From Legionella steelei (GTDB taxonomy: Bacteria; Pseudomonadota; Gammaproteobacteria; Legionellales; Legionellaceae), in contig NZ_LNYY01000021.1 of the NCBI RefSeq assembly GCF_001468005.1, positions 372,637 through 436,636 on the forward strand: a stretch of 64,000 bases of DNA, given 5' to 3'. The translations under genes and the position numbers were made by a program. Shown piece after piece: positions 1 to 64,000 of this stretch (the stretch's first letter is position 1; every line of letters starts with the position of its first letter). The notes beneath the pieces are model-generated. The model ran no database searches, was not told where the DNA came from, and saw only the letters and a program-made list of their open reading frames with translations.

Positions 1-1
1 T

Positions 2-2473
2 GCTCCAGTGCTAAAAATACAAGACGAACCAAAGATTAGAGTCACCGCTTCACTAGACAGTATCGAAACATCTCGAGAGGAAATAGGTCAATTTACTTTG
101 CGTAAAAACAAGGAATTCACTCGCTTAGGTAGTATGTTTGGTGCCAAACAATTTTGTTATGCGGAAAAGCCTGGTGGTGTAGAGCCAGGATTTAGAGCAG
201 TTGATTTAGATGAATTATTCTTTAAAGAGCTGGATAAAATTTTAGCTGCAGAACGTTTGCCACCAATAAAACAAGTTGCTGATGTACAAAAGCTTAAAGA
301 CTTGAAGGATGTTTTGGGTAAAGAAGAGGATTTGCGCCAAAAGCAAATTATTTTTGCAACGTTTGTTAACACCCAGATAAAAGGGCCTCATGCTAAGGAG
401 GTAATGGTTCCTAACATTCAATGGCTTTGTGATGAGGTAAAAGCGGCTGTTGCTAAGAATAATCAGTTAAGTGCTTGGATGTATAAACTCGATTATGCAG
501 AAGGGCAAAAAAACAGAATCAAAGCGAATAAAGAAGCGCTTAGAGAATTTGTAGGTACACGCCTTGCTGGCATTTTTAGTGCACAAAATCAAAAGCAGGA
601 AATTGTTTGGGTCAATAATGGGGAAGGAGACGTGCATGCCTTATTGGCTTGTGGTTGGAAAAATGGTTTACAAGAGTTAACACAGTTTCTACATGGTGGT
701 TCTGAGCCTGATTATAATGGCGTTTTGGTTGAAGACAAGAAGGCATTCGTAAAGCGTTCTAAATATATTCGTGGTTTAGGCAAGAACCTGCCTTTTGGGA
801 TTGGGATTGGTGATCGTGATGGCATGGGTAAGGATGCGCAAAATAAAGGCTTTGCGGATGAGGCTTATTATGGTTTTGATTATGGCAAACCTTATGAAGG
901 AGCAGGGGTGGCAGCAAGTCTAAGCGATGACTTTTCATTTGAAGACACTTTTGCTAAAGCACCAGCACTATTTAGAGGTTCTTCAGTGATAGGTTTTGCT
1001 CGTCATTTTATGTATCGAAATTACAGTGTTTTCTATGATACGGCTTTGTCTGAACGCATGGAAGGGATCCATTTACTCAGAAAGATGATTACTGGAGAAA
1101 ATCCCAGCGATGAGGTGATAGAAAGCTATCCGGAGTTAAAAGAAGAATTACAGCGAATTCAAGAAATTACTCCGTCCCCTGAAGAATTATTAAACATTTT
1201 AGGTACGCTTAGAGAGAAAAGTAAGGATGGGAGTCCATTACAGTCTTTAATCGATGCGCAAATTTTAGAACTATGCTCAGGAAAATTATCCACTTTTGAT
1301 TTGTATTTTGCTCAAATAAAAATTGATTTAATCGATATGGTTATCGAAAACAATGTGAATTCTGCAGAACTTGCTGACTATATAGAGTTTATTAATGAAA
1401 TGGCTGCAAACGCGCGTAACAGCAACCAACATATATTAACCACGTTCAAACAACGACTATCATTAACCGCTCAAGAAATTGATCTGCTCGACCGCCTAGA
1501 GAAATATTTTTCTCCTACTTCGGTGATGTCTCATGATGGTGAGGTCTTCTTAAATCTGATGCGTTTTGATCCACCAAGTAGCAGAATTCCTTTTCAACTA
1601 AAAAAAGAAGAGAGTGGAACGTATACCTTAACTACAACGAATAAAGATATTGCTCGCCAATTAGAGGATGAGTTTGGGCTCAAGTGCACTAAAAGCGATG
1701 CAGGATTAAGTTGTACAGTCGATGCTGAGGCGCTGAAGCAATTAATGAAAAACGCTGAAGTGAAGTACAATCAAAAAAGAGATGGGTTGTTGATTAAACC
1801 AACCTATAAATTAGTTACTTTTCCTTATATGGTTTCCATACTGAATCAAGATAATGCACCTCAAGATCCCAAAGTGGATCTGAGCTTTTCATGGCTGGAG
1901 GACAACAGTTTGTCTCTACGAATCATTGCGAAAACAAAGCAACAAGTCGAGCATGTTGAGCAGTTATTCGGAATCAAGCTTATGCTGAATGACGCGCAAT
2001 TGATACAAATTCCACCCGATATGCATGCTAAATTTCAAAAAAGTGTCGACAAACACTACGAGCAATTAACGAATAGCAAAGTAAGTATTGAGCAGAGACA
2101 AAGAGAGTCCGTCATTTCTGTCCTCTCTAAAAAAGAAGAAATTTTCCCACCTTCTGATAAATGGAAGGGGTTACACGACAAATCAGAGACAGAAATTTCC
2201 AAAACGAAGCTCCCAACTGAATTACTCATGAAGCGTCTGAGTGCACTAATCCATGATGACGGTGTTTGGGAAAGGGCTCGCAATGTAATCGAAGATATAA
2301 CCGATCCGAAAATCATTGAGCAGTTGTTGTCTTACAATGATCAATCATTATCTGCACCGGATAACCTCAAAGCGATTATTGATGAGCGATTTGCAGAAAT
2401 TCATGCTATTGAGGACAAGCAAGCTGTAGCTGAAGCGTCTGATAAAGTTAGCGTAAGACAAACTTTATTTTAA
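2..2473 (+). CDS. Large effector-like protein with phosphoinositide-kinase-like motifs (5' partial)
   Basis: The frame is open to the left edge, so the true start probably lies outside the window; a GTG at position 8 is the first possible start and no ribosome site is visible. About 821 residues are present. Counting from that GTG, residues 265-294 carry the series G-D-R-D (269-271), N279 and F-D-Y-G (D291). This resembles the catalytic loop plus metal-binding DFG arrangement of phosphoinositide-type kinases (GDRHxxN then DFG). The remainder is mostly helical and charged, with no signal peptide or membrane segment. Legionella exports several atypical lipid and protein kinases through Dot/Icm, so a kinase-like effector is a reasonable inference. 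Family membership is not proven, and the missing N-terminus may hold the nucleotide-binding lobe. Confidence 0.5.
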   Translation, partial: APVLKIQDEPKIRVTASLDSIETSREEIGQFTLRKNKEFTRLGSMFGAKQFCYAEKPGGVEPGFRAVDLDELFFKELDKILAAERLPPIKQVADVQKLKDLKDVLGKEEDLRQKQIIFATFVNTQIKGPHAKEVMVPNIQWLCDEVKAAVAKNNQLSAWMYKLDYAEGQKNRIKANKEALREFVGTRLAGIFSAQNQKQEIVWVNNGEGDVHALLACGWKNGLQELTQFLHGGSEPDYNGVLVEDKKAFVKRSKYIRGLGKNLPFGIGIGDRDGMGKDAQNKGFADEAYYGFDYGKPYEGAGVAASLSDDFSFEDTFAKAPALFRGSSVIGFARHFMYRNYSVFYDTALSERMEGIHLLRKMITGENPSDEVIESYPELKEELQRIQEITPSPEELLNILGTLREKSKDGSPLQSLIDAQILELCSGKLSTFDLYFAQIKIDLIDMVIENNVNSAELADYIEFINEMAANARNSNQHILTTFKQRLSLTAQEIDLLDRLEKYFSPTSVMSHDGEVFLNLMRFDPPSSRIPFQLKKEESGTYTLTTTNKDIARQLEDEFGLKCTKSDAGLSCTVDAEALKQLMKNAEVKYNQKRDGLLIKPTYKLVTFPYMVSILNQDNAPQDPKVDLSFSWLEDNSLSLRIIAKTKQQVEHVEQLFGIKLMLNDAQLIQIPPDMHAKFQKSVDKHYEQLTNSKVSIEQRQRESVISVLSKKEEIFPPSDKWKGLHDKSETEISKTKLPTELLMKRLSALIHDDGVWERARNVIEDITDPKIIEQLLSYNDQSLSAPDNLKAIIDERFAEIHAIEDKQAVAEASDKVSVRQTLF

Positions 2474-2498
2474 TAAATATAATCTAGATGCTTTGTAG

Positions 2499-3242
2499 CT
2501 ACAACTCATAATAATGGTTTGTAAACAGTGGTTGAAAACCGATGCGTTTGTAGAGATTGAGACCTGCGCTCGACGCTTCTAAAAAACAGATTCGCACGTT
2601 TAATTCTAAAGCTTTTTGCAGCGCATAAGTCATCATGGCACTTGCAAAGCCACGTTGTTGAACATGGGGATGTGTCGCTAAATCATCGATGCGGGCAAGA
2701 TGTTCCTTTACGGTTAATGTCATCGATACAACAGGTTCCCCTGCTAAAAACCCGGAAAAATGATAAACGCCATTGCATTTCTTTAATGCATCGCTGTGTC
2801 TTTGAGTATAAATATGTGTAATTTCTGGGGTTGATTGAAAACCATGAGTAATCGGAATGCTCCAAGTATGTAACTCTTCATTCATTAGTTTAAATTCAAG
2901 CGGGCTTTCAACCGCATACAGATTATTCGATAAAAGATTGAATGCCATCCCTACGCCTGTATCGGCTAATTCATATTCTTGGAGTAATTGATCATTTTTT
3001 TGGGTAAGCAATTGTTCTGAAATAATAAGTGCCCAAGGCAAATTATTTTTGGTGAAATAAGACTTACACTGTGCAAGATCATTTAAAAAATGCTCGTTTA
3101 TTTGGGTCACAAAAGCGGGATTAAGTCCTGATGCAAGTACCCCTGTTGCAAATGCGGTTATTGTTTGATAATCAACGCAATGTAAGCTTATGAGAGAAAA
3201 AAAATGCCTCTCCATCTCATGAAAATCATTGATCAGCTGCAT
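2499..3242 (-). CDS. GNAT family N-acetyltransferase
   Basis: The C-terminal half has the acetyl-CoA binding signature of GNAT enzymes: a beta strand followed by H-P-x-x-Q-x-R-G-F-A and then an alpha helix. The usual late strand (C-F-L-E-A-S, then N-L-Y-K-R-I-G-F) follows. The N-terminal half is less conserved, as is common when it forms the acceptor site. The substrate cannot be told. The frame also allows a start 33 bases upstream at 3275; the internal ATG at 3242 was preferred because a weak GGA lies about 9 bases before it, while 3275 has no ribosome site. Both starts are uncertain. The gene converges with the kinase-like gene to its left and is followed upstream by the universal stress protein gene. 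Confidence 0.75.
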   Translation of the reverse strand: MQLINDFHEMERHFFSLISLHCVDYQTITAFATGVLASGLNPAFVTQINEHFLNDLAQCKSYFTKNNLPWALIISEQLLTQKNDQLLQEYELADTGVGMAFNLLSNNLYAVESPLEFKLMNEELHTWSIPITHGFQSTPEITHIYTQRHSDALKKCNGVYHFSGFLAGEPVVSMTLTVKEHLARIDDLATHPHVQQRGFASAMMTYALQKALELNVRICFLEASSAGLNLYKRIGFQPLFTNHYYEL

Positions 3243-3370
3243 AAATATATGTCCAATAATAATTTTTTGGGGCATTATATCAAACTATGAAAAAGCAGTA
3301 ACATTTGCGAAGAAATTATCGTCTATAGTCTCTTGCATAGGGATAATTCTTCGCTTGGTTAAAATGGAAT

Positions 3371-3826
3371 TTAGGTGGGTTGTTTGCTACGGATAAGAAG
3401 AACAGGTATGGAGGCATTACGAATCACACCCTCTGCAACACTACCTAGTAATAAATGCTGAAAGCCACGACGGCCATGGGTTCCTATAACAATCAAATCG
3501 GCTGACCAATTTTTTGCTGCGGCAATAATTTTATTTGCAACTTTTTCATGCGCTGAATTAATTTCCAGTAGCTGCGCATCACAATCTACATTATGTTCGC
3601 GTGCAATTGTTAGCATTTTACTCAAAAATTGTTGGCCGTACTCCTTGAATGAAGCTTCCAGTTGTTCATAATCAATACCGGTCCCCACATAAGGTGCATG
3701 AAATTCATTGGCAATATGTACAAGGCATAATTTTGCACGATGTACTTTACTGAGCTCAATGGCTTCCTGGAACGCCAGCATTGATGTATCACTGTCATCA
3801 ATCGCTACTAAAATATTCTGATACAT
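3371..3826 (-). CDS. Universal stress protein, UspA family
   Basis: A single Usp domain of about 151 residues. The N-terminus (YQNILVAIDDSD) is the typical first strand and ATP-contacting aspartate. The C-terminus carries the nucleotide-binding pattern G-x-x-G-(9)-G-S (GTHGRRG, then GSVAEG) of ATP-binding Usp proteins, followed by the strand IPVLLIR. Such proteins are cytoplasmic and act in stress survival, usually as dimers. The start at 3826 is chosen over an upstream ATG at 3859 because AAGGAA sits 5-7 bases before it and the family begins at this residue. No partner gene is evident; the divergently transcribed neighbour is an old yellow enzyme gene. Confidence 0.9.
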   Translation of the reverse strand: MYQNILVAIDDSDTSMLAFQEAIELSKVHRAKLCLVHIANEFHAPYVGTGIDYEQLEASFKEYGQQFLSKMLTIAREHNVDCDAQLLEINSAHEKVANKIIAAAKNWSADLIVIGTHGRRGFQHLLLGSVAEGVIRNASIPVLLIRSKQPT

Positions 3827-3963
3827 TTCTATTTCCTTATGAAAGTAAATAAGTTTCACTAATCTGAAATATCTTACCTATAATCTAGATTGAAGCATAG
3901 ATTGAGTTTCGAGGTACAGAAATATAACGAATTATTTTTTGAGTAACACCGCACGAGGCAATA

Positions 3964-5085
3964 ATGACTAAGAATCATGAAATTCTATTTACTCCATTTA
4001 AATTAAGAGAACTTACTTTAAAGAACCGTATCGTTATGGCACCACTAACACGAAATCGTTCAATACACGGAATTGATACTCCTTCAGAACTTAATGCAGA
4101 ATATTATGCCCAACGTGCGGAAGCAGGCTTAATCATCGCTGAGGCAACACAAATCTCTCCTACTGGAAAAGGATATGCTTGGACGCCTGGAATCTATTCT
4201 CCGGAACAAATTGTTGGATGGAAATTGGTAACAGATGCAGTTCATGCCCGTGGAGGGGCGATTTATTTGCAGCTCTGGCACGTAGGAAGAATTTCCCATC
4301 CTTCTCTTCAACCTGGAGGTATTGCTCCGGTTGCTCCTTCTGCTCTTACAGCAACCGGGCAACGTACATTTATTGAAAATGGTACATTTGTCGAAGTTGG
4401 AGCGCCACGTGCGTTAGAACTTAGTGAAATTCCCGGCATTATCGAAGATTATCGAGTCGCGGCAAGGAATGCGGTTTTAGCTGGATTCGATGGGGTTGAA
4501 ATTCATGCAGCGAATGGGTATCTCATTCATCAATTTTTGTGTGATGGCAGCAACCATCGAACCGATCAATATGGTGGTTCGATTACTAATCGATTGCGTT
4601 TTGCGTTAGAGGTGACCACAGCAGTTGTTTCTGAAGTTGGGGCCCATCGAACAGGAATCCGAATTGCTCCAGTAAGCCATGCTAATGGTGTGACTGATAC
4701 CTCACCTGCTGCTGTATTTTTCCCACTTGTCCAAGAATTGAGCCGATTTAATTTGGCTTATGTGCATGTTATTGAAGGAGAAACTCAAGGGGCGCGAGCG
4801 TTTTATGGCTTTGATTTCCATGCATTACGTAAAGCGTTTGATGGTCCCTGGATGGTGAATAATGGTTATACTTTAGAAATGGCAACTGAGGCAGTTGCAA
4901 GTGGTTATGCAGACCTAGTTGCTTTTGGACGATATTTCATTGCCAATCCTGATTTGGTGACGCGATTTAAAAAGAATGTGCCATTGAATGAACCAGAGCG
5001 CGCGACTTTATACGGTGGTGGTGTAAAAGGGTACACCGATTATCCTTTTTATAGTAATCCAATAAATGAAGATGACATAAAATGA
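3964..5085 (+). CDS. Old yellow enzyme family NADH:flavin oxidoreductase (NemA-like)
   Basis: A full-length FMN-dependent ene-reductase of 373 residues, the usual size. The N-terminus has the family pattern LFTPFKL-LKNRIVMAPLTR. The active-site stretch GFDGVEIHAANGYLIHQF gives the substrate-binding pair H181 and N184, followed by the NHRTDQYGGS signature. Members reduce activated alkenes, N-ethylmaleimide, nitrate esters and similar electrophiles with NAD(P)H in the cytoplasm. The stop codon overlaps the start of the following alpha/beta hydrolase gene, so the two are probably cotranscribed, perhaps for detoxification. The physiological substrate cannot be deduced. Confidence 0.9.
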   Translation: MTKNHEILFTPFKLRELTLKNRIVMAPLTRNRSIHGIDTPSELNAEYYAQRAEAGLIIAEATQISPTGKGYAWTPGIYSPEQIVGWKLVTDAVHARGGAIYLQLWHVGRISHPSLQPGGIAPVAPSALTATGQRTFIENGTFVEVGAPRALELSEIPGIIEDYRVAARNAVLAGFDGVEIHAANGYLIHQFLCDGSNHRTDQYGGSITNRLRFALEVTTAVVSEVGAHRTGIRIAPVSHANGVTDTSPAAVFFPLVQELSRFNLAYVHVIEGETQGARAFYGFDFHALRKAFDGPWMVNNGYTLEMATEAVASGYADLVAFGRYFIANPDLVTRFKKNVPLNEPERATLYGGGVKGYTDYPFYSNPINEDDIK

Positions 5086-5885
5086 TGCTCAAAATAGCGC
5101 TTTGGATTTTCTTTATTTTTATTTTAATTTTTATATTGTCTTATCCATTGCAGCGCTATTTGATTTATTTTCCGTCTCCCGAACAACCTAATCGCAACGA
5201 TTTTCATGCAGAAGACATGCACGTTGTTAAAATCCCAGTTGCTGATGGACTGTCTTTAAATTCTTGGTATAAACCCGCTGTGGATAACAAGCCTACGATT
5301 CTCTATTTACATGGTAATGCAGGACATATTGGCTATCGGATGGATCTGATTCGACAGTTTCTATCAGAGGGATTGGGTGTGTTATTGCTTGAATATCGAG
5401 GATATGGAGGAAACCTGGGAAAACCTACAGAGTCAGGATTTTATCAAGATGCTCGTGCGGCAATGAAGTTTTTACAGCAGCAGGGTGTTCAAGAACATCG
5501 TATTGTGCTCTATGGGGAATCATTGGGGACTGGAGTGGCAACACAAATGGCAACAGAGTTTCCTGTGTGTGCTGTGGTATTACAATCCCCTTACACGTCG
5601 TTAACGGATTTGGCTCGATTTCATTATCCTTGGTTACCCGTACCGCTAATGGATAAGTATGATTCTTTATCACGTATTCAAAAAATTCATGTTCCTATCT
5701 TAATGTTGCATGGGAAATTAGATGAAGTTGTTCCTTATGAGCAGGGCGTTACTCTGTTCAATCATGCCAACCAACCTAAGAAATGGATTGATTTTCCTGA
5801 GAAAGGCCATCAAGACTTATGGAGTCCCCATTTTGCTCATAGTGTGATGCATTTTATTAATTCTTATTGTACGCATGCAAAATAA
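5082..5885 (+). CDS. Membrane-anchored alpha/beta hydrolase, BEM46/YfhR-like
   Basis: Starts within the stop of the preceding gene (ATGATG overlapping TGA), indicating translational coupling. The first 20 residues form a hydrophobic segment that is probably a membrane anchor. The fold signatures are clear: LYLHGNAGH for the oxyanion region, the nucleophile elbow G-E-S-L-G with S147, an acid in GKLDEVVP (D214), and a C-terminal histidine in KGHQDLW (H243). This is the usual pattern of the BEM46/ABHD12-13 group of serine hydrolases, acting on esters or lipids of unknown identity. Pairing with an ene-reductase suggests processing of small reactive compounds, but that is inference. Confidence 0.85.
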   Translation: MMLKIALWIFFIFILIFILSYPLQRYLIYFPSPEQPNRNDFHAEDMHVVKIPVADGLSLNSWYKPAVDNKPTILYLHGNAGHIGYRMDLIRQFLSEGLGVLLLEYRGYGGNLGKPTESGFYQDARAAMKFLQQQGVQEHRIVLYGESLGTGVATQMATEFPVCAVVLQSPYTSLTDLARFHYPWLPVPLMDKYDSLSRIQKIHVPILMLHGKLDEVVPYEQGVTLFNHANQPKKWIDFPEKGHQDLWSPHFAHSVMHFINSYCTHAK

Positions 5886-6099
5886 GGGGTTTTAACCATA
5901 GTACCGTTTGCGTAAATGAAAAAATGAATAAAATATTTACAAAAATTCGTCCATCGATTACCATGTGTACAGGCTTCATGGGACGCCTATACCCACAAAA
6001 GAGGATCTCACCCTGGTTAGTAATTGATTGATTCATTATTCATTAACCTTTTTGTTGCTGGAAAAAGTGGGTGTCTAGCAGAGAGCAAAGGGGATTTAC

Positions 6100-6603
6100 A
6101 TGAATAAGCCACACAATTCATTTCGTGTTGACGAATATAAAATTCAAGCGTCTATTTTATTAAAATCGTTACATGCTACAAATCATGCAGTAGCACAAAA
6201 AGCTGCTCGACGTTTTCAAAATTTGCCTGAGTTTAAAAATTTTTCTCTTGAAGAAATAATACGTGCTGATATGAAGCGCAAACATGCGCTTACTGTGATT
6301 GCGATAGGAATCGGTTTTAATTCTTGGCGTGATTTGAAATGTCAGTTGCCATTTATTCGCGGTGGATTTCTGAATCATTGGTTTTCACATTATGCGGAAG
6401 CTAAATTACATCAGCGCACACAGGGTGGTTTTTTATTGCCATTTAAAAATCAATTTTTTGTTTGTGACGCAGATTATATTCGTAATCTCGGTTTTAATCC
6501 TGAGGATCGGGATTGGACATTCATAGGAAATGACTGGGTGCATCCAGAGAGTAAAGAGGCATGGCAACGACTGTATAAAAAATGGATGGTAATTCAGCAA
6601 TAA
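6100..6603 (+). CDS. Hypothetical protein with an IAxxxGFNSWxxLK segment
   Basis: An intact 167-residue frame with a start preceded by AAAGGGGATTT. No family was recognised with confidence. Residues 43-87 read as helices ending with K-H-A-L-T-V-I-A-I-G-I-G-F-N-S-W-R-D-L-K. This resembles the short N-terminal segment (hxxA..IA+.GF.SW..LK) found at the front of some bacterial ankyrin-repeat and glyoxalase-superfamily proteins, but no ankyrin repeats or VOC fold follow here. The C-terminal half is rich in aromatic residues. No signal peptide or membrane segment is visible. Probably a cytoplasmic Legionella accessory protein. Confidence 0.6.
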   Translation: MNKPHNSFRVDEYKIQASILLKSLHATNHAVAQKAARRFQNLPEFKNFSLEEIIRADMKRKHALTVIAIGIGFNSWRDLKCQLPFIRGGFLNHWFSHYAEAKLHQRTQGGFLLPFKNQFFVCDADYIRNLGFNPEDRDWTFIGNDWVHPESKEAWQRLYKKWMVIQQ

Positions 6604-6618
6604 GGATATTAATTTTTA

Positions 6619-6684
6619 TTTTTACGTGAACGTATGCGTGCTCTAGTGAGGGCCAGTGTAGCCTGTTGCTTGCAACCAGGCTAC
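6619..6684. repeat. Dispersed repeats: TTTACGTGAACGTATGCG motif and GTAGCCTG hairpin
   Basis: Two short repeats lie side by side after the preceding gene. The first (6619-6641) matches the TTTACGTAAACG motif also seen near 15646, 18016 and 50370. The second (6658-6684) is an imperfect hairpin with arms GTAGCCTG and CAGGCTAC, a form also found near 10012 and 59066. The hairpin may help to end transcription, but no T run follows. Confidence 0.6.
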
Positions 6685-6784
6685 GTTTAGTTTTTCGGGC
6701 ATATCTTTACGTAATAAATAGCTCTCTTGCAGTAGGAAAAAAAATTAACATAGAATGGATTATGTTTTTTTTTGGAGGTTATGG

Positions 6785-7747
6785 ATGGCCTATTTGAAGC
6801 ACATTATCGTTACTTTTATTACATGCTTATTGACTCAAGGCTTGGCTTTTGCACATACAGAAACTAAGGCATGTGATGGCAGCATTTATAACCCTTGCAT
6901 TGTAGAAGACAGTGCGTTTTCTTACTCTTCCTTAAAATGGTTGCGTGATGCATCCATGATTGCTACGGCTTATCAGGGCAATACACTGGGTATTAGAGAT
7001 TTACCCGTTTCGGGTAGTGAGGAGCCGAGTGAGAAAGGGTGGAAAGAGATTTCTGAGTATATTGCCAAGCATAGGCACTCGAAAATAGTAGTACTGGATT
7101 TGCGCCAGGAAAGTCATGGCTATATTAATGGACGAGCGATTACTTTAGTGAGTGACTACGATTGGATAAATCGAGGAAAAAGTAATGCACAAAGTCTTAC
7201 AGATCAGAATCATTGGCTTAAGTCATTAAGCATTCAGAAAAAGATAAGCGGTGTTTTATCACATCAGCAGTTTGCTGCTAAGGAATACTCTAGTGGAAAA
7301 ACCATTCCCGTGAAAGTGGTAAAAAATGAAGAGGAGTTAGTTTCTCAATTAGGTTTTGCATATCAGCGACTATACGTTACTGATCATGCGGCTCCATCTG
7401 ATGCAGAAGTTGATGCATTTTTGTCAATAATAAAAAATGCGTCTAAAGATACTTGGTTCCATATACATTGCCGGGGAGGAAAGGGGCGGACTACGACTTT
7501 TTTGGTGATGTATGACATGTTAAAAAACGCAGATAAAGTCAGTTTTGACGAAATTATTGCACGACAGGCTTCAATACCACCTTATTATAATTTGTTTGAA
7601 GTGCACCGAGCAGATCCTTTTCTTACATCTTATTATGAACAGCGAGTTATTTTCCTTTCTCGTTTTTATCGATTTGCACAACAGTTTTTAAAGGGATATC
7701 AAGGAGCCTGGAGTCAGTGGAGTGCTGCAGATTTTGATAAGGTTTAG
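6785..7747 (+). CDS. Exported cysteine phosphatase, PTP-like phytase type
   Basis: The active-site P-loop is H-C-R-G-G-K-G-R-T-T-T-F, with the nucleophile at C229. This HCxxGxGRT form, with TTF following, is characteristic of bacterial PTP-like phytases (cysteine myo-inositol polyphosphatases) and related dual-specificity phosphatases. A general acid is likely in the loop around VTDHAAPSDAEV. The N-terminus is a signal peptide ending near GLAFA-HTET, so the enzyme is probably periplasmic or secreted. The start at 6785 is preferred because GGAGG lies 6 bases upstream; an in-frame ATG at 6755 would add ten residues and spoil the signal peptide. The true substrate (inositol phosphates, phosphoinositides or phosphoproteins) is not determined by sequence. 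Confidence 0.8.
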   Translation: MAYLKHIIVTFITCLLTQGLAFAHTETKACDGSIYNPCIVEDSAFSYSSLKWLRDASMIATAYQGNTLGIRDLPVSGSEEPSEKGWKEISEYIAKHRHSKIVVLDLRQESHGYINGRAITLVSDYDWINRGKSNAQSLTDQNHWLKSLSIQKKISGVLSHQQFAAKEYSSGKTIPVKVVKNEEELVSQLGFAYQRLYVTDHAAPSDAEVDAFLSIIKNASKDTWFHIHCRGGKGRTTTFLVMYDMLKNADKVSFDEIIARQASIPPYYNLFEVHRADPFLTSYYEQRVIFLSRFYRFAQQFLKGYQGAWSQWSAADFDKV

Positions 7748-7759
7748 TCAATCATCTTA

Positions 7760-7834
7760 GCCCTCCGGCCCTAATGGCACCATCTCCCCACAAGGGAGAA
7801 GGGATTTACTTACTCTCACCCATATGGGTGAGAG
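7760..7834. repeat. Intergenic repeat with CTTCTCCC-type hairpin and a 22-bp palindrome
   Basis: Positions 7760-7803 hold a CCCTAATGGCACC motif followed by a short hairpin (TCTCCC with GGGAGA). The same arrangement occurs near 27221 and 46963. A separate palindrome at 7813-7834 (arms CTCTCACCCAT and ATGGGTGAGAG) follows, between converging genes. It could act as a bidirectional transcription stop, but it lacks a T run. Confidence 0.6.
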
Positions 7835-7881
7835 CATCAATTCTAACGGGGTCTCTCTTCAATCAACAAAAGAGGATATTC

Positions 7882-9051
7882 CTAACTTTTTTGAGGATGA
7901 GTGGTATACCATTTTTCCCCGAGGATGATTTGCTCCCACCATACCTGCATTTTGGATTCATCCATTTCTTGCCATGCAACAGGATGTAATACTAATGCAT
8001 CCGCCATGCGTTTGGATAAATCATACATTGCAAGACGTTTCGGGAGAGCATCTTTTTCCCATGCAGAAATTGCTTGTTGGATATCCTCATAGGTCTCGAA
8101 ATGCTCACGAAGACTTAGTGCATCTTGAATAGCCAAGGAAGCGCCATTGCCTACATGAGGGCGTAAAATAGCGCTGGCATCACCCAATAAAAGTGCTCCT
8201 TGAGTGGCAAGACGATTGACGCAGACATCAACAATGTTCTGCATAAAAGGAGCAGAGGTATCGAAGATAATTTGTGCCGCAGCCTCAGGCAAGTTATCTT
8301 GGGCTAATTGATACAGATGTTGTTTTGCTTTAATAGAAAAGTCGTTTACAGAGGTTGAGCCTAAGTCTTCTAGATCTGTACGTGCTAATTTTTCGTAGAA
8401 AACCCAGTTTAATTTGTTTGTTTGATGGTGATATACCGGATAAGTTAATAAGTGCCCCTTATCAAAACAGTAGTAAAGTCCCTGATTGTTGAAAAGTGTT
8501 TTATCTTTAATTCGTTCAAACTCCAATGTACCACGCCATGCAACATAACCTGAATATTCAGGTTGGACATCGGATATCAATGCTCTTCCAATGGATTGGA
8601 CGCCATCTGCAAATACAATTAAATCGAAGCGTTGCTTTTCACCGGACTCTAAAGTAATTTGCCCAGCATTGCCTTCGTTAAGTTGCACATCGATGACTTT
8701 GACTCCATGGTGATATATCGAGTCGGGTATCCTTTTTCTGAAGTTGGTAAATAAAGTATCCCAGTGCAAGCTGGCCATGGATATTCCCTGCTGCCATAAA
8801 AATTTACCATAAACTGGCTCATTATCGGTTTTGCAATAAAAACTACGCATCGTGCACGTGTGCGATAAAGTGTTTTTATCAATAAGATTTTTGGCAATTA
8901 ACAGATTTAACAATTCGATAGGAAGCGTAATCCCCGCGCCACGAGACTTTAAATCATGTGCTCGCTCAAAAACAGTGACTTGAAACCGGTCTTTCAATAA
9001 TAAGGCCAAGGCACAACCTGCGATGGAGCCTCCAATAATAGCAACGTTCAA
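7882..9051 (-). CDS. FAD-dependent aromatic-type monooxygenase
   Basis: A 389-residue flavoprotein of the UbiH/PHBH (PF01494) type. The N-terminal dinucleotide fold is MNVAIIGGSIAGCALALLL with E after strand 2 (TVFERA). The middle DG motif reads LIVFADGVQS. The C-terminal FAD-binding motif is LLLGDASAILRPHVGNGAS followed by a helix AIQDALSL. Such enzymes hydroxylate aromatic or similar substrates with NAD(P)H and oxygen. The kynurenine-formamidase-like cyclase gene lies 61 bases upstream on the same strand, so the two may share a transcript. A joint role in aromatic (perhaps tryptophan-derived) metabolism is possible but unproven. Confidence 0.88.
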   Translation of the reverse strand: MNVAIIGGSIAGCALALLLKDRFQVTVFERAHDLKSRGAGITLPIELLNLLIAKNLIDKNTLSHTCTMRSFYCKTDNEPVYGKFLWQQGISMASLHWDTLFTNFRKRIPDSIYHHGVKVIDVQLNEGNAGQITLESGEKQRFDLIVFADGVQSIGRALISDVQPEYSGYVAWRGTLEFERIKDKTLFNNQGLYYCFDKGHLLTYPVYHHQTNKLNWVFYEKLARTDLEDLGSTSVNDFSIKAKQHLYQLAQDNLPEAAAQIIFDTSAPFMQNIVDVCVNRLATQGALLLGDASAILRPHVGNGASLAIQDALSLREHFETYEDIQQAISAWEKDALPKRLAMYDLSKRMADALVLHPVAWQEMDESKMQVWWEQIILGEKWYTTHPQKS

Positions 9052-9112
9052 TTATAATTTCTTCCAAGAAATTGAATACATATATGGGATTATATAAAGT
9101 AAGCCAACAAAA

Positions 9113-9799
9113 TCAATAAAGACCGATTAAACGTACAGGTGCTTCAGTTAAATCAGCAATTTTCATGGGTAAAACCATACTATAGGCACCTGAGGCAGGT
9201 AGTTTTGTTGCGTTGAAAATATTTTCGACAATATATTTTTTATTTTCCAGCATCAGTTGGTGCACGATATAATCATTTTCTGGCCTATCTGGAGACAGGG
9301 TATCGATACCAATACCTGCACCATTTCGCTCAAGTATTAATTGTGCCGCTTCTTCACTAACACAGGGAAAAATTAAATTGTTTCGGTATTGCTTGGCATC
9401 ATGCCAGTACTTTTCCCAGCCAGTATAAAAAATGACAAATGTATGTTCAATAATTTTTCCATGCACTTTCTCGAAGTTCAAAATGTCTTTTCCAGTAACG
9501 CTATAGCGTTCATGCGAGTGATAACTTACATCAATAACCACACAGTGAGTAATTAAATGGTGGTTTAAAAGATCGAGTTCAGCCACATAAAGTCCATTGC
9601 GGATGCAATGGGATGGTGCGTCAATATGAGTGCCAATTCCTGCAGGCATACTCATTTCCTGGACCTTAAAGTGTACTGCTGTAGAACATTCATCATAATC
9701 CAGAATGGTTTTATGATTAAAGCCACAGCCAATATCCCATGAGGGACTCTTTGTTGAGAGCGTATGAGTCAAGTCAATGATTTTAAAAGGAAACGTCAT
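9113..9799 (-). CDS. Cyclase family protein, kynurenine formamidase-like
   Basis: Carries the metal-binding signature of the PF04199 cyclase/formamidase family, G-I-G-T-H-I-D-A-P-S-H (HxGTHxDxPxH-type, the first His replaced by G-I-G here). D-L-T-H-T-L appears at the start and G-I-D-T-L-S-P-D in the C-terminal third. The 228-residue length fits. Family members are Zn/Mn hydrolases, best known for hydrolysing N-formylkynurenine. Here the substrate is unknown. It sits directly upstream of the FAD monooxygenase on the same strand, consistent with a small catabolic operon. Confidence 0.8.
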   Translation of the reverse strand: MTFPFKIIDLTHTLSTKSPSWDIGCGFNHKTILDYDECSTAVHFKVQEMSMPAGIGTHIDAPSHCIRNGLYVAELDLLNHHLITHCVVIDVSYHSHERYSVTGKDILNFEKVHGKIIEHTFVIFYTGWEKYWHDAKQYRNNLIFPCVSEEAAQLILERNGAGIGIDTLSPDRPENDYIVHQLMLENKKYIVENIFNATKLPASGAYSMVLPMKIADLTEAPVRLIGLY

Positions 9800-10011
9800 T
9801 TAATTCTCTAGAAAACTGGGTACTTTATTTTTTGTCATAATTTTGCAAAAAGCAAAAGCTTTTATTGCACCCTGGCTACAATCGATCCCTGATGTCATGT
9901 AGTATAATAATGAACAGATAATGCCCATGGAATTAGGAAACATGTCATGTTCACTCGACCTGCACTCAAATCTGATTGTTCACCAAGATTACTCATGATT
10001 AAGAGACAGTT

Positions 10012-10039
10012 GTAGCCTGGCTGCAAGCAACCAGACTAC
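10012..10039. repeat. GTAGCCTGG hairpin repeat
   Basis: Imperfect inverted repeat with arms GTAGCCTGG and CCAGACTAC around a short loop, in the gap downstream of the minus-strand barrel gene. It is one of several related hairpins in the window (6658, 30270, 49335, 59066). Confidence 0.55.
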
Positions 10040-10066
10040 CTTTCTTACGTATACAGTATAATGGAG

Positions 10067-11020
10067 TTAAAAATGAGCCACAAAGCGCAAAATTCCATTA
10101 GTTCCTTGAGCTCGATTTTTAGCATCTTGCTCAGAATACACATTTAAAAAGACGAAATGATTTTTACTAAGGCTGTATACCATTCCTGGACCAATCGCCC
10201 ACACACTTTCTTTACGACCAGGAACCCCAACACCATTTGCCAGGGTATCGGTAATTTGATTGAAAAAGTAGCCATTCACACCCACAGTAAACTTTTCTAT
10301 TATTGCATAACCTACGGCAATATCGGCGAAAACAGCTTGTCCTGCTTGCGTGGTATGGACATTGGGGCCAAAGGAAACATTAGGACTATGATTCACTCCA
10401 TTCCACAGATAATGCAGTCGTGCCGAAGTGGATAATTTGGGTGTCATCCACAATGTAAAAGCCCAGTAGGGATTTAGAGACCAAAAGTGACTGCTGGGGT
10501 TAATCGCATTGGCACTGCTGTATCGTCCTATGGGCATAATCACGTCTAGATCGAGACGCATAACGAATAACGGTCCTCTTCCATCTTTGCGCATAATTGG
10601 ATCAAATTGCAGAGCAGGGCCAATCCACAAATCACCAGGACCACTTTCAGCTTTTAAGACGGTATTATCCAAACCATCATTTACATAGTCATTTACTACC
10701 CATGGTAAGAGTACGGATAAACCTAAGTTCGCCCCGAAAATTTTTTTTGTAGACACATAAATAAACTGAGTCACGTTCGCAACAACGTCAAGATCAGTAC
10801 GCGGCAGAGACAGTTTATTACCATTTTTGTCATTAAAACGATTGGACGTATAGTATTGAAAATAATCTTGGAAGTACAAACCGGGTCCTGAGGGCGGGCC
10901 TCCATCATAAAAACTGGTGTAGCCCAGATTCACAACTGGCTCATCATAAGCCAGCGCTGATGATGTGACGCATAGGATTGCTAAACTAAAACAAGAATGC
11001 AGTATTCTTTTCCATTGCAT
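10067..11020 (-). CDS. Outer-membrane barrel protein, phenol MetA-pathway (PF13557) type
   Basis: A signal peptide (positively charged start, hydrophobic stretch, cleavage near SSALA-YDEP) is followed by about 290 residues of alternating beta-strand pattern. The aromatic and glycine distribution is typical of the MetA-pathway of phenol degradation/SphA-like barrel family (early VNLGYTSFYDGGPPSGPG, middle PIGRYSSANAINPSSHFWSLNPYWAFTLW). The protein ends in F (RFVAHF), as outer-membrane barrels do. These proteins are thought to pass hydrophobic compounds. A second, more distant member is at 55025-55816. No catabolic cluster surrounds it. Confidence 0.78.
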   Translation of the reverse strand: MQWKRILHSCFSLAILCVTSSALAYDEPVVNLGYTSFYDGGPPSGPGLYFQDYFQYYTSNRFNDKNGNKLSLPRTDLDVVANVTQFIYVSTKKIFGANLGLSVLLPWVVNDYVNDGLDNTVLKAESGPGDLWIGPALQFDPIMRKDGRGPLFVMRLDLDVIMPIGRYSSANAINPSSHFWSLNPYWAFTLWMTPKLSTSARLHYLWNGVNHSPNVSFGPNVHTTQAGQAVFADIAVGYAIIEKFTVGVNGYFFNQITDTLANGVGVPGRKESVWAIGPGMVYSLSKNHFVFLNVYSEQDAKNRAQGTNGILRFVAHF

Positions 11021-11641
11021 AAAAAAATATCCTTTCTAAATCAGTCATTAGTTGCGGTGTATGATAGATCTTTTGGAGCGTCCATCCTGAAATCAGCTGA
11101 GTGTTACCTTGATGCTTATTGTACGGGAGTTTGTCAGGATTCACCGACTTTTGCTAGAGCCCGATCCTGAGCACTTATATATTTATTTTTCATAACTAAG
11201 GATACTCTTAATTGTTAATTAAATTATGTCTGATTTATTGAAGAAGAACAATATGAGTAAAAACAACTTTCTCATAGAAATCAATAAGTAAACCTTAGTT
11301 TTTAGAAGCTTTAATAAGAAGAGCCTCATAGAGCAATTTTAAATTGATCCGAGTCCTATTCTCCATAAGTTTTGCTTGTTAGTACTATAATTAAATTATA
11401 AAAATAAAGAGCTATGGGGATAAACGGACGAAAGAGATGAGAACTGTTGTAGTTACTATTGTGCGGCCAGGTAAATTTAACTCCATTGTTATTACGAAAT
11501 GTATCTTTGCTTACCAAAATCATACCAGCTTTTTCGGGCACGCACACGTTCACGTTAATCAGCGTAGTAACTGTATTTAATTGTGTTTCTTATGTATTAT
11601 TTTTGGAGGATTTTTTTAAATAAAACATACAGGAGGTAATT
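11021..11641. other. 620-bp AT-rich intergenic region, no supported gene
   Basis: The gap separates two divergent exported-protein genes. It holds only short frames: a 65-codon frame on the minus strand and a 21-codon one at 11226-11291, neither with a good ribosome site or recognisable sequence. It probably contains the promoters of both neighbours. No strong -35/-10 pair was identified. The right end carries a near-ideal ribosome site (AGGAGGTAAT) for the next gene. Confidence 0.5.
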
Positions 11642-12352
11642 ATGTGTCGTAGGGGCTATACAAATGTTTTTATTGCTATGTCATTGGCTTTATTGATTAT
11701 TCCATCTTTTTCCTCTGCAGCACAAAAATCGAATCTTCGCGGACAGCGTTATTGTGAGATTATTTATAGTAAAAACCTCATGGATTATGCCGTCTATAAC
11801 ACCATCGGACTTAATGATTGCCCACAAGACATTTGGAGTAAAATAACACCCGAGAATGTGCAAAAAGAAGTAGGTACTCCACATGTCCATTTCAATGGTC
11901 CTCGCTATTGGATGATTGATGGAATGCAAAACTCCGATTTGGTAAATACTAAGATTAAAAAATTTAATGGACTGGCAATGCGAGAAGCCGGAGTAATCCA
12001 TATTAGTTTAAAGGACTTATTATTAAATCCTGCCTATGAACAACGAAAAGTTGCTCGTAAAACAACTTGGGTTTATGACGCTGGTAAGCCTGTTTTTGAG
12101 CTCATCGATCCCCAAGGTAATGTATTTGTCATGCAATCCTATAGTGTTCAAAAATTACCACAAACACAACAATCCCTTTCTCAGCTCGGTTCAAGGCTTA
12201 CTTTACCTCGCAAATGGCAATTTAAAACAGGTGTTCTTAAGAAAACAGAAATGGTACAAGCTATTGATAACATGGCTGTAGTTGTGCAAGATAACTTTTT
12301 AAATACGTATCAAAAAGCAACGCATGATTTGCTTGCAGATCAAGCCTCATGA
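11642..12352 (+). CDS. Secreted protein of unknown function
   Basis: The start is fixed by AGGAGGT 4-10 bases upstream. Residues 1-28 form a signal peptide (basic start, hydrophobic core, cleavage near FSSAA). The mature protein, about 208 residues, has a conserved-looking globular pattern with G-T-P-H-V-H-F-N-G-P-R-Y-W-M-I-D-G. It is predicted periplasmic or secreted. A family of this kind occurs in other proteobacteria, but no function is known to me. The strong ribosome site suggests high expression. It converges with the cysteine-rich protein gene that follows. Confidence 0.65.
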   Translation: MCRRGYTNVFIAMSLALLIIPSFSSAAQKSNLRGQRYCEIIYSKNLMDYAVYNTIGLNDCPQDIWSKITPENVQKEVGTPHVHFNGPRYWMIDGMQNSDLVNTKIKKFNGLAMREAGVIHISLKDLLLNPAYEQRKVARKTTWVYDAGKPVFELIDPQGNVFVMQSYSVQKLPQTQQSLSQLGSRLTLPRKWQFKTGVLKKTEMVQAIDNMAVVVQDNFLNTYQKATHDLLADQAS

Positions 12353-12373
12353 CAGGTGTTTTGATGAAGTCGG

Positions 12374-12408
12374 GTCTATGTGCTACGACTTGTTCGTGGC
12401 ACATAGAC
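12374..12408. terminator. Hairpin between convergent genes
   Basis: Arms GTCTATGTGC and GCACATAGAC pair perfectly over 10 bases, with further weaker pairing inward. It lies between the stop codons of two converging genes, so it could stop transcription from both sides. No clear T run follows on either strand, so Rho-independent action is uncertain. Confidence 0.45.
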
Positions 12409-12429
12409 GAGAGAATTATAGAACACGTC

Positions 12430-12963
12430 CTACTTATTTATCACTTTAATGGGGAAAGGAGGAAGTTCTTCATGAGCTTTTAAAAAGTTGGTTATCTGCT
12501 CTCCATCCTTAACTGTTGCGGATGAGTACATACCAGTCGTACAGGTATCTTTAGTGTATGTATCGGTAACAATCATGTAAGGCCCTTTATTGCTGACTAC
12601 GGAGCATAAGCATGTCGCTTTTGTAGGATCTTTTTTATCAATGACACAAGGACTATCCAAACACCAAGCCCAAGGACGATCGTTTTTGCACACTGCATAG
12701 GATTTAATAGGATAATAGCGTGATTTAACGAGTTGTCCTTTATTGGTTTTCATGACACCAGAACAGGGTTTTGTGCCTACTGAGTATCCATCTTGTACGC
12801 TGCAGTGGCAAGAAACCCAACCTTTTTTTCCGCCAGGTATTGGATTACATGGTGCCGTAGTACATAGGGCAAATTTACTTTTACACAGCTTAAAATCAGA
12901 ATTTTTGGCTGCTAAAGGAAAACTGAGTGCCAATAATAAGAATAAAAATAGATTCTTTTTCAT
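12430..12963 (-). CDS. Secreted cysteine-rich protein
   Basis: A 177-residue protein with a signal peptide (KKNLFLFLLLALSFPLAAKN) and many cysteines spread through the mature part, several in short CxxxxC or CxC forms (CSKFALC-type, CHC, CLC). The two halves look related: each has a segment with A-x-C, a short gap, P-C and then C-x-C-S-V. This suggests an internal duplication of a disulfide-bonded module. The start at 12963 is used because AAGGA lies about 8 bases upstream; the upstream TTG adds only two residues. Probably periplasmic or secreted. Function is unknown. Confidence 0.65.
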   Translation of the reverse strand: MKKNLFLFLLLALSFPLAAKNSDFKLCKSKFALCTTAPCNPIPGGKKGWVSCHCSVQDGYSVGTKPCSGVMKTNKGQLVKSRYYPIKSYAVCKNDRPWAWCLDSPCVIDKKDPTKATCLCSVVSNKGPYMIVTDTYTKDTCTTGMYSSATVKDGEQITNFLKAHEELPPFPIKVINK

Positions 12964-12987
12964 GATCAAATGTCCTTATTGTTAATT

Positions 12988-13593
12988 TTACTTCCATACT
13001 AGAATTTCTGGTGATTTACGAGGTACCGCAGGCGGTTCGCTTGCTGGAATACCAACAATAATTGGCGCAATTGCATTGATATCAGAGGGAAGCCCCAGTT
13101 TTGTTTTCCACTCTGGAGTATTTAGCGCTAAAACCGCAAGACCAATAACACAAGTGCCAAGCCCTTGTGCACAGGCAGTCAGCATTAAGTTTTCAGCAGC
13201 CAACCAACAATCTGCGGCGACAAAAGGGCCATGGTATTTACTGTAAATAACAATAAGTGTACTTGCATTGTAAAATGCATGAAAATCAGGGTTATTCACG
13301 AGCTCTTGCAGATGCTTCATTTGTATTTTGGGATAATTATGAGTTTCAGTGTAAATCAATGCTTTCACGCTGTTCGATAAATTGTCCAGCATCTCTTGGT
13401 CTTGAATGACAACAAAGGACCAAGGCTCTTCATCCATAGCCGTAGGTGCTTGCACTGCAGCATCAAGCAATGAATTAATAACTGTTTTATCTAGTGTATG
13501 CGAGGTGTAATTCCGTACAGCGCGACGCTTATAAATCGCTTCAATTTCGCTCATCAAAGGTTTTTCTTCCTTAGTTTTCTTTGAAGTAGCCAT
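12988..13593 (-). CDS. Nitroreductase family protein
   Basis: A single nitroreductase domain of about 190 residues. The N-terminal FMN phosphate contact is I-Y-K-R-R-A-V-R-N-Y, followed by a helix LLDAAVQAPTAMDEEPW that is typical of the family. The C-terminal half has A-A-E-N-L-M-L-T-A-C-A-Q-G-L-G-T-C-V-I-G and a P-I-I-V-G-I-P end. Members are FMN-dependent NAD(P)H oxidoreductases acting on nitro compounds, quinones or similar. The start at 13593 is preceded by GGAGG; an upstream in-frame start at 13605 lacks one. The gene is separated from the cysteine-rich gene by only 24 bases and may be in the same transcript. Confidence 0.88.
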   Translation of the reverse strand: MATSKKTKEEKPLMSEIEAIYKRRAVRNYTSHTLDKTVINSLLDAAVQAPTAMDEEPWSFVVIQDQEMLDNLSNSVKALIYTETHNYPKIQMKHLQELVNNPDFHAFYNASTLIVIYSKYHGPFVAADCWLAAENLMLTACAQGLGTCVIGLAVLALNTPEWKTKLGLPSDINAIAPIIVGIPASEPPAVPRKSPEILVWK

Positions 13594-13780
13594 ACTTTCC
13601 TCCAATTAAACTCCATAACCTATTTAACCGCGGCTCTAATATGATAACCGCTCTTAGATAATAGGGGGTTTTTCATCACATCAAATAATTCCTTTTATGG
13701 TTCTTAAAGTCTGGTTCATCTTCTTGCTTTGTCAAGTTCATAAGGCAACTCCCTTCTAGGCCTTTATTGAAAAAATCGTG

Positions 13781-13809
13781 TGTCATTCCCACCCTGTGCG
13801 GGAATGACA
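13781..13809. repeat. REP-like palindrome TGTCATTCCC...GGGAATGACA
   Basis: Ten-base perfect arms around a 9-base loop. The same sequence family recurs as an inverted pair at 21484-21571. Such TCATTCCCGC elements are common extragenic repeats in gammaproteobacteria. Confidence 0.75.
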
Positions 13810-13904
13810 AAGATGAAGTTTGGTCATTATCATATTCTTTCAAACTATTCATTCAACAACGCCCTAACCCTCCCACAAGAAGCGAGATGTTTGACTATCT
13901 TGGC

Positions 13905-15521
13905 TTAATAAGAGAGCGTTTCATGACGTTCCAATTGAGGCTTGAATTGATTGTTACTTTTTACTGCTTGGTGAAATATGGAATAGTAACTCAGTAACGT
14001 ATTCGGTGAATCTTTTGGCATGCCTAAAGCTTTGAATGCGTCAGTAGGTATCTGCTTCTCTGGATCTTTACGGATATCACGTATTTCAATAAGATCAGCA
14101 GTCACATTATGGGCATCAGACTCTGTAGTACCTTGTAAGCGTCTTCCTTTAGTAGAAAACTGTGCCAAATGAATTAATTCCTGTGGATTTTCAGAGGTCA
14201 CTTCGACTCGTTCTAATCTGGATATAGCGTTCGCAGCAATCGCATTGGTTGCCGTTGCTTTTAAATGTTGTAGTAATTCCTTGTTTGGTTTCTCAGCATA
14301 ACTGTTTAAGTCTTTCTTCCATGTCTTTTTAGCGGCATCATCTTCAGTTCCTGAAAGCAAAGACACATGCGTTGCAATCGTCTTATCACCATTTCCTACT
14401 TTAAACCAACTTGTAAACCTACCTAAGTATTTTAAGAATGACTTACCATCGCCACGACCTGATGTTTGAGGTTTTACAACGGTTAAGGCTTTACGCTCTG
14501 CAGGAATTTCATTATATGCAGCTGCAGGATTCATATTCCAATTGGTGAGGTAAAGTAGCGGCGTAATAATCAAAAATTTAATTAACGGTTGAAGTGCATA
14601 ATGTATTATTTCCTTAATTCCAGGGATTAATTTAGCGAAATTAAAGAGAGCTCCTAAAATAGGTAATTTGTCAGTAACCACATTAGCCATAGTACTCAAC
14701 GTTCTGTCACAAAACAGATTAACTTGGATGCCTTGGGGATAGAGATCAGAGCGATAATCTTGTAGCTTTTTGGCTGTTGCTGCTGCGGTAGCTGCACCAA
14801 TTGAAAATCCAGTTAGTTCAATATGGCTAGGGTTTACTCCTTTTTTAAGTAGAGCGACCACCTGTGCAAAAAGGGCATTAACTAAATCATCTTGACTCAT
14901 TGTGATGCTGTCGCTGCCTTCCACGCCAGGATGGTTATAGGTTATTGTTTTTAATTCAGGATGGTTAATGCTTAATTGAGCCAATTCACCAAAAAAACGA
15001 CCACAATTTCCAGCATTTCCTGAACAATGAATACGATAATACTGATCTTCTGGAGCTATTGTCTCAAATTGTGTGCTTGCAAAACTAAATGTTTCAAGCG
15101 TCACATTTCTGCCAAAATCGGTTTGATATGGAGTGTGGGTGTATTCTGTAATTAATTGATCGACTTGCTTAAATTTGTTTGCTTTGGGATTTTTATTGAA
15201 CCAATCAAGCCAGCTTGACTTCTGTTCAACAAGTTTATCCAGGTGGCTTTTTTGAAAATCTTGATTGAAAATTTCTAATGCGGTTCGAGAGTCTTTACCT
15301 GTTTTTCGTGCGATAAAACCTATGATTGATTTTAAGCCAGGTATTTTTCTTAGTGTACTAAGTGTTTGGGCTGGAAAAATGCCACTCGCCATAAAAAGCT
15401 GTGTGGGTATAAATAAAAAGATACGCCCAGCATTTCTTAGCCATTGAAACGATGATGGTGCATGAAAATTCTCTTCTGCAAGCGATTTTTTTCGAGCTTC
15501 AGCTACTGAATTACCTGGCAT
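13905..15521 (-). CDS. Effector-like alpha/beta hydrolase (GFSIG serine hydrolase)
   Basis: A 538-residue protein. After a basic N-terminus and a moderately hydrophobic stretch (residues 30-55), a hydrolase-like core is visible: Y-R-I-H-C-S-G-N-A-G-N-C near the oxyanion position, I-T-Y-N-H-P-G-V-E-G-S, then the nucleophile elbow G-F-S-I-G followed by AATAAATAKKL. A second hydrophobic region (about residues 290-330) may be a membrane-binding hairpin. The layout resembles Legionella lipase-like Dot/Icm substrates such as the SidB/Sdb group, but I cannot confirm homology. The start has AAGGA about 9 bases upstream. The C-terminus is polar, as in many translocated substrates. Catalytic acid and histidine were not assigned. 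Confidence 0.6.
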   Translation of the reverse strand: MPGNSVAEARKKSLAEENFHAPSSFQWLRNAGRIFLFIPTQLFMASGIFPAQTLSTLRKIPGLKSIIGFIARKTGKDSRTALEIFNQDFQKSHLDKLVEQKSSWLDWFNKNPKANKFKQVDQLITEYTHTPYQTDFGRNVTLETFSFASTQFETIAPEDQYYRIHCSGNAGNCGRFFGELAQLSINHPELKTITYNHPGVEGSDSITMSQDDLVNALFAQVVALLKKGVNPSHIELTGFSIGAATAAATAKKLQDYRSDLYPQGIQVNLFCDRTLSTMANVVTDKLPILGALFNFAKLIPGIKEIIHYALQPLIKFLIITPLLYLTNWNMNPAAAYNEIPAERKALTVVKPQTSGRGDGKSFLKYLGRFTSWFKVGNGDKTIATHVSLLSGTEDDAAKKTWKKDLNSYAEKPNKELLQHLKATATNAIAANAISRLERVEVTSENPQELIHLAQFSTKGRRLQGTTESDAHNVTADLIEIRDIRKDPEKQIPTDAFKALGMPKDSPNTLLSYYSIFHQAVKSNNQFKPQLERHETLSY

Positions 15522-15677
15522 AATGATAAATCCTTACAATGTGTAGCAAGTTTCAAAAGTAACAAGTTTTGAGAAAACGAATTATACTGCAGTTATACTA
15601 AAAGGACAATAATTAATCAATTCACATGAAATGTTCGAGAAAAATGTTTTACGTAAACGGATGCGCTTCCAAAAAAG

Positions 15678-15778
15678 GCGTAGGTTGGGGCTGATAAGCC
15701 CAGTATTTAACTTCCAAATCATTTTTTTGATAGTGTAAATTAATTAACAAACGCTGGGCTTAACAGCCCAGCCTACGC
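15678..15778. repeat. MITE-like inverted repeat, copy 1 (about 101 bp)
   Basis: The ends are inverted copies: GCGTAGGTTGGGGCTGATAA at the left and its near reverse complement at the right (TTAACAGCCCAGCCTACGC). Read on the minus strand, it begins GTAGGCTGGGCTGTTAAGCC and continues CAGCGTTTGTTAATTAATT. That matches the starts of copies at 21260 and 25759, but with a shorter centre. No coding capacity. Confidence 0.7.
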
Positions 15779-15795
15779 CAATTTGGAGAATGAGG

Positions 15796-16698
15796 ATGCG
15801 TTACATGTACCCAGAACCATTAAAACCTGGGGATACCCTTGGCTTGGTTACTCCGTCGAGCCCCATGGTACCTGGTTTGTTGGAAGTCGGTATTTCCTAT
15901 TTAGAACAAAAAGGTTTTCAAATAAAGTTAGGAGAACATGTGAACGCTGTAGATCGCTTCCTAGCCGGAGAGGATGAGTATCGAGCTAAAGACATTATGC
16001 GTTTTTTTATGGATGATGAAATCAAAGTGATTATGGCGATGGGAGGAGGTTATGGATCACAGCGTATACTCCCGCTTCTTGATTATGAATTGATCCGTTC
16101 TCGGCCTAAATATTTAAGCGGATTTAGTGATACTACTGCGTTACAAGCCGCTTTATTTAAGAACGCAGGAATTATTTCCTGTTCTGGTTTTGTATTTGGC
16201 GATTTGGCTGCAGGTAAACTTGATTCTTTAATTGAGCGAACGCTTTGGGCGTGCCTAAAAGGAGAGTCATTTCAAATCAAAAAAGGGCAAACCATGCAGC
16301 CAGGTGCGGTTAAAGGAAGACTAGTTGGCGGGAATCTGGAGTCTTGGATTGCATTAATGGGGACGCCTTTTCAACCGGAAGTGAAAGACTGCATTTTATT
16401 ACTGGAAGATGTCGGTGCTGAACCATATCAAGTCGACAGCCGTCTCTCCCAATTGGATTTAGCTGGAGTTTTTACCCAAGTTGCCGGAGTTATTTTTGGG
16501 CAATTTGCGCGTTGTACTGCAAAGTATTTTCCAAAACGTGATGGAACAGTTGATGATGTGATTGAGGAGTGGGCATTACGCCTCAACGTTCCCTGTATTA
16601 AGAATTTTCCTTATGGACATTTTTCCCGACGCTGTGTGTTACCGCTGGGTAAAGAGGTTTTTTTGAATGCCGATCAATATAGCCTAACAGTATGCTAA
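15796..16698 (+). CDS. LD-carboxypeptidase, S66 family
   Basis: Full-length (about 300 residues) muramoyltetrapeptide carboxypeptidase-type protein. The N-terminus begins with the family pattern L-K-P-G-D-T-L-G-L-V-T-P-S-S. The catalytic serine lies in G-F-S-D-T-T-A-L (S111). The glutamate region is L-L-L-E-D-V-G-A-E-P-Y-Q-V-D-S-R-L-S-Q-L. The catalytic histidine is in F-P-Y-G-H-F, followed by VLPLG. S66 enzymes trim the terminal D-Ala from murein tetrapeptides during recycling; the MccF branch cleaves microcin C-like compounds, and the two cannot be separated here. GGAGA 7-11 bases upstream favours 15796 over the ATG at 15790. Confidence 0.9.
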   Translation: MRYMYPEPLKPGDTLGLVTPSSPMVPGLLEVGISYLEQKGFQIKLGEHVNAVDRFLAGEDEYRAKDIMRFFMDDEIKVIMAMGGGYGSQRILPLLDYELIRSRPKYLSGFSDTTALQAALFKNAGIISCSGFVFGDLAAGKLDSLIERTLWACLKGESFQIKKGQTMQPGAVKGRLVGGNLESWIALMGTPFQPEVKDCILLLEDVGAEPYQVDSRLSQLDLAGVFTQVAGVIFGQFARCTAKYFPKRDGTVDDVIEEWALRLNVPCIKNFPYGHFSRRCVLPLGKEVFLNADQYSLTVC

Positions 16699-16767
16699 AT
16701 GAATCTTATCAATACCTGTGTTTTGCTGTACAATAAGTAAAAATGTTGTTTGTTTTGTGGTGCTTTA

Positions 16768-17991
16768 ATGTCGTTTTTTGAAACAGTAGAACAGATTCGC
16801 TCACAGTCAGCTCAGACAAATGAACACCAACAGTCTGCAAGACTTTTCCAACTTCTGGAGACAGCCTATTTAACGGAAGTTAATAGACTTATAAAACAAT
16901 TAAATGTGGCTCAGAGTGAGCAGCTTCAGCACATTTTACGTATGCTTCGCGAAGCAGATAGACTGTATCTTAATGCGCGAGGTATGGAAATTACTGGCCA
17001 TATTTTATTTAGTCGCCATGGACAGTGCAGTATTTGGGATCAAAAGAAGCTGGGTGTAAGTCCTAATACAGCGATTTCAGAAGAAGCGGAGCGAAATATG
17101 GCAAAAACGAATCGCTCCAGTGGTGCTTTGTTATGCTATGCTCCTCAAGAATATCCTCCGTTGATTGCTGTTTCGCCAATGAATCGAGCGATGCAAACTG
17201 CTGGTTTGGCGACTCCTTTGGAAATTAAGAATGCAGACATCAGGGTTTTGTCTTTTTTAGCAGAAAACAGTATTGCACCATCTGGCTATGATGTTCGTTC
17301 CGTAGCTGATATGCAGGAGTTATATAACCAGCTTTCTTTTTGGACTTCTCCGATTAGAAAACTTCTGTTAAAACTTGCCATCTGGACTTACAGTGATCGA
17401 GATTTTGATTTGCTTTATGAAAAAAGAAAGAGTGCTGCGGAAAAAATACAGGAACACGGCAATAAAATCCTTTCTAATAGTGATAAACCGGATGTTTGTC
17501 AGGACCTAAAGTATCATGGTGATAAAATTAAGGATATTCGAGCACTGATTGATACTGTAGATCAGCGAGATTGTTGGTTGTTTGGACATGGAAAGAATTT
17601 TTGGGCTTTTTTCCAAGATGTTTTTGGCATGGAATCCGCGTTTGACTACGCAGAAACACGCAGAGTTTATAAGACCAATACCCAAGGGAACTCTTCATTG
17701 TATACCCCTCCTTATGTTTTAGTCATTAATCAAAAAACTGGAGTAATAGAAGGGAAATATACTGGTGAGCCTAGGATACCGCGCCAAGAAAAATCATCAC
17801 ACGTTGAACATGTATCTCCGTCTGGAGAAGAAAGTTCCCCTGATGTATCAAGAGCGATGACTCAGCTTGGAAACCCTGTTGTACAACAACAAGAAGGATC
17901 TAGCAAAAAAAGTACCTTAAAACCGTCAGTACATTTTGTAAAACAACCACATATAGAAACAGAACATTATGTGCATAGCGTAACGCCTTGA
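16768..17991 (+). CDS. Histidine-phosphatase-like effector candidate
   Basis: About 407 residues. A helical N-terminus (residues 1-75) precedes a histidine phosphatase core: F-S-R-H-G-Q with H84, S-P-M-N-R-A-M-Q-T-A with R140, and F-G-H-G-K-N with the second histidine H274. These match the RHG, SPxxRAxQT and GHG landmarks of the phosphoglycerate-mutase superfamily. A polar, Ser/Glu/Pro-rich tail of about 75 residues follows (SGEESSPD is E-block-like), a feature of Dot/Icm translocation signals. The start at 16768 (MSFFETV) is preferred over 16750 because the upstream six codons are unconserved in character. Substrate unknown. Confidence 0.65.
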   Translation: MSFFETVEQIRSQSAQTNEHQQSARLFQLLETAYLTEVNRLIKQLNVAQSEQLQHILRMLREADRLYLNARGMEITGHILFSRHGQCSIWDQKKLGVSPNTAISEEAERNMAKTNRSSGALLCYAPQEYPPLIAVSPMNRAMQTAGLATPLEIKNADIRVLSFLAENSIAPSGYDVRSVADMQELYNQLSFWTSPIRKLLLKLAIWTYSDRDFDLLYEKRKSAAEKIQEHGNKILSNSDKPDVCQDLKYHGDKIKDIRALIDTVDQRDCWLFGHGKNFWAFFQDVFGMESAFDYAETRRVYKTNTQGNSSLYTPPYVLVINQKTGVIEGKYTGEPRIPRQEKSSHVEHVSPSGEESSPDVSRAMTQLGNPVVQQQEGSSKKSTLKPSVHFVKQPHIETEHYVHSVTP

Positions 17992-18015
17992 TAAATATTT
18001 CAAGCGCACGAGCAC

Positions 18016-18035
18016 GCACGTTTACGTAAACGTGC
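18016..18035. repeat. 20-bp perfect palindrome GCACGTTTACGTAAACGTGC
   Basis: A perfect palindrome downstream of the histidine-phosphatase gene. Its core TTTACGTAAACG recurs at 15646-15666 and 50370-50385, and as TTTACGTGAACG near 6621, always outside the principal genes. It could be a binding site or an extragenic repeat. Confidence 0.6.
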
Positions 18036-18264
18036 ATACATTTTATCTCGTCAACATATAAAAAAAATTAATCTACTTTTGATTGTCCTTTTCTTTTAAT
18101 TTTATTTCTTAGCTTGACGGCTATGGGCCTTGGTCGGACAAAAATTTAGACAACAATGTATTATTTATTCGTGCATGCATATGTTCATATCAATAAGTCC
18201 TCTTACGTGTTGGGGTGATACATGATACAGTGGTTTTTAGTTGATAAAATGAACTTTGGATATT

Positions 18265-18927
18265 ATGTTTGACGCGATTATCTTTGATTTTGATGGGGTT
18301 ATTTTAGACAGTGAACCTATTCATTATGAAGCATATTGTCGTGCACTTAAGCCATTAGGGATAACAATAAGTTATTCGGAATATATGGCGCACTACCTGG
18401 GCTTATCTGACAAAGACATGCTCCCAAAGCTGCTTCACAATATGGGGCTGAGATACTCTGAAGCAGAAATTCAACACCTGATTCAGCAAAAAATTGCCGC
18501 CTATACACACATTATTAATACCTGTGAACCCTTACCATTGATTGTAGATTTTGACCAGTTTCTTTTTAAAATTGCTCTTAAGGTAAAAAAAATTGCTATT
18601 TGCAGTGGCTCCAGCCGTGTTGAGATAAACACAGTACTTTCTAAAGTTCGGCAGGGAAAATTACATGCTTATTTTGATGCGATTGTTACTGCTGAAGATG
18701 TGCAGGTTGGGAAGCCGTCACCTGAAGGATATTTATTAACTGCAAAACGTTTGGATGTTGCTCCTGGGCGTTGTTTGGTTATCGAAGACACACCCTACGG
18801 AGTAAAAGCTGCCAAAGCAGCAGGTATGCAGGTGATTGGTTTGATGACTACTTATGATCGACATCAATTTTTAACTGCAGATAAAGTGATTACGGGTTAT
18901 AGGCAGTTATTGTCCAGAGTTTGGTAG
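18265..18927 (+). CDS. HAD-superfamily phosphatase, beta-phosphoglucomutase-like
   Basis: A 220-residue subfamily IA HAD hydrolase. Motif I is F-D-F-D-G-V-I-L-D-S-E-P (nucleophile D8 and acid D10). A helical cap follows. Motif II is I-C-S-G-S-S-R. Motif III is V-G-K-P-S-P-E-G-Y, and motif IV is V-I-E-D-T-P-Y-G-V-K-A-A-K-A-A-G-M. This is the pattern of beta-phosphoglucomutase and small sugar-phosphate phosphatases. The substrate cannot be assigned. The start at 18265 matches the family N-terminus; an upstream TTG at 18256 would add three residues. Confidence 0.9.
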   Translation: MFDAIIFDFDGVILDSEPIHYEAYCRALKPLGITISYSEYMAHYLGLSDKDMLPKLLHNMGLRYSEAEIQHLIQQKIAAYTHIINTCEPLPLIVDFDQFLFKIALKVKKIAICSGSSRVEINTVLSKVRQGKLHAYFDAIVTAEDVQVGKPSPEGYLLTAKRLDVAPGRCLVIEDTPYGVKAAKAAGMQVIGLMTTYDRHQFLTADKVITGYRQLLSRVW

Positions 18928-19044
18928 TAGAAAAGCCTATTTGGCGCATATTGAGCGAAAATCTGACTTTTCTATAAGGATTCTTTAATTTGTTATCAGA
19001 TTACTTATCAGTTTTGCTACAAGCATTTAAGAGATAGAATTGTT

Positions 19045-19563
19045 CTATTGATTTGCTAACCAGTCTTCGTAGGTTAAGGCGAAACGAAAATGATCACACC
19101 ATACGCCATTTATTTTCAGGTATCTTGGTGAGAAACCTTCTTTAAGAAATCCATTTTTAGTCGCTAAATGTATGGATGAGATATTAGTCGGTTGAATGTT
19201 GGCTTCGATTCGATGCAATTTTAAGTCTGAAAAAATTTCTTTTAAAACCAGTTTTAATGCCTGGCTCATTAAGCCTTGACCCGCATGGGTTACTGAGGCG
19301 AAATAACCTAAATAAGCACTTTGAAACACCCCTTGCACGATGTCACTAATGTTAAATATACCGATAATGTCCTCGTTTTGATTTAATGCTAAAAAACATC
19401 GGCGATCTTCTTGTAAAGACTTTTGTAAATAAGCTTGAAATTCCTCAGGGGTTTGAGGAGCAGTAACAAAAGGGTAATGAAAATCACGGCTTTTTTGCAT
19501 GCTCAGGAGAAAACGAGCTTCATCGAGGTGATTTAATCGACGTAGATGTATGGTGTTTTGCAT
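19045..19563 (-). CDS. GNAT acetyltransferase, RimJ/RimL type
   Basis: A 172-residue GNAT protein. It has the RimJ/RimL-like pattern: an early L-R-R-L-N-H-L-D-E-A-R-F-L, a middle strand I-I-G-I-F-N-I-S-D-I-V, acetyl-CoA loop residues in A-G-Q-G-L-M-S-Q-A-L, then L-H-R-I-E-A-N-I-Q-P-T-N-I-S-S-I and a late N-G-F-L-K-E-G-F. This group acetylates N-termini of ribosomal proteins or small molecules. Target unknown. The gene stands alone between a convergent HAD gene and a divergent orphan gene. Confidence 0.88.
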   Translation of the reverse strand: MQNTIHLRRLNHLDEARFLLSMQKSRDFHYPFVTAPQTPEEFQAYLQKSLQEDRRCFLALNQNEDIIGIFNISDIVQGVFQSAYLGYFASVTHAGQGLMSQALKLVLKEIFSDLKLHRIEANIQPTNISSIHLATKNGFLKEGFSPRYLKINGVWCDHFRFALTYEDWLANQ

Positions 19564-19691
19564 AAATAGAAACGTTTGGGAAAGAAGTCATTTTATCATG
19601 AACAGGAATGAAACATAAGGGAAGGTCTTAATTTGAAACGTCCTATTATTTGGGATAAGATCGCGCGAAAAGTAACAGGGGTATTGTAGTC

Positions 19692-20582
19692 ATGCCACTA
19701 ATTGTTAATTTGTCATCCATTCATGAGTTACATCCAACAAGTACATGTGTCCAGGCATTTAAAGACATTTGTGATCAATATTCTAAAAAAGGTTCTTACT
19801 GTTGTTCCAGTTTTTTTCAATCGTGGACAAACTCAGCCTGGCTTATGTATCAATTAGCTATGAATGACTCTAAATTAATTCAGCCATATCGCTTAGGTAA
19901 ACTCACTACAGAACAATTTCTCGAGCGTTTATTGCAAATTTTCTCTTTTCTTAAGAATGTAACTCCTAAAAAGGGTGAAATGGAGCGGTTGCAGAGTAAG
20001 CAGTTGTATTCCACAACTTTTCCAATGATGCTCCTAGAAGAGGCGTGGAATTCACAAGTTGGTTGGGATGCGGCAAAAGCGGGTTATCTTCCCGCATTAA
20101 TTCGTGAAGCAGAACGACGTGATGAAAAAGAAGAGAAAGCTTCAGAGTCTCAGCCTAAACCTAAAATGGATCCTATTTATTTCATAGCTAATACCAATGA
20201 ATTGCATGTGCTACAGATTCTCAATATGTTGCGAAAAGAATATCCAGACCTCAATTTTTATCGGGATGTGGATGTACGCATTAAAGAAGATAAAACCCCT
20301 ATTGAAATTGCACCCGGTATATTTCTTTGCCTGTCTTATCGCTACCAGCTGTTTAAAACCCAGGATCAAACGCAAACGATGAATCCTAGTTCAACCATGT
20401 CGTTACTGAATTATTTGGTTACTAAGCAACTTAAAGACGTTCCCGTTTCTGAGTTGCGTGTGATTAGCCAACACCAAGCTGATTTAGTTGAAGCGTTGCG
20501 AGTGGGTATTGATGCAGATCATATGTATCAGGCAAGTGATTATTTTGCAGCACAAACTACAAGTTTGAAAAAAACGCAGTAA
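19692..20582 (+). CDS. Hypothetical protein, Legionella-type orphan
   Basis: A 296-residue frame with no recognised domain. It has a cysteine-containing N-terminal third (CCSS near residue 37), a charged helix around residues 135-160 (EREDEKEEKASESQPKPK-like) and a C-terminal part with a mixed alpha/beta pattern (MDPIYFIANTNELHVLQILN). No signal peptide or membrane segment. Its stop is four bases before the deformylase-like gene, so the two are very probably cotranscribed. It could be an effector or a cytoplasmic accessory protein; nothing in the sequence decides. Confidence 0.55.
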   Translation: MPLIVNLSSIHELHPTSTCVQAFKDICDQYSKKGSYCCSSFFQSWTNSAWLMYQLAMNDSKLIQPYRLGKLTTEQFLERLLQIFSFLKNVTPKKGEMERLQSKQLYSTTFPMMLLEEAWNSQVGWDAAKAGYLPALIREAERRDEKEEKASESQPKPKMDPIYFIANTNELHVLQILNMLRKEYPDLNFYRDVDVRIKEDKTPIEIAPGIFLCLSYRYQLFKTQDQTQTMNPSSTMSLLNYLVTKQLKDVPVSELRVISQHQADLVEALRVGIDADHMYQASDYFAAQTTSLKKTQ

Positions 20583-20586
20583 CTAT

Positions 20587-21249
20587 ATGAGCTGGCGTTT
20601 TCGTATGGTGTTATTCCTTTTCCTAATAGGGAGTTCAACGAGTATGGCAATGGATATCGTTACTATAGAGCAGCCGGAATACCGTCAGGTTCTGAAAAAT
20701 AAAGCTCAAGAAATTCAGTTTCCTTTAAGTCAAGCAGATAAAGATTTAATTACTGCTATGAAAAGTAAATTACATGGATTGGGTGGGGTTGGTTTGGCTG
20801 CACCTCAGGTTAATTTTTCACGAAGAATTATTGCAATTTATATTCCTGAAGAGGCGACCTTACTGCGGGATAATGTGAAAAAATTCTATCCCATGCATAT
20901 TATGATTAATCCAAGTTACGAACCAGTGGCCGGTTCTGGGGTGAGTTCTGATTTTGAAGGGTGTTATTCTGTGTCCAGCAAGTCTGGCAAAGTTCCTCGT
21001 TATGAGCAAATCACAGTGAGTTACTATGATGAGCTAGGTCAGTTGCATCAACAAATTGAAGAGGGATTTTATGCTCGGGTTTTACAGCATGAAATCGATC
21101 ACTTAAATGGTTTTCTAATTCTTGATAGGCTAACTGCTGATTGTGTCCAAGGTTCTGTGGAAGAAATGATGGCTTTGCGACGAGCATCGTTACCTCCAGG
21201 AAAAAGAATTATTTTTGATCAGGTTATGGCGAGAAAAGCAAAGAAGTAG
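20587..21249 (+). CDS. Peptide deformylase homologue with a signal-like N-terminus
   Basis: All three deformylase motifs are present: G-V-G-L-A-A-P-Q (motif 1, GxGxAAxQ), E-G-C-Y-S (motif 2, EGCxS, with the metal cysteine) and Q-H-E-I-D-H-L-N-G (motif 3, HExxH). So an active Fe/Zn enzyme that removes N-formyl groups is expected. Unusually, residues 1-22 (MSWRFRMVLFLFLIGSSTSMA) form a hydrophobic stretch like a signal peptide or anchor, whereas housekeeping deformylases are cytosolic and start close to motif 1. Length (220) is above the usual 165-190. It follows the orphan gene by four bases and is not next to fmt. Probably a second, specialised deformylase acting at or beyond the membrane. 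Confidence 0.88.
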   Translation: MSWRFRMVLFLFLIGSSTSMAMDIVTIEQPEYRQVLKNKAQEIQFPLSQADKDLITAMKSKLHGLGGVGLAAPQVNFSRRIIAIYIPEEATLLRDNVKKFYPMHIMINPSYEPVAGSGVSSDFEGCYSVSSKSGKVPRYEQITVSYYDELGQLHQQIEEGFYARVLQHEIDHLNGFLILDRLTADCVQGSVEEMMALRRASLPPGKRIIFDQVMARKAKK

Positions 21250-21259
21250 CGAAGCAAAT

Positions 21260-21421
21260 GTAGGCTGGGCTGTTAAGCCTAGCGTTTGCTGAATTAATTC
21301 TTATGCCCCAAAATGCCCATTATGAAACTCATCACTGTACCCCAATTAACAAGTAACTTATCCGTGGTGTTCTTAAGAAAGAAACTAATTGGTGTTGTTT
21401 CATGCTGGGCTTAGCAGTCTG
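21260..21421. repeat. MITE-like element, copy 2 (about 160 bp)
   Basis: Begins GTAGGCTGGGCTGTTAAGCC and ends with the inverted GCTGGGCTTAGCAG. The internal part (GCGTTTGCTGAATTAATTCT, AACAAGT..CTTATC, TTCTAAGAAA-like) is shared with the copy at 25759, so the whole unit, not only its ends, is related. No open frame of note. Confidence 0.75.
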
Positions 21422-21483
21422 AGATATCCCACCTTTTTTAAACAATAATATGGTGTTTTTAATAGACATATTACTTACATATA

Positions 21484-21571
21484 GTGTCATTCCCGCACAG
21501 GCGGGAATCCATCTCTCAAACAAAGGGAGGTATTAATTTTATGGATAGATTCCCGCCTGTGCAGAATGACA
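21484..21571. repeat. Inverted pair of REP-like TCATTCCCGC elements
   Basis: Two near-identical 24-28 base units face each other: GTCATTCCCGCACAGGCGGG at 21486 and its reverse complement ending GAATGAC at 21571, with one small gap. The related single palindrome is at 13781. The pair sits just beyond the 3' end of the patatin gene and could also slow transcription. Confidence 0.7.
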
Positions 21572-21575
21572 AGAA

Positions 21576-23423
21576 TTAGAGGGATTCATTATAACCGGCG
21601 TTACTTTTTAAAAGCTCAGCTAAATTTTGGGCAGGCAGCTGCGCTTTTGCTTGTTGATAACCTGTTTCGATAATTTCGTCAAATTTTTTAAAATCCAAAA
21701 TGCCGTATTTATCTACTTTTAAAGTGATGCCGCAATCTGCCATGGCCATCATTTTTGCCGTATTTTGATGAGAACTGATGGTTAAGAGCCTTAACACTAA
21801 CTCACCTAAACTAAGGGGTAATATTGACTCTTTCCCCATGAATTTATTGTAGAGCAATTTCCAGCCAGAAAGTGAGTAGGGCAATGGGCTCAGTTTAAAG
21901 AGTGTATTGTTGTTAATATTGGAGGCAATAATCTTACTGCTGTGTGAGTACTGTCTCATGACATCGGTGGGTATATTATTAAGTACCCCACCATCAATAA
22001 GTAGTTTGTCATTAAAAGATACCGGAGGATAGATAAAGGGAAGAGAAATACTAGAACGAATGGATTCCCATAATAATCCTCTGTCATGGACATATAAATT
22101 TTTGCTCACTAAATCTGTGGATACACAAAAGTAGTTCAGCCATAAATCTTCAATTTTACTGTTTTCACCATAGAGCTCGATCAAACTGTCTGTTGCTCTT
22201 CTTCCGGTAGCAATTGCAATATATGGGAAGGTAAAATCAATTTTAGTTCCTTTGATCAAATAATTTTCAACCAATTTCATGAGCTCAGCTGAAGAATATC
22301 CCATAGCAAAAGTGGCAGCGAGCATCGCGCCCATACTTGTTCCGGCAATATAGTCTACAGGTATGCCCCGTTCTTCTAACAAACGATAAACTCCTATATG
22401 AGCAAGACCTCTGGCGCCGCCACCGCTGAGAACCAAAGAAATGGTGTTGTCAGTAAAGATGCGCATCATTCGTGAAATGCCTGCTTCGGTGTTACTGCGA
22501 ACATGGAAGTGGGAATTTACATTTCGTTTTTCTAACCAATTTTGAGTATTCAGAGGTGGGTTTGCTGTCTGGTGTAGCAGGACTAATACGTTGCGCTTAA
22601 CAAAATTATGCTGCATGCTTAATGCATATTGTTCTACTTCAGATAAGTTAACATCATGTTCTTCTGCGAGTGCTAAGTATGCAATTGAATCGGCCTGGCG
22701 TACACAAAATTTGGTCCAATTCGTTATCTTTTCATCAGCCAAGTAAAAAATAAAGGAGTATTCCTTTTCGAGTTGGTTAATCCATAAAATCCCTTCATTG
22801 CTCATGTTTCCATGTACATCCAGCAGGTCTTTTTTATCTTTCAAATAACTACTGGTTAATAAAAGAATTTTTTCTCCATAAGAGAAGCGGAAAATCATTT
22901 CTTGTAATTGAAATTCTAGGTCGGATATTGGCCCTATAGGTACCAGGGCGATGGATTTATTACGTGATGCTGTTACAGGAGTCCCTTGCAATGAGTCAGT
23001 TAATCGTTTAATCGTGAATTGGGTTATTTTATTTAAAAGTTCTGGATATGATTTACATAATTTCAAAAAGTTCTTTTTTGATAATTTTAAGATAATACTA
23101 TCACGCAGTGTGTACACATTAGCAGAACGGGGTAAATCAGACAAAAGCGCCATTTCACCGATAATTGCTCCTTCCTGTAATTCACCTTGAAAGGTCACAT
23201 TCCCGTCTGGGTCTGTTACTTGATAGTAAAGGCGCCCCTTAATGAGAATGTAAAGGTCATTCAATGTTTCTCCCTTTTTAATCAAAAGGGAATCACCAGT
23301 TCGCGATTCTATTTCCAAAACACGAGAAAGTTTTAAAAGGCATGCTGAGCTCATAAAACTAAAAGGCTCATGATTCTTAATGAACTCATAAATTTCTTTT
23401 GGTGTGAATAAGGGATTATTCAT
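21576..23423 (-). CDS. Patatin-like phospholipase with cyclic-nucleotide-binding domain (NTE type)
   Basis: A 615-residue protein. Residues about 20-140 form a cNMP-binding domain: glycine-rich turns, GEMALL and P-R-S-A-N-V at the phosphate-binding cassette. Residues 150-310 form a linker found in NTE-type proteins. The patatin catalytic domain follows, with the oxyanion motif S-G-G-G-A-R-G-L-A-H, the nucleophile S363 in G-T-S-M-G and the dyad aspartate D477 in D-G-G-V. NTE-like enzymes are lysophospholipases/phospholipases at membranes. Regulation by cyclic nucleotide is likely in principle; Legionella has many adenylate cyclases. Whether it is exported is not visible: there is no signal peptide. 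Confidence 0.9.
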   Translation of the reverse strand: MNNPLFTPKEIYEFIKNHEPFSFMSSACLLKLSRVLEIESRTGDSLLIKKGETLNDLYILIKGRLYYQVTDPDGNVTFQGELQEGAIIGEMALLSDLPRSANVYTLRDSIILKLSKKNFLKLCKSYPELLNKITQFTIKRLTDSLQGTPVTASRNKSIALVPIGPISDLEFQLQEMIFRFSYGEKILLLTSSYLKDKKDLLDVHGNMSNEGILWINQLEKEYSFIFYLADEKITNWTKFCVRQADSIAYLALAEEHDVNLSEVEQYALSMQHNFVKRNVLVLLHQTANPPLNTQNWLEKRNVNSHFHVRSNTEAGISRMMRIFTDNTISLVLSGGGARGLAHIGVYRLLEERGIPVDYIAGTSMGAMLAATFAMGYSSAELMKLVENYLIKGTKIDFTFPYIAIATGRRATDSLIELYGENSKIEDLWLNYFCVSTDLVSKNLYVHDRGLLWESIRSSISLPFIYPPVSFNDKLLIDGGVLNNIPTDVMRQYSHSSKIIASNINNNTLFKLSPLPYSLSGWKLLYNKFMGKESILPLSLGELVLRLLTISSHQNTAKMMAMADCGITLKVDKYGILDFKKFDEIIETGYQQAKAQLPAQNLAELLKSNAGYNESL

Positions 23424-23771
23424 ATATATCGTTATAATTTATTATACTAATTATTTTGATTATAGACATTGTTTCACCTAAGAGTGGTGAATCTTGTAAC
23501 AAATAATAATTCTTAGGTAATTCAATGAGATATTCTTTAATATGAGACAAAAGTTGGTGAAATGCTCATATTGCTCCTTATCTGAGTCGCAATCGATACA
23601 AATTTTCACATAAGCACGACATAGTGTGAGTTTTTAAGTAGAAGTGATTTAAAGGAAAACCATTATTTTTCAAAGGTAACTTGACAAAATTAAATATTGC
23701 TTTCTAAAATGCAATTGGCTAAATTATATTTTGCCTATTGCTTATAACTAACTCTAAAAGGAATTAAGTAA
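23424..23771. other. Divergent promoter region between patatin gene and RiPP operon
   Basis: A 348-bp AT-rich gap with no convincing gene. It must hold the promoter of the minus-strand phospholipase gene on the left and the operon promoter described separately on the right. No Fur, Cue or other metal-regulator operator could be named with confidence. Confidence 0.5.
23681..23710 (+). promoter_or_regulatory. Sigma-70-like promoter of the bufferin operon
   Basis: A perfect -35 TTGACA (23681-23686), an 18-base spacer and TAAAAT (23705-23710) as -10, about 60 bases before the precursor start. AAGGA lies about 10 bases before that ATG. Confidence 0.6.
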
Positions 23772-24023
23772 ATGAATAAATTACAATTAACAGGCGTTGC
23801 TCTTGCAATTGGTGCTGCTTCAATGTTTGCTATTGCTCCTGCTTTCGCTGCTGATGCTGCTTCTGGTATGGTTAAATGCCAAGGTGGTAATGCATGTAAA
23901 GGCCAAGGCGCTTGCAAAGGTGCTGATAACGCTTGTAAAGGTCAAAATGCTTGCAAAGGCAAAGGCATGAGCGAAATGTCTAAAGAAGATTGCCAAAAAG
24001 CTGGTGGTACTGTTGCTCAATAA
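23772..24023 (+). CDS. bufA2: Bufferin-type RiPP precursor (BufA2-like), exported cysteine-rich peptide
   Basis: An 83-residue precursor. Residues 1-26 are a clear signal peptide ending AFA-A. The mature part has six cysteines (36, 42, 48, 55, 61, 74). Four of them are in regularly spaced A-C-K-G units (41-44, 47-50, 54-57, 60-63), followed by a conserved-looking tail, SKEDCQKAGGT. This is the BufA2 layout of bufferins: periplasmic copper-binding RiPPs whose cysteines are converted by an MNIO oxidase, here encoded next door. The signal peptide doubles as leader in this class. A strong promoter precedes it and a hairpin follows it, consistent with precursor made in excess over enzymes. Copper as ligand is family knowledge, not shown here. 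Confidence 0.85.
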   Translation: MNKLQLTGVALAIGAASMFAIAPAFAADAASGMVKCQGGNACKGQGACKGADNACKGQNACKGKGMSEMSKEDCQKAGGTVAQ

Positions 24024-24046
24024 TTCTGATTGAGTATTGCGTTACT

Positions 24047-24069
24047 CCAGGCATGCATCGCATGCCTGG
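24047..24069 (+). terminator. Intercistronic hairpin (attenuator) after the RiPP precursor gene
   Basis: A perfect 10-base stem, CCAGGCATGC with GCATGCCTGG, and a 3-base loop between the precursor and oxidase genes. Only a short broken T run follows (ATTTTCCCC), so partial termination or mRNA end protection is more likely than a full stop. Confidence 0.6.
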
Positions 24070-24094
24070 TCCACATTTTCCCCGGATTTAATAC

Positions 24095-24958
24095 ATGGAT
24101 AGCCCAAAATATAAAGTAACCCCAAAAATGCCTTTTCTAGGTTTTGGATTGGGATTACGACCTGATTATTATGAAGAAATCTTGGCGCAAAAACCTAATT
24201 TGGATTGGTTTGAGATCCTCACCGAAAATTATATGGTTCCTGGTGGAAAACCACTGTACTATCTTGATCAAATAAGAGCCCACTATCCCATAGTGATGCA
24301 CGGTGTTTCTCTCTCGTTAGGTAGTACTGACCCTTTGGATAGAGAATATTTAAAGCAACTGAAAGAGTTGGCAGCACGGGTCGAACCAGCATGGATTTCT
24401 GATCATTTATGCTGGACAGGGGTTAACGGAATTAATGCCCATGATTTATTGCCTATTCCCTATACACGTGAAGCGGTAAATCATGTTGTTTCACGAATTC
24501 AGCAGGTTCAGGATTTTTTAGGACGCCCCATTTTAATCGAAAATGTATCTAGTTATCTGACTTACAAACAATCTGAAATGTCTGAATGGGAATTTATATT
24601 AGAAATTGTAAGACAAGCAGATTGTTATATTTTACTAGATGTAAATAATATTTATGTGAGCTCCGTAAATCATCAGTTTAATCCTATGGATTATATTTTT
24701 TCTATGCCCGCCGAGCGCATAGCTCAGATCCATTTAGCTGGTCACTCGGATCATGGTAATTACATTATTGATACACATGATGCTCCTGTCATTCAACCCG
24801 TTTGGGATCTTTACGCTGCAACATTGCAACGCCTGGGCCCTATATCAACGATGGTTGAACGAGATGATAATATGCCTCCCTTTGCTGAGCTACTTGCAGA
24901 AATAAATCATGCAAGACGAATTGCAGAATCAATTTTGATTGAAGAGGTGCTTGTATGA
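24095..24958 (+). CDS. bufB: MNIO (DUF692) multinuclear iron oxidase of the bufferin system
   Basis: A 287-residue TIM-barrel protein of the DUF692/MbnB family. Visible landmarks are G-L-G-L-R at strand 1, the N-terminal metal site H-G-V-S-L-S-L-G, S-D-H-L-C-W, I-E-N-V-S-S-Y, L-D-V-N-N-I-Y, H-L-A-G-H and D-T-H-D. Together these supply the His/Asp/Glu/Asn ligands of a di- or tri-iron centre. MNIOs modify cysteines in RiPP precursors (oxazolone/thioamide in methanobactin, thiooxazole in bufferins). It lies 71 bases after the precursor gene and overlaps the partner gene by four bases. It acts in the cytoplasm before export of the peptide. Very confident of family; the exact modification is inferred from context. 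Confidence 0.92.
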   Translation: MDSPKYKVTPKMPFLGFGLGLRPDYYEEILAQKPNLDWFEILTENYMVPGGKPLYYLDQIRAHYPIVMHGVSLSLGSTDPLDREYLKQLKELAARVEPAWISDHLCWTGVNGINAHDLLPIPYTREAVNHVVSRIQQVQDFLGRPILIENVSSYLTYKQSEMSEWEFILEIVRQADCYILLDVNNIYVSSVNHQFNPMDYIFSMPAERIAQIHLAGHSDHGNYIIDTHDAPVIQPVWDLYAATLQRLGPISTMVERDDNMPPFAELLAEINHARRIAESILIEEVLV

Positions 24959-25737
24959 CCGAGCTTGCACAGTTACAAAATCAATTTCAAAAGTTTTTAT
25001 TATCAGAGCACAGCGAGATTCATGATTCTATTGTGCAAACTGAATTGGTTTCAGTGGATACTCGCTTAGGTATTTATGGTGATGCCTATAAACTCAGATT
25101 GATTGAAAGTTTGAGCACAAGTTTTTCTGCCTTATATGCTTATTTAGGCACGGAGGAATTTAATAAGTTGTCGACTTATTATATTGAGGCACATCCTTCG
25201 TGTTATCGCTCCATACGTTGGTATGGGGATTTATTGCCTGAGTTTATAAAGCACAATTACCCACAGTATCCCTATTTGGCTGAGCTTGCTGATTTTGAAT
25301 GGAAAATGTGTTTGGCTTTTGATGCTGCTGATACACCGGTAGTACGAGTTGAAGACATGGCTGTTGTTCCTCCTGAAGCCTGGGCTAATTTACAATTTGT
25401 TCTTCATCCCTCTCTACAGCGAATTAATTATTTTTGGAATGCAGTTTCTCTTTGGCAAGCCCTAACTTATGATCACGAGTTACCTGAATTACAGCAAAAT
25501 GAGGCATTCACTCCTTGGGTTTTATGGCGTGCGCCAGAATATATGCTCCAATTTTATAGCTTGTCTCAACAAGAAGCTTGGCTTTTGGATGGTGTATCAC
25601 AAGGACTATCTTTTGGTGCTCTTTGTGAGGGGCTCTGTCAGTGGGTAACACCTGAGGAAGTGGGGATGACTGCTGCTTCTTATCTCAAGGGGTGGATTCA
25701 AAATGGTATGCTATCGCAATTATTGATTGCGGATTAA
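24955..25737 (+). CDS. bufC: DUF2063 partner protein of the MNIO oxidase (BufC-like)
   Basis: The start overlaps the stop of the oxidase gene (ATGA), so the two are translationally coupled. The 260-residue protein has the N-terminal DUF2063 (PF09836) pattern: L-x-x-Q-x-x-F-x-x-F-L, R-L-G-I-Y-G-D-A-Y-K-L-R-L-I-E-S-L, F-S-A-L-Y-A-Y-L-G and a D-L-L-P-E-F region. A tryptophan-rich C-terminal domain follows. In MNIO systems this partner delivers the precursor leader to the oxidase (MbnC/BufC/HvfC role). No DoxX-type fourth gene follows; the operon appears to end here, next to a MITE-like repeat. Confidence 0.9.
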   Translation: MTELAQLQNQFQKFLLSEHSEIHDSIVQTELVSVDTRLGIYGDAYKLRLIESLSTSFSALYAYLGTEEFNKLSTYYIEAHPSCYRSIRWYGDLLPEFIKHNYPQYPYLAELADFEWKMCLAFDAADTPVVRVEDMAVVPPEAWANLQFVLHPSLQRINYFWNAVSLWQALTYDHELPELQQNEAFTPWVLWRAPEYMLQFYSLSQQEAWLLDGVSQGLSFGALCEGLCQWVTPEEVGMTAASYLKGWIQNGMLSQLLIAD

Positions 25738-25758
25738 TGTCTACCTGTCATCCCAAGT

Positions 25759-25911
25759 GCAGGCTGGGCTGTTAAGCCCGGCGTTTGCTGAATTAATTCT
25801 TACTCTCATATCCATCATAAAACTCAACTAACAAGTTTCTTATCGATGGTGGTTCTAAGAAAAAAATATTTTGGTACGTTATTAAATGCAGGGCTTAGCA
25901 GCCTAGCCTAC
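25759..25911. repeat. MITE-like element, copy 3 (about 153 bp)
   Basis: Starts GCAGGCTGGGCTGTTAAGCC and ends with inverted GGGCTTAGCAGCCTAGCCTA. It has the same orientation and internal landmarks as the copy at 21260. It lies immediately after the bufferin operon and before the convergent dedA gene. Confidence 0.75.
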
Positions 25912-25997
25912 GTTTATTTAGCTATTTTTGTCGAAACATGACAAGAGGTATATGTTGTGCTTCGGTACTCAAAAATCAGGCTCGAGAATTCCTCTCC

Positions 25998-26636
25998 TCA
26001 GTCAGAACCAGTTCGTTTGCAGCTCAACAAAGTAATAATAGGCGGTAAAATAGAAATAAAAATAATACCATAAATTACCACGGCGAAGTTTTCTTTTACT
26101 ATGGGAATTGAACCGAGGAAATAACCTAAACTTAACAGACTCCCAATCCAAATTAAGGCACTAATCAAGTTGTATAGTGAGAAATGAACAACGCGCATCG
26201 TTCCTATGCCCGCTACAAAAGGAGCAAAAGTACGTATAATTGGAAGAAAACGAGCAAAAACTATCGTCTTTCCACCATGCTTCTCATAAAATGCATGCGT
26301 TTCTTGTAGATGCTTTTTATTCAGCAACCAGGATTTATCCGTGGAAAAAATGCGTGGCCCAAGTATTCGACCAACTAGGAAATTGATTTGGTTTCCTAAA
26401 ACTGAGGCAAGAAAAAGCAGTAGAAATAGGATTGAAATATTTAATGGATTTCCAGATTGGGCAGCAATACTACCAGCAGCAAACAGCAAGGAATCACCAG
26501 GTAAAAAAGGTGTCACAATAAGCCCGGTTTCACAGAAAATCACTGCAAATAAAAGAAAATAGGTCCAAAATCCATAAGTTGAAACAATGGCATTTAAATA
26601 AACATCGATGTGAATTATATAATCAAAAAAATGCAT
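25998..26636 (-). CDS. DedA family inner-membrane protein
   Basis: A 212-residue polytopic membrane protein with the DedA pattern. It has an early reentrant-type segment with E-T-G-L-I-V-T-P-F-L-P-G-D-S-L-L-F-A-A-G, followed by a helix and the signature F-A-R-F-L-P-I-I-R-T-F-A-P-F-V-A-G. Several C-terminal transmembrane segments follow. DedA proteins are lipid scramblase/flippase-like transporters (undecaprenyl phosphate or phosphatidylethanolamine in characterised cases) and matter for envelope stress and pH tolerance. The conserved arginines and acidic residue are intact. The gene is monocistronic. Confidence 0.92.
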   Translation of the reverse strand: MHFFDYIIHIDVYLNAIVSTYGFWTYFLLFAVIFCETGLIVTPFLPGDSLLFAAGSIAAQSGNPLNISILFLLLFLASVLGNQINFLVGRILGPRIFSTDKSWLLNKKHLQETHAFYEKHGGKTIVFARFLPIIRTFAPFVAGIGTMRVVHFSLYNLISALIWIGSLLSLGYFLGSIPIVKENFAVVIYGIIFISILPPIITLLSCKRTGSD

Positions 26637-26770
26637 TTTATCTTTTGAATTGAGTTAAATAGAGTAAATATTCTTACACACTTATTTCTTAATTAATATA
26701 AATTTTATATCATTTAGACTTTAGTGTGTTTACTATTCTATAAAAAAAGACCCAATAAGAAGCCCTATGC

Positions 26771-27199
26771 ATGAATACTTTATTTCATCTTGCGTTCCCA
26801 ATTCATGATTTCGCATTAGCAAAAGATTTTTATCACCATAAATTAGGTTTTTCATTAGGGCGTGAATCGGAACATGCCTTAATTTTAGAGTTTGGCAATC
26901 ATCAAATTGTGGCACATAAAATTGATACTCTTCCCTCTCCTCAAGAGGGCATCTACCCAAGGCATTTTGGTTTGATTTTTCTGGAACGACACGAGTTTGA
27001 TGCATTCCTGGAAAAAATTAAAAAGGAACACATTCCTTTTGAAATTCCACTCAAAACTCGCTTTAAAGATACTCGCATTGAACATCAATCATTTTTCTTG
27101 AAAGACCCAAGCAATAATTTACTGGAGTTTAAATATTATCAATTTCACTCGGCAATTTTCGGTGAAAAAGATTTTAAAAGAATAGGTGAGATGGCTTAA
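26771..27199 (+). CDS. VOC family (glyoxalase-fold) protein
   Basis: A 142-residue single-chain VOC protein. It starts LFHLAFPIHDFALAKDFYHHKLGF, the typical first beta-alpha-beta unit with a metal histidine. A late strand K-D-P-S-N-N-L-L-E-F-K supplies the glutamate ligand, and a middle H-F-G-L-I-F motif opens the second unit. The length and FYHHKLGF/DPSNN signature fit dioxygenase- or dehydratase-like VOC proteins. The substrate is unknown. It is divergent from dedA. Confidence 0.85.
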   Translation: MNTLFHLAFPIHDFALAKDFYHHKLGFSLGRESEHALILEFGNHQIVAHKIDTLPSPQEGIYPRHFGLIFLERHEFDAFLEKIKKEHIPFEIPLKTRFKDTRIEHQSFFLKDPSNNLLEFKYYQFHSAIFGEKDFKRIGEMA

Positions 27200-27220
27200 A
27201 TCAGTTAAAAACCAATATTC

Positions 27221-27261
27221 TCATCCGCCTTGATGGGCACCTTCTCCCATAAGGAGAAGGG
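27221..27261. repeat. CATCCGCCTTGATGGGCACC repeat with CTTCTCC hairpin
   Basis: Contains a GGCACCTTCTCCC/AAGGAGAAGG hairpin preceded by ATCCGCCTTGATG. It is the same family as 7760 and, in opposite orientation, 46963. It is located between converging genes. Confidence 0.65.
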
Positions 27262-27268
27262 AAGTTCC

Positions 27269-27883
27269 TTACTCAGTAGCAATATATGACATAGGTTGTA
27301 CTTCTGGCGAACGAGCAAAATCTGCCGGTGCAATAAAGCCCTCTTGGTTATAATCTATTGTAATGCCAGCGGATTTATAACAAATGGCCACATATTCAGA
27401 ACAAATAAATGCATGTGGCGAGGTTACCTCTGCACTTGTTTTGTCAAAACCAAAAGCATCCATCCCGATGCGTGCAGCGATTTTAAGAATTTCCTCTGTA
27501 TTATAAGGGTAACCAAGTAAATCAACTGCTTGTTTGGATAGATTAGCAAAAGCATCAATCGGGAAATTCTGATAATGTGCGATCATTAATCGCCCAGGGT
27601 ATCCCTGGCCACTGCCATTATAATTGCGTACATAGCTGCTTAAAGGAACAGTACGTACACCAATGGTTTCAACACTTTCCATAACCATGACTCGATCAAT
27701 AGCTTCTAGACGTACAATAAATGCGATGTGACTCCACACACTATTGGTTGCCCCTTTAATCATCGAAGACATTAAAGAGTTCCCTGAAGCAAATAAAAGA
27801 TCTCCCGTTTTTATTGTATCCCTTATTTGTTCGTAACCGCTTGTGCTTACATTAGGAAAATCTTCTCTAGGAAAACTATCCAT
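27269..27883 (-). CDS. YiiX/YaeF-like permuted NlpC/P60 hydrolase
   Basis: A 204-residue protein with the circularly permuted papain-like pattern of PF05708. An N-terminal T-G-D-L-L-F-A-S-G precedes the histidine in W-S-H-I-A-F-I, and the nucleophile cysteine comes late, in F-I-C-S-E-Y-V. No signal peptide is seen, although many relatives are lipoproteins, so this one may be cytoplasmic or translocated. Family members are thiol hydrolases acting on amide or ester bonds in peptidoglycan or lipids. The start at 27883 has GGAGCAAAC upstream. Function beyond the fold is not known. Confidence 0.82.
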   Translation of the reverse strand: MDSFPREDFPNVSTSGYEQIRDTIKTGDLLFASGNSLMSSMIKGATNSVWSHIAFIVRLEAIDRVMVMESVETIGVRTVPLSSYVRNYNGSGQGYPGRLMIAHYQNFPIDAFANLSKQAVDLLGYPYNTEEILKIAARIGMDAFGFDKTSAEVTSPHAFICSEYVAICYKSAGITIDYNQEGFIAPADFARSPEVQPMSYIATE

Positions 27884-28060
27884 AGTTTGCTCCTAAACTA
27901 TAAAAATAATGATAATAGCCTGTGCCTCTGCATTTTAAAAGTAAAGATATAAAAAGTGCACTTTGGTGTTTTTAGCGGTATTTGGGCTTGGTTGAATAAT
28001 CCCTTTTATAATCTTACAATGCTATTTTTATAAGAATGGATTTTTAATCAAGGATGCTTT

Positions 28061-30169
28061 GTGCGTTTTTTATTCCCAATCTGTTTGTTCTTAGGCGCCA
28101 TTCTATTATTTAGTATTCAACCTATGGTTGCAAAATCGTTGTTGCCTGTTTATGGAGGAACACCGGCAGTTTGGATTGTATGCATGCTTTTTTTTCAAGT
28201 GATCCTGTTGTTTGCTTATGGATATGCCGCAATACTTAGTGTTTTTAATAAGCCTGTAGTATGGCGATTGACGCACAGTGTTCTTATTATTTTGAGCTTT
28301 ATAGTTTTTCCCCTTTTACTTAGACCGGTGACTATCAATAACTCTCCTGAATGGAGTATTTTATTTAATTTGTTAACCCAATTGGGACTTCCTTTACTTG
28401 TAGTTGGAGCTTCAGCCCCTTTATTACAGTTTGCATACAGTCAGACTAAAGAAAAAGGAGCGACTGACCCCTATTTTTTATATTCTGCCTCAAATCTAGG
28501 GAGTCTCTTGTCTTTATTACTTTATCCTTGGGTGATAGAGCGTTTTATTGGATTAAAAAATCAATTCCATTTATGGAATGTCGGGTATGTGTTCTATGTG
28601 GTTCTATTGGGGCTTATTTTATTTGCTCGGCGTTATCAACCTTTAGAAAAACAAAATACAGAAGTGCGCGATTGGCAGTGGCAAAAAGTACTGTATTGGA
28701 TTTTTTTAAGTTTTGTTCCATGCAGCTTAATGCTTGGGGTGACTCTGTATATTACTACGGACATAGCAGCAACACCCTTATTCTGGGTATTGCCTTTGGC
28801 GTTGTATCTGCTTACTTTTGTACTTATATTTACGAGCAAGCCTCTAATTTCATTCCCATGGATAGTACGAAATAGTCTATTTTTTCTTATTTTTCCAATC
28901 ACCGGATTTATTTTAACTGCAAGCCAAATCAAGATTTGGCAAAGTATTTTGTTTCACTTGTTAAACTTTTTTGTTCTGGCGTTACTGTGTCATGGCCAAT
29001 TGTATTTAAGTAGGCCCAAACCACAATTACTTACCTTATTTTATTTTTGCTTGGCTCTTGGTGGCGTACTTGCTGGAGTATTTAATGGAATTTTAGCGCC
29101 GCATTGGTTTAATCAGGTTTATGAATATCCTTTAGCACTCTTACTCAGTTTATTTGCTTTGCCTCAATACAAAAAGAAGAGTGCTTGGTGGTTGCCTATG
29201 GTGGTTTTGATTCTTATGCTGTTGCATTACTGCATCCTCGACATTCATTGGCCAGGAGGTCTTTCATCTTTTCAAGTATGTGCTTTTCTAGCGTTACTTC
29301 TAATCGTTGTTTGGCAAAAAGATAGAACCAGTTTGATCTTATCATTATTGATTTTATTTGGGTTTATTTTTTCACCATTATTGCAAGATGATACTATTTT
29401 ATTACAAGAACGTAATTTTTATGGGGTAAAAAAAGTAATTGATAGACACGGAGTGCACGCATTAATTAATGAGTCTACAGTACATGGATTGCAAGTTATG
29501 GGAGAGAAAAAACCTAATGGGGGTAATTCTTATTATGGAGCAATTAGTTCTATAGTTGGTGTAATGCAACAACAAAAGAGTCCTTTGTCTGTAACCATCA
29601 TTGGTTTAGGTATTGGCACGATGATGTGTCAATTTAGACAGGAGGATCAAATTAAAGTCATTGAAATTGATGATCAGGTTATCGGACTGGCAAAAAATCC
29701 TCAACTCTTCACTTACTTACGAGATTGCCCCGTACATGCGACCATTATACGAAATGATGGGCGATTGGCTGTGGAGCAATTATCTGATCATTCTCAAGAT
29801 TTGTTAATCGTGGATGCTTTTAATTCCGATGCAATACCTGTGCATTTATTGACTTTCGAAGCATTTACTTTATACCAACAAAAAATTACTAAAGATGGTG
29901 GAATACTGATCAATTTAAGTAATCGACACTTACAATTGTTACCAGTGATTAATGCTGCTGGAAGAGCTTTGGAGCTGATGGTGTTTTATTTAAATAGTAA
30001 AGGGGTTCCTGCATTAACTCAGTTTGATTCAGAGTGGGTTTTTTTGACCTCTAATGAAGATTTTGCGTTTCAACTCATGAAAGGAAGCAATTGGCGATTT
30101 GATGCAAGCGACGAACAGCTTTTATGGACAGATGATTATTCTAATGTGATCCCTTTGTTGAGGTGGTGA
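28061..30169 (+). CDS. Membrane-fused spermidine-synthase-like protein
   Basis: A 702-residue fusion beginning at a GTG, with AAGGA about 8 bases upstream. Residues 1-430 contain many transmembrane helices of the fused MFS/spermidine-synthase type (FSIQPMVAKSLLPVYGGTPAVW at the start is highly characteristic). Residues 470-700 form a polyamine-synthase Rossmann domain: V-T-I-I-G-L-G-I-G-T-M for nucleotide binding, V-I-E-I-D after strand 2, R-N-D-G-R-L-A-V and V-D-A-F-N-S-D at the catalytic region. Such fusions are common in bacteria but their product is not established; they may not make spermidine. A downstream hairpin repeat probably bounds the transcript. Confidence 0.85.
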   Translation: MRFLFPICLFLGAILLFSIQPMVAKSLLPVYGGTPAVWIVCMLFFQVILLFAYGYAAILSVFNKPVVWRLTHSVLIILSFIVFPLLLRPVTINNSPEWSILFNLLTQLGLPLLVVGASAPLLQFAYSQTKEKGATDPYFLYSASNLGSLLSLLLYPWVIERFIGLKNQFHLWNVGYVFYVVLLGLILFARRYQPLEKQNTEVRDWQWQKVLYWIFLSFVPCSLMLGVTLYITTDIAATPLFWVLPLALYLLTFVLIFTSKPLISFPWIVRNSLFFLIFPITGFILTASQIKIWQSILFHLLNFFVLALLCHGQLYLSRPKPQLLTLFYFCLALGGVLAGVFNGILAPHWFNQVYEYPLALLLSLFALPQYKKKSAWWLPMVVLILMLLHYCILDIHWPGGLSSFQVCAFLALLLIVVWQKDRTSLILSLLILFGFIFSPLLQDDTILLQERNFYGVKKVIDRHGVHALINESTVHGLQVMGEKKPNGGNSYYGAISSIVGVMQQQKSPLSVTIIGLGIGTMMCQFRQEDQIKVIEIDDQVIGLAKNPQLFTYLRDCPVHATIIRNDGRLAVEQLSDHSQDLLIVDAFNSDAIPVHLLTFEAFTLYQQKITKDGGILINLSNRHLQLLPVINAAGRALELMVFYLNSKGVPALTQFDSEWVFLTSNEDFAFQLMKGSNWRFDASDEQLLWTDDYSNVIPLLRW

Positions 30170-30269
30170 TTTCTTGTCGCTTAGAATGGCTTGCATAAAT
30201 AAAGACGTAGGTTGGACCAAGGTGTTTAGGGACGCGACCTAGATAACAAGGCCAACACAAATTCAGTAT

Positions 30270-30349
30270 TATAGCCTGGGGGCAGCGAAGCGGAACCCAG
30301 GAATGTAGTGGCAGCGATCCCAGTTCCGCTTCGCTGCACCCAGGCTATA
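30270..30349. repeat. Long GTAGCCTGGG-type hairpin (about 80 bp)
   Basis: Arms of about 27 bases pair almost perfectly: ATAGCCTGGG, GCAGCGAAGCGGAAC and their complements, with a central loop near 30300-30322. The closest relative is at 49335. It lies between converging genes and would fold strongly in RNA from either strand. Confidence 0.75.
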
Positions 30350-30352
30350 AAA

Positions 30353-32236
30353 TTAAACTTCAGCTAAGTTGCCTTTGCTCTCTAGCCATACTTTTCTGTC
30401 ACTAGCACGTTTTTTATTTAACATCATATCCATAATTGCTTCAGCCCCTTGTTCATCGTCCAAGGTTAATTGAACCAAGCGCCTGGTATTAGGATCCATA
30501 GTCGTTTCACGTAATTGAATCGGATTCATTTCACCTAAACCTTTAAAGCGTTGTACATTGACTTTCGCTCGAGATGATTGTGCCAAGTGGTTGAGGATAC
30601 GGTTTTTCTCTTCATCGTCCAGGGCATAATAAACTTCTTTGCCCGCATCAATTCGATAAAGAGGAGGCATAGCTGCAAATACATGTCCGGCTTGGACCAG
30701 TGGTTTAAAATGACGTAAAAATAAAGCACAGATTAATGTTGCAATGTGTGCGCCATCTGAGTCTGCATCGGCGAGAATACATAATTTACCATAGCGAAGT
30801 CCACTCAGATCAGATGAGCCGGGGTCTACCCCAATAGCTACTGAGATGTCGTGAATTTCTTGAGAGGCTAAAACTTGTGATGAATCCACTTCCCAGGAAT
30901 TAAGAATTTTTCCACGCAATGGTAAAATTGCCTGGAAGTCTTTATTACGTGCTTGTTTTGCAGAACCTCCTGCTGAATCTCCCTCGACTAAAAATAATTC
31001 AGCCTGGCTTAGGTCTGTCAGCAAGCAATCAGCTAGTTTTCCTGGGAGGGCAGGGCCTTGACTCACTCGTTTACGTGCCACTTGTTTGGCTTGTCGCAAA
31101 CGTTTTTGTGCGCGCTCGATTGCTAAAGAGGCAATGGCTTCACCTTGATTACGATGTTGATTGAGCCAAAGTGCAAAAGCATCTTTAACCACGTTACTGA
31201 CAAATGCTGAAATTTGACGCGAGCTTAAGCGCTCTTTTGTTTGACCTGCGAATTGTGGTTCTTTCATTTTAACCGATAATACATATTGGCAGGGTTCCCA
31301 CAGATCATCTGCGGTAAGTTTTATTCCCCGAGGGAGTAGATTTCTTAGCTCACAAAACTCCGCCATTGCATCAAATAAACCAGAGCGTAAGCCATTCACA
31401 TGGGTACCACCTTGGATCGTTGGGATTAAATTCACATAACTTTCACTAAAACCACTGCTTCCCCCATTGGCCCAAACCAACGCCCAGTCAACAGTTGCTT
31501 CATCACTTTTGAATTCACCTGTAAATGGTTCTTCAGGTAGGTAATCTCCATCAGGTAATGATTGATTTAAATAATCAATAAGCCCCTGTTCATAGCACCA
31601 ATTCATTTCTTCATTACTTGTTTTATTGACAAAAGTCATGGACAAGCCGGTGCAAAGGACTGCTTTTGCTCTGAGCACATGTGTTAAATGTTTTACTGAA
31701 ATACGGGTGGTATCGAAATATTTAGGATTTGGCCAAAAACGAATAATGGTGCCTGTATCCCTTTTTTTTGTGACGCCTGTTTCATTTAATTCGCATACTT
31801 TATCACCATTAGCAAAAGACATTTGGTAAGTAATTCCGTTGCGTTTGATGGTGACATCAAGACGATCAGACAAAGCATTGACTACAGAAACCCCTACACC
31901 ATGTAATCCGCCTGAAAAGCTATAGTTTTTATCAGAGAATTTACCTCCTGCATGCAGTCGAGTCATAATGACTTCCACACCACTTAAGCCTAATTGAGGG
32001 TGTAAATCCACGGGCATACCGCGACCATCATCCTCTACTTCAATAGAACCATCCTCATGAAGGGTGACACGAATATGACTTGCAAAGCCAGCCAATACCT
32101 CATCGACACTGTTATCAATCACTTCTTGAGCTAAATGGTTTGGGCGCGTCGTATCGGTATACATGCCGGGACGTCGTTGAACAGGTTCGAGTCCACTTAA
32201 GACTTCTATTGCTTGGGCTGTATAGTTTTCAGACAT
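30353..32236 (-). CDS. parE: DNA topoisomerase IV subunit B
   Basis: A 627-residue GHKL ATPase/TOPRIM protein close to the E. coli ParE length. It has E-V-I-D-N-S-V-D-E for the ATP-binding Asn, D-D-G-R-G-M-P-V, G-G-L-H-G-V-G-V-S-V-V-N-A-L, the TOPRIM acidic residues in V-E-G-D-S-A-G-G-S-A and D-A-D-S-D-G-A-H, then Q-R-F-K-G-L-G-E-M at the C-terminus. It decatenates daughter chromosomes together with ParC, which is not in the window. ParE rather than GyrB is supported by length and by the absence of the GyrB insertion. An essential housekeeping gene. Confidence 0.96.
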   Translation of the reverse strand: MSENYTAQAIEVLSGLEPVQRRPGMYTDTTRPNHLAQEVIDNSVDEVLAGFASHIRVTLHEDGSIEVEDDGRGMPVDLHPQLGLSGVEVIMTRLHAGGKFSDKNYSFSGGLHGVGVSVVNALSDRLDVTIKRNGITYQMSFANGDKVCELNETGVTKKRDTGTIIRFWPNPKYFDTTRISVKHLTHVLRAKAVLCTGLSMTFVNKTSNEEMNWCYEQGLIDYLNQSLPDGDYLPEEPFTGEFKSDEATVDWALVWANGGSSGFSESYVNLIPTIQGGTHVNGLRSGLFDAMAEFCELRNLLPRGIKLTADDLWEPCQYVLSVKMKEPQFAGQTKERLSSRQISAFVSNVVKDAFALWLNQHRNQGEAIASLAIERAQKRLRQAKQVARKRVSQGPALPGKLADCLLTDLSQAELFLVEGDSAGGSAKQARNKDFQAILPLRGKILNSWEVDSSQVLASQEIHDISVAIGVDPGSSDLSGLRYGKLCILADADSDGAHIATLICALFLRHFKPLVQAGHVFAAMPPLYRIDAGKEVYYALDDEEKNRILNHLAQSSRAKVNVQRFKGLGEMNPIQLRETTMDPNTRRLVQLTLDDEQGAEAIMDMMLNKKRASDRKVWLESKGNLAEV

Positions 32237-32467
32237 GGGGTATTTCTCAAATAAAAGTTACGTTTATTTTACCATATATTATGATACAGTAGGACGAAAG
32301 ACGAATGTTCCTTTTGTAAATCTATTATAAAGAGCCCCTTTTCTGCAAGCGGGAGCAAATCAGAATGTTGTCATTGATGCCTAGATTTAAATCGATCTTA
32401 ATCTAGGAGTAAGTAGGGACACTTTTCTGGATTATGCCTTGTCTAATCTGGATTAAACAGAACATAT

Positions 32468-34282
32468 ATGCAAGAAACTAGTGCTGAAATTCATCAATTA
32501 TCTGTAGCTTTTCAAGATCACCATAAAACGGTCTCTGCTTTGGATGAGATTAGCTTTAATTTATATCCTAGTGAAACCCTGGTTTTGTTGGGGGAGTCGG
32601 GTTGCGGTAAGTCCTTAACATCTCTTGCTTTGATGCGTCTATTACCTAAGGCTGGTGTTTATGGAATGAATAGCCTAATCCAGATGAATGGACAAGATAT
32701 TCTCGATTTACCGGAGCAAATGATGCGGCAGTTGAGAGGCCGCAAGATTTCGATGATTTTTCAAGAGCCAATGACTGCGCTTAACCCTGTGATGACTATA
32801 GGTGAGCAGCTGACCGAGGTTTTGGTGAAATGTAACTCTTTTACTACACATGAATTACACGAAGCATTATTGTCTTTACTTCATGAAGTAGAAATGCCCC
32901 AGCCAGAAGTTAGAATTCATCAGTACCCCCATCAATTGTCTGGGGGACAGAAACAACGCGTAGTGATTGCTATGGCTTTGGCGTGTAAACCAGATATTTT
33001 GATTGCAGATGAGCCAACAACCGCTTTAGACGTGACCATTCAGGCCCAAATCCTTGCTTTATTAAAAAAAGTACAAAAAACACATCAGATGAGTTTGCTA
33101 CTGATTACTCATGATCTTGGTGTGTTGAGAGCTATGGCATCTCGTGTGTGTGTGATGTATGCAGGTCAAGTAGTAGCACAAGCCACTGTGGATGATTTTT
33201 TCTCACGTACCAAACAACATCCTTATGTACAGCAATTATTGGCTTCAGTGCCTTCTATGGCTAAACGAGAGGAGCGTCTGTCTGTAATTCGTGGATTTGT
33301 GCCCGCTTTGGAAGAGATGCCTCCCGGTTGTCGTTTTCACCCACGCTGTATTTACGCATTTTCGCGATGTTCCGAGGAGGAACCCCAATTACAAGAGCAA
33401 GCAGGACGGTTGGTACGCTGTCATTTATATCCTGATCATGATGAATTACCTCCCTTGCAAAAAAACAAAATAGCTTGGAGTGGCACCACTACTGAGACAA
33501 AAACGATACTTACCGTGAAGGATTTATCGGTTGATTTTACCCAGAAAAAAGGGATATTCAGCCGTCGTAAAACGTTATTTAAAGCGGTAGATAATCTTTC
33601 ATTTCGTCTACAACAAGGAAAAACATTAGCATTAGTAGGTGAGTCAGGATGCGGTAAAACAACGACCAGTCGTGCTTTATTGCGTTTGTTACCTATTGCT
33701 GGAGGAGAATTATTTTATAAAGAACATGATGTGCTGGCATTAAAAGGGCGTGCGTTAAGAGAGTACAGGAAAAAAGTACAAATTATTTTCCAAGACCCTT
33801 TTTCTTCTATGAATCCGCGGATGACGGTAGGTGACATAATCGCCGAAGGCATGCATGCTCAAGGGATGAAACGTTCGGTAATTAACGCACGGCAAAAAGA
33901 GCTATTGAATCAGGTTAATTTGCCTAGCAGCAGTTTGCAGCGTTACCCACATCAATTTTCTGGTGGGCAAAGGCAACGAATTTGTATTGCGCGGGCTCTA
34001 GCTACAGAACCTGATATCTTGATTTGTGACGAACCTACCAGTGCCCTGGATGTTTCTGTGCAAGCGCAAATTCTTAATTTATTAAAAGAATTGCAGCTGG
34101 AAACAGGCATTTCTTACTTATTCATTACCCATAATATGGGGGTTGTTTCCTATATTGCCGATGAGGTGTTAGTTATGAAAGGTGGGGTAGGGATTGAGTT
34201 CGGAAGCTGTGAGATGATTTTCAAGGAACCTAAAGAAGTTTATACACAACAGCTATTAAATGCCGTTCTTGATGTTTTTTAA
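32468..34282 (+). CDS. Double ABC ATPase for oligopeptide-type import (YejF/Dpp-Opp fusion)
   Basis: A 604-residue fusion of two nucleotide-binding domains. The first has Walker A G-E-S-G-C-G-K-S, signature L-S-G-G-Q-K-Q-R and Walker B I-L-I-A-D-E-P. The second has [16 protein letters not shown] and I-L-I-C-D-E-P. Between them is the oligopeptide-family C-terminal segment with [10 protein letters not shown], a cysteine pair that binds an iron-sulfur cluster in some homologues. The permease and binding-protein genes normally found beside such ATPases are absent here, so its partners must be elsewhere. All catalytic motifs are intact. Confidence 0.93.
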
Positions 34283-34355
34283 TCAATCTTTCAAAGCCCA
34301 CGATTTTCTTTAACCTAAAAAATAATTAAATCGTAGTGAGGATTATGATTTTCAA

Positions 34356-34426
34356 AGAGATTTTAACGATTTTTTTACTTCATCTATGGGTAGTACAGCT
34401 TCAGCAAAAAAATCGTTAAAATCTCT
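34356..34426. repeat. Perfect 21-bp inverted repeat with 29-base loop
   Basis: Left arm 34356-34376 (AGAGATTTTAACGATTTTTTT) and right arm 34406-34426 are exact complements, and weaker pairing extends outward for about ten more bases. It lies in the 286-bp gap before the giant gene. A T-rich left arm and A-rich right arm mean that it could terminate transcripts from either direction. Confidence 0.8.
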
Positions 34427-34478
34427 ATAAAAATCAGTGCAGTAGCAACTCTTAGCAGATTCAGCATCTTTTTTCAGG

Positions 34479-34498
34479 TTTAATATTTTATTAATTAA
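34479..34498 (+). promoter_or_regulatory. PmrA-box-like direct repeat upstream of the giant effector-like gene
   Basis: TTTAATATT, two bases, then ATTAATTAA. The L. pneumophila PmrA site is a tandem cTTAATATT-N2-cTTAATATT. Here the first half matches at eight of nine bases and the second at five or six. It lies about 70 bases before the ATG. AT-rich sequence makes chance matches easy. Confidence 0.35.
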
Positions 34499-34568
34499 AA
34501 ATGTGATATATTTGAGCACTATTTGGATAATAAAGTCTTAGTATTTATTATTTGGGGGGCATGGTTGC

Positions 34569-37500
34569 ATGAGAATCACTCTGGGCACAGATAATTTTAA
34601 TAATGTCAAAGATTTTACTGCCCATTTGGCAAACACTTATGAGCAAGATAAGCGGATTTCTGCAGATGTCACTGTCTTACTGGAGTGTGATGCATTTTCT
34701 CAAGAACACTTCGATGAGTTGATGACATTTCTTTTAAGCCCAGAACGCACGAGACTTTACAAATTTACGTTTCCCCCACAACAGACACAGTATCAATTAT
34801 CCTTTGATAATGCGTATCTGCACAGCAAACGCCAAAAATGTTCTCTCGACTTTCAACCACAAATAGTTGAGTTATCTGACTCACCAATTTCTTTTCAGCC
34901 TCATATACCTAAAATACGCAAAGCGAAAAAGAATTGGGTTGAAGATGTAAAAACTCCCGGGATTGGTTTACAGTTCCAATATCAAATGCCGCATGTACAC
35001 CAGCCTCAACAACGAAAAGCAACACAGAGAAAACGAAGAAATAATGAAGAACCCCAATATCAACATCCCGAAATAAGTCCTTTGACATTAGCCCCTGAAC
35101 TTTCTCAAGAAAACGCGCGCCATTTGCTTGGTTCTTATCAGCAATTTATTTTTTTGAAAAAAGACTCAGAACGCATTGGTCTTTATAAAAAAGAATTTGG
35201 CTATTTACTGAGTGGGCAAAGTTCGCCAGAACAACGACTAGCTGCCTTTATTTTTTTCGTATCTAAGTTGACTGAACATGATGCGGCAAAGTTGAAGTTG
35301 ATAAAAAAACTGTTACAGGCCATGCCTTTATCTGATCGTCACTATCAGGGTTTGGCTCAGGTGTTAATTCACACTGGGGCTGATGGTGTTTTGCTTTTAT
35401 TGCAACGCATTAAAACATTACACGATAAGGAATTTTTTAAAGAGTTTGATGCGCTATTTCTGGATAAACCTGAGAACTATCTGGCATTAATGTCTCCTCG
35501 AGGTTTGGCAAACCTTAAAAAATTGAGTGAATTAAGTAGCGAACAGAAAACATGGTGGGTTACTTTAGTGACGCAACATAAAGCATCAGGAGCTTATACT
35601 GAGTTTAATGATTTATTCGTAGCCTATAACTATTTCCTGGATGAGCTGGAAAAGAAAAAACTGAAGCTGCCCAGCTCCTGTACTTTAGAAAATGGTACAG
35701 AACTGAAGCCTACATTAGATCGCTTGCTGTTCATCATCAATAACAGCAGTGCTCCGGAAGAACAACTGACTTATTTAGATGGGATAGATGTTCATGCGGC
35801 CTACAATGCCAGTCGTTATCACCATTATCAATTAGTGTCACGGCACATGAATTTAAGGGCCAATGTTAATGAGGTAGTTCCTGATTATTCAACCCCTACA
35901 ACGCCTAGAGAGGTGAGTGCGTGGCTAGCGCGTTTTGATTGTCCCTATGAAGAAACGGTGGCCCGTTTTTATCGTTTTATCGGTACACAAGAATGGGCAT
36001 TCAGCCTGGATGTGTATCAAAAAATTGAACAGGAAATCAGTAAAAATAATAAGCTTAATCAGCAGAATAAAGTATTATTACTTAATCTCGTTGCTTTGTT
36101 AACTACGGGACAACGTGTATGTACTCATAGTGAATATCCTGATTCTTCCGTTCAAAAACTAATTAACCAATTGCTTGCAATGGCAGAGCAGTTTGGTGAA
36201 GACTTGCATGAAATTCCAGTGCTGGCAGAATCACTGGCCCACCACAGCTGGGAGTCAATGCCTACAATTGATGAGTTGAACACGCTGCTTGATATCTTAT
36301 TGTTAGCGCAAAAAACAAAAGCTCAGGCTCCGGACCTAGCACGCCATGAAATTCGGGAGACAAGTACTCTGGCTTTAAGGCTCATGAGAGAGTATGGTAA
36401 CGCGGCCTCATTCGTTCTTGATAATTATAAAAGACGTTTGCTGATGGAGCAGACAAATACTGCACCGATACAGCAATTATCTTATAAAGATTTGCTAAAC
36501 CATTTGGTTTCTGCATCCAACTTGGATAAGTTTTTGCCTGAGCTTTTTCATGATCAACCCCAGACATTATCTCAGTTTGTAGTACTTCTATCCTTATTAA
36601 GTGATGAAATTCCCAAAGAGACACAACCTGATGCAGAAGATAGCGAGTATGAGACCAAAATCAAAATGCTTGCACACGCTATCCATGATATGCAAGAGGG
36701 ACGAGGTGAACAGTTACTGGCAATTCTGACTGATATTAATATTGAAGCTTCTTACCGTTTGCCTTCTCTAGATCAGCTCATCACCGTGGTTGAATCAGTC
36801 AGAAAGGCGAATTTTACTGAAGATGAAAATCAAAAAACACGTATTTTTGAAATTGTACGTACCGGATTACCGGCGTTAAAAATAGGCAAAGAAGCGGTTA
36901 AAGAAACAACTATCGATCTTTTTAGCCTGATGAGGCAAAGCTATGATGACTGGCAACTCGAAAATCAACTGGATAATTTATCAGGAACGGTAAAAGGGTA
37001 TTTGGAATCCTGGATGGAAGCCCATAATGTTGTGCTGTATTATTTGCAACAAAAACCTATTAGACCCTCAATGATCCTTGACTCTTTAGCTGAAGAAGAA
37101 CAAGAGGTTAAGAATTTGCTGGGGGGGAGAATGTTTTCTCGAGCTTTATCGAGAGCTCCTCTTTCAAAAATGAAAATGGTTGAGGTCTTGGGGCAGGAAT
37201 TTTTTTCCGAGCAATCCTTTTTGGTTGCGCTGCAGTCTAGATTAGAGGAAAGCGTGCAATCTAGTTTGAATGCTGCTTTAGGCTCATTACAGACATCAAA
37301 TAAAGGCTTTGATGCTTTTATATTAAAACAACATAATGGATTAGATACAGACCTTCCTATTGATGAGGCGTTTCACCAATGGAGGCAGCAATTAGATGAC
37401 GTGAATGGTTTGATCAACTCACTCATTCGCATTAAGAATAAAAGCAGTATTGAGTTTCGTCGCTGTATTTCATTATTAGCTGATGAAATCAAGCTCAAAA

Positions 37501-40500
37501 AAGCTGGAAAGAGAACGCTTACTGTAGTGCAAATGCATGAGCTACTGAATGTCTTAAGTGAAAACGAGCCGCTTGCAGTTGCATCTTCATTAGCTGTTTT
37601 ATGCCAAATATTAAAAGATATACCAGTATATTCCGCAGAGCAGCTACGTCGTGCTTTAAATGAGATTACTTATTTAACAAAATACCGAGAAACTCTTGGA
37701 CAAGAAGCGTATGAAACTCTATTGCGTTGGTCATGCACTTATAACTTAACACAGAATGCTTTATTCCCATTGAAGGAACTCATTGGGTTGAAGTCCTTGA
37801 ATGGGGTGGATGAAAAGCAGTCCGCCGCGTTGTTCAATACTTTAATTCAGTTAATAAAAAAAGCTGGTCCTGAAGTTGATGAGCACTTGTTAAAGAACAT
37901 TGTTGATAAAATTACATCAATTACTCGCGCTAAAGCAGAAGTGCATTCATTAGTGCCCTTGCTTAGTTTATTAATCAAGACTTGTACTAACGGCAAAGAA
38001 AGGATGCTCCCTAACTTAATCGATAAGTTAGAGGGTATGCGTGATTCTGACTTAAAGATCTGGTTAAAAATAGTATTGATACTTGGTGAACGTACTCCGG
38101 ATAAAAATATTCGTTGTCTGCTAGACCTGCAAGCTGGACTTGAATTAAATCGACACAATCTAAAGGAATTGGAACAATTATTTAATTCACCGCCATATCC
38201 AGAGATGGAAACGTTTATCCCCGCATTAAAGGGTTCTTATAATGCTCTAAAGGCTTATATCGATGCATTTGATAAGGATCCAAAATCTGGTCGTGCCCCA
38301 CAAATCAATGAATTTGGTATTATCCTAAAAGATACTGATCAGATTCTTGATGAGCAATTTGATACCTCACAAATTGCGCGAGTTATTGCCAATATTCAAG
38401 AGGGTGTTGAGGGAGAGCCTTTAAGTGGCCAAGAACAATATGATTTGGCGCAACAAATTACCTACATCAATGCCATAGGAAGAGATAAACCGTTTACTTT
38501 GACTTTTGGTTATGATCTTGCAACAAAAGTGGTTAAGCCTTATGTGAATTTAACTCAAGCCAGCCGTGCTGAGTTGCGCAACTTATCTGATACATTGATT
38601 AACACCATAAGAACACCAGCTCTTGATACGGATGAAAAACTAAAACTCCAATTAAAACTGCTTGCGGTATTACGTGAACAATATTTCCGTGCCACTGGAG
38701 TATTTGTTGATACGACGCAACTTATTTCCATTTTAAGGGAACTCAAAAGCCAGCCACACAATATGCTGATGGAAGCAGATACTGATGAGGAAAATAGTAG
38801 AGTAACATTGCTTGCTGTAATGCAGTGGGTTGAGGCGGATGGTGGAACGGTTGACGTTTGTCTCTTTAACCGCGATGCAGTGATTCAGGATGATAAAAAC
38901 AAAGGGAATAAAGACTTTTTGACTTCAATTGGTATTGATTCAAGTAGTATTAAAGCAGATTCTCCTAAGGGAACTTATCAAGTTGGCGGGATAAATTATT
39001 CTACTGCAGGAGATTTGGCTTTATATCGTTCACGAGCTAAAACTGAGAATGAAGACTTGGTTGCTTACAGGGGGCGCCACCTTTTATCGAGTAATTTAAT
39101 TCTTTGTGGATCTGTTTCAGAATGGGAGCAAAGAATTTTATATCATCTTGTTCAGGATTATGAAGACAGTGAAAATCATACCTATGCATGGATTTATCCT
39201 CTAATCAATGAATTTGTTAATCAGCGGAAGTTTAAAACGCTGTATCCAGATAATGTTTGGAGTGAGGGGCAGGATGTCGCACGCTTAAAAGAACTTTTGG
39301 ACCGACATGCACCAACAGGCCCACATAAGACACACTTAAACTCTTTGCCTGAAGAGCAATTTAATTTATGGATCAATGCAGCTATAGAAGCTCAGCGTTT
39401 GGTTGCAGGAGAGGATTTTGTTATTCCTTCTTCTGAAACAACAGTTCATGTTGCTATTCCTTTGAAAGCATCTCAAAAAGGTTTTTCCTTTCTAGTGCAG
39501 CAATTCCTTCACGCTCGACTACAAAAGGAAAATCCGGATTGGGAGTTTATTATTGAACCGGAAATGCGTTTTATTGACTCGGCATCAATCAAGGACTTGA
39601 TTGATGATTACAAAAAACAAGGGCGTATTATTGGTGTTTCTAGAACTGTAAGCCAAAAAGATGAGTTGGTTGAGCAATGCGACAAGCTCAGCATAAGTGT
39701 GCAGTGCAAAATACCAGCGCATTACCAAAATGAACGTAATGAAGCGGCTATAAAATCTAACGCAGAGAAGCAAGCTTATGTCGGGGCTGTTAAAAAGGCG
39801 GTCCAGAAAGCTGACTCCGGGCAACCTATTGTGCTCATTGCTCAAAATGCAAGTGAAGTAAAACTTCTTGAGCAGGAATTAAAGGCACAGTTTGGTGAAA
39901 AAAATATTACCGCATTTGTAGGCACTGAATCAGCCATAGAACGAAAGCACTGGATTAAAAATAAGTCAGGAGAAAAAAATACGATCACTATTGTTACCTT
40001 TCCTGACAAAGAGGATTCTTTTTATACAAAGCATCCTAAGGGATTTTTGACCATTCAAACTAGCTTAGATACTTCAAGTAGCACGCAGCAGATTATTAAA
40101 AGCGTTGCACTTAACAATCACCCAGGTAAACATGTCACACTGTATAAGGACCATGGAAAATTCTTGTTGCGCTCTTGGCTTTATCAATCTGCACAAAACT
40201 GCGAAGAGCTACTTACTGCATTGATACAACTGCAAAGAAAACAAAATAAAGGTGTTGCTGTTGAACGTCATTACACACGGAGAGTTTCTGAAATACAGCA
40301 GGTTGTTTTGCAACAATTCCAAGAATGGAAAGAGTTGCTGCATCTTGTTTATCCTAAATCGACATGGCGAGCACTGGATGCAGAATTATTGAAACAACGC
40401 GAGGATTTAATTCTTATTTTGAACGAAAAATGGGATCAATGCCTGGGTTATTCTGATCTGCAGAAAAAATACCCTAATCCCTATGTCCGTTGGGGTGCAA

Positions 40501-42782
40501 AGAAATTGGATGACGCGGTGAGTACTTATAAAGAAGCCGTTCATTTGCTTTGGGAGCAGAAACGGGCGTTACTTAAAGAAAAAGCAAAGGCGCTCATTAC
40601 AGAAGGCTCTATTAATGATTTACGTTGTCACTACTTAGACGGAGTTTTATTAAGTGAGCAATTGAAATTAAATCGATTGGCTGTGCGCGAAAACAAAAAA
40701 GAGGTGCGTGCAGAGAAGAAAAAATCACATCGTTATCTTGTCTCTGGATTAGATGTTAATGGAGCGATGTTGCGATTTGCTGATGGAGCGGTAGATGTCT
40801 ATGCTCATGATTTTGCTAAAAATCAGGTGAAAATATTTGCTGCAGATATAAGTCGCATTATAGAAAGTAATCCTTATTTAAGTGAAACGGCACGAGCTGA
40901 ATCGCTTGAGCAAGTAGCTAAAGCAAAAACTTTAGATAATCTCGTTACGTGTTTACGACACTATGGCACGAGGCATGCTCCTGCAGATCAATTTGCTGAA
41001 AAATATGCCATGCAACCCGTAATTCATGAGTTGTTGCGGGTATACAAACAAGCCGGACTTGCAGAAACAAAGCAACTGCAGCATTTAAAAACAATTTATT
41101 TGGATCGGGTGCTAGTAGAACTTGTCGATGAATTGGAGTCTTCTTTATCTTGGGCGAAGAAAAAAAATCAAGGTTTGGGGTATTGGCTTGAACGCACGAC
41201 TGTGAAAATGGCGGCAGAGGCTATATTGAGTGCTGTATATCAGTTAAAAAGGGCAAAAGATCTTGATAGGAAAAAAATTGCGATTAGGAACTTGTATAAA
41301 GTATTAGCAGAACATGAGCTGCAACTTGAAGGGGTATGGATATTTCCTTTTTTTGGTCATAGGAATACACATACTTTAATTAAAGAAACTTTGGCTACCC
41401 TAGGTGGCTTAACGGCTATTGGTTCAGGCAAAAATGAACTGGATGCTGATTTTATGCATGATTGCAGAGAAGAATCTCTGTATGAGGCCATGAAAGTGCA
41501 ATGGAACTCTTCTATTCAAAACTTAGAAGATGACAATGAAGCCTTGCGCGAAAATAATGAGTGGAAGGCAATTAAAAAAGCATTGGACACTGTGCAAACT
41601 GAAAATAAGACGATCTATGCTTTTGATGAAATGTATCATTTTCTTTCGAGTAAAACAGAAGAGCTCGCCCAAAAACATTCTCCGTTGCAAGGGCCAGTAG
41701 CCCATATGCGTGGCACGGCGCGTATGCTTTTCGAAACATTTAGTCAGGATCATAGTGAATTACTTAATAGAAGTAAGTATCTTGCAGGTAAAGCTGAAAA
41801 TATTAAGAAAAAACTGCAAGGATTAAACGGATTTAATGTGAAACAGGTGAAGCTCAAAGAAGAGCATAATGGGTTTAGTAATTATTGGGACTTAGTGATT
41901 GAAGGCTCTGGTGCGCATGCTTTATTTGATGATTTTACCCAATATCATTCGCGTGCACACGAGCTAACTCGTGAGCGTGAAGCTTTAGAACTAAGGCTAA
42001 TTCAAGCCAATGAACAGAGCATTGCTCTCGATCGATTGATGAAAGAGCAAGTGCCACTACTCAGCTTTAAAGCAAAAACTAAAGCATCTGTAGCACAATT
42101 TCCTGAGCAATTTCGTGAGCAAGTCAATGATGTTCTTGTTTTAAAAGCATGGGTAGCCGATCAAAAGCCAGGAGATTTAAGTCAGTTTCATCAGCAGGTT
42201 CACGATAGTTTTCTCGATAGAGACTTAGTCAAAACGTTTAAGTTTCCAGGGTTACAAGCAGAAAAAATTGAGCAAATACAGGATATTCTACTAAAAATTA
42301 GATTTAGGGATTTGCATGATCGGCTCGTTGAAGGAACGAAAAAGAAATCTTTAATGGGTTCAATTTATTCTTATGCATCCAGTTATCTATTTACGCCGGA
42401 AAATATGGATGACTGGCGGATAGAGTTTGATGAATTAGTAAGTAGGCCTGCACAAAATTTAGAGAAGGTATTTCGTCCTAGAATTGAAAAAATGCAGAGT
42501 GAATTGGCCAGCGAATTGACTCAAGTGCAGCAAAAAACAACACAGCAAATTGAGGTGTTACAACAACAAATTCTATTTCTGACGCAGAAAATTGATGAGG
42601 AAAAGAAAAAAAGTGGTGTGTATGTCAAACGAGTTACTCTGGCGGAGCTTGGTGAGTTTGAAAAGCAACTCATGATGTTTAAAGTGCCACAAGTAGCGCG
42701 TGTAGTTCCTCAAGAGAATCCAGAACTTGTGATGCCAGCAGAAAACCCTCAAGCGCATGAAGCGCGAGTATTAATTATGTAG
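34569..42782 (+). CDS. Giant (2737-residue) effector-like protein with degenerate SecA-type helicase module
   Basis: The start has GGGGGG 9-14 bases upstream. Residues 1-1390 are almost entirely helical, with leucine-rich solenoid-like stretches. Around 1400-1490 the pattern SRVTLLAVMQW then GGTVDVCLFNRDAVIQDD, DFLTSIGID and YQVGGINYSTAGDLAL follows the order of SecA nucleotide-binding domain 1. The Walker A Gly-Lys-Ser is missing (DTDEENSR at about 1403-1410), and the DEAD-like motif is replaced near 1509 (NLILCGSVSEW). Residues 1740-1830 resemble SecA domain 2 (PIVLIAQNASEVKLLEQELK). A long coiled-coil C-terminus follows. No signal peptide. Likely a Dot/Icm substrate or structural host-interacting protein, not a working preprotein translocase. 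Confidence 0.7.
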   Translation: MRITLGTDNFNNVKDFTAHLANTYEQDKRISADVTVLLECDAFSQEHFDELMTFLLSPERTRLYKFTFPPQQTQYQLSFDNAYLHSKRQKCSLDFQPQIVELSDSPISFQPHIPKIRKAKKNWVEDVKTPGIGLQFQYQMPHVHQPQQRKATQRKRRNNEEPQYQHPEISPLTLAPELSQENARHLLGSYQQFIFLKKDSERIGLYKKEFGYLLSGQSSPEQRLAAFIFFVSKLTEHDAAKLKLIKKLLQAMPLSDRHYQGLAQVLIHTGADGVLLLLQRIKTLHDKEFFKEFDALFLDKPENYLALMSPRGLANLKKLSELSSEQKTWWVTLVTQHKASGAYTEFNDLFVAYNYFLDELEKKKLKLPSSCTLENGTELKPTLDRLLFIINNSSAPEEQLTYLDGIDVHAAYNASRYHHYQLVSRHMNLRANVNEVVPDYSTPTTPREVSAWLARFDCPYEETVARFYRFIGTQEWAFSLDVYQKIEQEISKNNKLNQQNKVLLLNLVALLTTGQRVCTHSEYPDSSVQKLINQLLAMAEQFGEDLHEIPVLAESLAHHSWESMPTIDELNTLLDILLLAQKTKAQAPDLARHEIRETSTLALRLMREYGNAASFVLDNYKRRLLMEQTNTAPIQQLSYKDLLNHLVSASNLDKFLPELFHDQPQTLSQFVVLLSLLSDEIPKETQPDAEDSEYETKIKMLAHAIHDMQEGRGEQLLAILTDINIEASYRLPSLDQLITVVESVRKANFTEDENQKTRIFEIVRTGLPALKIGKEAVKETTIDLFSLMRQSYDDWQLENQLDNLSGTVKGYLESWMEAHNVVLYYLQQKPIRPSMILDSLAEEEQEVKNLLGGRMFSRALSRAPLSKMKMVEVLGQEFFSEQSFLVALQSRLEESVQSSLNAALGSLQTSNKGFDAFILKQHNGLDTDLPIDEAFHQWRQQLDDVNGLINSLIRIKNKSSIEFRRCISLLADEIKLKKAGKRTLTVVQMHELLNVLSENEPLAVASSLAVLCQILKDIPVYSAEQLRRALNEITYLTKYRETLGQEAYETLLRWSCTYNLTQNALFPLKELIGLKSLNGVDEKQSAALFNTLIQLIKKAGPEVDEHLLKNIVDKITSITRAKAEVHSLVPLLSLLIKTCTNGKERMLPNLIDKLEGMRDSDLKIWLKIVLILGERTPDKNIRCLLDLQAGLELNRHNLKELEQLFNSPPYPEMETFIPALKGSYNALKAYIDAFDKDPKSGRAPQINEFGIILKDTDQILDEQFDTSQIARVIANIQEGVEGEPLSGQEQYDLAQQITYINAIGRDKPFTLTFGYDLATKVVKPYVNLTQASRAELRNLSDTLINTIRTPALDTDEKLKLQLKLLAVLREQYFRATGVFVDTTQLISILRELKSQPHNMLMEADTDEENSRVTLLAVMQWVEADGGTVDVCLFNRDAVIQDDKNKGNKDFLTSIGIDSSSIKADSPKGTYQVGGINYSTAGDLALYRSRAKTENEDLVAYRGRHLLSSNLILCGSVSEWEQRILYHLVQDYEDSENHTYAWIYPLINEFVNQRKFKTLYPDNVWSEGQDVARLKELLDRHAPTGPHKTHLNSLPEEQFNLWINAAIEAQRLVAGEDFVIPSSETTVHVAIPLKASQKGFSFLVQQFLHARLQKENPDWEFIIEPEMRFIDSASIKDLIDDYKKQGRIIGVSRTVSQKDELVEQCDKLSISVQCKIPAHYQNERNEAAIKSNAEKQAYVGAVKKAVQKADSGQPIVLIAQNASEVKLLEQELKAQFGEKNITAFVGTESAIERKHWIKNKSGEKNTITIVTFPDKEDSFYTKHPKGFLTIQTSLDTSSSTQQIIKSVALNNHPGKHVTLYKDHGKFLLRSWLYQSAQNCEELLTALIQLQRKQNKGVAVERHYTRRVSEIQQVVLQQFQEWKELLHLVYPKSTWRALDAELLKQREDLILILNEKWDQCLGYSDLQKKYPNPYVRWGAKKLDDAVSTYKEAVHLLWEQKRALLKEKAKALITEGSINDLRCHYLDGVLLSEQLKLNRLAVRENKKEVRAEKKKSHRYLVSGLDVNGAMLRFADGAVDVYAHDFAKNQVKIFAADISRIIESNPYLSETARAESLEQVAKAKTLDNLVTCLRHYGTRHAPADQFAEKYAMQPVIHELLRVYKQAGLAETKQLQHLKTIYLDRVLVELVDELESSLSWAKKKNQGLGYWLERTTVKMAAEAILSAVYQLKRAKDLDRKKIAIRNLYKVLAEHELQLEGVWIFPFFGHRNTHTLIKETLATLGGLTAIGSGKNELDADFMHDCREESLYEAMKVQWNSSIQNLEDDNEALRENNEWKAIKKALDTVQTENKTIYAFDEMYHFLSSKTEELAQKHSPLQGPVAHMRGTARMLFETFSQDHSELLNRSKYLAGKAENIKKKLQGLNGFNVKQVKLKEEHNGFSNYWDLVIEGSGAHALFDDFTQYHSRAHELTREREALELRLIQANEQSIALDRLMKEQVPLLSFKAKTKASVAQFPEQFREQVNDVLVLKAWVADQKPGDLSQFHQQVHDSFLDRDLVKTFKFPGLQAEKIEQIQDILLKIRFRDLHDRLVEGTKKKSLMGSIYSYASSYLFTPENMDDWRIEFDELVSRPAQNLEKVFRPRIEKMQSELASELTQVQQKTTQQIEVLQQQILFLTQKIDEEKKKSGVYVKRVTLAELGEFEKQLMMFKVPQVARVVPQENPELVMPAENPQAHEARVLIM

Positions 42783-42804
42783 TAGCGCGATATATCGCGC
42801 TACT
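42781..42804. terminator. 24-bp perfect palindrome at the end of the giant gene
   Basis: AGTAGCGCGATA followed directly by its reverse complement, overlapping the last base of the stop codon. The RNA would form a GC-rich hairpin. No T run follows, so a Rho-independent stop is not certain. Confidence 0.5.
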
Positions 42805-42926
42805 ATGCCTCTAAAGTTGAGGCAAGTATGTGGTTATTATCAAAAAAAACTTCCAGAATAGACCTACTTTAATGTTTAAATATTGAACTATAATCAGATC
42901 TAGGTGATATAGAATTTGGAACAGAA

Positions 42927-43604
42927 ATGTTATCCCTAGATGTAGTAACCGTTATTGATAATATTAGTGAAAAAATTGAAACAAATAATTTTGAGTCATT
43001 AACGTTTGAAGATATAAAAAATGCATGCTTTATGGTGATGGGACATATAGAGCAGCTGAAAACCAACACCATATTTCCTACAGCAGATAACATCAAGGAA
43101 AAGGAACTGCTCGCATATAAACGCACGGTCATGCATTTAGTGGAGTGGCAAGCACGATTTATTGAAATGAAGAAAAACAATGTACTAGGGAGTTACATTG
43201 CTGATTTAAATTTTTTGCGAGAAATGATTCATTCAATACCTGAAGTATTAGGCGAAGTTTATAAAGAAAAAATAGAAAAAATTAACTTGTGCATTTCCAA
43301 TATGTTTGTCTATATCAATAAATTGAAAACCAAATTACTTGAAGCAAATTGCTTTGATGTTGCTTTAACAGCACATACACAATGTACTCAAGAGATTACT
43401 TTTTTATATTCTAAATTACTCGAAATACATCATACTGCAAAAATGCGTTACTCCGTAGTCATTAAAGGATATTTTGAAGCGATTCAGGAAACTTTTGATT
43501 TTTATTTAAAAGAGATTACCTACTTCCGTAACCTTGAGATTACCAATGCCAAGTGTTTAAGCTACTGTGTGATCAATTATCTCCCTAAAAATGTTCGACA
43601 CTGA
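42927..43604 (+). CDS. Small helical hypothetical protein
   Basis: A 225-residue frame with GGAAC before the ATG. The sequence is charged and predicted helical throughout (NISEKIETNNFESLTFEDIKNA, YKEKIEKINLCISNMF), with no recognised domain, signal peptide or membrane segment. It lies between the giant SecA-like gene and the coiled-coil gene on the same strand. With its neighbours it forms an effector-like group, but it may be transcribed on its own after the palindrome at 42781. It could be an effector or an accessory; nothing decides. Confidence 0.6.
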   Translation: MLSLDVVTVIDNISEKIETNNFESLTFEDIKNACFMVMGHIEQLKTNTIFPTADNIKEKELLAYKRTVMHLVEWQARFIEMKKNNVLGSYIADLNFLREMIHSIPEVLGEVYKEKIEKINLCISNMFVYINKLKTKLLEANCFDVALTAHTQCTQEITFLYSKLLEIHHTAKMRYSVVIKGYFEAIQETFDFYLKEITYFRNLEITNAKCLSYCVINYLPKNVRH

Positions 43605-43734
43605 ATCACAGCAGGCTTTCTCTACTTCATTTTCCCATCATTCTTATTGTCTAAAAAGCCCCTTTTAATTTTCATCACACCAAAGTGTTCAAAAAATACT
43701 ATAATTAGTTAAAATATGAGCAAGGTGTTTGGCA

Positions 43735-46011
43735 ATGGGACGCATTCATCTATCACCAGAAGAACGTTTAAAACGGATAATGGGTAATCCCAGCGATGCA
43801 ATTTTAAAACAAGGTGATTTGTCTGAAGCTACTTATCCTCTTTTAGTGTCTTATTTAGAATGGCTTAGAAGACTTAATGGGGTCCACAATAAAAACGATG
43901 TGATCCGTCAAAATGAACAGATTTTCAATGAGTTTATTCATTTGTGCGAACATAATCTACTTTTTTTTCTTACAGTCACAGGCCGCTTTGATGTAATCCG
44001 CAAACTTTTTACAGACAAGGGTTTATTAGCAAAAGAAATGGTGATGCTTTTTGAGATAGAAAAAGAGCAGGCTAAGGCTGCAGCAGCACATCTTCAAAAT
44101 GCTGTGTTCGTACCTAGAAAAAAAGAGTCATCAATCCTACAACAAGCTGAAGAACTTAAACCACATCGTCCTCCTTTATCTGAATGGGAAAAATCGCTTT
44201 TTGGTTTAAAAAATATGGATTTGTATCAGTATTATGAGGCTGAGATAAAACGAATTACCCATGTACATCATATGAAGCACATTAAATTATTAGATGATAC
44301 TTATGATGAGCATATGATGCTGATGCGAAAGGCATTGGAGGTGATCATTCAAGATGAACATATTAGTGAAGAAAAAAAACAAAAAGCAATCGCAATTTAT
44401 CAAAGCTTATTAGTAAAAAAAGAAGAAATGGAGGCTGAAATAAATGCGCTTGTCCCTTTAGGGGAAGGACAATCTGGTCTAGAGCCCCTCGATATGGAGA
44501 TCCTTGAAAAGCAATGCCAAATTAAAGAGGACAAACTTAAAGAAGCTCTGGAAGTTCTTGATGGTTTTTTTGAGGAAATACGCCATGAGTCGCCACAATT
44601 GCAAATGATTTATGAGGAGCACCTAGAGAACATCAGCAATTTTAAAAAAGAAAGCCAAGTAATCCAGATCCAGTGGGAACAGGAGATGCAAACGCTATCT
44701 GCTCATTATGAAAATGCCCGTGTGCACGCCTTAGACGACCTGGATATCAGTTTGGACTTAATCATCGAGGAGTTGCAAAAATGCCCTGTCGACGAGTTAG
44801 AGCGAGAGCAAGTTGACCGGTTAGATGCTGGCGTAATTCAATTAAAGAAGTATAAAGAGGAACTTAAAAAAGTAGAAAGTCATGAAGACATTCAGCTTTT
44901 ATTAAGTAAATGCAATAAAGAGTTAAAAATAATAGCGAGTATTGTGCAATCTGTATTACCCGAAGAGGTAAAAAAACGTTTTGAAGTTCATGTGAATTTA
45001 ATGAAGCAAATGAGTACGGCACCGCCCAAAGATGGTGAGGATTTGACGTCAACTAGAGACAGATCCTCGTTAAACCAAGAGTCGCTCGATAGAGATTCTT
45101 TAACCTCTGCTCCAAATCCTATGAATGCTGTGTCCGAAAAACTAGAAACGCAAGTGGAGCCCCCCACATCTGATGTGGTGTTTACGCATATGGCAATTCC
45201 TCAGGTTGTTTCTTTGTCTGACAGGGACGAAATGGAGCTGGAAACTCATAGGCCTGATGTTAAGTCAGTAAGCATGGAAATGCCTCAAATTATCATCCCC
45301 GATGGGGAGCTGCCGCAAGTTGTCCCTTTGCCTGAGAAGGGAGGAATGGAGGTGGAAACCCATAAACCTGATGTTGAACCTGTAGAAATGGAAATGCCCC
45401 CAACCATTATTCCCGATGGAGAGCTTCCGCAAGTTGTTCCTTTGTTTGAGAAGAGAGGAGTTGAATTGGAGTCTCGCGTACCTGTTGTTGCGCATGGAAG
45501 TATTGAGATGTCAAAACCTATAATTTCTAATGGTGAGTATCCTCCTGCGACTTCTTTGTTTGAAGAACAACAAAGAGTTGAGACGAAGTTAAGTGTCTCT
45601 GAGCGTGAAATTGATATAAGAGAACATCAACCAATCGATGATGAGGAAAATTCACAAAATGCACACCGATATCGATTTTTTATGAACACTATCAGAGATG
45701 GGACTGCGCTTATCGAGTTTGATCCTGAAAAACAGCGTAATTATGAATCAGCGCTTAAAGAATTATCTAGTATTTTAAGTGACCTTCAAGAAGAGGTCGA
45801 ACCAGAAGTTTCGGCAAAAATAAAAGAAATTGAAGGACTAATCAATGGCGCAAAATTGATAGGGTTTAATAAAGCGAATCCGATTCATATTCAAAAAATT
45901 TGTGATGCTTGTGATTTAGGGATTGAATATGAGCCTTTGAATCATGTAAAAAACAGTCTTTCCTCAATGATTCAACTCAAAACTAATCCCCAAAATAGTG
46001 TTGGAATGTAA
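43735..46011 (+). CDS. Coiled-coil effector candidate with 38-residue tandem repeats
   Basis: About 758 residues. The first 440 residues are helical and strongly charged (KEQAKAAAAHLQNA, EEMEAEINAL, DKLKEALEVLDGFFEEI), typical of coiled coils. Residues about 485-620 hold 38-residue repeats with consensus LPQVVPLxEKxGMEVETHxPDVxPVxMEMPxxIIPDGE, rich in Pro and Glu. The C-terminal 130 residues are again helical. ATG at 43735 is preferred over a TTG six bases earlier; AAGG lies 9 bases before it. No signal peptide. Long coiled coils plus a Pro-rich repeat linker are common in Legionella Dot/Icm substrates. Function unknown. Confidence 0.68.
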   Translation: MGRIHLSPEERLKRIMGNPSDAILKQGDLSEATYPLLVSYLEWLRRLNGVHNKNDVIRQNEQIFNEFIHLCEHNLLFFLTVTGRFDVIRKLFTDKGLLAKEMVMLFEIEKEQAKAAAAHLQNAVFVPRKKESSILQQAEELKPHRPPLSEWEKSLFGLKNMDLYQYYEAEIKRITHVHHMKHIKLLDDTYDEHMMLMRKALEVIIQDEHISEEKKQKAIAIYQSLLVKKEEMEAEINALVPLGEGQSGLEPLDMEILEKQCQIKEDKLKEALEVLDGFFEEIRHESPQLQMIYEEHLENISNFKKESQVIQIQWEQEMQTLSAHYENARVHALDDLDISLDLIIEELQKCPVDELEREQVDRLDAGVIQLKKYKEELKKVESHEDIQLLLSKCNKELKIIASIVQSVLPEEVKKRFEVHVNLMKQMSTAPPKDGEDLTSTRDRSSLNQESLDRDSLTSAPNPMNAVSEKLETQVEPPTSDVVFTHMAIPQVVSLSDRDEMELETHRPDVKSVSMEMPQIIIPDGELPQVVPLPEKGGMEVETHKPDVEPVEMEMPPTIIPDGELPQVVPLFEKRGVELESRVPVVAHGSIEMSKPIISNGEYPPATSLFEEQQRVETKLSVSEREIDIREHQPIDDEENSQNAHRYRFFMNTIRDGTALIEFDPEKQRNYESALKELSSILSDLQEEVEPEVSAKIKEIEGLINGAKLIGFNKANPIHIQKICDACDLGIEYEPLNHVKNSLSSMIQLKTNPQNSVGM
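45196..45580 (+). repeat. 114-bp in-frame tandem repeats (about 3.4 copies)
   Basis: Equivalent codons recur at 45199, 45313, 45427 and 45541, exactly 114 bases apart. The middle two units are most alike and the last is diverged. The period is 38 codons, so copy changes keep the frame. Confidence 0.85.
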
Positions 46012-46060
46012 GACGTTTTGTATAACAATTGATTATCTATATCTCATCATGCCTCTTTTT

Positions 46061-46069
46061 TGGTATAAT
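46061..46069 (+). promoter_or_regulatory. Extended -10 promoter TGGTATAAT
   Basis: A perfect TATAAT at 46064-46069 preceded by TG one base upstream (extended -10). A good -35 is absent, which extended -10 promoters tolerate. It lies inside the longer open frame, so translation of the next gene must start downstream, at 46101. Confidence 0.55.
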
Positions 46070-46100
46070 ATGGCCAATTTTTCATAAAAGGGAGAAAAAA

Positions 46101-46877
46101 ATGCCGTCACCACAAGAAGTAGCATTATGGCAAGCTGTGACTGAAAAAAAATATGACAAAGTACAAACACTGATTAAGGACCATCCTGAGTTGGTGAATG
46201 CTGAGAATGACAAAGGAAGGACACTTCTCATCCGCGTTGTTCTTGCTCTTGTTCCACCATTAGATTTGATTCGCTTTATTGCACAACACCCTGATCTTCG
46301 CTTTGAAACTCAAAGTCCTCATGCGACTCAAACGACTATGGGAGCAATTTTATCTACAGGTCGGCCCGATATTCTAGAAATCTTTGCAAAAGATCCACGC
46401 ATTATTTTTGATGGAGATAAATTAGCATACGTCACGTCCAAGAAATATGTGGAAAGCGCGACAGAAGGCAAAAAAGAAAATTACACAAAAATGTTTAACA
46501 TTATACGTGATACTACAATACGTCATGCAATGAAGACGGATAACGATGCGTTACTCGAACAATTAGCGACTGCAGGAGATAACCTGTCTCAAGCATTAAG
46601 TGATGGAACACTTCCTGTGCGTCTCATTACTAAAGAGAGTCCTGCGCCTAAAGCGAAATTATGGTTTCAATCGCAAATCGGTAAAAATGGCGCGAGTGCG
46701 GCGAAGTATGCTGGGTCGTTTCTTGGTAACATGCAAGACATGCAACAAACCAAAGAAAAAATGGATGAGGCGACTCAAGATAAGTTGCAGGCTGAAAAGA
46801 GTTTATTTGATAAGGCTTATGATGGCACTCTTGCCATTATGGGAAGGGTGGGAAGCTCTATGGGTTTCAGCAGTTAA
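46101..46877 (+). CDS. Ankyrin-repeat-like effector candidate
   Basis: A 258-residue protein starting at 46101, with GGGAG 7-11 bases upstream and a promoter just before it. The longer frame from 46029 includes that promoter and a spurious hydrophobic stretch. Residues 1-110 read as ankyrin-type helix pairs: ALWQAVTEKKYDKVQTLIKDHPELVNAENDKGRTLLIRVV, then a second HATQTTMGAILSTGRPDILEIFAKDP. The second half is charged and helical and ends in a short glycine/serine-rich tail. No signal peptide. Ankyrin proteins of this size are frequent Dot/Icm substrates binding host proteins. The partner is unknown. It is the last gene of the effector-like island. Confidence 0.72.
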   Translation: MPSPQEVALWQAVTEKKYDKVQTLIKDHPELVNAENDKGRTLLIRVVLALVPPLDLIRFIAQHPDLRFETQSPHATQTTMGAILSTGRPDILEIFAKDPRIIFDGDKLAYVTSKKYVESATEGKKENYTKMFNIIRDTTIRHAMKTDNDALLEQLATAGDNLSQALSDGTLPVRLITKESPAPKAKLWFQSQIGKNGASAAKYAGSFLGNMQDMQQTKEKMDEATQDKLQAEKSLFDKAYDGTLAIMGRVGSSMGFSS

Positions 46878-46962
46878 TTCATTGAAATAACACGCACGGG
46901 ACGCATAGGTTCACAAAGGTGAGCCATTAACTTAATGGCTCCATACTACCATTAAGTATCAT

Positions 46963-47013
46963 TTCCCCTTCTCTACATAGAAGAGAAGGTGCCCGTTAGG
47001 GCGGATGAAGGGG
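46963..47013. repeat. CTTCTC...GAGAAGGTGCCCGTTAGGGCGGATGA repeat
   Basis: Arms CCCCTTCTCT and AGAGAAGG form a short hairpin, followed by TGCCCGTTAGGGCGGATGA. It is the reverse-oriented relative of the repeat at 27221 and is also related to 7760. It lies between the ankyrin gene and the yggU-like gene. Confidence 0.65.
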
Positions 47014-47099
47014 CATCCCAGCCCCTCCATCAATATTGAGAGAGGGGGAGTGTTTTAATTATTTAATTTTCTTTATAAAAGCGAAGGGATCATTATACC

Positions 47100-47375
47100 G
47101 TGTGGTATCAACGTGATGTGGAAGGTTTAATCCTGCATTTATATGTTCAGCCAGGTGCCAAAAAAACAGAAATTGTCGGCATTCATGAGGGGGAGCTTAA
47201 AATCCGCTTAAATACGCCGCCAATTGAAGGTCGTGCTAATAAAGCACTATTGCAGTATGTTGCGCAGATTTTTAAAGTACCAGTAAGGCAAGTAATATTA
47301 AAGCGTGGAGAGAAATCCAGGCATAAAACCCTTACGGTTATAGGCACTGTAATAGAGCCTAGTGATTTGCTTTGA
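47100..47375 (+). CDS. yggU: UPF0235/DUF167 (YggU) family protein
   Basis: A 91-residue conserved protein of unknown biochemical role. The family pattern is clear: V-Q-P-G-A-K-K-T-E-I-V-G, L-K-I-R-L-N-T-P-P-I-E-G-R-A-N-K-A-L and V-I-L-K-R-G-E-K-S-R-H-K. It starts at a GTG with GAAGGG upstream; no ATG is available at the family start. In many bacteria it follows yggT near pyrroline-carboxylate reductase; that context is absent here, and instead yjbQ follows 55 bases later. Confidence 0.92.
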   Translation: MWYQRDVEGLILHLYVQPGAKKTEIVGIHEGELKIRLNTPPIEGRANKALLQYVAQIFKVPVRQVILKRGEKSRHKTLTVIGTVIEPSDLL

Positions 47376-47430
47376 ATGATAGCGTAAATTTTGCGATAGT
47401 AACTATACTAATAATTAAATTCTTACTCTT

Positions 47431-47850
47431 ATGAGAATCGAACAATTTTCTATCACCTTTCATACCCAAGGTCGAGGATCGCAGGATATTACTGCTGAAG
47501 TAAAATCTTTTCTTGCAAAAGCTACAATAAAACAGGGTTTATGCCATTTATTTCTCAAGCATACCAGTGCTTCTTTGATGCTTTGTGAAAATTATGATCC
47601 TCAAGTTCGTAGGGATCTGGAGCATTTTTTAATCCGTTTAGTTCCAGATGGCGATCCTCTTTTCAAACACATCATTGAAGGTAAAGATGATATGCCCGCT
47701 CACATCCGTACCATATTAACGCAAAGCAGTTTAACTATCCCCATACAAAATGGGGAATTGGCTTTGGGGACATGGCAGGGGATTTATCTATATGAGCATC
47801 GATACAAACCTCAAGAACGCTATTTGCTTATTACTGCTGTAGGAGACTAA
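47431..47850 (+). CDS. yjbQ: YjbQ family protein (UPF0047)
   Basis: A 139-residue protein with the full family signature: H-T-S-A-S-L-M-L-C-E-N-Y-D-P-Q-V-R-R-D-L, P-D-G-D-P-L-F-K-H, G-K-D-D-M-P-A-H-I and L-G-T-W-Q-G-I-Y-L-Y-E-H-R. The histidines form a likely metal site. Some members show weak thiamine-phosphate synthase activity; the physiological role is not settled. It is followed by a well-formed terminator, so yggU and yjbQ may make a two-gene unit. Confidence 0.92.
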   Translation: MRIEQFSITFHTQGRGSQDITAEVKSFLAKATIKQGLCHLFLKHTSASLMLCENYDPQVRRDLEHFLIRLVPDGDPLFKHIIEGKDDMPAHIRTILTQSSLTIPIQNGELALGTWQGIYLYEHRYKPQERYLLITAVGD

Positions 47851-47852
47851 TC

Positions 47853-47892
47853 GAAGTAGATCACTAAATTTAGTGATCTCTGCTTCATTTTT
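47853..47892 (+). terminator. Rho-independent terminator after yjbQ
   Basis: A perfect 22-base palindrome (47858-47879, AGATCACTAAA and complement) with outer GAAG/CTTC pairing, followed by ATTTTTGTT. It overlaps nothing coding and precedes the start of the next gene. Confidence 0.7.
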
Positions 47893-47924
47893 GTTACTAT
47901 ATGTCTTTTTTAATAGGAAAAAAT

Positions 47925-48269
47925 ATGAGCTCACTACCTCAATGCCCTAAATGTAATTCAGAATATACTTATGAAGATGGGAATCAATTGATTTGTCCAG
48001 AATGTTCCTATGAGTGGGCAAAAGATGAACTGGGGGAGCAGATACAACATGATCAACGTATTATCAAAGATGCGCATGGGCAAATCCTCCAAGATGGAGA
48101 TACAGTCACAGTCATTAAAGATTTAAAAATAAAGGGCTCGTCACAAGTTGTAAAAGTTGGCACTAAAGTAAAAAACATTCGCTTGGTCGAAGGTGATCAT
48201 GATATTGATTGTAAAATTGAAGGGATTGGTGCTATGAAATTAAAATCTCAATTTGTTAAAAAAGGATAG
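47925..48269 (+). CDS. yjdM: Zinc-ribbon YjdM/PhnA-like protein
   Basis: A 114-residue protein. The N-terminal zinc ribbon has C-P-K-C and C-P-E-C pairs ([15 protein letters not shown], then [10 protein letters not shown]). The C-terminal PhnA domain follows ([24 protein letters not shown], then [13 protein letters not shown]). It is the YjdM/PhnA family, historically linked to phosphonate uptake operons but of unknown role. The start at 47925 is used because AGGAAA lies 5-10 bases upstream; the longer frame from 47901 begins inside the hydrophobic, non-conserved stretch. It is followed by a DJ-1-type gene six bases later. Confidence 0.93.
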
Positions 48270-48274
48270 ACGCG

Positions 48275-48925
48275 ATGTCCAAACCACTACACATTACTTT
48301 TTTATTTTATGACGGAATGACTGCTCTGGATGCCATTGGTCCTTATGAAGTGCTCAGCCGTTTGCCAGAAGTAGTGGTGCAAAGAGTGGGCTTAAATCAT
48401 GGACCGATACGCACTTGTTCCGGACTTACTTTGATTGCAGAGCATGCATTAACTGATATTGCGCATACGGATGTTTTATTGATTCCGGGAGCAGGTAACG
48501 CAACTGCTTTACGCGACTGTCCTGAAATTCTCACATGGATTAAAAAAATTCATGAGCATTCCTTATGGACTACTTCAGTGTGTACTGGGAGTTTGATTCT
48601 AGGGGCTGCAGGGGTTTTATCAGGAGTTAAGGCAACAACCCATTGGGCTGTCATGAATCGGCTGAGTCATTGGGGAGCTATACCCACTTCCAAACGATTT
48701 GTAGAAGATGGAAAAATTATGACTGCCGCTGGAGTGTCTGCAGGCATTGATATGGCGCTCTATCTTGCTGCGAAACTTACCAATGAAAACGTAGCGCAAA
48801 GTTTACAACTTGGTTTGGAGTATGATCCTGAGCCACCTTTTAATTCAGGATCACCAGATAAAGCACCAGAGGAACTGGTGCAGTCACTGCGTATGCGTTT
48901 AAAAAACAGATTTGAAGTGGAATAA
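48275..48925 (+). CDS. DJ-1/PfpI family protein (isonitrile-hydratase-like)
   Basis: A 216-residue class I glutamine-amidotransferase-like protein. The opening is ITFLFYDGMTALDAIGPYEVLSRLP. The nucleophile-elbow cysteine is in T-S-V-C-T-G-S-L-I-L-G-A-A-G, followed by A-T-T-H-W-A-V. The late A-A-G-V-S-A-G-I-D-M-A-L is also typical of isonitrile hydratases and of the N-terminal half of GlxA-type regulators. No DNA-binding domain is present. AAGGATAG precedes the start. Substrate unknown. Probably cotranscribed with the zinc-ribbon gene. Confidence 0.88.
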   Translation: MSKPLHITFLFYDGMTALDAIGPYEVLSRLPEVVVQRVGLNHGPIRTCSGLTLIAEHALTDIAHTDVLLIPGAGNATALRDCPEILTWIKKIHEHSLWTTSVCTGSLILGAAGVLSGVKATTHWAVMNRLSHWGAIPTSKRFVEDGKIMTAAGVSAGIDMALYLAAKLTNENVAQSLQLGLEYDPEPPFNSGSPDKAPEELVQSLRMRLKNRFEVE

Positions 48926-49273
48926 TTAGGGTAATACATAGATTATCAAAGCAATTAGTCCGGCAATGGCAATGATTGGATGAATAAGGACTACTACTTT
49001 AGGAGCTGGTTTGCCTTTTTTAGCCAGAGAAACTAAGGTTAATCCACCTAATGCAGCAATAATTAAGATGATTAAACTTACTTTAAGAATGAAAGCCTCT
49101 CCTGTCATAAACGCAAGCATATAAACGATTATTATGATTAACCCTAATGCTGCAAAAACGCCATGGAGTGTTTTCACAACTTGATTAACAGGCCTGTTCT
49201 GCAGTATTGCTGTTAAAAGAAAGAGACCCCCGAGTGCTACAGCAAGGAATAAAACGATTGCAAGTATTAACAT
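48926..49273 (-). CDS. Small inner-membrane protein of unknown function
   Basis: A 115-residue protein made up of about four hydrophobic helices (LILAIVLFLAVALGGLFLLT, HGVFAALGLIIIIVYMLAF, ILKVSLIILIIAALGGLTLV, VVLIHPIIAIAGLIALIIYV) with short polar loops. GGAGG precedes the start (AACAGGAGGTTATGTTATATG). The histidine in HGVFA and the paired HPIIAI suggest an internal duplication of two-helix units. No family name can be given. Its stop abuts the DJ-1 gene stop, so the two converge. Confidence 0.7.
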   Translation of the reverse strand: MLILAIVLFLAVALGGLFLLTAILQNRPVNQVVKTLHGVFAALGLIIIIVYMLAFMTGEAFILKVSLIILIIAALGGLTLVSLAKKGKPAPKVVVLIHPIIAIAGLIALIIYVLP

Positions 49274-49334
49274 ATAACATAACCTCCTGTTTAAAAAATT
49301 GTAAGCTATAAAAAATCATCACTCTTCATAACAT

Positions 49335-49417
49335 TGTAGCCTGGGTGCAGCGAAGCGAAACCCGGGGATTTCCGAATCAGTTTTCCCGGGTTTCGCTTCG
49401 CTGCACCCAGGATACAA
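49335..49417. repeat. Long GTAGCCTGGGTGCAGCGAAG hairpin (about 83 bp)
   Basis: Arms of about 32 bases (TTGTAGCCTGGGTGCAGCGA and onward to CCCGGG) pair with one mismatch. The loop is GATTTCCGAATCAGTTTT-like. It is almost the same element as at 30270. It lies between the small membrane-protein gene and the deacetylase gene. Confidence 0.78.
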
Positions 49418-49423
49418 AATAAT

Positions 49424-50287
49424 TTACTCTGGTGTTACATAATTTTGTTTTGATTTTGGAGGATTTAAAAGCTCGTTTTCTAGCTCATCTCCCAAAGTAT
49501 CTTTTTTCATTGAAGGAGAAAAATTGATGGTTGAACCAGGATTTTTCAAAGCCTCCGTCAAACTGATGAATTTATACCCATTCTTTTGATACATTTCCAA
49601 AATATCGCCTAATACATAACTATTGAGCAGGTTTGCATGAATTAATAATATTTGTTTTTTACCTTTGCCTTCTCTCTCTGCTCTTAATGTTTGTTTCCAT
49701 ATATATGCCAGATAGCGTGGCTTGATTTTTTGAATATAATTCACACGTGAGCGAAACGGGACTTTATAAAGCATTTCATTAAAGTCAAAATCTTTAGTAT
49801 CAATGGTTACTGGGGCAATTGTGTAATGATGTTCTTTAAGATAATCATACACTTTTTGTTTTTTGGATTTATTGCCTTCTGCTAGATAGGGGTAACGGAA
49901 ATATTTGGGGGTGGTCATTATTGGGGTAAGAATTTTATCGGCGCGATCAATATCAGCAATGTATTTTTCAGCACTAATTCGGTCGAGATCGTAATGCGAA
50001 TAAGTGTGATTGCCTAGCATAAAGCCTGCCTTACGAAATTGCTCAAGAAAGTCCCATTGCCCTTTCTCTATTGCTCCTGCAATTACAAAACCGATAACTG
50101 GAACTTGATATTTTTGGAATGTCTGTACAATTTGCGTAAAGCGTTCTGTGGAGCGTTGTCTATTTCCTGGATTATTCATTCTTGAGGCAACTAGAGGTAA
50201 ATCATCCATCGTAATCGCAATTTCTTTTTCGTCAGCAAAACAAACAGAAGATAACAAGGCAATAAAAAGAAAGAGTACTTTAAGCAT
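49424..50287 (-). CDS. Exported polysaccharide deacetylase (NodB domain)
   Basis: A 287-residue protein with a signal peptide (LKVLFLFIALLSSVCFA). NodB motif 1 is I-T-M-D-D-L, with the catalytic base and metal aspartates. Motif 2 is N-H-T-Y-S-H, the HxxxH metal ligands. Motif 3 is F-R-Y-P-Y, and a late histidine lies in L-L-I-H-A-N. Such metal enzymes remove N- or O-acetyl groups from glycans in the periplasm or outside. It is the last of three minus-strand genes that include a GT2-GtrA and a GT39 transferase, which suggests trimming of a glycan or lipid-linked sugar made by that cassette. Confidence 0.9.
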   Translation of the reverse strand: MLKVLFLFIALLSSVCFADEKEIAITMDDLPLVASRMNNPGNRQRSTERFTQIVQTFQKYQVPVIGFVIAGAIEKGQWDFLEQFRKAGFMLGNHTYSHYDLDRISAEKYIADIDRADKILTPIMTTPKYFRYPYLAEGNKSKKQKVYDYLKEHHYTIAPVTIDTKDFDFNEMLYKVPFRSRVNYIQKIKPRYLAYIWKQTLRAEREGKGKKQILLIHANLLNSYVLGDILEMYQKNGYKFISLTEALKNPGSTINFSPSMKKDTLGDELENELLNPPKSKQNYVTPE

Positions 50288-50369
50288 CGATATTCCTTAT
50301 CAAGTTCGAATAACATGGATGGTATCATAATTTGATGAATACATTAAAAAAAGATTGTCTATCGCACTC

Positions 50370-50385
50370 TTTACGTAAACGTATG
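50370..50385. repeat. TTTACGTAAACGTATG motif
   Basis: The palindromic core TTTACGTAAA followed by CGTATG lies in the gap between the deacetylase and GT39 genes. It is the same motif as at 6619, 15646 and 18016. Confidence 0.5.
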
Positions 50386-50412
50386 TCTTGTTCAAAGTTT
50401 TTGATGGTCTTT

Positions 50413-51849
50413 TTAGGAAAAATTTTTACACTGATAGACATGAAGCGTATATTCCTTGTGCCTAAAAGGGTATGTAGGAGTAGGTATTTTTTGACATTGA
50501 TCAAAATGTTTTTCCAAACAACTTAGTCGGTCATATCGATCAATGTAGAATGCTTCTTTTAATGTTTTATCGGTAATTTTTTTATTAATGTCGCTACCCC
50601 ATAAAGCATATTGATTTTCTGCAGTGCCACAACCTAAAGTATAAATAGTTGGTTTATTGTGGAGGAAAAAAAGCATACGAGCCTCAAACCAACCTGAAGT
50701 AAGAATTGTGTTCGGCAACTGAGGGTATGCAGCATTAAATCTCTGAATTAAATGATAGAAAACAAGTTTCTTTGATTTAATAAAATTAAATTTAGACGTG
50801 TTATCAATTAAAACGAAAAGACTAATGAATGCATAGAAAGCAATCAGGCCTATTGCTATTTTTCGATAATGAGTTGTTGTGACGTAATAGCCTAATAAAA
50901 GTGCGCTGCTAATTAAATAAGGCGTAAGCCAAAACTCCCTAATCTCTGCTTTGCTTGCGGTATATAAGTAAAAGCAGAGGAACGTAAAACAAACAGTACG
51001 ACATAATCTCACAATTAATGCTTTTTTCTCATCCAACTCTTTATTGCGTACTAAAAAAGGGGGGAGCAGCATGATATTCAATGCAGGAACAAAGGAGTTA
51101 AAAAATGTTTTAAGCGCATGAAAAAAAGGGGAGACTGCTTGGTTGAGTTTATGGGTAGTTAACTGGTAAATAAATGATTGCCAGTGATTTTGATAATTCC
51201 AAACGATGACTGGGCTAAAAATAATAATGGCGAGAAGAATTGCAAAATAAAAATGTTTTGTTTTAAAAATTGAGCGATAGGTAGTAGAAATTAAAAAAGT
51301 AAGTAGCGCAAGAATTAAAACGATGCCTGTGTATTTGGATAGCATCATCAATCCGGCACTAATCCCTATACAATAGAGATCTTTTGTTTTATTTGTTTGG
51401 ATAAATTTTATAGTGTAATAGAGGGTTAGTGCCCAAAATAAAGTAAGTGGTGTGTCGTAGGTGGTTTGTTTCAGAATATCCAGAGTGACAAGCGGAGAAA
51501 ACAACCATACAAGCATCGCAATACAGCTTGCTTCATAGGATAAAAAAAATCGGGCGCATTTATAAATAATTGCACTAGTCAATGCGGTTACAATAATGCC
51601 CACAAAACTCAACGCGAAGAGGCTATTGCCGAATAATGAAGTTGACAGTCTAATAAAATAAGCAATCATGGGGGAGCCGTCATAATAGGATAATGCGAGG
51701 TGTCGACTCCAATCCCAATAATAATAAGTATCAAGTGATAATATGTTAATCGGGGCTAGCAACAGTAAAATCACAAAATAGAGGATGAGGTAAGGATAGA
51801 CACTTTGCCAATTAAAGAAGTCCCATGAGCTTACTTTGCTGTTGCGCAT
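50413..51849 (-). CDS. GT39-type membrane glycosyltransferase (ArnT/PMT-like)
   Basis: A 478-residue polytopic protein. An early periplasmic loop carries Y-Y-W-D-W-S-R-H-L-A-L-S-Y-Y-D-G-S-P-M, which holds the acidic residue expected in GT-C enzymes of the ArnT/PMT group. About ten hydrophobic helices follow and the C-terminus is a soluble domain of about 120 residues. Such enzymes move a sugar from a polyprenyl-phosphate donor to lipid A, protein or another acceptor outside the inner membrane. The GT2-GtrA gene lies 67 bases upstream on the same strand and could provide that donor. Confidence 0.85.
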   Translation of the reverse strand: MRNSKVSSWDFFNWQSVYPYLILYFVILLLLAPINILSLDTYYYWDWSRHLALSYYDGSPMIAYFIRLSTSLFGNSLFALSFVGIIVTALTSAIIYKCARFFLSYEASCIAMLVWLFSPLVTLDILKQTTYDTPLTLFWALTLYYTIKFIQTNKTKDLYCIGISAGLMMLSKYTGIVLILALLTFLISTTYRSIFKTKHFYFAILLAIIIFSPVIVWNYQNHWQSFIYQLTTHKLNQAVSPFFHALKTFFNSFVPALNIMLLPPFLVRNKELDEKKALIVRLCRTVCFTFLCFYLYTASKAEIREFWLTPYLISSALLLGYYVTTTHYRKIAIGLIAFYAFISLFVLIDNTSKFNFIKSKKLVFYHLIQRFNAAYPQLPNTILTSGWFEARMLFFLHNKPTIYTLGCGTAENQYALWGSDINKKITDKTLKEAFYIDRYDRLSCLEKHFDQCQKIPTPTYPFRHKEYTLHVYQCKNFS

Positions 51850-51916
51850 ATCAGACGTATATCCTTTCCTTTGAGTATTGGGAGCACTGTGTTTTAATCA
51901 TGAACCGTTTTACCTT

Positions 51917-53146
51917 TTAATTACTAGGAACAAGTTTTTCGGCCCATATGTGTCGAGAATAAGCATAGTAATTCAAAAGAGACATTAAACCTATGCCTGT
52001 ACCCATGATTATATTTTCTCGCAATGCGCCACCACCAAAGCAAAGCACACCAAACCGTAGCCAATAACTTTGCATGTTAATTATAAATATTGAATAAATG
52101 GTGAAAATGAGCAAACGTTTTGTTTTTAAAGGCCAAGATGTTTTATTTTTGTCACTAAACGTAATTTTATTATTCAGAATGAAATTGTTAATGATTGCCG
52201 CACACACTGCAATTTGCGAGGCATCAAAAGGGGTAAAGTGAAAATATTTACGCAGTGTATTATAGGTTATAAACTGTACAGCAATACCCAAGGAGCCAAC
52301 AAAGCACATTTTTAAATAGCGTTTGACTTCATGATAGCGCAAAGTAAAAACGACTCGTAATGAATCGATAATACTGTTTTTGGGCAACTTGCTGTATCCT
52401 TCATTTCGATCAATAAAATCAATAGGATATTCACGAATTTTTGCTTTGTTTTTATGCAAAAGCCACAACAATTGCATTTTATATGCATAATTATTCGTGA
52501 GAAATCGATGCGGTAGAATTTTTAAAAGCTGTTGTCGGCGAGTAGCACGAAAACCGCTAGTAAAATCCTTATACTTAGGAGTAAGTACTGCACGTGCAAC
52601 ATAATTACCCAAGACAGAGAACAATTTGCGATGTAATGCCCAATCGTTTGGAATACTACCGCCATCTACATAACGGCTTCCCAACACACAATCACAGGTT
52701 TGCAGCATATCCAAGATAGGTCGAATATACTTGGGTTGATGGGACAGATCGGCATCAAATTCAAAAATAATATCGGCATTTAAAGAGGTCAACGCATAAT
52801 TCATAGCTTGCAAATAAGCAGAGCCAAGCCCCGATTTTTGGGGTTCATTACGTAAATGTAAGTTGGGGTGGTTATTTTGTAATGAAGCAACGATTTGTTG
52901 TGTGTTATCTGTAGAGGCGCTATCAAAAATTAAAATATGTACTTCATATTGGTCTGTTTGTTCTACTGATGCAAAAACTTGCTCTATTGTCGTTTGAATG
53001 ACTGACGCTTCATTATATGTCGGAATGATAATGACTACGTTCTGTTTTTTTGATGAGTTTTTTTCATCGAAATCAGAGGAATTATTTGCATCAAGAATCA
53101 ACTTTATGTCTCGGACTTGTGGATATTTGGGCAATGAGTGTATCAA
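51917..53146 (-). CDS. GT2 glycosyltransferase fused to a GtrA-like membrane domain
   Basis: A 409-residue fusion. Residues 30-260 form a dolichol-phosphate-mannose-synthase-like GT2 domain: V-V-I-I-I-P-T-Y-N-E-A, F-D-S-A-S-T-D-N-T, the DxD-like F-E-F-D-A-D-L-S-H-Q-P and S-G-F-R-A-T-R at the end. Residues 275-400 form a four-helix GtrA domain (MCFVGSLGIAVQFITYNTLR). The enzyme probably adds a sugar to polyprenyl phosphate; GtrA domains help to flip it. With the GT39 and deacetylase genes downstream, this is a plausible complete route for outer-leaflet glycan modification. The sugar is unknown. Confidence 0.88.
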   Translation of the reverse strand: MIHSLPKYPQVRDIKLILDANNSSDFDEKNSSKKQNVVIIIPTYNEASVIQTTIEQVFASVEQTDQYEVHILIFDSASTDNTQQIVASLQNNHPNLHLRNEPQKSGLGSAYLQAMNYALTSLNADIIFEFDADLSHQPKYIRPILDMLQTCDCVLGSRYVDGGSIPNDWALHRKLFSVLGNYVARAVLTPKYKDFTSGFRATRRQQLLKILPHRFLTNNYAYKMQLLWLLHKNKAKIREYPIDFIDRNEGYSKLPKNSIIDSLRVVFTLRYHEVKRYLKMCFVGSLGIAVQFITYNTLRKYFHFTPFDASQIAVCAAIINNFILNNKITFSDKNKTSWPLKTKRLLIFTIYSIFIINMQSYWLRFGVLCFGGGALRENIIMGTGIGLMSLLNYYAYSRHIWAEKLVPSN

Positions 53147-53392
53147 TTAGTTTTTAGAAAAAAAAGGGGTGTTTCGGTTCTTAAATCCAGAAAAAGCAAT
53201 TGAAAACTGCAGTGCACGCGATGCCTCAATCGCTTTTTTTAGGTTAAATCATTGATCTGCTCTTGGCTTTCGCGCATTTTCTCCATTTTTAACAGTTTTT
53301 TTGCAGAAACTTAACACTATTGTTTTAATCTGTTTTTGATACTCATAGTACAATGGAACAAGTCATCTCAATTCATCCGAATGAGTTTTTTT

Positions 53393-54892
53393 ATGGGAAA
53401 AACAAAAATTAGTCTCATAAAACATACTTTTTTTAATCATTCCTTTAAAAAAACTGATTTTTCTTTTAAAGAAGAAGAGTTTAGTTTAGATCAATTAAAT
53501 TATGAGTTTTCATCTTTATATCAAGTGCTTCTCTCGAATAAAACCCATTGGAATGAAGAGAATGCTGCAGTTCTTTGTTTATACTCATTATGTGATTTAC
53601 TGATTTCCTATTATCAATTGGATTATGTTGGTTCTGATTTGGAACAATTAAAACAACGGCGCAAAGAACTGAAAAACCTTTATAAAATCGATCTTGCTCA
53701 GAAAAAGCAAAAATCGAGTGATAATTTCCCAGAGTTCATAATGGGGGGAATAAGGACGGGTCTGTCCTCATTAAAGAGTATTTCTAAGCTGCGCAAATAT
53801 ATAGGCAATATCAATACGGTGCGCTCCCAATTCTCTTATAGCCGTGGTTTTGCAAATTACGCAATTGTTTATCTGCAAAAAAGCGCTATTTCTGAATTAA
53901 TCAAAGAGGTTAATAAAGCGCTTGGTAATCAATACAGTTTTGTTGAAGGAGTTTATTTTTTAGATAAATCACGTGAGGCCATCACTGATATAGGTATTGC
54001 CCTCTATGCATTGCGTTTTCTTATTCATTTTATTCTTTTGATGAAACATATTATTGAGTCTGCAATAAACGATGAATTATCAACAAAGAAAGTACTGAAA
54101 CAAGAAATGGAAAAACGTGGATTTACTATGGCGAGCGATTTAGTTTGGGCGGTAGTAGGGTTACTCACGACGTATAATAAAGTTTTTCACATTGCTGAAT
54201 CAGCTTCTTCAGTCATCGTCATTGCATTTCTGATTTTTGATGCACTTTTGTTTTTAGCTCAATGGTTTTTTGAAGCGAATCGATATCAGAATCGTTTGCA
54301 GACGTTGCAGCGTCAGTTAAAAGATGCGACTACGCTGGAACATGCGGTGATTCAACGACAAATTGATGTATTAAATGATGAATGGGAGGCTCAATGCACC
54401 TATTTTACAATCAACATTGTTGCAGCAAATCTAATCGCCACCAGTTTTGCAATCAGTTTATTATGCACGGGGCCACTGGCTTTGGCTGGACTTGCCTTGC
54501 TTAGTTTGCTGGGTAATGCCTTGTATAATACTGCAGAAGAGTATAAAAAATACCAAAAATCTGCGATAGCAGTACGCCGAGAATTGACAAATGGTACGAT
54601 TTTAGATGACGAGCATCATCGTCAACTCTTAAGCGTACTCAATGAAAAATGTGATAAAAGCTATCAAGACTTTTGGAAAAGCTTGGCATTTAATGTTGGA
54701 GGTATCGCATTCATCATTACTGCAGCTGTAGCATCTTGGCCAGTTGCTCTGGGTTTAACCTGTATCTATGTGGGCTATCGATTATACGATATGTATCAAA
54801 AACAGCTTACCGCTAAAAATGATACATCTGAAGATATTTATCGTCTTTTAGAGCCGGACGAATCTGCAAGAGCCACTGTGCAATTTGCTTAG
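53393..54892 (+). CDS. Membrane protein, effector candidate
   Basis: About 499 residues if ATG at 53393 is used; the frame extends to 53336, but the extra residues look unconserved. The N-terminal 200 residues are helical and charged. Hydrophobic segments occur around residues 205-225, 260-280 and 340-385, with a further pair near 440-475; a coiled-coil stretch (LQTLQRQLKDATTLEHAVIQRQIDVLNDEW) separates the central segments. The C-terminal tail is polar (SEDIYRLLEPDESAR). No family was recognised. The mixture of helical soluble and membrane parts and the acidic tail is common in Legionella membrane-inserting Dot/Icm substrates. Translocation is inferred only. Confidence 0.6.
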   Translation: MGKTKISLIKHTFFNHSFKKTDFSFKEEEFSLDQLNYEFSSLYQVLLSNKTHWNEENAAVLCLYSLCDLLISYYQLDYVGSDLEQLKQRRKELKNLYKIDLAQKKQKSSDNFPEFIMGGIRTGLSSLKSISKLRKYIGNINTVRSQFSYSRGFANYAIVYLQKSAISELIKEVNKALGNQYSFVEGVYFLDKSREAITDIGIALYALRFLIHFILLMKHIIESAINDELSTKKVLKQEMEKRGFTMASDLVWAVVGLLTTYNKVFHIAESASSVIVIAFLIFDALLFLAQWFFEANRYQNRLQTLQRQLKDATTLEHAVIQRQIDVLNDEWEAQCTYFTINIVAANLIATSFAISLLCTGPLALAGLALLSLLGNALYNTAEEYKKYQKSAIAVRRELTNGTILDDEHHRQLLSVLNEKCDKSYQDFWKSLAFNVGGIAFIITAAVASWPVALGLTCIYVGYRLYDMYQKQLTAKNDTSEDIYRLLEPDESARATVQFA

Positions 54893-54955
54893 GCTCAGGT
54901 TCTATTTCACTATGCTGGCCAAACTGCTCTGTTATCTCGAGTTCTCCCATATCGT

Positions 54956-54988
54956 GGCTGGGCTGGGTTGTTAAGCCCAGCCTACGCT
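54956..54988. repeat. Single end of the MITE-like repeat
   Basis: GTGGCTGGGCTGGGTTGTTA followed by AGCCCAGCCTACGC. It matches one terminus of the repeat family at 15678, 21260, 25759 and 62145, without the internal part. Confidence 0.55.
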
Positions 54989-55024
54989 TAATTATGCTTG
55001 CGAAATGTAAACTGCCTTTAATAA

Positions 55025-55816
55025 TCACACTATTACCGCAATACCTACATTAATATAATGTTTAAAATTGCCCAAATAATTGTGTAACTGTTGTCCACCG
55101 CTGAGATTTAATATGGTATTGGGAAAAACAAGAAAGGAAATTCCCCCATCAAAATTATAGCCAGAACCTTGGGTCGCGCTAATTTTACTTTGGCCGTATA
55201 GTTCTACATAAAGAGAAATCTTTGCAGTAGGTGAGAAACCTAAAGAAATATCAGGGTTAATCGTGTTGAAGTAATGGCCTCCACTAAGCCTTGGATCACT
55301 GAGTCTGCTCAAACCAAGCTGTGCAGTAATACTGAGCTGATTTATTTCATAATATGCAATTCCATTGAACGTTACTCCCCAGTGATTAGTGCCATAAGCA
55401 AAACTTCCAGTTGGGGTATTAGCAATCCCTTGGAGCGCAAAAACCCAATTATTTTTGTAGTTGATGGTGTGTTTTAGGCCAAAGCGATTATCCGTAGCAC
55501 CTGATTTAGGAATACTTTTTTGGTCAATATAGTTGGATGGGAATACAAAAAATTCATTATTTGATGGTAAACCAATACGCAGATCTGTATTCGGAAAGTT
55601 TTGTTGGGCACCGGCATGATCGGGTAACTGCTGATTAATGTAATTTAATTCAACAAATGCCTTTTTAAAGGGGACGGAGCATGGGCTATTTACATTACTG
55701 GGAGAATTGATAAGGGTTAATAAATCAGAGCAAATATCATTATCGGCAATGGCCGCGTATGGGATTGAAGCAAGAGTGCAAAGAAAAATTTTAATTAATG
55801 TATTTTTCAAAACCAA
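55025..55816 (-). CDS. Exported beta-barrel protein, PF13557-like
   Basis: A 263-residue protein with a signal peptide (LIKIFLCTLASIPYAAIA). The mature part alternates hydrophobic and polar residues as in outer-membrane barrels: FVELNYINQQLPD, GIANTPTGSFAYGTNHWGVTFNGIAYYEI, ISLGFSPTAKISLYVELYG. It ends INVGIAVIV rather than in F, which is less typical. It resembles the transporter/MetA-pathway barrel family and is a distant relative of the protein at 10067-11020. An N-terminal cysteine pair (DICSDLL, SPCSV) may form a disulfide. Role unknown. Confidence 0.68.
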   Translation of the reverse strand: MVLKNTLIKIFLCTLASIPYAAIADNDICSDLLTLINSPSNVNSPCSVPFKKAFVELNYINQQLPDHAGAQQNFPNTDLRIGLPSNNEFFVFPSNYIDQKSIPKSGATDNRFGLKHTINYKNNWVFALQGIANTPTGSFAYGTNHWGVTFNGIAYYEINQLSITAQLGLSRLSDPRLSGGHYFNTINPDISLGFSPTAKISLYVELYGQSKISATQGSGYNFDGGISFLVFPNTILNLSGGQQLHNYLGNFKHYINVGIAVIV

Positions 55817-55920
55817 TCGACTCCATTAAATAGGCAATAAAAATTATTTTGTGCCTCCAAATATTATAAAAATACCATCTAGACTATGAATATAAAAATT
55901 ATAATTTTAAGGAATAAATT

Positions 55921-57147
55921 ATGGCTGTTACAACAGGATTATCTGGAAATGAAATATATTGTTTACAGCTTAAAAATTACTCACCAGGAACCATAGTTGT
56001 TGGCAATAGTGTTCATTCTTTGGGGATCATCGGCAGTGTGGGGTCTGGTTTTAAAGCGATATTAGGTGGTGAGTTAACTCAGATTACATCGCTTATAGAG
56101 GAAGGTAGAGAAACAGCATATAAACGCATGCTAGAAGAGGCTGTAAGCAAAGATGCAACAGGGATTACTGGTGTCACCAGTCAATTAATTGTCCATGGAG
56201 CAAATATTGAGTTTTTATCAATAGGTTCGGTGATTTATGCAGACAGTGGAGCGGATAAAAACAAGTTTTCGACTTCAGCAGATGGTCAGGAATTATATGC
56301 TCAGCTTGATGCAGGGTACAAACCGATTTGTTTTGCTTTTGGCAATGTTGCCTATTCCATGGGATTAGGTCGGGGGATAATCGGTAGTTTAAAAACGTTA
56401 GCACGTGGTGAAATCAAAGAATACTCTGATATTTTTAATAAAACCAGACACTTAGCATTAAGTCGTATTATTGCTCATGCGAGACAATATAAAGCAAATG
56501 CTGTCCTTGGTATTAAGACTACTGTTCTACCTTTTGGTGGTGTCAATGAAATGCTTATGATAGGGACTGCTTCTCAGAATTCACAGTTAATCACGGATAC
56601 AGATAATGATGTAGTAACTAGCGACATGACTAATATTGAAATGTGGAATATGGCTCGTTTAGGTTATGCACCTATGAAGTTGCTTTTGGGCACATCAGTT
56701 TATTCTCTAGGGTTAGTCGGTGGGATTACTTCGGCAATTAAAGCATTTGTGCGCGGGGAAATTAATGAGCTGACACGACTGATTTATAATGCGCGCGAGA
56801 ATGCATTGGCAATTATCAATGAAGAAGCGCAGTCCATAGGGGCGGATGATGTAGTAGGAGTCAAAACTTATGTATATCAATTGGGCAATGGCTTAATTGA
56901 GTTTCTTGCCATAGGTACCGCCGTCAAAAAAACGAATCGCACCAAAACTGAATCAGAACAATTACCCCCTCAAGCAATCATTGTCGATAAAGATACTTTT
57001 TATGATTCGACCAATGCAGACAGTATGAATGTTAATGTGAACAGCGGCTCAAAGCCCATTAATAGAGGGAACTTATCTGTATTAGTTCCTTTTTTAATCA
57101 TCATAATTTTTATATTTTTTCAATTTTTTATTAGGCATTTAACCTGA
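55921..57147 (+). CDS. Triple YbjQ-domain protein with C-terminal membrane anchor
   Basis: A 408-residue protein containing three tandem heavy-metal-binding YbjQ/UPF0145 domains, starting near residues 15, 135 and 245. Each has a version of G-N-S-V-x-S-L-G-x-x-G-x-x-x-S-x-x-K-A-x-x-x-G-E-x-x-E-x-T and a conserved late G-x-x-x-E-x-L-x-I-G-T. A hydrophobic C-terminal segment (LVPFLIIIIFIFFQFFI) makes it tail-anchored. Single-domain YbjQ proteins are about 105 residues and form pentamers of unknown function. AAGGA precedes the start by about 7 bases. A tail anchor facing the cytoplasm or, if translocated, host membranes is possible. Confidence 0.85.
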   Translation: MAVTTGLSGNEIYCLQLKNYSPGTIVVGNSVHSLGIIGSVGSGFKAILGGELTQITSLIEEGRETAYKRMLEEAVSKDATGITGVTSQLIVHGANIEFLSIGSVIYADSGADKNKFSTSADGQELYAQLDAGYKPICFAFGNVAYSMGLGRGIIGSLKTLARGEIKEYSDIFNKTRHLALSRIIAHARQYKANAVLGIKTTVLPFGGVNEMLMIGTASQNSQLITDTDNDVVTSDMTNIEMWNMARLGYAPMKLLLGTSVYSLGLVGGITSAIKAFVRGEINELTRLIYNARENALAIINEEAQSIGADDVVGVKTYVYQLGNGLIEFLAIGTAVKKTNRTKTESEQLPPQAIIVDKDTFYDSTNADSMNVNVNSGSKPINRGNLSVLVPFLIIIIFIFFQFFIRHLT

Positions 57148-57356
57148 TTTTTAGATAGCATCCCCCTTCAACTCTCGATTTTAAGGAGCAATAAAAGGGC
57201 TATGCAACTGAGAATAAAGACGATACTGCGGCGAGCTTAGCAAGGCTGCTTCCGCAGCGTGATAGGGACTATATGGTGTTTTAGCTCATTGTTCTAACAT
57301 CTTTGGGAATTATGAGCTATTATTCAAACACCTCTAATAAGATAAGGAAATAAATC

Positions 57357-57740
57357 ATGGCACAAGATTCTATGGGACAATTTTGTTGGAATGAATTAGC
57401 TACTGCGGATGTGAAGAAAGCGAAAGAGTTTTATAGCAAAGTATTAGGCTGGCAATTTAAAGAAATATTTGCTGACGAAACGATGACCTATACGCTCATA
57501 CAAACGAACGATAAAGACGTTGGCGGTATGTGGCAAATCCCTACAAATCAACAAAAAGAAATACCACCACATTGGATGGCGTACATTCTGGTGAATAATG
57601 TTGCAGAAACTTTGGCAAAAGCAAAGCAAAACGGGGCTCAAGAAGTTAAAGGGGTGACTCAAGTCGGTGAAATGGGGCTTTTTGCAATTATTCAAGACCC
57701 TACAGGTGCTCACATTGCATTTTGGGAAACCAGGAAGTAA
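57357..57740 (+). CDS. VOC family protein (glyoxalase-like, antibiotic-resistance-type)
   Basis: A 127-residue VOC protein beginning FCWNELATADVKKAKEFYSKVLGWQF, the classic first unit of the CFP-30/glyoxalase-like group. G-G-M-W-Q follows in the middle. The second unit ends with I-I-Q-D-P-T-G-A-H-I-A-F-W-E, the D-P-x-G metal strand with the terminal glutamate. Substrate unknown. AAGG precedes the start, and a strong hairpin follows the stop codon. Confidence 0.9.
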   Translation: MAQDSMGQFCWNELATADVKKAKEFYSKVLGWQFKEIFADETMTYTLIQTNDKDVGGMWQIPTNQQKEIPPHWMAYILVNNVAETLAKAKQNGAQEVKGVTQVGEMGLFAIIQDPTGAHIAFWETRK

Positions 57741-57749
57741 ATTATTTAT

Positions 57750-57788
57750 TGTCGCCTGGGTTATGGCTTCGCCTTCACCCAGGCGACA
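57750..57788. terminator. Hairpin between the VOC gene and the convergent AI-2E transporter gene
   Basis: Perfect 12-base arms (TGTCGCCTGGGT and ACCCAGGCGACA) with a 15-base loop, located between two converging stop codons. Flanking T residues are few on the plus side (TCTTAATATTT). A bidirectional terminator is likely. Confidence 0.6.
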
Positions 57789-57792
57789 CATC

Positions 57793-58884
57793 TTAATATT
57801 TCACCCAATCTTGCTCTGGGGAATTTTGCATAGGCAACAGTTCGTACGTTTTAAAAATATCCCCATCTCGCGATAAAAGAATCGCAATCGCCCTGGTTTG
57901 TTCGAAATGAGCAAAGATAATCATCATCATCACGGTAATTGGCACGGAGAGAAACATGCCTAATATTCCCCAGATTGCGCCCCAAACTGCTAAGGCCACT
58001 AAGATGACTAAGGGACTTAAATTCAACGAATTGCTTAAGAAACGTGGTTCAATCAAATTCCCTACAATAAACTGAACAGCTCCTAAACCTATGATGACTT
58101 CCGTAAAAGGAATCCACCCGGTAAATTGTACAATTGCCAGCGTAGCTGGAAACGCAATAGCAATAATTGCACCGATATTGGGAATAAAATTGAGGAAGAA
58201 AATCAGCAGCGCCCAAAATTCCGCGAAATCTAAGCCAACCCACTTCATAATAATCCAGCTGGAAATGGCGGTAAAAATACTCAAAATGGATTTTAACCCC
58301 AGGTAAGTCTGAGTGTCATTGACGATGTGGTTAATGATGTTGTTAATCAAAAGTCGTCCTTCCAATGAGGGAAACAAGGCATCAATTTTTTTAAAGAAAA
58401 AATGCTGCTCAACGAACAAAAACGCTACATATAATAAGATGAGTACGGTTGAACTTGCCAGAGTAGTGAATACTCCATAAACATTAACAATAATTGTTTG
58501 AAAATTCAGGCTTTTTATCATGCTAGTAATGCTTGCCAAAAGTTCAATATGAAATTTTCTATCGATATCATTAGAAATTTTTAATAAATTTTCTTGATAA
58601 CGACTTGAGGCGGCGATGACATTATTCACATTATTCGTAATGATATTAATCAAAACGAAAATAAACACCGCAACTATGGTGAACGCGACAATCATACTGA
58701 GCCAATTAGGCAGAAGCGGGCCTAATTTGGGTATTCGCTGAATGATATTGCTTATGGTATTAAGCAGGTACCAAATAAAAATCGCGATTACAATAGGAAT
58801 CAGAACATGGCTGCCAACAATGAGGAAGTAGCCTACTATCCATAGGACAATTAATCCGGATACAAAGGGAACCACACGACTCAT
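57793..58884 (-). CDS. AI-2E family transporter (PerM/TqsA type)
   Basis: A 363-residue polytopic membrane protein with the family layout. N-terminal helices are VPFVSGLIVLWIVGYFLIVG and VLIPIVIAIFIWYLL. A long central amphipathic region follows, then W-A-L-L-I-F-F-L-N-F-I-P-N-I-G-A-I-I-A and G-N-L-I-E-P-R-F-L-S-N-S-L-N-L-S-P-L-V, the family's diagnostic segment. Members include AI-2 exporters and Na+/H+ antiporters; substrate assignment from sequence is not possible. The start at 58884 is used because AGGAG lies 7 bases upstream; a GTG at 58902 would overlap that site. Confidence 0.9.
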   Translation of the reverse strand: MSRVVPFVSGLIVLWIVGYFLIVGSHVLIPIVIAIFIWYLLNTISNIIQRIPKLGPLLPNWLSMIVAFTIVAVFIFVLINIITNNVNNVIAASSRYQENLLKISNDIDRKFHIELLASITSMIKSLNFQTIIVNVYGVFTTLASSTVLILLYVAFLFVEQHFFFKKIDALFPSLEGRLLINNIINHIVNDTQTYLGLKSILSIFTAISSWIIMKWVGLDFAEFWALLIFFLNFIPNIGAIIAIAFPATLAIVQFTGWIPFTEVIIGLGAVQFIVGNLIEPRFLSNSLNLSPLVILVALAVWGAIWGILGMFLSVPITVMMMIIFAHFEQTRAIAILLSRDGDIFKTYELLPMQNSPEQDWVKY

Positions 58885-59065
58885 AAGCCCGCTCCTAAGC
58901 ACTGGGTTGATTGAGCAAAATGGTGTTTATTGCAGATGCCGCGAACATAAGACAAATTCCTTTTGAGTTTATTAGTTCAATAATAGTAGCATTGATAGAT
59001 TAAGATAAGAATTGAAAAATAAAGATTATAAAAATTGATTTTCTGAACAAGGGAAGTGATTTACC

Positions 59066-59090
59066 TGTAGCCTGGGTGCACCAGGCTACA
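59066..59090. repeat. Short GTAGCCTGG hairpin
   Basis: Perfect 10-base arms (TGTAGCCTGG and CCAGGCTACA) around GTGCA. It is a minimal version of the long hairpins at 30270 and 49335. It lies just after the 3' end of the minus-strand hypothetical gene and could end its transcript. Confidence 0.65.
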
Positions 59091-59104
59091 AGTAATATCT
59101 TATC

Positions 59105-59629
59105 TTAGAAGAGGCCTGGCATGCATGAATCCTCAGGATCTTCCTGAGGCGTGAGCTCAGTTTTTGCTTGATTAAATTGCTGTCTAAAATCGGCTGTTAG
59201 ACCAAGCGTACTTTTCTCTACATCAAAATATGGTTCAATTCCAAGATATTCCTCTAGGAAGCGGTTGAAGTATGCTTTGAGCTTATTGCCAATACCAGGA
59301 GCTGCCATTAAAGTGGGCTCATAACTATAGAGAGCTGAGCGGCACTCAGTGGCAAAGTCTCGAACGCAGATCATGTATTGAATCATATTCATGCGTTGGC
59401 TAGTTTTTGCGTTAAATTTTTTCTGTATTTCATCTAACCTGGCATCAAGCTGTCTTAATGCATTGATGATGTCTTCAGAATGGGCGTTTTTTGCTTCAGC
59501 TTTTAATTCGACTTTTAAATCGCGGATTGTGTCGTAGATCTTTGGTTTGTCTGCAAAAACTCTATTTGCTCCGGCTTTCAGTTGGTCGACTTTTTTATCA
59601 CCCCACTGAAAAAATTTTGTAAATGCCAT
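59105..59629 (-). CDS. Helical hypothetical protein, effector candidate
   Basis: A 174-residue protein starting at 59629, where GAGGTGAT sits 5-12 bases upstream. The longer frame to 59728 adds a hydrophobic piece without a ribosome site. The sequence is helical and charged (KIYDTIRDLKVELKAEAKNAHSEDIINALRQL, LDARLDEIQKKF) and ends with an acidic stretch, TPQEDPEDSC-M-P-G-L-F. An acidic segment near the C-terminus is common in Dot/Icm substrates. No domain, signal peptide or membrane segment was recognised. Transcribed alone. Confidence 0.6.
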   Translation of the reverse strand: MAFTKFFQWGDKKVDQLKAGANRVFADKPKIYDTIRDLKVELKAEAKNAHSEDIINALRQLDARLDEIQKKFNAKTSQRMNMIQYMICVRDFATECRSALYSYEPTLMAAPGIGNKLKAYFNRFLEEYLGIEPYFDVEKSTLGLTADFRQQFNQAKTELTPQEDPEDSCMPGLF

Positions 59630-59765
59630 GTTATCACCTCTTACTTTCGTTATAAAAAATACTATCTTTCTTTGGTTGTTGACAAGGGATGTGAATTTTA
59701 GCACAACTAGGACACAAAACAATACCAATAATCAAAAAAAGAACACTATGTGTATTTGTAGTGAT

Positions 59766-60614
59766 TCAATTGATTAAAAAATAATCAATTATTTTGACTA
59801 AAGGCACTGGATCATCCATATGCACATGATGCCCTCCCTCAATCTCATACAGAGTACAATGTTTTATTGCACGCATTCTCGCTTGAAAAACCTCCTCAGG
59901 ATAAGCTACCCCTTGTTTTGCGCGAATGAGGCACACTGGGGCCTCAATTGCTTGCAACATTGCTCTTAACTCATCTTCAAATGGAAGGGTGGAGCCTACA
60001 CAGTGCAAACGTTTATCAAAAGTCCAATGCCAGCCTTCTTTATTTTTTATGGTACCTCGAGCAACTAAAGCCTCAGCAGCTTGATAACTGATAGAACCAA
60101 TGTTCATTCGCTCATGGATGGCAGCAATGCGGTCAGTAAATAGAATTCTTTGTTGTGGGTTATAGGATAAATAACGTGCTGCATCTTGTTGTATTTTTGT
60201 TATTGCTTGCTCAATAAAATTAACTTTAGGTCCCAAAATATCAAGAAATATTAATTTGCCAACACGTTGGGGTTGGGCAATGGCCATGGTTGTGGCCAGT
60301 AATGAGCCTAATGAATGGGCAATGATATCAAAACGTTCCCATTTTAATGCTTTGGTTAGATGCAACATCAATAATGCATCATTTTTCCAATGCGGCATGA
60401 CGCCTGCGGGATAATGGCTGGAAAATCCAGTGCCTGGATAGTCAACAGCAACAAGCTGTCTGTCAGGCATTAATGGTGCTAAGAAATCAAAGCTTGCCGC
60501 ATTATCCAGTTTGCCATGCAAACACAAAACAGGATTGGGTTTTTCAGGATGCCAAACTTTTAAGGCAAGGCTAAAACCTGGAATGTGGATCTTTCGTTCT
60601 TCATAGTTTTGCAT
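59766..60614 (-). CDS. Alpha/beta hydrolase (lipase/esterase-like)
   Basis: A 282-residue alpha/beta hydrolase with all landmarks: V-L-C-L-H-G-K-L-D-N for the oxyanion loop, V-D-Y-P-G-T-G-F-S, the nucleophile elbow A-H-S-L-G-S and the C-terminal histidine in E-G-G-H-H-V-H-M-D. The acid is probably in the strand preceding AKQGVAYPEE. It is closest in pattern to the serine hydrolase-like (SERHL/MhpC) group. The start has AGAGG upstream. No pathway context; substrate unknown. Confidence 0.87.
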   Translation of the reverse strand: MQNYEERKIHIPGFSLALKVWHPEKPNPVLCLHGKLDNAASFDFLAPLMPDRQLVAVDYPGTGFSSHYPAGVMPHWKNDALLMLHLTKALKWERFDIIAHSLGSLLATTMAIAQPQRVGKLIFLDILGPKVNFIEQAITKIQQDAARYLSYNPQQRILFTDRIAAIHERMNIGSISYQAAEALVARGTIKNKEGWHWTFDKRLHCVGSTLPFEDELRAMLQAIEAPVCLIRAKQGVAYPEEVFQARMRAIKHCTLYEIEGGHHVHMDDPVPLVKIIDYFLIN

Positions 60615-60734
60615 AAACTCTTACAAACCTCTTTGAACCTGGTGAAGATTTTATATTGTGCCGGTATAGGTTTATAGTCCAATGTGTGTAAAAAAAACGT
60701 AATATTAGTGTAAATTTATAATAGCCTAGCTCTG

Positions 60735-61316
60735 TTAGCGCAGTGTAATAGGGGTTTCTATAACCCGAAAAACCTCATCTGCAATCTGTTGTATATTCAT
60801 TTTTTCAGTGTTAATACACAAATCACAATGTTCTTGGAAATCAAATCGTTTTAGCCAATGTAGTGCCGAACCTTTTAATCGATCGCCTCTGGCCTCTTCT
60901 CTGTGTGCAATGGTTGCCTCAGAAACATCAAGATATACAAATAAAACGCCATATTGCGCCAACGATTCTTGATAACTTTTAAATTCATCCATGGTTGTGA
61001 TAAAGGAATCAACAATTATATTGAAGTCTTGCTCTGCAAGAAGCTTCAGGAGATTGGGTATGGTTAAATAAAGTTTTGAACACAAAGCCCCGGGTATGAT
61101 TTCATAGGTTCCATCTGCATACTGTTGTGCGTAGCAAACGTCATTGGGGATACAAACTTGTGGATTATCAGGATGCAATCCCCCAAATTTATCGCCTAGC
61201 ATGCCTAAATATCCATCGGTACTGAAGTTGAGCCAGCCATCACCAAGCCGACTTTGCATTTCATGACAAAGAGTTGATTTTCCCGAAGATGAAGTCCCAC
61301 AAACTATAATAATCAT
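60735..61316 (-). CDS. Chloramphenicol-phosphotransferase-like P-loop kinase
   Basis: A 193-residue P-loop kinase of the CPT-like family (PF07931). The Walker A is G-T-S-S-S-G-K-S-T. A late V-Y-L-D-V-S-E-A-T-I is followed by the family's diagnostic H-R-E-E-A-R-G-D-R-x-x-G-S-A segment and then W-L-K-R-F-D. The catalytic aspartate region is F-S-T-D-G-Y. True CPT phosphorylates chloramphenicol's primary hydroxyl; most family members have unknown substrates, so resistance should not be assumed. The gene stands alone. Confidence 0.87.
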   Translation of the reverse strand: MIIIVCGTSSSGKSTLCHEMQSRLGDGWLNFSTDGYLGMLGDKFGGLHPDNPQVCIPNDVCYAQQYADGTYEIIPGALCSKLYLTIPNLLKLLAEQDFNIIVDSFITTMDEFKSYQESLAQYGVLFVYLDVSEATIAHREEARGDRLKGSALHWLKRFDFQEHCDLCINTEKMNIQQIADEVFRVIETPITLR

Positions 61317-61495
61317 TTTATGCCTTTAAACGAATAATAGAGATACCCTGATAGCTATCTGAAAAATAAATCTTTTTGATTCTACTGTGTTTTATTATGA
61401 AATATGAAGTGAATTAAGATGAGCTAAGGTTTAATTAATGAACAAATACTGCTACAGTATGTTTTTTTATCTATTTAATAACCAGAGTGTGCTTG

Positions 61496-61792
61496 ATGCT
61501 AGAAAAATATGTGCAAAAAGGTATTCATTTTAAAAGAACCAAAGAAACTTTAAATATGGGATTCGAATTAGTAGCACAAGCAAAAAATGATGAAGCTAAA
61601 GCGGGTCCTGAGCTAGTAAAAAAAACAAAAAACAGTGTTGAAAAAATTATTACTGAGTACAAGGGCATTTTTGCGACCTCTTCATTATGGGCCACCCGGC
61701 AAACACAATTAATGAAGGACTTAAGGGCAAAGGTGGGTGCTGAGCAGCCTGATGAATCCAAAATATCTGATGCACCAAGCTTGAGCACCTAA
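61496..61792 (+). CDS. Small hypothetical protein
   Basis: A 98-residue frame from ATG 61496. A GTG nine bases earlier also lies in frame; no clear Shine-Dalgarno is seen for either. The sequence is helical and charged (LVAQAKNDEAKAGPELVKKTKNSVEKIITEYKG) and ends with a polar tail, EQPDESKISDAPSLST. No recognised domain. It lies 27 bases before the next small gene and is probably cotranscribed with it. It may be a small effector or accessory; the polar E/D/S-rich tail is only suggestive. Confidence 0.5.
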   Translation: MLEKYVQKGIHFKRTKETLNMGFELVAQAKNDEAKAGPELVKKTKNSVEKIITEYKGIFATSSLWATRQTQLMKDLRAKVGAEQPDESKISDAPSLST

Positions 61793-61819
61793 TAAACTCG
61801 TCATCAATAGGTGAAACGC

Positions 61820-62095
61820 ATGTCAACACATAGTTCAATTCGTCCTGAAGATATATTGTCTGATGGAGTGGATAGCGCATCAATTCACGGCAAAATCGTA
61901 AGGAAAGGAACAATTGCTGCTTTTTTAGCGAATACAGAAACTTTGGAACATCCAAACAGTACCAAACAGCAAAAACAAGAAGCAATTAAGGCTATGAAAG
62001 AGTTAGCGCCAGCAGTAATTGCTGTAGGGTTGCATCGACATGTAGTATTTAAAAATAAAGAAATTGAACAAATTCTTATTGATGCTGAGCAATAA
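61820..62095 (+). CDS. Small hypothetical protein
   Basis: A 91-residue frame starting at 61820 with AGGTG 7-11 bases upstream; an in-frame GTG at 61811 overlaps that site. The predicted helices (KIVRKGTIAAFLANTETLEH, KQQKQEAIKAMKELAPAVIAVGLHRH) and the tail KNKEIEQILIDAEQ suggest a compact helical protein. No known family. It pairs with the preceding 98-residue gene and is followed by a MITE-like repeat. No signal or membrane segment. Confidence 0.55.
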   Translation: MSTHSSIRPEDILSDGVDSASIHGKIVRKGTIAAFLANTETLEHPNSTKQQKQEAIKAMKELAPAVIAVGLHRHVVFKNKEIEQILIDAEQ

Positions 62096-62144
62096 GGGTT
62101 TGTTGACAATCCGTGCTATCTCTCTATTGCTAATTCAAGTAACC

Positions 62145-62226
62145 GTAGGCTGGGCTGCTAAGACCAGCATGTAACAACGCCAATAGAATTAACTCTGCAA
62201 ACGCTGGGCTTAGCAGCCAAGGCTAC
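62145..62226. repeat. MITE-like inverted repeat, copy 4 (about 82 bp)
   Basis: Ends GTAGGCTGGGCTGCTAAG and its near inverse, CTTAGCAGCCAAGGCTAC. On the minus strand the inside reads CAGCGTTTGCAGAGTTAATT, matching the start of copies at 21260 and 25759. It is a shortened copy between the small orphan genes and the helicase gene. Confidence 0.7.
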
Positions 62227-62345
62227 ACTCGCTTGCGTGGGGGAGAGGCTAAAATCAGCTTGGGATGATGTAGCATTAGGGACTGCTATACCCTAGCAAA
62301 ATCACCTATACTATGTATTGAATTTGCCCATTTATTACTAATTTC

Positions 62346-64000
62346 ATGAATGCAACAACGTATCAAAGCCTAGCTTGGGCGCATCAGCTCGTACAAGATT
62401 GGTTTAGACAGAAAGTAGGTAAGCCCACCGAACCACAAGAGCAAGGATGGCCATTTATTTTATCGGGTAATGATACGCTGATTTCCTCACCTACTGGCTC
62501 AGGAAAAACTTTGGCCGCATTTTTAGCTTGTTTGGATGGCTTGGTACGTAAAGCGATATCAGGGCGTTTAGAGGATCGAACGGAGGTCCTTTATGTTTCA
62601 CCACTCAAAGCACTAAGTAATGATGTGCAAAAAAACTTACTTGTGCCGCTGCAGGAAATTACCAAATTGGCCAAAGAACGTGGTATTTATTTACCAGAAA
62701 TTCGTGTGGCCGTAAGGACTGGGGATACACCAACCAGTGAGCGCCAGAAAATGCTGAAACAGCCACCACATATTTTAATCACCACACCAGAATCCTTTTA
62801 TATTTTATTAACCGCTGAAAAAAGCCGCCTTAATTTAGCGGACATCCATACTGTGATTGTCGATGAAATTCATGCCTTAGCAAACAACAAACGTGGTACG
62901 CATTTGCTTTTATCTCTTGAGCGTTTGGAAGCTCTCACTATAAAACCATTTATTCGTATTGGATTGTCGGCGACGCAAAAACCTTTGGAAAAAGTAGCAC
63001 ATTTTTTAACTGGTGCGAAAAAGACCAAAGTGAAATTAGTCGATATAGGGCATACACGCCAATTAGATCTGCAGGTTGTAGTGCCAGAAAGTGAGTTAGC
63101 CGCTGTTGCTTCCAATGAGATGTGGGATGAACTCTATGAAAAAATTGCTGCCTATGCAGAAGAAAATCGTTCTACTTTGGTCTTTGTGAACACGAGAAAA
63201 TTGGCAGAACGGGTGGCCCATCATTTAGAGCAACGTTTGGGGGAACACAAGGTTTTGGCACATCATGGGAGTTTATCGCGAAAACTAAGGCTGGAGGCAG
63301 AAACAAAATTAAAAAACGGCGAACTGCAGGTCTTGGTCGCTACCGCGTCTTTGGAGTTGGGAATTGATATTGGCAGCATTGATTTGGTGTGCCAAATTGG
63401 CTCCCCGCGTGCCATTGCCACAGCATTGCAACGCATTGGTAGAGCAGGGCACTGGCATGCTGCAATTTCTAAAGGACGTATTTTTGCCACCACACGCGAT
63501 GAATTATTAGAATGTGCTGCCTTAGTGTACGCAATACGCCAAGGTGATTTGGACCAGCTGATTATTCCTCAAGAGCCTTTAGATATTTTAGCGCAGCAAA
63601 TAGTTGCTGCTTGTGCCACCCAGGATTGGGATGAGAAGGTACTTTTTCACACTTTTAAAAACGCTTATCCTTATCACCACCTAACATGGGAACAGTTTGA
63701 TGAACTGCTTACTATGTTGTCTGAAGGAGTTTCTGGCGCGCGCGGGCGTTATGGCGCTTATATTCATAGAGACCAAGTGAATCATATTATTAAAGCAAGG
63801 CGGGGCAGTCGCCTTGCTGCAATTACCAGTGGGGGAGCCATTCCTGATAATGCTTTGTTTACCGTTATTGCAATGCCGGATAATGCGATGGTTGGTACTT
63901 TGGACGAAGACTTTGCTGTAGAGAGTAATCGCGGTGACATTTTTCTATTAGGTACGAGCTCCTGGAAAATACTGCGTATTGAAAACGGGCGAGTGCTTGT
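62346..64000 (+). CDS. Lhr-type DEAD/H ATP-dependent helicase (3' partial)
   Basis: Starts at ATG 62346 and runs without a stop to the window edge (551 codons visible). Motif I is S-S-P-T-G-S-G-K-T, Ia is S-P-L-K-A-L, Ib is T-T-P-E-S, II is D-E-I-H (V-I-V-D-E-I-H-A-L), III is L-S-A-T, and the second RecA domain shows V-F-V-N-T-R, A-T-A-S-L-E-L-G-I-D-I-G and Q-R-I-G-R-A-G-H. The D-E-I-H box, TTPES and W-D-E linker are features of Lhr superfamily 2 helicases, 3'-5' enzymes linked to DNA repair. The Lhr-specific winged-helix and C-terminal parts begin near 63600 and continue outside the window. Confidence 0.92.
   Translation, partial: MNATTYQSLAWAHQLVQDWFRQKVGKPTEPQEQGWPFILSGNDTLISSPTGSGKTLAAFLACLDGLVRKAISGRLEDRTEVLYVSPLKALSNDVQKNLLVPLQEITKLAKERGIYLPEIRVAVRTGDTPTSERQKMLKQPPHILITTPESFYILLTAEKSRLNLADIHTVIVDEIHALANNKRGTHLLLSLERLEALTIKPFIRIGLSATQKPLEKVAHFLTGAKKTKVKLVDIGHTRQLDLQVVVPESELAAVASNEMWDELYEKIAAYAEENRSTLVFVNTRKLAERVAHHLEQRLGEHKVLAHHGSLSRKLRLEAETKLKNGELQVLVATASLELGIDIGSIDLVCQIGSPRAIATALQRIGRAGHWHAAISKGRIFATTRDELLECAALVYAIRQGDLDQLIIPQEPLDILAQQIVAACATQDWDEKVLFHTFKNAYPYHHLTWEQFDELLTMLSEGVSGARGRYGAYIHRDQVNHIIKARRGSRLAAITSGGAIPDNALFTVIAMPDNAMVGTLDEDFAVESNRGDIFLLGTSSWKILRIENGRVL

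What the first reader, a model, noticed from the sequence alone, without database searches (positions are those of the whole stretch)
23681..25737. Bufferin-type (BufA2-B-C) copper RiPP operon in a Legionella-like genome
The sequence shows a signal-peptide precursor with four regularly spaced ACKG units and six cysteines, a DUF692/MNIO oxidase with its metal-ligand motifs, and a translationally coupled DUF2063 partner, under one strong promoter. Family knowledge: MNIOs convert cysteines of such precursors to copper-binding heterocycles that protect against copper. Inference: an intracellular pathogen or amoeba parasite could use this to resist copper poisoning in the phagosome. The absence of a DoxX-type fourth gene and a separate precursor/enzyme hairpin are details worth noting.
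Basis: partly seen in the sequence, partly recalled or inferred. Interest (0 to 1): 0.8.

Follow-up and report, generated by a model that had tools for sequence, protein, structure and literature searches.

The report
Copper-binding peptide operon in Legionella
These three genes most likely make a small secreted peptide that soaks up excess copper, a kind already known in Legionella, and comparison with relatives suggests that they are one half of a larger gene set that has been split in two in this genome.

Summary
Window 23772-24023, 24095-24958 and 24955-25737 encode a BufA2 bufferin precursor, a BufB MNIO maturase and a DUF2063 (PME-type 1) partner; BufA2 and BufB pass their curated NCBIfam cut-offs. 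This is an ordinary member of a published family: Legionella Buf2 is already in print, and a DoxX-less three-gene operon in L. pneumophila was described in 2017. No DoxX was found in the whole genome.

(1) The genome's only DUF2282 bufferin gene, an orphan bufA1 followed by yceI-cytb561-yceI, lies on another contig. Of 15 Legionellaceae copies of bufA1 lying 0.9-1.0 kb behind bufB, 14 are in the order bufB-bufC-bufA1-yceI-cytb561-yceI, 11 with bufA2 in front. So the single BufBC pair probably matures both precursors. (2) A bufA2-bufB hairpin is conserved across Legionella through compensatory changes; a weaker stem-loop follows the promoter.

Modification, copper binding and any role in phagosomes are untested. 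One complete relative keeps bufA1 without any maturase, which counts against obligate sharing.

The parts
23681..23710 (+). sigma-70-type promoter, TTGACA-18-TAAAAT
   Evidence: 11 of 12 consensus matches. A site was found in 41 of 43 Legionella/Legionellales rows scanned, with an 18-nt spacer in 40 of the 41 (the script picked the best-scoring site per row). Alignment.
23717..23735 (+). candidate stem-loop at the 5' end of the transcript (GGCTAAAT-TAT-ATTTTGCC, one T-T mismatch)
   Evidence: Group evidence: mean z -2.39 in 16 representatives against -0.17 and +0.12 for control stretches. For the window alone it is weak: the strict mismatch-free helix test gives p 0.82.
23772..24023 (+). bufA2: bufferin precursor, 83 aa, signal-peptide-like N terminus (cleavage after AFA at residue 26 read by eye), six Cys
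   Evidence: NF050166 Cu_RiPP_BufA2 79.5 bits, cut-off 60
24047..24069 (+). intercistronic hairpin bufA2/bufB, 10-bp stem, 3-nt loop
   Evidence: Fold. 95.6% of 407 cells paired and double changes in 7 of 10 pairs over 41 rows. A single copy in the genome.
24095..24958 (+). bufB: MNIO (DUF692) maturase, 287 aa
   Evidence: NF050167 398.8 bits (cut-off 310); PF05114 392.7. Nearest solved structures 3bww (1.8e-53) and 8hci chain D, DUF692 family (9.5e-27).
24955..25737 (+). bufC: DUF2063 + RRE-like partner protein (PME-type 1), 260 aa
   Evidence: PF09836 59.4 bits. AlphaFold2 model with pLDDT 92.1 matches 3dee at 6.4e-8 and 8hi7_A (TglHI) at 3.0e-6.

Best explanation
This is a three-gene bufferin operon. 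BufA2 is made in the cytosol. BufB, an iron oxidase that needs its partner BufC to bind the precursor, oxidises central cysteines to thiooxazole-type heterocycles. The precursor is then exported by Sec and processed, and the mature peptide of about 57 residues sequesters excess Cu(I) in the periplasm. One promoter drives the unit. The structured hairpin behind bufA2 (and probably the 5' stem-loop) lets the peptide, needed in bulk, be made in excess over the enzymes, needed in catalytic amounts. In this genome the same BufBC pair most likely also matures a second precursor in trans, BufA1 at G000:C19. BufA1 sits with YceI and cytochrome b561 genes of the lipid-peroxyl-radical detoxification type, so copper chelation and membrane antioxidant defence were probably one unit before the operon was split. 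Shown here: gene identities, family membership, gene order in relatives, hairpin conservation. Inferred: the chemistry, copper binding, the expression role of the hairpins, the direction of the split, and the trans action.
For: BufA2 and BufB models pass their cut-offs. BufC has the DUF2063 domain and the fold of the MNIO partners NGO1945 and TglI. The residues matching HvfB N175, D242 and H244, which are essential in HvfB by PMC13419390 (passages), are present as LDVNN and DTH in the alignment to 3bww (matched by hand). [quoted passage not shown] PMC12668002 states that all characterized MNIO-PME1 clusters install thiooxazoles (passages). Sharing of the maturase: the genome has one MNIO, one DUF2063 protein and one DUF2282 protein. 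The order bufB-bufC-bufA1-yceI-cytb561-yceI on one strand is seen in 14 of the 15 Legionellaceae loci where bufA1 lies 0.9-1.0 kb behind bufB, and bufA1 with yceI lies beside bufBC in 5 further gammaproteobacterial loci. In 3 of the 14 no bufA2 is found upstream although bufBC-bufA1 remain. DUF2282 occurs in 68 of 140 Legionellaceae genomes, 67 of which have a BufB-model hit; of the 33 whose only DUF2282 copies are orphans (no BufB hit within 6 kb on the contig), 32 have one. Hairpin.
Against: No modification, copper binding or expression was measured. G002, listed as 100% complete, has bufA1-yceI-cytb561 with all four Cys but no MNIO and no DUF2063 match, so BufA1 may persist unmodified. G024, G029 and G038 have BufB without any DUF2282 match. 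The fifteenth locus with bufA1 behind bufBC (G008) is a different, paralogous cluster without yceI or cytb561. In L143 about 0.8 kb separates bufA1 from the first yceI, and in L149 the cytb561 hit is in two pieces. Co-occurrence counts are not corrected for relatedness. The hairpin's effect on expression is inferred; it could be a leaky terminator. The 5' stem-loop is weak in the window's own sequence.
Confidence: 0.75

Rival explanations
1. BufBC here acts on BufA2 only. The distant BufA1 works unmodified, or is a relic kept by its yceI-cytb561 neighbours.
For: G002 keeps bufA1-yceI-cytb561 with its Cys but has no MNIO and no DUF2063 match. Three genomes of the genus have BufB and no DUF2282 match.
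Against: bufA1 follows bufBC directly in 14 of 15 loci with the yceI-cytb561 genes behind it. Three of the 14 lack a detectable bufA2 yet keep bufBC. G002 carries IS3-type transposase ORFs near bufA1 (named by eye), so its loss of BufBC could be recent.
Confidence: 0.3
2. The hairpin behind bufA2 is a leaky intrinsic terminator (attenuator) and not a stabilising or processing element. Either would raise the precursor:enzyme ratio.
For: In many genus rows a T-rich stretch follows, 5 or more T in the first 10 bases.
Against: The window hairpin is followed by TCCACATTTT and the terminator scan did not call it. The eight linked operons measured have a hairpin in the same gap, mostly without a T-run.
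Confidence: 0.45
3. The peptide serves copper acquisition or another metal (gold, silver, mercury) rather than buffering excess copper.
For: The related L. [quoted passage not shown]
Against: Bufferins enhance growth under copper stress (PMC12452194, passages). No known metal transporter is evident among the two neighbours scanned, a patatin-like and a DedA protein.
Confidence: 0.15
4. It is an Hvf/oxazolin (EGKCG) operon rather than a bufferin operon.
For: BufB and HvfB are close relatives; the HvfB model scores 292.4 bits.
Against: That is below the HvfB cut-off of 360. BufC scores 37.8 against the HvfC cut-off of 142. The precursor has no EGKCG repeat and passes the BufA2 model.
Confidence: 0.02

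Closest known systems
Buf2 (BufA2, Buf_6/12Cys) bufferin gene clusters, incl. Caulobacter and L. pneumophila Buf2 (PMC12452194; passages and section 18 seen)
   Same: Precursor-MNIO-DUF2063 order, six Cys, no sigma or anti-sigma genes beside it
   Different: DoxX absent; a second bufferin with yceI-cytb561-yceI elsewhere in the genome; conserved hairpins (the words YceI, cytochrome and hairpin do not occur in the paper's main text)
L. pneumophila H3 operon lpg2253-2255 (PMC5413113; passages and section 14 seen)
   Same: Three genes without DoxX, same order. Probably the orthologue: in G034 the BufA2 operon lies about 207 kb from the GIG-type MNIO, against 203 kb in the paper's table (that G034 is L. 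pneumophila is inferred)
   Different: There the small gene was treated as a homologue of the DUF2282 gene lpg2108
L. pneumophila GIG operon lpg2105-2108 (Buf1 type; PMC5413113, passages)
   Same: MNIO + DUF2063 + secreted Cys precursor, copper/gold response
   Different: DUF2282 precursor, DoxX gene, carried on an integrative element
Burkholderia lcoA-bcnA (cytochrome b561 - YceI-type lipocalin) (PMC9113575; passages seen)
   Same: The YceI and cytochrome b561 families and their adjacency match the genes behind bufA1
   Different: No DUF2282 in that paper's main text. Our YceI_1 scores 135 against the PRK03757 cut-off of 232

Membership tests
BufA2 bufferin precursor | NCBIfam NF050166 over its curated cut-off | tested here: met
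   79.5 against 60 bits
BufA2 bufferin precursor | six conserved Cys | tested here: met
   Six Cys in the window ORF. Core pattern in 41 of 42 precursor rows; six Cys in 40 and seven in 2
BufA2 bufferin precursor | Sec signal peptide | tested here: inconclusive
   Clear by eye (MNKLQLTG...APAFA/A); no predictor was run
BufA2 bufferin precursor | Cys converted to thiooxazole-type groups; Cu(I) binding | not testable with these tools
   Needs mass spectrometry and metal binding
BufB (MNIO) | NCBIfam NF050167 and Pfam PF05114 over cut-off | tested here: met
   398.8 against 310; 392.7 against 25
BufB (MNIO) | residues matching HvfB N175, D242, H244 | tested here: met
   LDVNN and IDTH in the alignment to 3bww. 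Residue roles from PMC13419390 (passages); numbering carried over by hand
PME-type 1 partner (BufC/HvfC) | DUF2063 domain, about 250-260 residues, NGO1945-like fold with RRE | tested here: met
   PF09836 59.4 bits, 260 aa; best fold match 3dee, then TglHI entries
HvfC | NCBIfam NF050145 over cut-off | tested here: not met
   37.8 against 142
HvfB | NCBIfam NF003818 over cut-off | tested here: not met
   292.4 against 360
Bufferin clusters with DoxX | DoxX gene (frequent core gene, not universal) | tested here: not met
   PF07681: 0 matches in the whole genome
BufA1 (Buf1), the orphan gene at G000:C19 | DUF2282 over cut-off, four Cys | tested here: met
   80.5 against 22.4 bits; four Cys in the mature part of the sequence
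LcoA/BcnA-type module behind bufA1 | cytochrome b561 gene adjacent to a YceI lipocalin gene | tested here: met
   PF01292 118.7, PF04264 140.6 and 118.0 bits; adjacent in L116. Function not tested

The most novel reading that the evidence does not exclude
The window operon is half of an ancestral seven-gene envelope-stress unit, bufA2-bufB-bufC-bufA1-yceI-cytb561-yceI, that was split in the main Legionella clade. One maturase pair serves two different bufferins (BufA2 in cis, BufA1 in trans) and is tied to a lipid-peroxyl-radical quenching module. Conserved hairpins after the promoter and behind bufA2 set the peptide:enzyme ratio.
Probability: 0.5. Interest if true: 0.55.

Novelty: new variant of a known kind. 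Interest (0 to 1): 0.38.

Why it matters
A published survey (PMC12452194) notes bufferin precursors that have no maturase beside them and leaves open whether they are modified from elsewhere. The linked and split forms of this unit in one bacterial family make that question directly testable, and they connect copper-binding peptides to the cytochrome b561/YceI antioxidant system. The operon itself is ordinary for Legionella.

Tried and rejected
Hvf/oxazolin identity: rejected. Plasmid origin: only two weak distant matches, 10% and 18% of the query, among 72,556 plasmid records. The hairpin as a dispersed repeat: rejected, one copy of the pattern in the genome. A known RNA family: none; the only Rfam row was a SNORD100 match, 20.5 bits against a gathering score of 58. 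BufC by sequence against solved structures: nothing meaningful, so a model was folded instead. A mismatch-free helix test of the 5' stem-loop: only 18 of 41 rows reach p<0.05 and the window row does not. MAFFT alignment A1 of that region was too loose for a pair count and was not used further. Dating of the split: the BufB tree of 51 rows is midpoint-rooted with open forks, so it only shows that the linked state is clustered (3 changes against a shuffled mean of 15.5) and that the window's 16-row clade has no linked member. The first two literature searches on 'bufferin' were swamped by 'buffering'.

Rows dropped: of 55 bufB stretches 44 were kept as distinct. L017 (no BufA2-like precursor found) and L030 (core missing) were left out of the precursor and hairpin sets; L092 was left out of the hairpin alignment because an insertion sits in the loop, but is one of the 15 whole-gap representatives; L017 was not scanned for a promoter, and L030 and L063 gave none. 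The hairpin segments in alignment A2 were cut around the best stem of each gap (one, L018, was widened by hand), which raises the percentage paired; the whole-gap z-scores do not have that bias. Shuffle controls do not correct for relatedness.

Twenty bufA1 copies not directly beside a bufB were fetched (one of them, L126, lies 5.7 kb from a bufB). 17 have yceI behind bufA1 and 16 have cytb561, some hits cut by the end of the stretch; L156, L157 and L158 have neither.

Full report
What is there. The window holds three co-directional genes at 23772-25737: an 83-aa precursor, a 287-aa MNIO and a 260-aa DUF2063 protein whose start overlaps the MNIO stop by four bases. The precursor matches NCBIfam BufA2 with 79.5 bits (cut-off 60), and the MNIO matches BufB with 398.8 bits (cut-off 310) and Pfam PF05114 with 392.7 bits. 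The third protein matches DUF2063 with 59.4 bits. Its AlphaFold2 model (pLDDT 92.1) resembles NGO1945 (3dee, E 6.4e-8) and the TglHI entry 8hi7_A (3.0e-6). The flanking genes, a patatin-like protein with a cyclic-nucleotide domain upstream and a DedA protein downstream, are on the opposite strand. The nearest maturases are from Legionella sp. 515359 (93%) and L. parisiensis (88%). Both flanks are shared with L002-L005; the DedA side also with L009, L018 and L019; neither with L006-L008 or L010-L014.

How common it is. In 45 genomes of the genus, own genome included, an MNIO is found in 40, BufA2 over its cut-off in 39, DUF2063 over its cut-off in 40 and DUF2282 in 38. The own genome has one MNIO, one DUF2063 protein, one BufA2 over the cut-off, one DUF2282 protein and no DoxX. 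Outside Legionella, 52 of 60 loci examined have a CK-rich precursor before bufB. PMC5413113 (2017; passages and section 14 seen) described an L. pneumophila operon, H3, of three genes without DoxX. PMC12452194 (2025; passages and section 18 seen) modelled a Buf2 bufferin of L. pneumophila subsp. fraseri and counted two Buf2 genes in that genome. So neither the operon nor the lack of DoxX is new.

The second bufferin. The weak second BufA2 hit in the own genome (27.5 bits) is a DUF2282 (BufA1) protein, 80.5 bits. It is followed by genes for YceI, cytochrome b561 and YceI. In a family-level search of 140 Legionellaceae genomes, 68 have DUF2282 and 80 have a hit to the BufB model (75 over its cut-off); 67 have both, and only G002 has DUF2282 alone. 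The Fisher p of 2.5e-25 ignores relatedness. Fifteen DUF2282 copies lie 0.9-1.0 kb behind a bufB on the same strand. All fifteen were fetched. Fourteen read bufB-bufC-bufA1-yceI-cytb561-yceI, with a bufA2 hit in front in eleven; in L143 about 0.8 kb lies between bufA1 and yceI, and in L149 the cytb561 hit is in two pieces. The fifteenth, G008, is another kind: a CK-repeat precursor, bufB, bufC and a BufA1 of 40% identity, with a cyclase-like gene (named by eye) and no yceI or cytb561. In eight of the loci measured, bufB and bufC overlap by four bases in all eight and the gaps downstream of bufC lie between -23 and 71 bases (start codons chosen by script). Among the 80 loci, bufA1 with yceI lies beside bufBC in seven, five of them gammaproteobacterial metagenome-assembled genomes; in L021 and L065 they lie in front of bufB. 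Of twenty fetched bufA1 copies not directly beside a bufB, 17 keep yceI and 16 cytb561. The BufB tree shows the linked state clustered and the window's 16-row clade without it.

What this suggests. Conserved adjacency, loss of BufA2 while BufBC-BufA1 remain, and near-absence of BufA1 without BufB all point to BufA1 as a second client of BufBC; in the window genome the modification would have to happen in trans. PMC12452194 raises trans modification and multi-substrate MNIOs in general terms. The cytb561-YceI pair corresponds to LcoA-BcnA, reported in Burkholderia to limit membrane lipid peroxidation (PMC9113575, passages). Since copper drives such radicals (general knowledge), chelation and quenching in one unit make sense. 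No paper in the library holds both YceI and DUF2282 or both MNIO and YceI; a whole-word search for YceI, cytochrome b561 and bufferin (two of three) gave six papers, none with the word bufferin, though the plural was not covered. Against: G002 keeps the bufA1 module without any maturase, and G024, G029 and G038 have BufB without DUF2282.

The RNA elements. Between bufA2 and bufB lies a 10-bp hairpin. In 41 aligned rows, 95.6% of 407 cells pair and 7 of 10 pairs show changes on both sides; none of 500 shuffles reaches these values. Whole intergenic stretches fold better than at least 95% of shuffles in 14 of 15 representatives. In the eight linked operons measured, the same gap folds at -17 to -28 kcal/mol with largely different letters (no shuffles there). 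The pattern occurs once in the own genome and no Rfam family reached its gathering score. Just after the -10 box a second stem-loop shows as a group (mean z -2.39 in 16 representatives, 10 at the 5% level; controls -0.17 and +0.12, 1 and 0 at the 5% level), but the strict test fails for the window row. I read these as devices for a high peptide:enzyme ratio; that is inference.

Verdict. The finding is real and correctly named, and the operon is a known kind in a genus where it is already published. The added value is the split two-bufferin unit and the conserved hairpins, which need experiments.

Noticed in passing
L116 3175-5174 (G000:C19, about 541.7-543.7 kb): Orphan bufA1 followed by yceI-cytb561-yceI in the own genome, behind genes that look like biotin-synthesis genes (by eye).
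   Followed up: yes
L140 / L030 (L. rubrilucens), upstream of bufB: Only the start and end of a bufA2-like frame remain and the Cys core is absent, while bufBC and a hairpin are present and bufA1 follows.
   Followed up: yes
L117 (G002): bufA1-yceI-cytb561 kept with its Cys but no MNIO or DUF2063 match in the genome; two copies, one shortened, of an IS3-type transposase ORF pair lie close by (family named by eye).
   Followed up: partly
L160 (G008) 5051-7535: A paralogous cluster with a long CK-repeat precursor, bufB, bufC and bufA1, next to a cyclase-like gene; again one BufBC pair between two precursor types.
   Followed up: partly
L092, gap between bufA2 and bufB: An inverted-repeat (MITE-like) insertion of about 140 nt sits in the loop of the conserved hairpin, leaving both arms in place.
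   Followed up: no
L061 and L070 (Rickettsiella, Aquirickettsiella), upstream of bufB: BufB-type maturases preceded by an odd lipoprotein-like precursor with 10 and 8 Cys and a His/Arg-rich part, without CKG motifs.
   Followed up: no
L010, L012, L014: A cytochrome b561 gene directly behind bufC without a bufA1 or yceI hit in the stretch, possibly an intermediate state.
   Followed up: partly
window 20587-21249: A peptide deformylase (PF01327, 139 bits) with an apparent N-terminal signal peptide by eye, unusual for a cytosolic enzyme.
   Followed up: partly
window 16750-17991 and 19692-20582: Two long ORFs without a Pfam match at E 0.001 (16768-17988 and 19692-20579 were scanned).
   Followed up: no
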